Positions 1 to 20,142 of a stretch of DNA of 20,142 nucleotides are shown piece by piece. Location: the IMG/VR virus record IMGVR_UViG_3300044678_002635, positions 1 to 20,142 of that record; one strand, 5' to 3'. Origin of the DNA: a virus. The translations under genes were made by a program, and so were the position numbers. The stretch's first letter is position 1; the number at the start of each line of letters is the position of its first letter. Under the pieces are notes generated by a model. The model worked only from the letters and a program-made list of their open reading frames with translations, was not told the DNA's origin and ran no database searches.

Positions 1-1109
1 AGGCCCTTTTCGCCGTCGTCCTTGCCAGCGCCGCCGACCTTGATGCGCGGCAGCACCAGCGTCAGGAAATCGGCGGCGGCGGCGTTGCTGGTGGTGAGGG
101 CGACGACCAGGGTGATCTCGTCTTCGTCGATAAAGTTGTCGCGCAGGGTACCGTCGGTGAAGTAGGCAGTGAATTGCCCGCCTACGACAACACGGCCCGG
201 CAGCAGCGCCGGGATGGTGTTGGCGCCGACGACCGGGTCGCCGCTGTAGCCGCCGGCGATGTTGAGCGAGAGGCCGGTGCAGATGGCAATCTGCGTGCCC
301 CCGACCAGCAGCGCGCCATTGACGGCGGCGACGATGCCGGTGGCGGTGGCGGCCGTCGGGCTGGTGTAGTAGACGCTGCTGTCGGTGGTGATGTCCTGGC
401 CGATGAAGCCGAGATCGATCTCGGCCATGCCGGTAGGCGGCAGGTTGATGCCGACGGTATTGACCTTGCAGCCGCGGAACAGCTCCGACTGGCTGATGTC
501 GGAATACCAGTGCTCGATGCTGTAGCTCAGGTCCGTGTGGCTACTCGTGGGCACCCAGGTTTTTTTACCGACAACGGTCAGCGTGGCGCTGGCGATCGGA
601 CCTTCGGCCGTCAGGGCGCTGGCGTTGAGCACGATGCCGGTGATGACGGTATCGGTAACGCCCGTCACCAGGATATTCTTGTTGAGGTTGCCAGCAACAA
701 AGCTGCCGGCGGTGAGCCGCACTACGTCGCCGATCTTGATGCCGCCTGCGAGGAAATCGCCGGCGGCACGGGTAATGGTGTAGGGCCCGCTGCCGGCGAC
801 GGTGATCGACATGCCGGTGATGGCCGTGGTGGCGGCCCAGGCTTTGCGCAGGGCAGCGGCAATGAAGTCCTTATACGTGCCTGGCGACAGCTCGCCCTTG
901 ATGTTGCCGCCAACGCGACGCACGCCGTGACGCATGTCGGCGATCTGCATGTCGGCGCGGATCTCGCCGGACTGGTAGGTGTCCTTCGACAGATCGAGGG
1001 TGGAGGACACCCGGCGCAGAACCTGGGCGCCGGTGGCACCGGGCGCGGTGCCGAAGGCGGATTCGACTTTGTAACGCAGTTGCTTGGCAACGCCGGCGGC
1101 GATGGTCAT
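1..1109 (-). CDS. Phage tail tube (major tail) protein, C-terminus cut by window edge
   Basis: The minus-strand frame is open from the ATG at 1109 to the left edge, giving 369 codons with no stop, so the C-terminus is missing. The product begins MTIAAGVAKQLRYKVES and continues with FGTAPGATGAQVLRRVSS and GVRRVGGNIKGELSPGTY. These resemble, from memory, the Phage_tube_2 family (PF18906), which polymerises into the tube of long-tailed phages. A GGAG ribosome site stands six bases before the ATG, immediately after the U-tract of a terminator. The gene follows DUF3168 and HK97-gp10-like genes, the usual place for a tail tube gene. Pro-, Gly- and Thr-rich beta-sheet composition fits a structural protein. 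I am confident of the tail role and less sure of the exact Pfam family. Confidence 0.85.
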   Translation of the reverse strand, partial: MTIAAGVAKQLRYKVESAFGTAPGATGAQVLRRVSSTLDLSKDTYQSGEIRADMQIADMRHGVRRVGGNIKGELSPGTYKDFIAAALRKAWAATTAITGMSITVAGSGPYTITRAAGDFLAGGIKIGDVVRLTAGSFVAGNLNKNILVTGVTDTVITGIVLNASALTAEGPIASATLTVVGKKTWVPTSSHTDLSYSIEHWYSDISQSELFRGCKVNTVGINLPPTGMAEIDLGFIGQDITTDSSVYYTSPTAATATGIVAAVNGALLVGGTQIAICTGLSLNIAGGYSGDPVVGANTIPALLPGRVVVGGQFTAYFTDGTLRDNFIDEDEITLVVALTTSNAAAADFLTLVLPRIKVGGAGKDDGEKG

Positions 1110-1119
1110 GATGATCTCC

Positions 1120-1145
1120 AAAAAACAAAACCCGCCGAAGCGGGT
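1120..1145 (-). terminator. Intrinsic terminator before the tail tube gene
   Basis: On the minus strand a six-pair stem, ACCCGC/GCGGGT, closes a stable UUCG tetraloop and is followed by TTTGTTTTTT. The U-tract runs directly into the GGAG ribosome site of the tail tube gene. It would end or attenuate leftward transcription between the DUF3168 gene and the tail tube gene unless RNA polymerase has been modified for antitermination. Confidence 0.8.
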
Positions 1146-1174
1146 CATGGGTGGTGAAGCGGGCGGTGAAAACG

Positions 1175-1573
1175 TCAGCGCAGGTACTGCACGATGAAAT
1201 CGACGGGCTGCTGGAAGGTATCCACCAGCGCGTCGTAACTGCGCGGCCCTGCGCTGTCTTGCAGAACCGATTGCACGGTGATGCCGCCGATCACGCCGCT
1301 CTGCTTGTGGCAGGCGGCAATGACGGCGTCCTTGATGGCCTTGACCCCGGCCGAGGTGGTGGCCAGGCAATTGACCTGGATGCGACCGCTCATCGGCTCG
1401 GTGCCGGTGGTGATGTCGATCGGCGGGCGCGGCAGGTCGGACACTTCGACCCAAACCACGGCGGGCAGCGGATCGCCTTCGGGACGCGCGCCGGAGTACA
1501 GCCGCGTGGACACCAGCGCGGCGAGGCCGCTGCTGGCATCGAGCAGGGTTTTGATGACGAGTTCGGCGCTCAT
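1175..1573 (-). CDS. DUF3168-family tail completion protein
   Basis: This 132-residue protein starts MSAELVIKTLLDASSGLAAL and contains PEGDPLPAVVWVEVS followed by GRIQVNCLATTSAGVKAIKDAV. That is the pattern of DUF3168 (PF11367, gp17-like tail completion or tail terminator proteins). The family is thought to join the tail tube to the head-tail connector and to fix tail length. I chose the ATG at 1573 because it overlaps the stop of the upstream HK97-gp10-like gene as ATGA, which implies translational coupling. An in-frame start further upstream lies inside that gene and is unlikely. Order and length fit the family well. Confidence 0.85.
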   Translation of the reverse strand: MSAELVIKTLLDASSGLAALVSTRLYSGARPEGDPLPAVVWVEVSDLPRPPIDITTGTEPMSGRIQVNCLATTSAGVKAIKDAVIAACHKQSGVIGGITVQSVLQDSAGPRSYDALVDTFQQPVDFIVQYLR

Positions 1574-2049
1574 TTGCCGGCTTTCTTGAATTCTTTCGGC
1601 AGCCGGGTGCGGATGTAGTCCGCCATGGCGTCGATGGCCTGCCGCCACTTGCCGTCGAAGGCGGGCCGCATGAAAGGCTTGGCGCGTGCGCCGGGGTGAT
1701 CGACGATTTCCTTCATCAACCCGGCAATAAACAGGCTCTTGCGATTCTTCGGCTTGATCCAGTGGCGGGCGGTACCGAACTCGACCAGGTGGGCGTACCA
1801 GGCTTTCTTGTCGCCCGCCTTCACTTGGGCGCGCACGGTGCCGGTTTTCGACGAGACCCGCATCGATACCCGGATCGATTGACGAAGATCGCCGTGCTTG
1901 ACTGGCACCTGTGCCTTTGCTGCGACTTCCATCACCTTGGCCCCGGCACGCAGGCCGCCACGCAGGACGTTGCGCTCGATCTTGGCGGGCAGATCCTGCA
2001 GCGTCTTGTGCAGCTCGGCGAGGCCTTTGATTTCGACGCTGCTAGCCAT
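1570..2049 (-). CDS. HK97-gp10-like head-tail/neck protein
   Basis: The 159-residue product (MASSVEIKGLAELHKTLQDL) has the hallmarks of the HK97 gp10-like family (PF04883): an N-terminal helix pair, a QVPVKHGDLRQSI segment, the HLVEFGTARHWIKPK motif near residues 88-102, and the closing AKPFMRPAFDGKW motif. Members act at the head-tail joint of siphophages. The ATG at 2049 is preferred over the one at 2055 because GGAAG lies six bases before it. It overlaps the upstream joining-protein gene by 8 bp and the downstream DUF3168 gene by 4 bp, inside a tightly packed minus-strand operon. Confidence 0.88.
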   Translation of the reverse strand: MASSVEIKGLAELHKTLQDLPAKIERNVLRGGLRAGAKVMEVAAKAQVPVKHGDLRQSIRVSMRVSSKTGTVRAQVKAGDKKAWYAHLVEFGTARHWIKPKNRKSLFIAGLMKEIVDHPGARAKPFMRPAFDGKWRQAIDAMADYIRTRLPKEFKKAGK

Positions 2050-2362
2050 CAACATCTTCCACGAGCAATACGGCCTTGCCCTCGCGCGGGTATTCCTCAA
2101 CCCATGCCACGCGCGCCGTTGTGGTGTCATTGAACCTGACGCGCTGCCCCGCGGAAAGGCCGGCTCGCCAGCGCAAATGCACCGCGCGCCGCGCAATGAC
2201 CTGCGATTGCGCGGCGAGGGTGGCCTGGCGCGCCGAGACCGGGCGTACCTCGGCCCACAGCGTGGCCGTGTCCACCCATGTTTCGACCGGGCCACCCACA
2301 CTGTCGCGCGTGAGGGTAGCGGTCTGCAGGACGATGCGCTGATCGAGGCGGGCGAGAGCCAT
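2042..2362 (-). CDS. Phage head-tail joining protein (stopper-like)
   Basis: A 106-residue protein, MALARLDQRIVLQTATLTRD then GGPVETWVDTATLWAEVRPV, followed by IARRAVHLRWRAGL and a C-terminal VAWVEEYPREGKAVLLVEDV. This matches the phage head-tail joining/adaptor family (PF05521, SPP1 gp16-like), which plugs the connector after DNA packaging. The ATG at 2362 lies one base after the stop of the connector gene. The frame stays open upstream to 2446, but those residues are antisense-like and would overlap the connector. Gene order connector, joining protein, gp10, DUF3168 is canonical. Confidence 0.85.
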   Translation of the reverse strand: MALARLDQRIVLQTATLTRDSVGGPVETWVDTATLWAEVRPVSARQATLAAQSQVIARRAVHLRWRAGLSAGQRVRFNDTTTARVAWVEEYPREGKAVLLVEDVDG

Positions 2363-2363
2363 G

Positions 2364-3314
2364 TCAGTCAGGCTCCCAGTTGAAGCTTGGCACCGCGTAG
2401 TCATCAAGCAAGCCATCGATGAATGAGCGCGGGAATTCGGCAACACTACTACCGACGTTGACTGGAGCGCGGAAATCCACGTGATGCGAAATCCGCAACT
2501 TCATCCACTGCTTGATGCCATCCGGCACGGCCGCGGCGGCACCGTAGCCGGCGACGAAGCGCACCTTGATGGCGTTGGCCTGGCGGCGGGCGACTGGCCA
2601 GGTCAGGCCATAGGCCGGCAGGATGCGGCCGGGCTCGGCCTTGGCATCGACCAGGTATTGATCGGCGGCCAGCGTCTGCTCGACGCCGTCGTTGTCGAGG
2701 TAGGTGATGGCGGAGACGGACTGCAGCGTCGGCTTCGGGATGTGGATCGCGCCGCAGGGGAATTGATCGAGGTACAGATCCCATGTCTGGGTGATCAGGG
2801 CGCGGCGCGTGAGGGTCTCGGCGGACACGCGGGCGGCCTTGATCAGCCCGGACAGCAGCGGGTCGCTGGTGCTGTTGGTGCTGGGCGCGCCGGCGCCCAG
2901 CGCGGCGTCGGCGATGTTGTCGGTGTAGGTGGTGGCGGTGTTGTCGGCGAGGGTGGCCAGCAGGTAATAAATATCGCCGCCAGCTTTCGTGCGCCACAGC
3001 TTGCGCGCGGTGACCAGCGCGCCGCCCAGCGGGATGTCCGACAGCGCTACCTTGCCATTCACCGCGGCATCGGCCACCGTGACGGCACTGGAAATGGCGC
3101 CCGCTTCCGTCTCACCGTCGGCGGTGCCGAAGGTGACGCGGTAGCGATGCGCACCGGCCGTGACGCTGCCGGCCACCGCGGGCGAGGCCAGTGCGCAGGT
3201 GAGCGCGCCGGGCGCGGGCTCCTGGTTGCTGGCGTCAAGCCGGCAATGGGCCATCACTTCGGCGATCGAAAGCGGCTCGACCGCCGGCGCGGCGAATTGG
3301 ACCAGTGCGGTCAT
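2364..3314 (-). CDS. Head-tail connector protein (phiE125 gp8/HK97 gp6-like) with an inserted beta-rich domain
   Basis: The 316-residue product carries two halves of a familiar connector. Residues 10-28 (PAVEPLSIAEVMAHCRLDA) form the N-terminal helix, and residues 150-316 begin SDPLLSGLIKAARVSAETLT and continue RRALITQTWDLYLDQFP. Together they match the phiE125 gp8 / QLRG connector group (TIGR02215/PF05135), which forms the ring between portal and tail. Between the halves, roughly residues 33-149, is an extra segment with the pattern TAGAHRYRVTFGTADGETEA, then LWRTKAGGDIYYLL, then TTYTDNIADAALGAGAPSTN. It looks like a fibronectin-III/Ig-like beta-sandwich of the kind seen in tail proteins. 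From memory, ordinary members are near 190 residues, so the insertion explains the size. Confidence 0.82.
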   Translation of the reverse strand: MTALVQFAAPAVEPLSIAEVMAHCRLDASNQEPAPGALTCALASPAVAGSVTAGAHRYRVTFGTADGETEAGAISSAVTVADAAVNGKVALSDIPLGGALVTARKLWRTKAGGDIYYLLATLADNTATTYTDNIADAALGAGAPSTNSTSDPLLSGLIKAARVSAETLTRRALITQTWDLYLDQFPCGAIHIPKPTLQSVSAITYLDNDGVEQTLAADQYLVDAKAEPGRILPAYGLTWPVARRQANAIKVRFVAGYGAAAAVPDGIKQWMKLRISHHVDFRAPVNVGSSVAEFPRSFIDGLLDDYAVPSFNWEPD

Positions 3315-3320
3315 GCGGTG

Positions 3321-3692
3321 TTACTCGCCCGACCCCACGCCGCCGATGATGCCGGGCGGCGAGACGTCTGCACTCCCGCCCGCAGAAGTCGGCGCTGGCG
3401 GGACGGCGGGCGGAGTGGTCCGCTTGCCCTTGCCGCCGCCCTTGCCGCCGCCCTTGCCGCCGCCCTTGCCTGCCGCTGCAATCGCCTTCAGATGCTTGGC
3501 CGCTTCCTGCTCGGCGGCAGTGGTGGTTTCGCCGGGGCGGGCGGTGGCGGTTTCGGGGGCGCGCCGCTTGAGCTCGACGGCGTAGCCGCCGGTGACCAGG
3601 TCGCGGCCTTCGGCGTCGTCGATCTCCCGTTCGTGGCCAATCGGAAAGTTGCCGGCGGGGCCGGACATCAGGGTGGTGTGCTTGATGTGCAT
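3321..3692 (-). CDS. Small head-region protein with Gly-Lys repeat linker
   Basis: This 123-residue protein has a recognisable N-terminal part (MHIKHTTLMSGPAGNFPIGH, then EIDDAEGRDLVTGGYA). That part resembles small phage proteins, usually unnamed, found beside capsid and connector genes. It is followed by an Ala/Glu-rich stretch, a low-complexity AGKGGGKGGGKGGGKGKR linker, and a Pro/Ala/Gly tail. The linker is encoded by three perfect copies of a 12-bp repeat. The ATG at 3692 follows GGAG by six bases, and that GGAG overlaps the end of the previous gene. No enzymatic motif is visible. The function is unknown; a DNA- or capsid-surface-contacting role for the basic linker would be speculation. 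Confidence 0.65.
   Translation of the reverse strand: MHIKHTTLMSGPAGNFPIGHEREIDDAEGRDLVTGGYAVELKRRAPETATARPGETTTAAEQEAAKHLKAIAAAGKGGGKGGGKGGGKGKRTTPPAVPPAPTSAGGSADVSPPGIIGGVGSGE
3427..3470 (-). repeat. 12-bp tandem repeat inside the Gly-Lys coding region
   Basis: Three perfect head-to-tail copies of CCCTTGCCGCCG (plus-strand reading) fill 3427-3462, and a partial fourth copy follows. On the coding strand they encode GGGK units, so copy-number change would lengthen or shorten the linker without shifting the frame. Confidence 0.9.
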
Positions 3693-3695
3693 GGC

Positions 3696-4070
3696 TTACT
3701 CCATAACGATGTGGAAGGCGCCGCTCTTGGCGTTGCCGCCGTTGGCGATGACGATCTTGAGGCGGTCGACGGCCAGGGCGATCTTGTCGTTGACGGCCGC
3801 GCCGCCGCCGGCATACAGCGCGGCAGCGCCAGCGGTCGAGTGCGTGGCCTGACGCGGGGCGCGCGTCGCGCTGGCGTTGACGCCGGTCTCGGTCCAGATC
3901 GACTCGCCGGTGGCTTCGCTGGTGACGGTGATGGTGGCGCCGTCGGCAAAATCGGTCTTGACGTAGCGGATGGTCGACACCTTGCCGGTGCAGACCTCAG
4001 AATAGGCCGTGGCCGATCCGTCGGCCGCCGTGGTCACCGCCACGGCGGCCAGGCGCTTGATGTAGCTCAT
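3696..4070 (-). CDS. Hypothetical phage head-region protein
   Basis: A 124-residue protein beginning MSYIKRLAAVAVTTAADGSA, with later segments GKVSTIRYVKTDFADGATIT and a C-terminal ALAVDRLKIVIANGGNAKSG. The alternating Thr/Val/Ala pattern predicts mostly beta strands. Its ATG at 4070 shares one base with the upstream stop (TGATG), so it is probably translated by coupling. It sits between the capsid gene and the connector gene among other small unknown proteins, which suggests a minor capsid or decoration role. I do not recognise a named family. Confidence 0.7.
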   Translation of the reverse strand: MSYIKRLAAVAVTTAADGSATAYSEVCTGKVSTIRYVKTDFADGATITVTSEATGESIWTETGVNASATRAPRQATHSTAGAAALYAGGGAAVNDKIALAVDRLKIVIANGGNAKSGAFHIVME

Positions 4071-4585
4071 CACGCAATCCGATACGTAACGAAGGTGTTG
4101 GCAGCGGTCTTGCGGGTCCGCCACATCGACGAATAACCCATGATGCCGCCCGTGCTGGAGTGCAGGGACTGCACGATCGGATTGCCGACGATGGTATGGC
4201 CGGTATCTGCGGTAACGGTGATGGTGTCGGCGGCGGCCAGCGCGTTGTTGATCAGGCACCAGTCGAAGCTGTCATCGACTGCCATGGTCACGCCGGCATC
4301 GATCAACGCACCAGTGGGCAGCGTGTAGGCCGCGGTGGCGCCCGTTGCCGTGGGCGTGGCGTTGATGATCTTGGTCAGCAGCTCGGCGATGGTCAGGGTG
4401 TTGGCGACCGTCTTGGCGGTAGGGGCGCCCTGCGCTTCGAACTTGGTGCCCCGCACGTTGAGCTGCGAGCCGGCCGCCAGCGTTTGCGTGCCGCCGGATT
4501 CGAATGTTTGCACGCCGCCGCTGGCGATGACTTGCTCATCGCCGCCCTGCTTGCGGTAGACCTTGGGTTGGTAGCTTTTATCCAT
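4070..4585 (-). CDS. Hypothetical head-region protein, possible beta-repeat N-terminus
   Basis: A 171-residue product starting MDKSYQPKVYRKQGGDEQVI. Residues 20-50 show a short repeat feel (ASGGVQTFESGGTQTLAAGS), as in beta-solenoid turns. The rest is Thr/Ala/Val-rich, with a DSFDWCLINNAL segment and a C-terminal SSMWRTRKTAANTFVTYRIA. GTGGAG lies seven bases before the ATG. Position downstream of the capsid gene and after a strong hairpin suggests a capsid-surface or head-completion protein, but no domain can be assigned from sequence alone. Confidence 0.7.
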   Translation of the reverse strand: MDKSYQPKVYRKQGGDEQVIASGGVQTFESGGTQTLAAGSQLNVRGTKFEAQGAPTAKTVANTLTIAELLTKIINATPTATGATAAYTLPTGALIDAGVTMAVDDSFDWCLINNALAAADTITVTADTGHTIVGNPIVQSLHSSTGGIMGYSSMWRTRKTAANTFVTYRIA

Positions 4586-4641
4586 GGTAAATCTCCACTG
4601 GTTGCCCCGGCGATCGCCGAGTAGTCCAAAGACGCGGGAAA

Positions 4642-4664
4642 GCAGGCCGGCGATGCCGGCCTGC
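4642..4664 (-). terminator. Strong hairpin in the gap between two head-region genes
   Basis: GCAGGCCGGC and GCCGGCCTGC form a perfect ten-pair stem around a three-base loop. On the minus strand it is followed by TTTCCCGCGTC, a poor U-tract. It sits 27 bases after the stop of the 146-residue protein gene, in the only sizeable gap of this head-gene cluster. It may be a weak terminator, a pausing site, or a 3'-end block against exonucleases that protects capsid mRNA. Confidence 0.6.
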
Positions 4665-4690
4665 AGGGTGTTACGGGTGGATCAGGTGAA

Positions 4691-5131
4691 TCAGGAAGCC
4701 AGGCCGACGCCGAAGGCGCTGGCGATGACGGTGGCGTCCTGCGTGGTGGGCTTGGCTTTGGCGCCGTACTGGATGGCGATGACGCCGCCGATGACGGCGT
4801 TCTGATCGGCACGGGTCAGGCTGGCGAACACGTAGCGCAGAGTCGGCTTATAGACGTCGACCATCAGCACCTTGCTGTCGGAATCCGTGGCGCCGGCGGT
4901 CACCGCTGCGGTGGCCTTCTGCGTGACGGGCGTCGGCGAGCTGACGCTGTTAGCGCTGTTGGCTTTGACGGTGAGAGTCAAAACGCTGGCGGCGGTCACA
5001 TCGCCCGTGAGGGCGATGAACATCACACCGTCGAAACCGGACATATCCAGTACGTCGGAGACGAGTTCGGATGTGGCGGCAGTGGCAGCGGCTTCCACCA
5101 CCGTGACCTTGATGTCTTTGCTGAGATTCAT
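4691..5131 (-). CDS. Putative capsid decoration/minor head protein
   Basis: A 146-residue protein (MNLSKDIKVTVVEAAATAAT) whose core reads MSGFDGVMFIALTGDVTAAS, later DSKVLMVDVYKPTLRYVFAS and GGVIAIQYGAKAKPTTQD. This arrangement recalls small phage proteins encoded directly after the major capsid gene, in which a conserved RPR/KPTLRYV-type strand and an AIQYG...PTTQ end recur. I believe these are head-associated, but no function is established from what I can see. AAAGGAA precedes the ATG at a normal distance. It is the first gene downstream of the major capsid gene, separated from it by a GC-rich hairpin. Confidence 0.72.
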   Translation of the reverse strand: MNLSKDIKVTVVEAAATAATSELVSDVLDMSGFDGVMFIALTGDVTAASVLTLTVKANSANSVSSPTPVTQKATAAVTAGATDSDSKVLMVDVYKPTLRYVFASLTRADQNAVIGGVIAIQYGAKAKPTTQDATVIASAFGVGLAS

Positions 5132-5159
5132 GATGCGTTTCCTTTATCTGGTTGCGGAT

Positions 5160-5181
5160 GCGGCCCGCCTGCGCGGGCCGC
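5160..5181 (-). promoter_or_regulatory. GC-rich hairpin just after the capsid stop codon
   Basis: GCGGCCCGC and GCGGGCCGC form a perfect nine-pair stem with a four-base loop, 17 bases downstream of the major capsid stop codon on the minus strand. There is no U-tract, so it is more likely an mRNA-stabilising or pausing structure than a true terminator. Confidence 0.55.
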
Positions 5182-5198
5182 TAGCGCGAAGGGGTGGG

Positions 5199-6599
5199 TC
5201 AGGAGGCGGCGAGCTTGACGCGGACGAAGGCTTCGGCCAGCACCGGCATGCCGTCAGACTCCAGGCGGCCGATGAAGCCCATCTGATTGGTCTCGGCGTA
5301 CAACTCGGTAAGGCGCTGCACCTGCAGGTCGAGGGCGTCGGCGATCCAGTACTGGCTGTAGTCGCCCAGCGCGCCAACGTACTGGCTGGCGGTAAGGGTG
5401 CTCGGCGCGTATTCCGACATGTTCACCGCCAGGTTGAGCAGGCGATCCGGCTCGCCAGCTCGCACGCTTTCGCGCCAGATGTAGTCACCCTCGCCGTTCT
5501 TCAGCTTGGCGATGACGGCCAGCACGTCGCGATGGAAGATCCACTCCGCCTTGTTCCAGTAGTTGCCCTTGAGTGCAAACTTGGCGGCGATCAGGCCGTC
5601 GAAGGTCGGCGCGGTGGCGGCATTGCCGGTGGAGACGTCGCGCGAGGTGGGGATGCCGTCGTTGCTGGCGGTGAAGATGCCCAGCGGCTGCGCGGCGCCG
5701 GAGCCGGTCATGAAGCCCTTTTCCTGCGAGATACCGAACTTGTACGCCAGGCGATTGGCGACCAGGTTGCCCATGCCGGCATTCATGCGCATCAGCTTGT
5801 TGCTGACCTTGATGCGCTTGGCCAGCGGGTGCGGGGTGAGCGAGCGCTTGCCGAAGCTCATGGTGCTGTCTTCGGAGCCAGTGAGGATTTCGGCCGTCCA
5901 ATTGGCGTCGTCCGGATCGGCGGCCAGGTAGGGTGCGCCCAGCGAGCCGGCCGATTCGACGCGGTACTTGGTGGCCTTGGCGCGGATGAAGACCATGTCG
6001 TCGACGCCCTTGATCAGGGTATCGACGAACTGCTCGGAGGCAACCATGAAGCCGCCGCCAGAATCGCTGTCCGCCTGCAGGGCGCGGATCTCGGATTCGG
6101 ACAGGGCGGTGCGCCCGCTGGCGATGAAGCGGTCGAAGGCTGCGCGGTATTCGTCGCTGCCGCGCTTGCCGGCTGTGCGCTGACCTTCCGGATTTTCATT
6201 GCCGGGCTTGCCGCGCAGGGACTGCTCGGCGGCGGTGCGCTCGGCTTCGGCGAGCTGCTCTTCACGCTCGATGCGCGTGCGCAGTTCGTCGGCCTTGCCG
6301 AAGACTTCCTTGTAGGTCTTGTCCTCGGCTTCCGTCAGGGCGCGCTTTTCTTCATCGGCCTTGTCGAGGATGGCGCGAGCATCGTGGATCAGTTTGCCGC
6401 GCTGGTCGCGCAGCTCTTTCAGCTTGATGTTGCCGATGGCAAGGCCGGCATAACTGAGCCAGGTGGAGTCGGTTGACGCCAGGGCGTGCTGCAGCCCAAG
6501 CAGGAGATCCGGCGGTGATGCGATGGCCGCCAGGGCGAAGGGGGAAAGCGCCGCCAGGGTGACGGCAATCAATATCCCGAATACATGCTTCTTTTTCAT
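5199..6599 (-). CDS. HK97-family major capsid protein with N-terminal signal-like leader
   Basis: The 466-residue product builds the icosahedral shell. Residues about 58-130 (KLKELRDQRGKLIHDARAIL onward) form the charged coiled-coil delta/scaffold domain. The HK97 fold follows from about residue 150, with SDSGGGFMVASEQFVDTLIK, HPLAKRIKVSNKLMRMN, FMTGSGAAQPLGIF and a C-terminal SDGMPVLAEAFVRVKL. These are classical Phage_capsid (PF05065) signatures. The prohead protease is encoded next door and should remove the delta domain. The ATG at 6599 follows AAAGGAACCACA, a convincing ribosome site. The odd part is residues 1-25, MKKKHVFGILIAVTLAALSP followed by FALAA, which look like a Sec signal peptide or membrane anchor ahead of the usual delta-domain start. 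No alternative start codon near residue 58 was found. Confidence 0.93.
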   Translation of the reverse strand: MKKKHVFGILIAVTLAALSPFALAAIASPPDLLLGLQHALASTDSTWLSYAGLAIGNIKLKELRDQRGKLIHDARAILDKADEEKRALTEAEDKTYKEVFGKADELRTRIEREEQLAEAERTAAEQSLRGKPGNENPEGQRTAGKRGSDEYRAAFDRFIASGRTALSESEIRALQADSDSGGGFMVASEQFVDTLIKGVDDMVFIRAKATKYRVESAGSLGAPYLAADPDDANWTAEILTGSEDSTMSFGKRSLTPHPLAKRIKVSNKLMRMNAGMGNLVANRLAYKFGISQEKGFMTGSGAAQPLGIFTASNDGIPTSRDVSTGNAATAPTFDGLIAAKFALKGNYWNKAEWIFHRDVLAVIAKLKNGEGDYIWRESVRAGEPDRLLNLAVNMSEYAPSTLTASQYVGALGDYSQYWIADALDLQVQRLTELYAETNQMGFIGRLESDGMPVLAEAFVRVKLAAS

Positions 6600-6619
6600 T
6601 GTGGTTCCTTTCGAAGAGA

Positions 6620-6659
6620 GCCCTGGCGGAGAACACCGCGAGGCATCCGCTGCCAGGGC
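6620..6659 (-). promoter_or_regulatory. Stem-loop in the capsid mRNA leader
   Basis: GCCCTGGC (6620-6627) and GCCAGGGC (6652-6659) form a perfect eight-pair stem enclosing 24 bases, ending about 20 bases before the capsid start codon on the minus strand. It lies between the terminator and the ribosome site, and could stabilise the capsid mRNA or tune its translation. Confidence 0.5.
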
Positions 6660-6676
6660 GTGAGCGGATTGCCGGA

Positions 6677-6710
6677 AACAAAAAGGCCGCCGTGGTTTCC
6701 CAGGGCGGCC
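6677..6710 (-). terminator. Intrinsic terminator between protease and capsid genes
   Basis: On the minus strand GGCCGCC pairs with GGCGGCC. After a one-base mismatch, TGG/CCA pairs closed by a GAAA tetraloop continue the stem. TTTTTGTTT follows at once. The hairpin lies 21 bases after the protease stop. This is one of the clearest factor-independent terminators in the window. Confidence 0.85.
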
Positions 6711-6730
6711 GGTGACGGGGTAAGAACGGG

Positions 6731-7309
6731 TTACTGCGACAACTCCAGGCGGCGGCGCATCAGATCGGCGCGCCACAGTTCGGCGGGCGGCACGACGGAG
6801 GCTTGCGCGGCCTGCAGGCTGCGCACGGCGACGTCGGTGCTGGGGTAGGCGGGGTAAGTGACGGGCGAGACGTCAAGCAGATCGCACTCAAGCAGGGTGC
6901 GAATCCATTCGCCATCGACCTTTGCCCACTTGTCGTCGACAGTGTAGAAGCCGAAGCTGCACTGGTTGACGTCGCCGCGGGCGATGGGGGCCATGACCAT
7001 GTCTCGCACCAGCTGGGTGTCGGGGGCATCAACTTCGAAGGCGAGGCCGGCGCTGTCTTCGGACAGGCGCAGGGTGCCGGCCTTGTTGCGGCCAAGCACA
7101 ATGTTGGCGTCGTGGTTCCACAGGGCGCGGATGTCGCTGGACTGAATGGACTTGGCGAAGGCGCCGGGCGCGATGCGCTCGCGGAAGCCGCCGAGATCCT
7201 CGGAGAGGGAATCGAACTTGGCGGCATGGCCGGCGATCTTGGTCGGCGCGCCGTCGGCAGCGAGGACGCGCAGCTCGGCGACGGCGATGCGGGTTTCACG
7301 GGTTTTCAT
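6731..7309 (-). CDS. HK97-family prohead protease (peptidase family S78)
   Basis: The 192-residue enzyme cleaves capsid delta domains and itself during prohead maturation. Visible motifs are GHAAKFDSLSEDLGGFRERI with APGAF (residues 27-51), ALWNHD with the likely catalytic His66, NQCSFGF with the likely nucleophile Ser118, and the acidic ECDLLDVSPVTYPAYPSTDV block (141-160). This is the arrangement of phage prohead proteases (PF04586, herpesvirus-protease-like fold). The ATG overlaps the portal stop as ATGA, so the two are translationally coupled. Length is normal for a free-standing protease without fused scaffold. A strong terminator separates it from the capsid gene. Confidence 0.93.
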   Translation of the reverse strand: MKTRETRIAVAELRVLAADGAPTKIAGHAAKFDSLSEDLGGFRERIAPGAFAKSIQSSDIRALWNHDANIVLGRNKAGTLRLSEDSAGLAFEVDAPDTQLVRDMVMAPIARGDVNQCSFGFYTVDDKWAKVDGEWIRTLLECDLLDVSPVTYPAYPSTDVAVRSLQAAQASVVPPAELWRADLMRRRLELSQ

Positions 7310-8562
7310 TGGGTGGCTCCTTGCTGGGTGTTGGCTTTGCCGAGGGATTCGAGGAACTGGATCAGGGCCATGTTCTGCTGCACGGTGTAGTCGTCCATCC
7401 CGGCAGCGGTGGACGGGTTCTTACCTTCACTGATGCGGACTTCGTTGCGGCTCAGCACGCCGTTTTGCAGCATGCTGTTGTTGTAGGTGGAGCGCGATGC
7501 GGAGTCGCCGCGCTGCAGACCGTCGAGGTCAAAGTAGATGCAGTGAGTGCGACTCGATGCGCCGGAGAGTAGATCGCGCTCCATCGCCTCTTCGCGGCGC
7601 ACGGTGCCGGGCCGGATGGTGTGGGTGACGAATTCAATGCCCTGATGCTCGATGTTGTTGTTGGTGCTGCGATCGAGTTCAGAGAGCATGTGCAACGGCA
7701 CGCCAAAAATGCGCGCAATTTCGGCGATCTGCATCTTGCGCGCTTCGAGAAACTGGGCATCCTCGTTGGTCATGCCCAGCGCTTTCCAGTCCATGCCGTC
7801 TTCGAGCAGGGCGGTCTTCCCAGTGTTGCGCAGGCCGCTGTAGGCGTCCTTCCAACTCTTGAGCAGGTTGTTGCGGGCCGCATCGTCCTTGAGGTGTCCG
7901 GTCATGGTCAGTACGCCTCCCAGGCGCGTGCCGTTGCCGAACAGGCGGGCGCCGTGCTCTTCGGTGGCCAGCGCCAGGCCAATAGCTTCGCGGCAGGCGC
8001 CGATCGGCGACAGCGGCGTGATGCCGTCGGCGCCGGTGGTGAGGCCGTGCATGAAGTGCATCTCGTGCTGCAGGATGATGCGGCTGCCCCCTTCCTGCTG
8101 GAAGTATTCAAATGCGATCCGGCCGTCGGGCGCTCGGAAGGGCCTCACACGATCTGGGTGCAGCGGCACGAGTTCGGCGACGGACTTGCCGCCGGTGGCG
8201 ATGATTTCCGAGTAGCAGCGGCCGCGCAGGGCGAAGTGGCCGGCCATCATCTCCCGCCATTCGAAGCTGGTCTGCCAGCGGTTCGGGCACTTGGTCAGCA
8301 CTGGGTCGAGCGGATGATTGCGATCGCGTTCCTTGCCGCCGTTGTCCAACTGGCGATAGACGCCGAGCGGCAGGCTGGCGTAGGTTTGCGCCAGGATGGC
8401 GACGGCGCGAAAGACAGCGGTGACGCGCAGCGCCGTATCCGGGGTAACCGACAGGCCGGTGGCCGAACTGTTGCCGCCGAACCATTCGGCGACGACCGGG
8501 TCGCGCGGATGGCCGGTCATCACCGAGCCGCGCTGCTCTTCAAGGCGAGACACGATGCCCAT
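7306..8562 (-). CDS. HK97-family portal protein
   Basis: The 418-residue protein forms the dodecameric ring at the capsid vertex through which DNA enters and leaves. Signatures of the Phage_portal family (PF04860) run through it: TALRVTAVFRAVAILAQTYA, SLPLGVYRQ, HPLDPVLTKCPN, GRCYSEIIATGGK, ELVPLHPDRVRP, GITPLSPIGACREAIGLALA, then IFGVPLHMLSELDRST with NNNIEHQGIEF, and YTVQQNM near the C-terminus. Its start codon shares one base with the stop of the preceding small membrane-protein gene (TGATG), and its stop overlaps the protease start. Length and gene order are standard. Confidence 0.94.
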   Translation of the reverse strand: MGIVSRLEEQRGSVMTGHPRDPVVAEWFGGNSSATGLSVTPDTALRVTAVFRAVAILAQTYASLPLGVYRQLDNGGKERDRNHPLDPVLTKCPNRWQTSFEWREMMAGHFALRGRCYSEIIATGGKSVAELVPLHPDRVRPFRAPDGRIAFEYFQQEGGSRIILQHEMHFMHGLTTGADGITPLSPIGACREAIGLALATEEHGARLFGNGTRLGGVLTMTGHLKDDAARNNLLKSWKDAYSGLRNTGKTALLEDGMDWKALGMTNEDAQFLEARKMQIAEIARIFGVPLHMLSELDRSTNNNIEHQGIEFVTHTIRPGTVRREEAMERDLLSGASSRTHCIYFDLDGLQRGDSASRSTYNNSMLQNGVLSRNEVRISEGKNPSTAAGMDDYTVQQNMALIQFLESLGKANTQQGATQ

Positions 8563-8720
8563 CAGTGTGCTCCCATCCAGAACAGCGCCGTGCCAACGAC
8601 GACGAATGCCACCGGCGGGTAAATGGCGTAGAGGCCGTAGCCGACCAGGGCGAGCCCGGTAAAGACGAAGGCGTCGCGCAGATCAACGAGGCCGCGAAGT
8701 TTGAGGAGCAATGTGCGCAT
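8562..8720 (-). CDS. Small two-helix membrane protein between terminase and portal genes
   Basis: A 52-residue protein, MRTLLLKLRGLVDLRDAFVF, then TGLALVGYGLYAIYPPVAFV and VVGTALFWMGAH. Two hydrophobic stretches separated by a YPP turn predict a helical hairpin in the membrane with a basic N-terminus. It begins two bases after the large terminase stop, and its own stop overlaps the portal ATG, so it is firmly embedded in the packaging operon. Similar tiny membrane proteins between terminase and portal genes occur, as I recall, in other HK97-like prophages, but the role is unknown. Confidence 0.75.
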   Translation of the reverse strand: MRTLLLKLRGLVDLRDAFVFTGLALVGYGLYAIYPPVAFVVVGTALFWMGAH

Positions 8721-8722
8721 GG

Positions 8723-10450
8723 TCAGACGACGATGATGCCGCGGGAGTTGTAGACGCTGTCGGAGTCGTTGGCGCCTACCATCGCCCGCCCATGCGCATC
8801 GATCGCGGCCACGGCAGCATCGATCTTGTTCGCCGCACGCAGCTTGCGCGGGAAGATGTTTTCGTTGCGGTCGGGCGCGACTTCGACGTTGCTGAATTGC
8901 CAAACGGTGCAGGGGTTGGCGTCGTGGTGGTAGCGGCCGGCATCGACCAGCGCCTGGATGTCTTTCATCGGGTCGCTGAGGTAACGCACTTGCTGCGGTA
9001 TATCGACGACTTCGAAGCCTTCCTTGGCGAGGTTGGCGCCCATCTGCTGGCCGCCCCAGGGATCCTTCGCGATCTCGCGAATCAGCACGGTCTCGGCGCT
9101 GGTGATGATCTCTTCCTGGATCTGTTCCAGGTCGATCATGTTGCCGGGGGTGGCGATCAGGTGGCCGGAATTGACCCAGCCGCGGTAGTGCGCGTTTTCT
9201 TCCTTGTCGATGGCGGCCTGCGGGGCGTAGTTGCGGGTGACGACGTAGTAGTGGTCTTCGTCATCGATGCGGCGCTTGAATTCCCACACGGCGGTGGCGA
9301 TGTCCTGCTTGCTGGCGAGGTCGAGGCCGACGACGCACTCTTCGCCCTTGAACTGATCGAGGGTGAGCGTGGCGTCACCAGCCTGCTGCAGGTGGTAGAG
9401 GTTGAGCCAGGGCGAGGCGGCGGCAACCCAGACGTTGAGGTGCTTGGTCTTGAAGGTGTTCTGCTTGCGCGGGTCCGCCAGGGCGTCGCGTTGCTGCGCC
9501 TTGAGGAATTCGGCATCGACGCTGACGCCGTAATTCGGGTTGGCCTTGATCAGCGCGGCTTCGCTGGTCCAATCGTCGCCTTCATCGATGCCGAAAATGA
9601 TGCCGAAGCGCTGGTCATTCTCCAGCGTGCCTTCGAGGATCTTCTGCAGCTCGGCCTGGTGCTGGTAGCAGGGGCCGCTGATGTCGCTGCCGGCGGTGGT
9701 GATGGCCAGCATCAGCGGCTGCGAGCGCGCGCCCATGCCGGTCTGCATGGTGTCGTACAGCTCGCTGGTCTTGTGCTCGTGGTACTCGTCGACGATGGCG
9801 CAAGATGGGCTGGCGCCGTCGCCGGGCTTGCCGATGACGGGCTCGAACTTGGCGTTTTTCTCGATGACGGCGAGGTTGCTGACGTTGGCGACGACGCCGA
9901 ACTTCTGCCGGTAGATCGGAGTGGCCAGCGCCATAAGGCGAGCCGGGCGGAATACTTCCATCGCCTGGTCTTGCGAGGTGGCGCCGGAATAGACCTCGGC
10001 GCCGAACTCACCGTCGACGGCGAGCATGAAGTTGCCGATGATCGCGGCCAGCGTGCTCTTGGAATTCTTGCGCGGCACGATCAGGTCGGCCACGCGGAAG
10101 CGACGTTTGCCGGTGACGGTATGCACCCAGCCGAAGACGCTGACCAGGATGAAAACTTCCCATCCTTCGAGCTTGATCAGCTCGCCGCGGCCAGCCCAGT
10201 CGCCCTTGATGTGCGGCATGAGCTGCGCGAACTTGCAGACGCGCTCGGCCGGCTGGTAGGTGATCCCGTCAGCGTCGGTCAGTTCGGGGTTGAAGGTGTA
10301 GGGGAAGCCCTCGCTGCCGATGCGATCCAGATCCTTGAGGTGGCGGACGCAGGCGAGCCGGTGCCATTTGCAGGCAGGGACATCCCCTGCTACGACGGCG
10401 CGCGCGTACTGCGTGGCGCGGTCGGCAAATGAGAGGGCTACAGGTTCCAT
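8723..10450 (-). CDS. terL: Terminase large subunit (packaging ATPase/nuclease)
   Basis: The 575-residue motor protein couples ATP hydrolysis to DNA translocation and cuts the concatemer. The N-terminal domain starts with ALSFADRATQYARAVVAGDV and contains the Walker A-like loop VPRKNSKST (125-133), with serine where many relatives have glycine. Walker B with catalytic glutamate is SCAIVDEYHEH (216-226), and an ITTAGSD coupling motif (250-256) follows. The RNase H-like nuclease domain has GLDLASKQD with Asp377 and a C-terminal NKIDAAVAAIDAHGRA with further acidic residues. This is the Terminase_1 family (PF03354). Its start overlaps the small-subunit gene by 13 bp. Length is full. Confidence 0.95.
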   Translation of the reverse strand: MEPVALSFADRATQYARAVVAGDVPACKWHRLACVRHLKDLDRIGSEGFPYTFNPELTDADGITYQPAERVCKFAQLMPHIKGDWAGRGELIKLEGWEVFILVSVFGWVHTVTGKRRFRVADLIVPRKNSKSTLAAIIGNFMLAVDGEFGAEVYSGATSQDQAMEVFRPARLMALATPIYRQKFGVVANVSNLAVIEKNAKFEPVIGKPGDGASPSCAIVDEYHEHKTSELYDTMQTGMGARSQPLMLAITTAGSDISGPCYQHQAELQKILEGTLENDQRFGIIFGIDEGDDWTSEAALIKANPNYGVSVDAEFLKAQQRDALADPRKQNTFKTKHLNVWVAAASPWLNLYHLQQAGDATLTLDQFKGEECVVGLDLASKQDIATAVWEFKRRIDDEDHYYVVTRNYAPQAAIDKEENAHYRGWVNSGHLIATPGNMIDLEQIQEEIITSAETVLIREIAKDPWGGQQMGANLAKEGFEVVDIPQQVRYLSDPMKDIQALVDAGRYHHDANPCTVWQFSNVEVAPDRNENIFPRKLRAANKIDAAVAAIDAHGRAMVGANDSDSVYNSRGIIVV

Positions 10451-10983
10451 GCTTCCGTTCCAGGCTGTTCGAACAGGGTCTGCTGGCGGTTGTCGCTGGT
10501 GCGTACTCGTCCGCGCGCGCTGGGCGACATGCCGAACGCGGCAAGAAACTTATTGACCTGGTCTTCGGCGCGCCGCGCGCAGACCCAGTGATGCGAATAG
10601 GTGAAACCACCGTTTGGCGTGGCCACGGAGATGCCGTCGCCGCCCTTGTAGATCTCGCCCTTGGCTTCCACTTCGGCACGCTGCGCCTCGGCGCGCGCCA
10701 TGTCGGCGCTCAGCCGCTGCTTGTGAAACACAAACTCGGCCCACGCCTGGCAGTACAGCGTCAGCGCGGCGCGATCGACCTTTGAGACCAGGCCGTAGCG
10801 CTCCAGCTCCGGCGTGATCCGCTTCCACTCCTTCTTCGCTTCCTTCCAGCACCAGGCCGGGCAGCTCGGGATCTCGATCTCGGGATTGAAGTCGCCGAGC
10901 AGATCCTCCGCAGATTTTTTGGACGGGTTCCCGCGCAGGAGATGCACGTTGGCCGGCAGCGGCTGCGGTCCTCGTGATCCCAT
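10438..10983 (-). CDS. terS: Terminase small subunit, P27 family
   Basis: The 181-residue product recognises the packaging site and recruits the large subunit. It opens with GSRGPQPLPANVHLLRGNPS, the conserved start of P27-type small terminases (PF05119/TIGR01558). It continues with PSCPAWCWKEAKKEWKRITP, ELERYGLVSKVDRAALTLYC and the C-terminal KFLAAFGMSPSARGRV motif typical of the family. The insertion around residues 100-135 (GEIYKGGDGISVATPNGGFT) is also usual. The ATG at 10983 follows GGAG by seven bases, and that ribosome site directly abuts a terminator U-tract. The stop overlaps the large-subunit start. Confidence 0.93.
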   Translation of the reverse strand: MGSRGPQPLPANVHLLRGNPSKKSAEDLLGDFNPEIEIPSCPAWCWKEAKKEWKRITPELERYGLVSKVDRAALTLYCQAWAEFVFHKQRLSADMARAEAQRAEVEAKGEIYKGGDGISVATPNGGFTYSHHWVCARRAEDQVNKFLAAFGMSPSARGRVRTSDNRQQTLFEQPGTEAWNL

Positions 10984-10993
10984 GGCGTAGCTC

Positions 10994-11020
10994 CAAAAGA
11001 AAAACCGCCCGGAGGCGGTT
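10994..11020 (-). terminator. Intrinsic terminator before the small terminase gene
   Basis: On the minus strand AACCGCC and GGCGGTT form a seven-pair stem with a TCCG loop, followed by TTTCTTTT. GGAG of the small terminase gene comes immediately next. It separates the HNH gene from the packaging genes. Confidence 0.8.
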
Positions 11021-11140
11021 CAGTGATCAACAGTGCAGACGTCTCGACTGGGGCACCCTACCCCCCCCCTCCCCCGAAACCCCCGCACGTAAAAATTTGA
11101 CTTATCGCTCGGTCCTGCCGCAAAGAGTTGTAGAGATTTG
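11021..11140. other. Non-coding gap with four-run G-tract; candidate packaging-site region
   Basis: No gene fits between the HNH stop and the small terminase terminator. On the minus strand, 11056-11084 has four G-runs of five, five, nine and three separated by four, one and two bases, which satisfies the usual G-quadruplex rule. Another G-run pair lies at 11143-11154, inside the end of the HNH gene. In phages with adjacent HNH and terminase genes the cohesive-end site commonly lies near here. I cannot identify a cos cut from sequence alone. Confidence 0.5.
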
Positions 11141-11551
11141 CTACCCCCTACCCCGATTCTTTTCCAGGTCAGTCTTCGCGGTGTGGCAACTCCTGCAGAG
11201 GGTCTGCAGGTTGCTGTCATCGTCGATTTGTTCCTGTGTCCAACCCAGCGCGCGACATTCGGCCTTCGGCTTGATGTGATCCACATAGGCCGAGAATGGC
11301 TTGTCGCCTACCGCCTTCAAGATGCCGTTCCGCTTACACTCCTGGCACAGCCCGCAGTCGCGCTTCAGGATCTTCTTGCGCTTCTTATCCCAGTCCGTTC
11401 CATAGCCGCGATCGTGGCGGCTGCCGCGCTCCCGGTCAGCGAATGAACCGGAAGCGGCTTTCCTTGGGTGCTTAGCGCACCGACCCGACCCATCGCGCAC
11501 CAACACGCCGCAGCCAGGCTGACTGCAGGGCCTTGCGGCGGCGCTAGGCAT
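11141..11551 (-). CDS. HNH endonuclease, packaging-associated
   Basis: The 136-residue protein has an N-terminal zinc knuckle (Cys9, Cys14, Cys25, His28), then a basic helix DWDKKRKKILKRD. The HNH domain has structural cysteines in CGLCQEC (66-72), YVDHIKPKAE with catalytic His92, and SNLQTLCRSCHTAKTDLE with Asn114, Cys119, Cys122 and His123. Such HNH proteins next to terminase genes assist cos cleavage in HK97-like phages. I place the start at 11551. The frame is open further upstream, but a late promoter and terminator hairpin occupy that stretch. No good ribosome site precedes this ATG, which is unusual. Confidence 0.88.
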   Translation of the reverse strand: MPSAAARPCSQPGCGVLVRDGSGRCAKHPRKAASGSFADRERGSRHDRGYGTDWDKKRKKILKRDCGLCQECKRNGILKAVGDKPFSAYVDHIKPKAECRALGWTQEQIDDDSNLQTLCRSCHTAKTDLEKNRGRG

Positions 11552-11558
11552 GAGCAAC

Positions 11559-11595
11559 AAAAAAGCCCTGCGACTCGGGTGAGTGGCAAGGCTTT
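11559..11595 (-). terminator. Terminator immediately downstream of the late promoter (tR'-like)
   Basis: On the minus strand AAAGCCTTGC pairs with GCAGGGCTTT over ten positions with one G-U pair. The loop itself holds an ACTC/GAGT mini-stem, and TTTTTTGTTG follows. The stem begins about 20 bases after the predicted start site of the promoter at 11622-11650, so in the absence of antitermination only a leader RNA of about 57 bases would be made. Confidence 0.85.
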
Positions 11596-11621
11596 GGAGA
11601 CAATTCGAACAGCGTGCCGGT

Positions 11622-11650
11622 TTTATACTGGAAGTGTGCGGGCATGTCAA
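11622..11650 (-). promoter_or_regulatory. Near-consensus sigma-70 late promoter (pR'-like)
   Basis: TTGACA (11650 down to 11645) and TATAAA (11627 down to 11622) are separated by exactly 17 bases on the minus strand, an almost perfect sigma-70 promoter. The -35 box overlaps the stop codon of the Q-like gene. Predicted initiation is near 11615, in front of a terminator and the HNH, terminase and head genes. Confidence 0.85.
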
Positions 11651-12009
11651 CACCCCGCCGCAATGTCGTTCAGGTGGCCCATGATGGCGCGATGAACTCT
11701 ACCCAATCGATCGTACATGGTCCGAACCGCAATACCCAGGCGCTGCGCCACTACGACCGCCGTACCGCCGCGCTGATAGAACTCTACGCACAGCGCCTGA
11801 TCCTCAGCAGGCAGCCGTGCCACGGCCTGATCCGTCTCGCGCACGTACTCGCAATCGCACACACCCGGCGGCAACTGGCTGCCATAGCTGCCGCCGTGCT
11901 GCGCCTGGTTGAACATCGGGCTGACGCTGGGATAGCCCAAGCCCTTGCTGTTCTGGCGCATCGCCCATTTACCCCAGATGCTCAGCTGCACGTTGATGTA
12001 CTCGATCAT
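11647..12009 (-). CDS. Q-like late antiterminator/regulator
   Basis: The 120-residue product has WGKWAMRQNSKGLGYPSVSP (12-31), then VRETDQAVARLPAEDQALCV (56-75) and a helix-turn-helix-like RGGTAVVVAQRLGIAVRTMY with DRLGRVHRAI (80-109). The opening Trp-rich motif and the sigma region 4-like C-terminus resemble lambdoid phage Q antiterminators of the PF06530 type, from memory. The position supports this strongly: it is the last gene before a consensus promoter followed by a terminator and the late genes. Q proteins bind at such promoters and modify RNA polymerase to pass terminators. The ATG overlaps the upstream stop as ATGA and follows AAAGGG. The family name is less certain than the role. 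Confidence 0.8.
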   Translation of the reverse strand: MIEYINVQLSIWGKWAMRQNSKGLGYPSVSPMFNQAQHGGSYGSQLPPGVCDCEYVRETDQAVARLPAEDQALCVEFYQRGGTAVVVAQRLGIAVRTMYDRLGRVHRAIMGHLNDIAAGC

Positions 12010-12194
12010 CGCTGCCCTTTCAGTTCTCTGTTCTTCGCCGCCTTCAACAGCTTGCGGATCTTGCGGGCCTTGCGCCGCCGCTCGCGCTCCCGGTATTCCT
12101 TGTCCGACTTCTCCATTCGCTCACGGGTGACCCGTAGCCGATCCAACGTATCGGCGGGATCACCCCACAGCCAGGCAAATGGCGGCGCACTCAA
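12006..12194 (-). CDS. Small highly basic helical protein, TTG start
   Basis: A 62-residue protein, MSAPPFAWLWGDPADTLDRL, then ERMEKSDKEYRERERRRKAR and KIRKLLKAAKNRELKGQR. The C-terminal two thirds is a charged, Arg/Lys/Glu-rich helix, probably a coiled coil. I chose the TTG at 12194 because it overlaps the upstream TGA stop as TTGA. No ATG exists until residue 27. The stop overlaps the Q-like start codon as ATGA. No family is recognised. A nucleic-acid-binding or Q-accessory role is only a possibility. Confidence 0.6.
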   Translation of the reverse strand: MSAPPFAWLWGDPADTLDRLRVTRERMEKSDKEYRERERRRKARKIRKLLKAAKNRELKGQR

Positions 12195-12421
12195 CGGCGG
12201 CCCCGCTTGGGCACAGGCGCCGATAGTTCGACCGGCAAGGCCGGCACCACCTCGACGCCCAGCACGCCGGCTGAGCGGCCCAGCTCGTGGCCAGCTTCGA
12301 CGAAATGCACGCGATGCTCGGGCTTGGCTTCCGGGCGCAGGCCGCGCTTGATGACGTTGTTGACTTCTTCGGCGCCGAATGCCTCGCGCAGGGCATCGAC
12401 GAAGGCCGCGCACCGTGGCAT
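12191..12421 (-). CDS. Conserved-type small phage protein of unknown function
   Basis: A 76-residue protein starting MPRCAAFVDALREAFGAEEV, with NNVIKRGLRPEAKPEHRVHF and VEAGHELGRS following. The pattern of a short Cys-x-x-Phe helix, a hydrophobic FG.E.IN segment and a terminal GHE(L/V)G motif recurs, as I recall, in small unnamed phage proteins of Betaproteobacteria located between replication and late genes. The ATG at 12421 is preceded by GAGGG at a good distance. An in-frame GTG at 12433 is less likely. Its upstream region is the outermost part of the 9-bp iteron array. The stop overlaps the TTG start of the next gene. Confidence 0.7.
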   Translation of the reverse strand: MPRCAAFVDALREAFGAEEVNNVIKRGLRPEAKPEHRVHFVEAGHELGRSAGVLGVEVVPALPVELSAPVPKRGRR

Positions 12422-12497
12422 CTTCGCCCTCACCTTCCATACCTCGCCGAGGTGTGGCAGAGGTATGGAACCCCGGAAGCCTTGCCCTGTGGCCCTC

Positions 12498-12525
12498 TTC
12501 CATACCTTCCATACCTTCCATACCT
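12498..12525 (-). repeat. Left arm of central inverted repeat: three tandem iterons
   Basis: Three perfect head-to-tail TTCCATACC units plus one base form a 28-bp arm that is exactly complementary to 12608-12635. Confidence 0.95.
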
Positions 12526-12607
12526 AAAGTGAGTCAGGAGTGCGCGCGCGCGTGGGCGCACGGGCCTGTGCATACGCCTGCACGCGCCCACACGTACGTG
12601 AGAGAAA
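12526..12607. other. Central spacer with nested palindromes and alternating Pu/Py runs
   Basis: The 82-bp spacer between the 28-bp arms holds a 14-base alternating run (12541-12554, almost all GC steps). It also has GTGGGCGC (12552) paired with GCGCCCAC (12584), a GTGCA/TGCAC mini-stem between them, and the ten-base palindrome CACGTACGTG (12591-12600). Alternating GC/AC/GT steps favour Z-DNA, and the nested repeats favour cruciform extrusion. Confidence 0.7.
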
Positions 12608-12635
12608 AGGTATGGAAGGTATGGAAGGTATGGAA
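12608..12635 (+). repeat. Right arm of central inverted repeat: three tandem iterons
   Basis: Three perfect tandem GGTATGGAA units plus one leading base form the complement of 12498-12525. Together the arms could form a 28-pair stem. Confidence 0.95.
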
Positions 12636-12709
12636 CCCCCTTCTCTCCCAAGGCTTCGCGGGTTCCATACCTTGGCGTAAAGGTGTGGAAGGTATGGAAC
12701 ATCGCGGGG

Positions 12710-15151
12710 TCAGAGCGGAACATCATCGCCCTCCCAATCGGGCGTGCCGGTCGTCGAACTGGCCTCATTTCTAACGGGAGGCTTGTACCAGAACCGGATC
12801 ATGCCGTTGCGGCGCTCCACTCGCGTGCAACCGAGCTTGCGCAGTGCCTGCCCGATGCGTGTCTGCAGGGCCGGTGTTACTTTTGAGGCGTCGAGTTTGA
12901 GGCAGTCGGCCGTCACGTCGTGCATCGAGAAATCGGAAACACGGGCATACACCCAATCGTGGATCGCATCGAGCAGACTGTCCTGCTGTTCCACCCGCAA
13001 TTGCTCCAGGTCAAACCACTGGCGCTGCTCCTCGGCGATCGGCCAATACCGCTCGCCGGCGTCGATCCGCACCAGCGCCTCGGCAAACAACTGGTCGCGC
13101 ACGCTGCGCAGGCCTTCGGTGTCGATCACCGCAATCAGGCAATCGATTGGCCAGAAACGCCGGCCGCCCGTCGGGTCTTTGTTCCACTCGTGCTCATTGG
13201 TCGAGCCACCGAAAACCACCTGGCGCGGCGCCTTGATCTCGCGCCGGCCATACACAGGCCGATACTCATCCACCTGACGCGACAGGAACGACTTCTGCCG
13301 GCGCTCCTCGGATCGGGCCAGCGCCCCCAGCTCGGGAAACTCCCAGATCATCTTGCCGCGCAAGGCGCTCATCGCATCCTTGCTCTGCAGGTCCAGCTCG
13401 GTGTCGCCATACCACTCGCCACCCAGGATCGAGAACGTCGTGCTCTTGCCCTTGCCTTGCGGCCCCGAGAGCACCAGGCAGTAATCGAACTTCACGCCCG
13501 GCTGCATCACGCGCTTCACCGCGCCCATCAGCCACCAGGCCGCTACGCGCGTCGTGTAAGGCGTCACTGGCGCACCCAGATATTTATTCAGCCAGCCATT
13601 GAGCCGCTTGGTGCCATCCCATTTCAAGCTGCGCAACCATTCGCGCACCGGGTGCCAGGCATTGGCCTTGGCCAGCGTCTCCACCACCTCCAGCACCATC
13701 ACCGAGGCCGGCGTAAAGCCGAAGTTGCGCGACAACCACATCGCCGTGCGCGTATCGTCCTGCGCGTCCCACTCCCCTACCCGGCCTTCGGCATAGGGTG
13801 GCGCTTTGCGCTTGACGGTGCATAGCGCCATTTCATCGAACGCGATCACACCTTTCCACGCCGGATGAAACGCCAGCACCTGGTAGATGTTCGACAAGCA
13901 GCTCTTGATCTCACCATCCTTCCAGATCAAGCCCGGGATGAATGGTCGTTTTTCCCGCTCACCTGCGTCAGCCTCGGAAGGGGTAGAAATGGTTTCGGCA
14001 TGGTCTGCCGGCGGGGCGTCGGCGCTCTCGGGCGGCTGCCAGCGCACCGCCCCGGCGCGCATGTATTCGGTCAAGGTCGCGCCCGTCCAACCCTCTGCGA
14101 TCGCGTCCGCAATGTCCCATCCATCAGGCTTCTCGCCAGGCGCAGGAACATCAATCATCCAGACCATGTAGCCCAGCGCGTGCAAGCGTTCGGCCACGGC
14201 CAGCATCGCCTTGGTGCCCGGCTGTTTCTCCACGGGCAGCAGCGGCTTCGAGGCCGGATCAACGCCCGCCTCTTTCTCCGCCTTCGTCAGCTTCTCGCGC
14301 TTCGCGTCGCAATCGGGCCACAACAGCGCCTTCTTCACCGGCCGGTCGGACAGCGAGATGAAATCCGCCTTGCCCACACCATTGCAGCCGCCCGACCAGG
14401 ACATCACCGCCAACTCGGGCAGCAACTCCTGCGCCGCCTCGCGGCACTTCTCGCCCTCGACAAACAGCAGCGACGCCTCCGGCTTGGCGGCCGCGCCATC
14501 GAGGCCGAACAGCGGCCGGCCCTCCTCCGCAAACGCCATCCAGCGCCACTCGCGCTTGCCTGACTTGGCATGCTGCGCAAACACCAGCGGAATATCGTCC
14601 TTGCCGCCGCCGCTGGTCACAAAGCGGCACACGTAGCCGATAACCCGGCCATCCGCTGCCCGGTAGGTGAATATCCGTGCCGGCATCCCGCGATTCGGAT
14701 TTGCCGTCGGCGGCTCGCCGGCATCCTCCGGCGCCGGCCAGATCGGCTGCCACCAGGTGCGCGGCTCTTTCGGTTTCGGTGGTTCTGCAGGCGCTGCAGG
14801 AGGTGGCGTCGCCGCCTTCGCCTTGCGTTTGCGGCCCTTATCCAGAGGCGGCAAAGCAATGCAAAAGCGCTCGGCCAGCTCCACCGCTGCCTTGCCCTGG
14901 TCGCCATAGTGGAACAGGTATGCATACAGCGACACCAGATCGCGGCCCGCGTCATCGCACGCGAAATCCCCCCATTCACCTGTGACTAGGTTGATTGAGA
15001 ACGAACCGATCTTGCCGTCGGCGCGGGTCGGGTTCAGCGCCTTGTATTCAGGCCCAACCTTCTGGCCGCCGGGCAGCCATTCGGCCACCAGCGACTCAGA
15101 CTGATTGAGGGCTGCCGCCGCGATCGCGGCGAAGGGAAGGTGAGACGTCAT
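12710..15151 (-). CDS. Phage replicative primase-helicase (toprim plus VirE-type ATPase)
   Basis: The 813-residue protein probably primes and unwinds DNA at the phage origin. Its N-terminal region (residues 35-80, with KIGSFSINLVTGEWGDFACD and GRDLVSLYAYLF) is typical of phage primase N-termini lacking a CHC2 zinc finger. A basic Pro/Ala linker (105-130) follows. The toprim part has FVEGEKCREA (catalytic Glu near 232-234), SGGCNGVGKADF, and LLWPDCD with Asp280/Asp282. After another linker, residues 480-700 match the virulence-associated E domain (PF05272): Walker A GPQGKGKST (563-571), Walker B-like MIWEFPEL (601-608), and FGGSTNEHEWNKDPTGGRRF (647-666) with sensor and arginine residues. The iteron array begins ten bases after its stop. 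The ribosome site is weak and the start lies close after the CII-like gene. Confidence 0.9.
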   Translation of the reverse strand: MTSHLPFAAIAAAALNQSESLVAEWLPGGQKVGPEYKALNPTRADGKIGSFSINLVTGEWGDFACDDAGRDLVSLYAYLFHYGDQGKAAVELAERFCIALPPLDKGRKRKAKAATPPPAAPAEPPKPKEPRTWWQPIWPAPEDAGEPPTANPNRGMPARIFTYRAADGRVIGYVCRFVTSGGGKDDIPLVFAQHAKSGKREWRWMAFAEEGRPLFGLDGAAAKPEASLLFVEGEKCREAAQELLPELAVMSWSGGCNGVGKADFISLSDRPVKKALLWPDCDAKREKLTKAEKEAGVDPASKPLLPVEKQPGTKAMLAVAERLHALGYMVWMIDVPAPGEKPDGWDIADAIAEGWTGATLTEYMRAGAVRWQPPESADAPPADHAETISTPSEADAGEREKRPFIPGLIWKDGEIKSCLSNIYQVLAFHPAWKGVIAFDEMALCTVKRKAPPYAEGRVGEWDAQDDTRTAMWLSRNFGFTPASVMVLEVVETLAKANAWHPVREWLRSLKWDGTKRLNGWLNKYLGAPVTPYTTRVAAWWLMGAVKRVMQPGVKFDYCLVLSGPQGKGKSTTFSILGGEWYGDTELDLQSKDAMSALRGKMIWEFPELGALARSEERRQKSFLSRQVDEYRPVYGRREIKAPRQVVFGGSTNEHEWNKDPTGGRRFWPIDCLIAVIDTEGLRSVRDQLFAEALVRIDAGERYWPIAEEQRQWFDLEQLRVEQQDSLLDAIHDWVYARVSDFSMHDVTADCLKLDASKVTPALQTRIGQALRKLGCTRVERRNGMIRFWYKPPVRNEASSTTGTPDWEGDDVPL

Positions 15152-15158
15152 GCCGCGC

Positions 15159-15527
15159 TTACTTCAGACGTTCCAGTGTTGCCAGCGCCGCCGCCAGCGT
15201 CTTTGTGCTCTCCGAAATTACCTCGACCACCCTATCCCGCTGAGCCTCACGATCAACCGGTCGCGACTCATAGCCGCACTCGTGATCGAAGTGGGTCATC
15301 AGCGCATGACAGCCGACCTCGCGGCCACGGCGGGCGACGAAGAGAAGCTGGGACGGCGTCAATCGCTCTCGACGTTCCTGGTTCAAGCAGGCATCGAGCA
15401 GGTTGTGCGCATCACGGGCCGGCTTGTCCGGCCAAAGCTCGCAGGCCACCTTCTTGCGCCCCCCAGCGGCGCGGCAAACCTCGTCAATTGCATCTTCGAT
15501 GCGGTCGTGAAAAAGCGCGTTTTGCAT
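15159..15527 (-). CDS. CII-like phage regulatory protein (CP76 family)
   Basis: The 122-residue protein contains VACELWPDKPARDAHNLLDA, then CLNQERRERLTPSQLLFVAR and EVGCHALMTHFDHECGYESR. These recall the Phage_CP76/CII family (PF06892), regulators that decide lysogeny in P2- and lambda-like phages. The segment LWPDKP...LLDACLN...LTPSQLL fits an HTH-type DNA-binding fold. The ATG at 15527 is preceded by AGAGG at seven bases. An ATG at 15542 has no usable spacing. It stands between a tR1-like terminator and the primase-helicase gene, the position of cII in lambda. Confidence 0.75.
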   Translation of the reverse strand: MQNALFHDRIEDAIDEVCRAAGGRKKVACELWPDKPARDAHNLLDACLNQERRERLTPSQLLFVARRGREVGCHALMTHFDHECGYESRPVDREAQRDRVVEVISESTKTLAAALATLERLK

Positions 15528-15551
15528 GGCGTTACCTCTCATTCCCTAAAT

Positions 15552-15571
15552 TAGGTACAGCTAGGTACAGA
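15552..15571. repeat. Tandem 10-bp direct repeat upstream of the CII-like gene
   Basis: TAGGTACAGC is followed at once by TAGGTACAGA, nine of ten bases identical with a spacing of one helical turn. It lies 25 bases upstream of the CII-like start codon and upstream of the opposite-strand DUF2513 gene. It is a plausible regulator site, because CII-type proteins bind direct repeats. No promoter could be assigned with confidence. Confidence 0.6.
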
Positions 15572-15583
15572 CGACTTCCAGCC

Positions 15584-15623
15584 AAAAAAATAAGCTGTCG
15601 GTGTGGATGTCACACCGACAGCT
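15584..15623 (-). terminator. Strong terminator between Cro-like operon and CII-like gene (tR1-like)
   Basis: AGCTGTCGGTGTG and CACACCGACAGCT form a perfect 13-pair stem with a five-base loop. On the minus strand TATTTTTTT follows, a strong U-tract. On the plus strand there is none, so it acts on leftward transcription. It lies where lambda has tR1, between cro and cII. The perfect dyad could also serve as a protein-binding site. Confidence 0.85.
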
Positions 15624-15725
15624 CGAAGCCCGGCCTTACACCGGGCGGAGGGAGACAAAAGAGAGGCCAGCCCATGACGGATAGAATCGCGGTACCACCC
15701 AACGACACCACCGAAAGGACTGGCC
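15624..15725. other. Leader region of the rightward DUF2513 gene
   Basis: A GCCCGG/CCGGGC stem (15628-15646) and a possible -10 box TAGAAT (15682-15687) are visible, but there is no convincing -35. AAAGGAC precedes the DUF2513 ATG. Nothing coding is seen on either strand. Confidence 0.35.
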
Positions 15726-16100
15726 ATGAAACGAGACATGGATATCATCCGGCGGATCATTCTCGAAACCGCCGAATTGCCATACGGGGAGACACTCGAA
15801 AGCCTAGAAGGCATCGCGGAGGAAGCATTCATCACGCATGTGATCTGGCTACGGGAAGCCGGGCTTATCGAGGCCGATGCGATGGCCGGCAGCGGATCAA
15901 TGGTGAAATACGCCATTGTCTCGAGGCTGACCTGGTCTGGCTGCGAATTCGCGGACGCCATCCAGGACGACACCCTATGGAACAAAGCGAAGGAAGTCGT
16001 GCTCAAGCCCGGCCTCTCATTCACCTTCGACACGCTCAAAGAGTGGCTGAAAGCCGAGATCAAGAATGGCCTGCCGTCCATCCGCAGCCTGTCCGACTAG
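15726..16100 (+). CDS. DUF2513-family protein, transcribed against the early operon
   Basis: The 124-residue product starts MKRDMDIIRRIILETAELPY and contains EAFITHVIWLREAGLIEADA, SRLTWSGCEFADAIQDDTLW and NKAKEVVLKPG. This is the DUF2513 pattern (PF10711): a winged-helix-like fold with a conserved MKRDMDLIR start, a HI.LL.EAGLI helix and an RLTW.GH.F.D.I...W motif. The family is common in prophages and has no established function to my knowledge. An AAAGGA site supports the start. It faces rightward between the CII-like gene and the Cro-like operon, which run leftward, so it may be an independently expressed cargo gene. Its 3' end overlaps the proposed minus-strand ORF at 16017-16256. Confidence 0.85.
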   Translation: MKRDMDIIRRIILETAELPYGETLESLEGIAEEAFITHVIWLREAGLIEADAMAGSGSMVKYAIVSRLTWSGCEFADAIQDDTLWNKAKEVVLKPGLSFTFDTLKEWLKAEIKNGLPSIRSLSD

Positions 16101-16256
16101 CCAATAGACCTCGACAACCGTCGCGAGCACGCCACGCGAAAAGTCTCCACTCTTGGCGTTCGACTCAATATTTATCGGGTGCAAGGTCTGACTGTGGGTC
16201 AGCGATGCGCCATGCCATAAGGCTATGGCCTGCAGATGCTCGAGTAGCTGGCGCAT
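16017..16256 (-). CDS. Uncertain small ORF downstream of the Cro-like gene
   Basis: This 79-residue frame begins MRQLLEHLQAIALWHGASLT and continues with GVLATVVEVYWLVGQAADGR. It is favoured only because its ATG shares a base with the Cro-like stop (TGATG) and it fills an otherwise empty 155-bp gap. Its last 28 codons are antisense to the DUF2513 gene, and no family is recognised. It could be a real coupled gene of the leftward early operon, or chance. Confidence 0.4.
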   Translation of the reverse strand: MRQLLEHLQAIALWHGASLTHSQTLHPINIESNAKSGDFSRGVLATVVEVYWLVGQAADGRQAILDLGFQPLFERVEGE

Positions 16257-16495
16257 CACACCGCCTCCTGATGGGGTTCGGGCGCCGCGTCGGCAGCAAC
16301 CTCTGCCGAGCCACGGACCAATTCGTCACGCAATTGGACCAAGGCAATGAATAGGGAGGCCGAACAATCCTTGCTGATGCCAGTTCGCACCCGCCAAATA
16401 GTCGGCTGCGTGCTTTTGACACGTTCGGCAATGTCCTGGTCGGACAGATTGAACCTGGCCGCCAGTTCGGCGGCGACTTCCTGTGGCGTATTCAT
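16256..16495 (-). CDS. Cro-like helix-turn-helix regulator
   Basis: The 79-residue protein (MNTPQEVAAELAARFNLSDQ) has a clear helix-turn-helix at residues 17-40, LSDQDIAERVKSTQPTIWRV, in which QDIAERV is the positioning helix and TQPTIWRV the recognition helix. Small size, divergent orientation to the CI-like gene and a promoter carrying two operator copies all fit a lytic Cro-type repressor. The only good start is the ATG at 16495, and predicted transcription begins about three bases before it, so its mRNA would be nearly leaderless. Loss of the CI-like protein would switch this gene and the leftward early operon on. Confidence 0.8.
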   Translation of the reverse strand: MNTPQEVAAELAARFNLSDQDIAERVKSTQPTIWRVRTGISKDCSASLFIALVQLRDELVRGSAEVAADAAPEPHQEAV

Positions 16496-16504
16496 AAACC
16501 GCAG

Positions 16505-16532
16505 GATATACGCAAACGAATATCTGTGTCAA
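16505..16532 (-). promoter_or_regulatory. Leftward early promoter (pR-like)
   Basis: TTGACA (16532 down to 16527) and TATATC (16510 down to 16505) are separated by 16 bases on the minus strand. The -10 box overlaps one operator and the -35 box touches another. Predicted start is near 16498, three bases before the Cro-like ATG. Confidence 0.8.
16508..16521 (-). promoter_or_regulatory. Operator copy at the pR-like -10 box
   Basis: ATTCGTTTGCGTAT read on the minus strand is one of five copies of the imperfectly palindromic site ATTC(A/G)TTNNCG(T/C)AT. It lies 24 bases centre to centre from the next copy. Confidence 0.75.
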
Positions 16533-16545
16533 TACGGGAATGAAT
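16532..16545 (-). promoter_or_regulatory. Operator copy upstream of the pR-like -35 box
   Basis: ATTCATTCCCGTAT on the minus strand is identical to the copy at 18185-18198. Confidence 0.8.
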
Positions 16546-16551
16546 GTCGCC

Positions 16552-16580
16552 TTGCCCGCGCCAATTCATTCACGCATAGT
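16552..16580 (+). promoter_or_regulatory. Putative promoter of the CI-like gene (PRM-like), leaderless
   Basis: TTGCCC (16552-16557), 17 bases, then CATAGT (16575-16580) gives a moderate sigma-70 promoter. Counting from the -10 box puts +1 at about 16587, which is the A of the CI-like start codon. An operator copy lies between and over the boxes. No Shine-Dalgarno sequence precedes the ATG, consistent with a leaderless message. Confidence 0.55.
16564..16577 (+). promoter_or_regulatory. Operator copy within the CI-like promoter
   Basis: ATTCATTCACGCAT is a diverged member of the operator set, on the plus strand, lying over the PRM-like spacer and -10 box. It would allow autoregulation of the repressor. 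Confidence 0.6.
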
Positions 16581-16586
16581 TAAACC

Positions 16587-16985
16587 ATGACCATCGCCGA
16601 CGAACTCGACAAAGCCATGCGCGACTTCAGGCCGGGAGGCATTACCCAGCCCGAACTCGCCGAACTTTCTGGGGTGCCGCAGCCCACGATCAGTCGCACC
16701 CTGAAAGGGAAATCGACCCCCGAAACCAAGACGCTCATCAAGCTGGCCAAAACGCTCAAATGCACGCTGGGCGGTTACACCGGGACCGCGGCGGCACACA
16801 AGGCCTATGCCACTACCAACGTCCGGGATCTGAAGACCAAAGAACCTGACGCGCTGCCACCGCAAGTCGCTGAAATTCTCAAGCTGGCAAAAGCAATGAG
16901 CCCAGCGGGTCAATATGTGCTTCTGGGCAACGCTCAGCAAATCGTCAAGGCCTATCCGAAGGCCAAAGCAAACCATTCCAGCTGA
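16587..16985 (+). CDS. CI-like phage repressor (short HTH type)
   Basis: The 132-residue protein has a helix-turn-helix in ITQPELAELSGVPQPTISRT (19-38), followed by a positively charged LKGKSTPETKTLIKLAKTLK. This is an HTH_3/XRE-like domain of the kind found in phage repressors. The C-terminal part (PPQVAEILKLAKAMSPAGQY, then VLLGNAQQIV, 91-120) is helical and may dimerise. There is no S24/LexA-like self-cleavage domain, so RecA-stimulated autocleavage is not expected. It is divergent from the Cro-like gene with three operators between them. The rightward membrane-protein operon begins 79 bases downstream with no clear promoter, so it may be part of the same lysogenic transcript. Confidence 0.82.
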   Translation: MTIADELDKAMRDFRPGGITQPELAELSGVPQPTISRTLKGKSTPETKTLIKLAKTLKCTLGGYTGTAAAHKAYATTNVRDLKTKEPDALPPQVAEILKLAKAMSPAGQYVLLGNAQQIVKAYPKAKANHSS

Positions 16986-17064
16986 TCTTGTTTCCGGAAC
17001 TTGCGTCAGCGGCGAGGCTACACCGCGCTGAAAAATATGACAATTGACCGAAAGGCATAGTTGA

Positions 17065-17256
17065 ATGAGCGCCACCCCGATCAAACACCTGCTCGCGGCA
17101 TCGATTGTCATTGGGCTGATCGGCACGACAACGCCGACCGAGGCCACACCGGGCCGAACCAACGCCAAAGGGTGCCACAACAGCAAGAAGGCCGGCTATC
17201 ATTGCCACGGCACCCCGAAGCCGACCCCGAAAAAAGCCAAGAGCAAGAAAAAATGA
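17065..17256 (+). CDS. Small secreted Cys/His-motif protein in the repressor-linked operon
   Basis: A 63-residue protein. Residues 1-27 (MSATPIKHLLAASIVIGLIG then TTTPTEA) form a likely Sec signal peptide cleaved near TEA|TPG. The mature part carries GRTNAKGCHNSKKAGYHCHG, a compact CH...YHCH motif also seen, as I recall, in small secreted proteins and at the end of some secreted nucleases. It may bind a metal. A Lys/Pro-rich basic tail (PKPTPKKAKSKKK) follows. AAAGG lies about ten bases before the ATG. Its stop overlaps the next start as ATGA. Function unknown. Confidence 0.72.
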   Translation: MSATPIKHLLAASIVIGLIGTTTPTEATPGRTNAKGCHNSKKAGYHCHGTPKPTPKKAKSKKK

Positions 17257-17939
17257 GATTCCAGAAGCGCATCAAGCTACTGCCGGGTATCAGTATCAAC
17301 CTCTCGAAATCCGGCATCAGCACATCGATTGGTCCCCGTGGCGCCAAGGTCACGGTTGGCAACGGAAAACGGCGCGCCACCGTAGGGATACCCGGCACCG
17401 GACTGAGCCACAGCGTCGTTGAATCCACCAGCACCCACGCCTTCAATCACTCAATCGTCGCCACGCTCATCATCGGCGCCCTCCTCGTTCTCGCAACCTT
17501 ACTTTTGGCAGGCTGCGCCACGAGTGTGCAGCGGGCTACACCATCAGAATTAATTGCCGATCCTGGTGCGCGCGAAGAATTCACCACCAAGCTAGACTAT
17601 GACGCGGCTTACCGTACAACGCAGGAGCAGATGAAGTCGTGCTACGAGCGCAAACTGGGACTCTTCGGCACGGCGCAATTAACCGTGATCGCCGACAAGG
17701 GTGTCAAAGATGCCAGAGTCTCGCTGTCAATGAGTTCGATGCTCAACGTTCGCGCACTTTGGAGCATCATGCTGACCCCAACCTCGACAGGAACCAACAT
17801 CACGATCTACGGTGCCAGCGCGCCAGCGACCGCTCAAATGAAAACCAACCTGCAGGGGTGGTTGAACGAAGGCGAGACACGGTGCCCAGGAACTACAACC
17901 CCTGCCGATGCCGATGAAAAGAAGACGAGGCCGTTATGA
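17253..17939 (+). CDS. DUF4236 protein fused to a lipobox/membrane segment and C-terminal domain
   Basis: The 228-residue product starts with a DUF4236 domain (PF14020): MRFQKRIKLLPGISINLSKS, then GISTSIGPRGAKVTVGNGKR and ATVGIPGTGLSHS, to about residue 54. A hydrophobic helix (67-86, SIVATLIIGALLVLATLLLA) ends in LLAGC, a textbook lipobox with Cys88. The remaining 140 residues (ADPGAREEFTTKLDYDAAYR, QEQMKSCYERKLGLFGTAQL) look like a small periplasmic lipoprotein domain. There is no internal start codon before the hydrophobic helix, so the fusion is genuine in this sequence. The ATG at 17253 overlaps the previous stop, and its stop overlaps the next start. I infer a membrane-anchored protein with a cytoplasmic DUF4236 part. 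Confidence 0.8.
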   Translation: MRFQKRIKLLPGISINLSKSGISTSIGPRGAKVTVGNGKRRATVGIPGTGLSHSVVESTSTHAFNHSIVATLIIGALLVLATLLLAGCATSVQRATPSELIADPGAREEFTTKLDYDAAYRTTQEQMKSCYERKLGLFGTAQLTVIADKGVKDARVSLSMSSMLNVRALWSIMLTPTSTGTNITIYGASAPATAQMKTNLQGWLNEGETRCPGTTTPADADEKKTRPL

Positions 17940-18124
17940 TCCCAGCGATCGGACTGATGATTGCCGCATACACCTTCACCCGCATGATCGAGCTGCTCAT
18001 GCGTCCCGATCGCGGGATCATCGTTAAGATTTTCGCCGTCCTGACCCTAATCACGATCGCGCTGGCATCATTCGCCCTGATGGCGAGCTCGATATCCGGT
18101 AGCAGCGGACTCGGAATTAGATAG
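17936..18124 (+). CDS. Small two-helix membrane protein closing the repressor-linked operon
   Basis: A 62-residue protein with two hydrophobic helices: MIPAIGLMIAAYTFTRMIEL (1-20) and IVKIFAVLTLITIALASFAL (29-48). A short basic MRPDRG turn separates them, and a Ser/Gly tail follows. It starts within the stop of the DUF4236 gene (ATGA) and is followed 23 bases later by a strong terminator. Its place and topology recall small exclusion proteins such as RexB in lambda, though there is no visible homology. Confidence 0.7.
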   Translation: MIPAIGLMIAAYTFTRMIELLMRPDRGIIVKIFAVLTLITIALASFALMASSISGSSGLGIR

Positions 18125-18147
18125 CCTCTACCTCTCACCCACGAACC

Positions 18148-18171
18148 AACCCACCCGCGCGGTGGGTTTTT
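18148..18171 (+). terminator. Terminator ending the repressor-linked operon
   Basis: AACCCACC and GGTGGGTT form an eight-pair stem with a five-base loop, followed by TTTTTC on the plus strand. It insulates the lysogenic operon from the OL-like promoter just downstream. Confidence 0.88.
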
Positions 18172-18184
18172 CTTGTGAAAATAT

Positions 18185-18198
18185 ATTCATTCCCGTAT
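18185..18198 (+). promoter_or_regulatory. Operator copy upstream of the pL-like -35 box
   Basis: ATTCATTCCCGTAT, identical to the minus-strand copy at 16532-16545, ends on the first base of the -35 box. Confidence 0.8.
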
Positions 18199-18225
18199 TG
18201 ACACGGATATTCGTTCCCGTATAGA
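18198..18225 (+). promoter_or_regulatory. Rightward early promoter (pL-like)
   Basis: TTGACA (18198-18203), 16 bases, then TATAGA (18220-18225). The whole promoter-operator block is nearly identical to the leftward one at 16505-16545, including the 16-base spacing and 24-base operator distance. Predicted start is near 18232. Confidence 0.82.
18209..18222 (+). promoter_or_regulatory. Operator copy at the pL-like -10 box
   Basis: ATTCGTTCCCGTAT shows the dyad best: half-sites ATTCG and CGTAT flank four bases. It covers the first bases of the -10 box. Confidence 0.8.
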
Positions 18226-18258
18226 GTGCGCTCCATCAACCCACCGATGGAGGCACCC

Positions 18259-18567
18259 ATGAGCATCTGGAATCAAACCTACCGCCACCACGCCATCAAG
18301 GGCCTGCCCGACCTCGCCCTGCTGACGGCCGTCAATGAAGACACCAGCAAGCGCTGGCTGGTCGCGGAACTCAGAATCACACAGCGTGCCGGAGCGATCG
18401 ACCCGATGGCCGCCGCCACGCTCACCCCAGCGCAAATGCGCGAACTCGGCGCCATGCTCATCGCGCAAGCGCGCCGCGTTGAGGACGAGCTGATACCGCT
18501 GCTGCACCCGGAACCGGAACTCATCCCCTTCCATCTCTATCACGAGCCCGAAGAGGTGGCGGCATGA
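18259..18567 (+). CDS. First gene of the rightward early operon, unknown function
   Basis: A 102-residue protein, MSIWNQTYRHHAIKGLPDLA, with TSKRWLVAELRITQRAGAID and a helical LTPAQMRELGAMLIAQARRV. The C-terminus is Glu/Pro/Leu-rich. GGAGG (18249-18253) five bases before the ATG marks this start. An earlier in-frame ATG-less extension to 18226 begins before the predicted transcript start. It occupies the position of N in lambda but is not Arg-rich, so it is not an obvious N-type antiterminator. No family is recognised. Confidence 0.72.
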   Translation: MSIWNQTYRHHAIKGLPDLALLTAVNEDTSKRWLVAELRITQRAGAIDPMAAATLTPAQMRELGAMLIAQARRVEDELIPLLHPEPELIPFHLYHEPEEVAA

Positions 18568-18776
18568 CCCGCCACAGCCCGCACCAGCAGCTCGTCGAAG
18601 CGCGCCAGATCGCCCGCGACCACGGCATGGTCCTCTTCGAGAAACCCATCGAGCCCGGCAAGATCAGCTACATCGTCTATCGCAAATTGCCCGACGGCCG
18701 CAAGACCTTCCTCGGCAAGCGCGGCACCCCCGAAGGCGTGCGCGCCTACATCGCCAAGCTGGCCAAATTCCACTAG
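18564..18776 (+). CDS. Small early protein with LxEAxQxARxxGM motif (first of a pair)
   Basis: A 70-residue protein, MTRHSPHQQLVEARQIARDH, then GMVLFEKPIEPGKISYIVYR and KLPDGRKTFLGKRGTPEGVR. It reads like a short helix followed by a beta-hairpin, with the KLPDGRK...LGKRGT pattern of a small nucleic-acid-binding or adaptor protein. The ATG overlaps the previous stop (ATGA). Residues 10-25 closely match residues 12-27 of the next gene product. Function unknown. Confidence 0.7.
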   Translation: MTRHSPHQQLVEARQIARDHGMVLFEKPIEPGKISYIVYRKLPDGRKTFLGKRGTPEGVRAYIAKLAKFH

Positions 18777-18784
18777 GCGCCGCC

Positions 18785-18994
18785 ATGTCGACCATCCTCC
18801 CCCACACCGGCCTCACCCTGCTCGAAGCGCACCAGGTTGCCCGGCGCGCCGGCATGTACCTCATCGACAACGGCACCGGCGACGTCAAGGTCTCGCCCAT
18901 CATCCCGCCCGGCTGGCGCGAGATACCGATCCGGGTCAAAGTCACCGCGCCGAATCGTGGAAACGTATGCACTACCGAGCGGGCGGCGGCATGA
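18785..18994 (+). CDS. Small early protein with LxEAxQxARxxGM motif (second of a pair)
   Basis: A 69-residue protein, MSTILPHTGLTLLEAHQVAR, then RAGMYLIDNGTGDVKVSPII and PPGWREIPIRVKVTAPNRGN. The LLEAHQVARRAGMYLID segment parallels LVEARQIARDHGMVLFE in the preceding gene, after which the two diverge. The gene begins eight bases after the previous stop, and its own stop overlaps the next ATG. Function unknown. Confidence 0.65.
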   Translation: MSTILPHTGLTLLEAHQVARRAGMYLIDNGTGDVKVSPIIPPGWREIPIRVKVTAPNRGNVCTTERAAA

Positions 18995-19275
18995 CCCGGC
19001 AAGAGGTCCGCGCCTACGGCGCCACCCTCGGCGGCGCGCTCGCCTTGGTGATCCTCATCCTCGGCAGCATCGGCCTGCTCGACCGCCTGGAGCGCGACAC
19101 CGAAGACCGCCTCGCCTACCGCCAGTGGGTCGCGGACGCCTGCATTCCCAGCCGCGGCGAAAGCGCCATCGCCATCAACGAAGGCGGTAAGCTCAAGTGC
19201 ACCATTTACAGCCAGCGCGGCTACGGCCTCGCTACCGAAGTCGTCAGCGCCGCTGTCATGGAGGTGCCGCTGTGA
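18991..19275 (+). CDS. Small single-pass membrane protein of the early operon
   Basis: A 94-residue protein, MTRQEVRAYGATLGGALALV then ILILGSIGLLDRLERDTEDR. One transmembrane helix spans about residues 9-31, with the positively charged N-terminus likely inside. The C-terminal domain has two cysteines (Cys51, Cys70) in ADACIPSRGESAIAINEGGK and LKCTIYSQRGYG that could form a periplasmic disulfide. The ATG at 18991 overlaps the previous stop as ATGA, which is why I prefer it to the in-frame ATG at 18967. It could act at the host envelope, but no family is recognised. Confidence 0.68.
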   Translation: MTRQEVRAYGATLGGALALVILILGSIGLLDRLERDTEDRLAYRQWVADACIPSRGESAIAINEGGKLKCTIYSQRGYGLATEVVSAAVMEVPL

Positions 19276-19898
19276 GCCGCCCGCCCATCGCCCGCGACAA
19301 GCTGGTGCGGCATATCTGCAGCCTCGGCAACGACAAGAACGGCAAGCCGATCAGCATCCGCACCGCCGAACTGGCCGCCGCCTGCAACGTCCTGCCCGGA
19401 TCGGTCCAGGCGATGCTCGCTGATCCCGTCGCCAAGGGCGAGATTTGCGTATGCAAGGTCACGCCAGCTGAAGGTCGGGCGTGCAATGAATATCGCAAAG
19501 GTTCCGGCGCCGGCGTGTCGCAATTCCAGACACTGAATATCAAACGCGCCGGCATCGCCGTGAGCACCGCCGGCCAGAAGCCGCTACCCGGCACGAGCAG
19601 CAAGCCCCAGCCGGAGGTGGGCGAGAAAACACCGGCAGCAGGCAATCAGGGTCCTCCTCCGGTCGCGCCTGCCGTTACTGCCACGCAGGCAACGCCGAAG
19701 CCAACGGCGCGCGCACGGATGAAAGAAGAGCCGGCGGCGCCCAAGGCTTCGGCGGGTGACGCTATACGCATCAACATCGATCATGACGGCGTGCTGATCA
19801 TCGGCACCGACGAAGGCGTGCTCGAGCTACAGCCTGAACACAGCAAACGCCTGGGCAATTTCATGCTCGGCTCGCAAGGCATTTGGAACCCGTTCTGA
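19272..19898 (+). CDS. Putative winged-helix-like early protein, GTG start
   Basis: A 208-residue protein starting (GTG)SRPPIARDKLVRHICSLGN. Residues 9-75 look like a small DNA-binding helical domain: ISIRTAELAAACNVLPGSVQ, then AMLADPVAKGEICVCKV with a wing-like CKVTPAEGR hairpin. Residues 100-160 are a disordered Pro/Ala/Lys linker. Residues 163-208 form a compact beta-rich end (AIRINIDHDGVLIIGTDEGV, then LELQPEHSKRLGNFM). The GTG at 19272 overlaps the previous stop (GTGA) and has a strong GGAGG eight bases upstream. A helper of recombination or replication is possible, but no family is recognised. Confidence 0.72.
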   Translation: MSRPPIARDKLVRHICSLGNDKNGKPISIRTAELAAACNVLPGSVQAMLADPVAKGEICVCKVTPAEGRACNEYRKGSGAGVSQFQTLNIKRAGIAVSTAGQKPLPGTSSKPQPEVGEKTPAAGNQGPPPVAPAVTATQATPKPTARARMKEEPAAPKASAGDAIRINIDHDGVLIIGTDEGVLELQPEHSKRLGNFMLGSQGIWNPF

Positions 19899-19931
19899 TG
19901 GGTTGGGCGGCAAAACCTACGGAGCGAAGAC

Positions 19932-20142
19932 ATGAGCCTGTTTTGTGATTCTGGATACGACCATGACGGCGCGGACTGGTGGTGGTATCAGCCAGCCGAC
20001 GAAAAGCCGCTTGCGACGAAGCGCAGCCGAAAATGCTGCTCTTGCGGTGAGAAAGTCGGCGTTGGCGACACGGCGCGAAAGGTTGCGCGCTACCGGCCCG
20101 CGACAGAGTTTGAAGAAATGCGGGGTATCGCCAGCGACGAAG
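19932..20142 (+). CDS. Cys-rich small phage protein, cut by right window edge
   Basis: Seventy codons are visible, starting MSLFCDSGYDHDGADWWWYQ, and the frame is still open at the right edge. The core SRKCCSCGEKVGVGDTARKV (residues 32-51) is a half zinc-ribbon (Cys35, Cys36, Cys38). It recalls small phage proteins with a KCCECGE..I..GD motif and acidic Trp/Tyr-rich starts. GGAGCGAAGAC precedes the ATG. The second half of the zinc site, if present, lies beyond the window. Confidence 0.7.
   Translation, partial: MSLFCDSGYDHDGADWWWYQPADEKPLATKRSRKCCSCGEKVGVGDTARKVARYRPATEFEEMRGIASDE

Follow-up and report, generated by a model that had tools for sequence, protein, structure and literature searches.

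The question raised by this locus is what three overlapping genes are doing between the repressor gene and the OL-type operators of a temperate phage. The window, by which we mean the whole 20,142-base stretch analysed, is a complete virus record. Head, terminase, HNH and VapE-type primase genes occupy the minus strand of its left part, and its right end is a mirror-image lambda-like immunity region, which leads through a terminator to a rightward early promoter and early genes. The regulatory features of this region are:

16256-16495, minus strand: Cro-like regulator gene (79 aa), divergent from the repressor gene; PHROG transcription-regulator match, 6.5e-7
16508-16577, no strand assigned: OR-type operator region, three copies of the 14-bp operator ATTCRTTCCCGTAT
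16552-16580, plus strand: candidate repressor promoter (pRM-like), TTGCCC-17-CATAGT, read from the sequence, 8/12 consensus matches
16587-16985, plus strand: repressor gene, encoding an HTH_3 protein of 132 aa that lacks a peptidase domain; Pfam HTH_3, 1.7e-11
18148-18168, plus strand: intrinsic terminator at the end of the operon, an 8-bp stem with a T run behind it, 24 nt past the last stop codon
18185-18227, plus strand: OL-type region, two perfect operators (18185-18198 and 18209-18222)

The earlier note on this DNA had called the repressor gene CI-like. Its identity as a repressor stands, but a LexA-type peptidase domain is absent from the product, an HTH-only protein that weakly resembles RstR and DicA in Pfam and NCBIfam scans. 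We propose that it is the first gene of the lysogenic operon. Two further observations concern the DNA upstream. A DUF2513 gene (15726-16100, plus strand), with a GC content below that of its neighbours, lies between the replication and Cro genes. Just 3′ of the VapE primase gene, the stretch 12430-12700 contains imperfect direct and inverted GGTATGGAAGGTATGG-like copies and matches itself in inverted orientation; it is perhaps a replication origin.

Searching the window with the 14-bp operator pattern gave six matches where 1.2 were expected, five of them in the immunity region. The three OR copies lie at 16508-16521 (-), 16532-16545 (-) and 16564-16577 (+), and the two at OL overlap a rightward early promoter, TTGACA-18-TAGAGT, which is the pL equivalent. 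The OL/OR assignment is thus stronger than first claimed. Furthermore, the OR and OL regions share a 39-bp inverted duplication. Because a common operator set flanks the repressor and the cargo on both sides, the arrangement is that of lambda rexAB; the rexAB position assigned earlier is also borne out by the terminator, the gene order and the strand, which is that of the repressor gene.

The operon itself consists of three genes 3′ of the repressor gene, all of them chosen independently by a codon-model gene caller whose training set was restricted to long genes of this phage:

17065-17256, plus strand: P0001, 63-aa secreted YHYH-type peptide (NCBIfam NF033223, YHYH_alt) with a hydrophobic N-terminus
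17253-17939, plus strand: P0002, 228-aa fusion of DUF4236 (PF14020), a transmembrane (TM) segment, a lipobox and a C-terminal lipoprotein domain
17936-18124, plus strand: P0003, 62-aa membrane protein with two hydrophobic segments; homologues in loci L244, L245 and L250

Both joints are ATGA overlaps (AAATGAG at ~17253 and TTATGATC at ~17936), as expected of the tight operon described before. No promoter match of at least 9/12 was found between the repressor gene and the operon by our promoter scan, in agreement with the claim that the operon has no clear promoter of its own. The pRM-like promoter upstream of the repressor gene is only inferred, because its 8/12 matches fall under the scan threshold; it would start the mRNA at ~16587, directly at the repressor ATG, and hence give a leaderless transcript. 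In lambda, the pRM mRNA also begins at the repressor ATG and is leaderless. Terminator-like matches in the region are no more frequent than in shuffled sequence (6 versus 6.3 expected), so the closing terminator convinces by its position and its shape, a stem-loop with a U-run, rather than by count. The GC content of the module is 0.56-0.60, compared with 0.64 for the phage.

We then asked what the three products are. P0001 has a signal-peptide-like N-terminus and a CH/YHCH motif, and belongs to YHYH_alt by the curated cut-off (37 bits, cut-off 30), which confirms its description as a secreted CH/YHCH peptide. Secreted YHYH peptides are also found outside phages. P0003 is the predicted two-helix membrane protein. 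P0001, P0003 and P0004 gave no match among annotated phages; the small size of P0001 and P0003 limits the depth of such searches, as homology signals of short proteins are weak.

P0002 is the DUF4236-lipobox fusion that the earlier note had recognized. Residues 1-52 match DUF4236 well above the Pfam gathering score (75.2 bits, cut-off 27), and a TM segment at ~66-87 is followed by the lipobox LAGC with Cys88. Since 65 residues including DUF4236 stand N-terminal to the TM segment, the lipobox is internal and may not be processed as in the topology proposed below. The DUF4236 and C-terminal domains were modelled separately:

17253-17408, plus strand: DUF4236 domain, predicted six-strand beta meander (AlphaFold2 mean pLDDT 78, pTM 0.38)
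17508-17936, plus strand: C-terminal lipoprotein-like domain, helix-grip (model pLDDT 79.5, pTM 0.73)

The DUF4236 domain is expected to face the cytoplasm, and its meander, predicted with moderate confidence, runs into the TM helix; its model had no significant match in the PDB, and we therefore claim no fold relation. For the C-terminal domain model, the nearest solved structures include two envelope lipoproteins, Flpp3 (Z 9.7) and BamC (N-domain, Z 8.8), with unrelated helix-grip folds scoring nearly as high. Cys130 and Cys211 of this domain are invariant in an alignment of ten homologues, and invariant cysteines are shared with the BPTD_2524 lipoproteins (NF046053), to which the domain is related without being an equivalog (31.1 bits, cut-off 50). 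We considered BPTD_2524 as a phage-specific family and rejected this, as its members are mostly chromosomal. Across phages, plasmids, 299 genomes from the family that includes Dechloromonas sp. CZR5 and 399 from the order, the full-length fusion was never found beyond the sister contig L002; the searches returned matches to either the DUF4236 domain or the lipoprotein domain separately. Over 8.1 kb, L002 differs from the window by two SNPs, both synonymous and both in the DUF4236 gene.

Does the same slot hold other genes in related phages? Our comparison covered VapE-related phages and prophages of betaproteobacteria. Sister contig L020 matches the window at 97.5% up to 15154, at 96% over 15581-16297 and at 100% from 18563. 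Between these flanks it carries a different Cro, a different repressor and different cargo, a BRCT-domain protein with a small ORF, so that the whole immunity module has been replaced. The L018 slot holds a zinc-ribbon membrane protein and a secreted HNH, that of L017 a BRCT pair, and further relatives hold other pairs. The slot is a cargo site whose position and modularity are established: its content differs between close relatives, and its parts recur behind the repressors of unrelated phages. Indeed, P0003 has one homologue each in L244 (49%), L245 (44%) and L250 (45%), all three in the slot 3′ of a repressor gene and each behind a different repressor. In L250, the start of the homologue overlaps the repressor stop codon by ATGA, and an integrase gene follows. 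P0003 homologues occur without P0001 or P0002, and two of the three operons also encode a zinc-ribbon TM protein (CxxC-TM-CxxC). In lambdoid phages, the cI-N interval is a hotspot of mosaic diversity, with rexAB and bstA located there, downstream of cI (PMC8585504).

Some side observations belong to this comparison. The DUF2513 gene stays in place when the immunity module is exchanged. By eye, the BRCT-domain cargo protein has a TerB-like N-terminal part (L020:4218-5095, L017:4279-5156, L040 and L203:179-799), and a small ORF comes next in L020 and L017. Pairs of a zinc-ribbon protein (CxxC-TM-CxxC) and a small secreted HNH are linked to repressors in different phages (L253:3096-4340, L018:4371-4975), and we know of no description of such a pair.

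A survey of DUF4236 gene neighbours, suggested by the earlier note, pointed to repressors as well. In 8 of 34 independent phage loci, an HMM-detected HTH gene lies immediately 5′ of DUF4236 on the same strand, versus 15 of 334 other genes of the same loci (4.5%; Fisher p=4e-4), a p-value that is indicative rather than exact because the HTH profile was partly seeded from repressors of these loci and because a single sequence pattern was used to retrieve all 34 clusters. L119, L133 and L011 are further cases of this linkage, recognized by eye or separated by one intervening gene. Several loci carry DUF4236 between repressor and integrase, and other DUF4236 genes adjoin tape-measure genes. A TM segment is predicted after the domain in 34 of 42 clusters.

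The partners of DUF4236 also recur. In L128, repressor and DUF4236-TM genes are followed, by ATGA overlap, by a gene for a 54-aa exported YHYH-like peptide with CCHKQKSTGKIHCH. The order in L119 is repressor, DUF4236-TM, zinc-ribbon TM and secreted HNH, and L253, on the L245 backbone, has a secreted HNH directly after the zinc-ribbon TM protein. In about 45 Acinetobacter phage loci, an exported peptide of 58-62 aa (CSGKKGGISHC) is encoded a few bases 5′ of DUF4236-TM, and in the loci examined a gene for a lipoprotein or another exported protein is often next. This peptide belongs to the uncharacterised PRK10040 family and not to YHYH_alt; the likeness of P0001 to the Acinetobacter and L128 peptides is therefore at motif level, since these fall into a different or no curated family. 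As DUF4236-TM and the lipoprotein encoded after it are separate in the Acinetobacter phages, P0002 looks as if the two had been fused. Matches of a His/Cys motif scan in L006 and L132 (near) and in three far cases were chance-like ORFs and were left out of these pairs.

Outside phages, a true YHYH_alt gene in a bacterial genome (L203) adjoins a long DUF4236 gene and a gene similar to the BRCT-type cargo. On the Acinetobacter johnsonii plasmid NZ_CP068188.1 (L226:1783-3824) and in L005, a divergent DUF4236-TM gene lies beside a BREX WYL regulator and brxA/B/C; in 175 Acinetobacter plasmid records the brxA-WYL-DUF4236 stretch has a match, which covers at least 80% of its length in 144. DUF4236 proteins of ~400 aa are found in the ter (tellurite) cluster of enterobacterial plasmids (L223, L224 and L229), between HpcH/HpaI-StiP biosynthetic genes and terW.

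The slot, the repressor linkage, the membrane or periplasmic targeting of the products and the permutation of parts together make it very likely that the operon is a lysogen-expressed envelope cassette. Superinfection exclusion would be its likeliest function by position and topology, and exclusion at entry the best single candidate, because characterised genes of such slot and topology do this or something related. We therefore read the locus as an envelope cargo operon that a betaproteobacterial temperate phage carries in its cI-OL interval, one permutation of a modular set found behind the repressors of temperate phages, and as a means of excluding other phages at genome entry, the latter with a probability of about 0.5. 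In the lysogen, the repressor promoter would read into the three genes, which would thus be co-transcribed with it, while the early promoters are shut. The TM helix of P0002 would span the inner membrane, leaving DUF4236 in the cytoplasm and exposing the lipoprotein-like domain to the periplasm; export would place the YHYH peptide beside P0002, and P0003 would provide a second membrane component. Together, perhaps as a complex, the products would most likely act at the inner membrane or in the periplasm on the entering genomes of superinfecting phages; they might, for example, obstruct the tail/tape-measure channel, and versions with a secreted HNH nuclease as partner might cut the DNA there. 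A jumbo-phage survey predicts YHYH domains to be metal-dependent hydrolases with a metal site (PMC7824862), and on this basis exported YHYH peptides and exported HNH proteins might, speculatively, be comparable effectors. More tentatively, the recurring parts may belong to a shared combinatorial exclusion system behind repressors, undescribed as such, that attacks genomes or the injection machinery in the periplasm on entry: a membrane-anchored DUF4236 or zinc-ribbon protein with an exported YHYH or HNH effector, and lipoprotein and two-TM parts as options.

The main rival is lysogenic conversion for host fitness, in which the operon would change the envelope or metal and stress tolerance and have nothing to do with other phages. 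It draws on the lipoprotein-domain relatives, which are ordinary chromosomal lipoproteins in Burkholderiales, on the long DUF4236 proteins in plasmid tellurite-resistance clusters and on the predicted metal site of YHYH (PMC7824862); since neither secreted YHYH peptides nor BPTD_2524 lipoproteins are restricted to phages, these parts could serve functions in the host envelope. However, exclusion genes are the best-known content of the cI slot, and a passage in PMC8193136 citing Whelan 1995 names ter clusters for phage inhibition and colicin resistance as well, so we regard this rival as rather unlikely.

Abortive infection of the RexAB kind, with one product sensing infection and the small membrane protein depolarising the cell, shares the slot and a small membrane protein as last gene, and RexAB-type pairs of dissimilar sequence exist (PMC12894663). 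Yet no match to RexA or RexB was found in Pfam, NCBIfam and PADLOC scans, and we rejected that identity; P0003 homologues occur without P0001 or P0002, and for two of the three products the predicted location lies outside the cytosol, by export or by display, which is a poor fit to a cytosolic DNA sensor. We consider this explanation improbable. Still less probable is that the three are passenger genes riding with the immunity module, tuning the lysis-lysogeny decision or having no measurable effect: since the module is swapped in one piece, linkage by itself might suffice to keep them, but the same parts recur behind unrelated repressors, and both SNPs in the DUF4236 gene are synonymous, although at two sites only. 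Lysis or lysis-control genes (a holin-like two-TM protein and a spanin-like lipoprotein) are the least probable content of this region, for although P0003 has two TM segments and P0002 a lipobox, the search for the lysis or structural homology named earlier as counter-evidence gave only a sub-threshold Rz-type spanin match (phrog_456, E=0.0056) over the TM/lipobox stretch of P0002 (residues 72-133), which we rejected as an identity given its lack of lysis-cassette context, and the operon lies inside the repressor-controlled region on the strand opposite the structural genes, with no endolysin found nearby and with P0003 and DUF4236 homologues that follow repressors, several directly 5′ of integrase.

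Returning to exclusion at genome entry, none of the three products matched known defence, exclusion or lysis families above cut-off in Pfam, NCBIfam and PADLOC, where the PADLOC scan was empty. This fits the claim that no described system has this composition, as does the near absence of DUF4236 from the literature searched: the kind of cargo is known, and its present composition appears to be undescribed. DUF4236 is widespread on phages and in more than 2,600 plasmid records, with almost no literature and no function assigned, and its association with repressors, and with His/Cys peptides or nucleases that are exported, provides a concrete, testable role, for which nature supplies the permutations. 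If this is right, the small group of prophage systems known to work at the point of genome entry would gain a modular periplasmic exclusion strategy.

Among known systems, plasmid ter clusters also encode 400-aa proteins with an N-terminal DUF4236, whereas their C-terminal part and partners (TerW, StiP) differ. SNIPE, a membrane nuclease, works at the inner membrane, where it cleaves incoming DNA and makes contact with the tape measure protein (PMC13190303); the permutations of DUF4236, zinc-ribbon and secreted HNH suggest a similar logic of membrane anchor and nuclease, but SNIPE is a single GIY-YIG protein and the operon in the window has no nuclease domain. HK97 gp15 and P22 SieA both keep out superinfecting phages, and SieA does so at the inner membrane (PMC10883804, PMC11436027, where Cumby 2012 is cited for gp15). 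They share with our reading that exclusion is prophage-encoded, and other DUF4236 genes adjoin tape-measure genes, but they have no sequence match to the operon products and a different gene position. BstA, a lysogen-expressed prophage defence acting at sites of phage DNA replication (PMC8585504), is also encoded 3′ of the repressor, with no sequence relation found to the operon products. Ltp, the superinfection-exclusion lipoprotein of the Streptococcus thermophilus phage TP-J34, is encoded in the lysogeny module and blocks DNA injection (PMC3952083); lipoproteins of its type are displayed at the outer face of the cytoplasmic membrane. DUF4236 genes of Roseburia, Ruminococcus and Faecalibacterium phages occupy the same repressor-to-integrase interval as ltp; the lipoprotein domain is a different one, and here it stands behind DUF4236 and a TM helix and has two partner genes. 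Finally, a RexAB-type pair of P. putida sits in the repressor operon, and RexAB defends (PMC12894663). Lambda rexAB itself, part of the repressor transcription unit, occupies the same slot, between cI and OL and 3′ of the repressor gene, and also has a membrane protein among its products, whereas the operon described here comprises three genes, for products whose predicted fate is export or display at the membrane.
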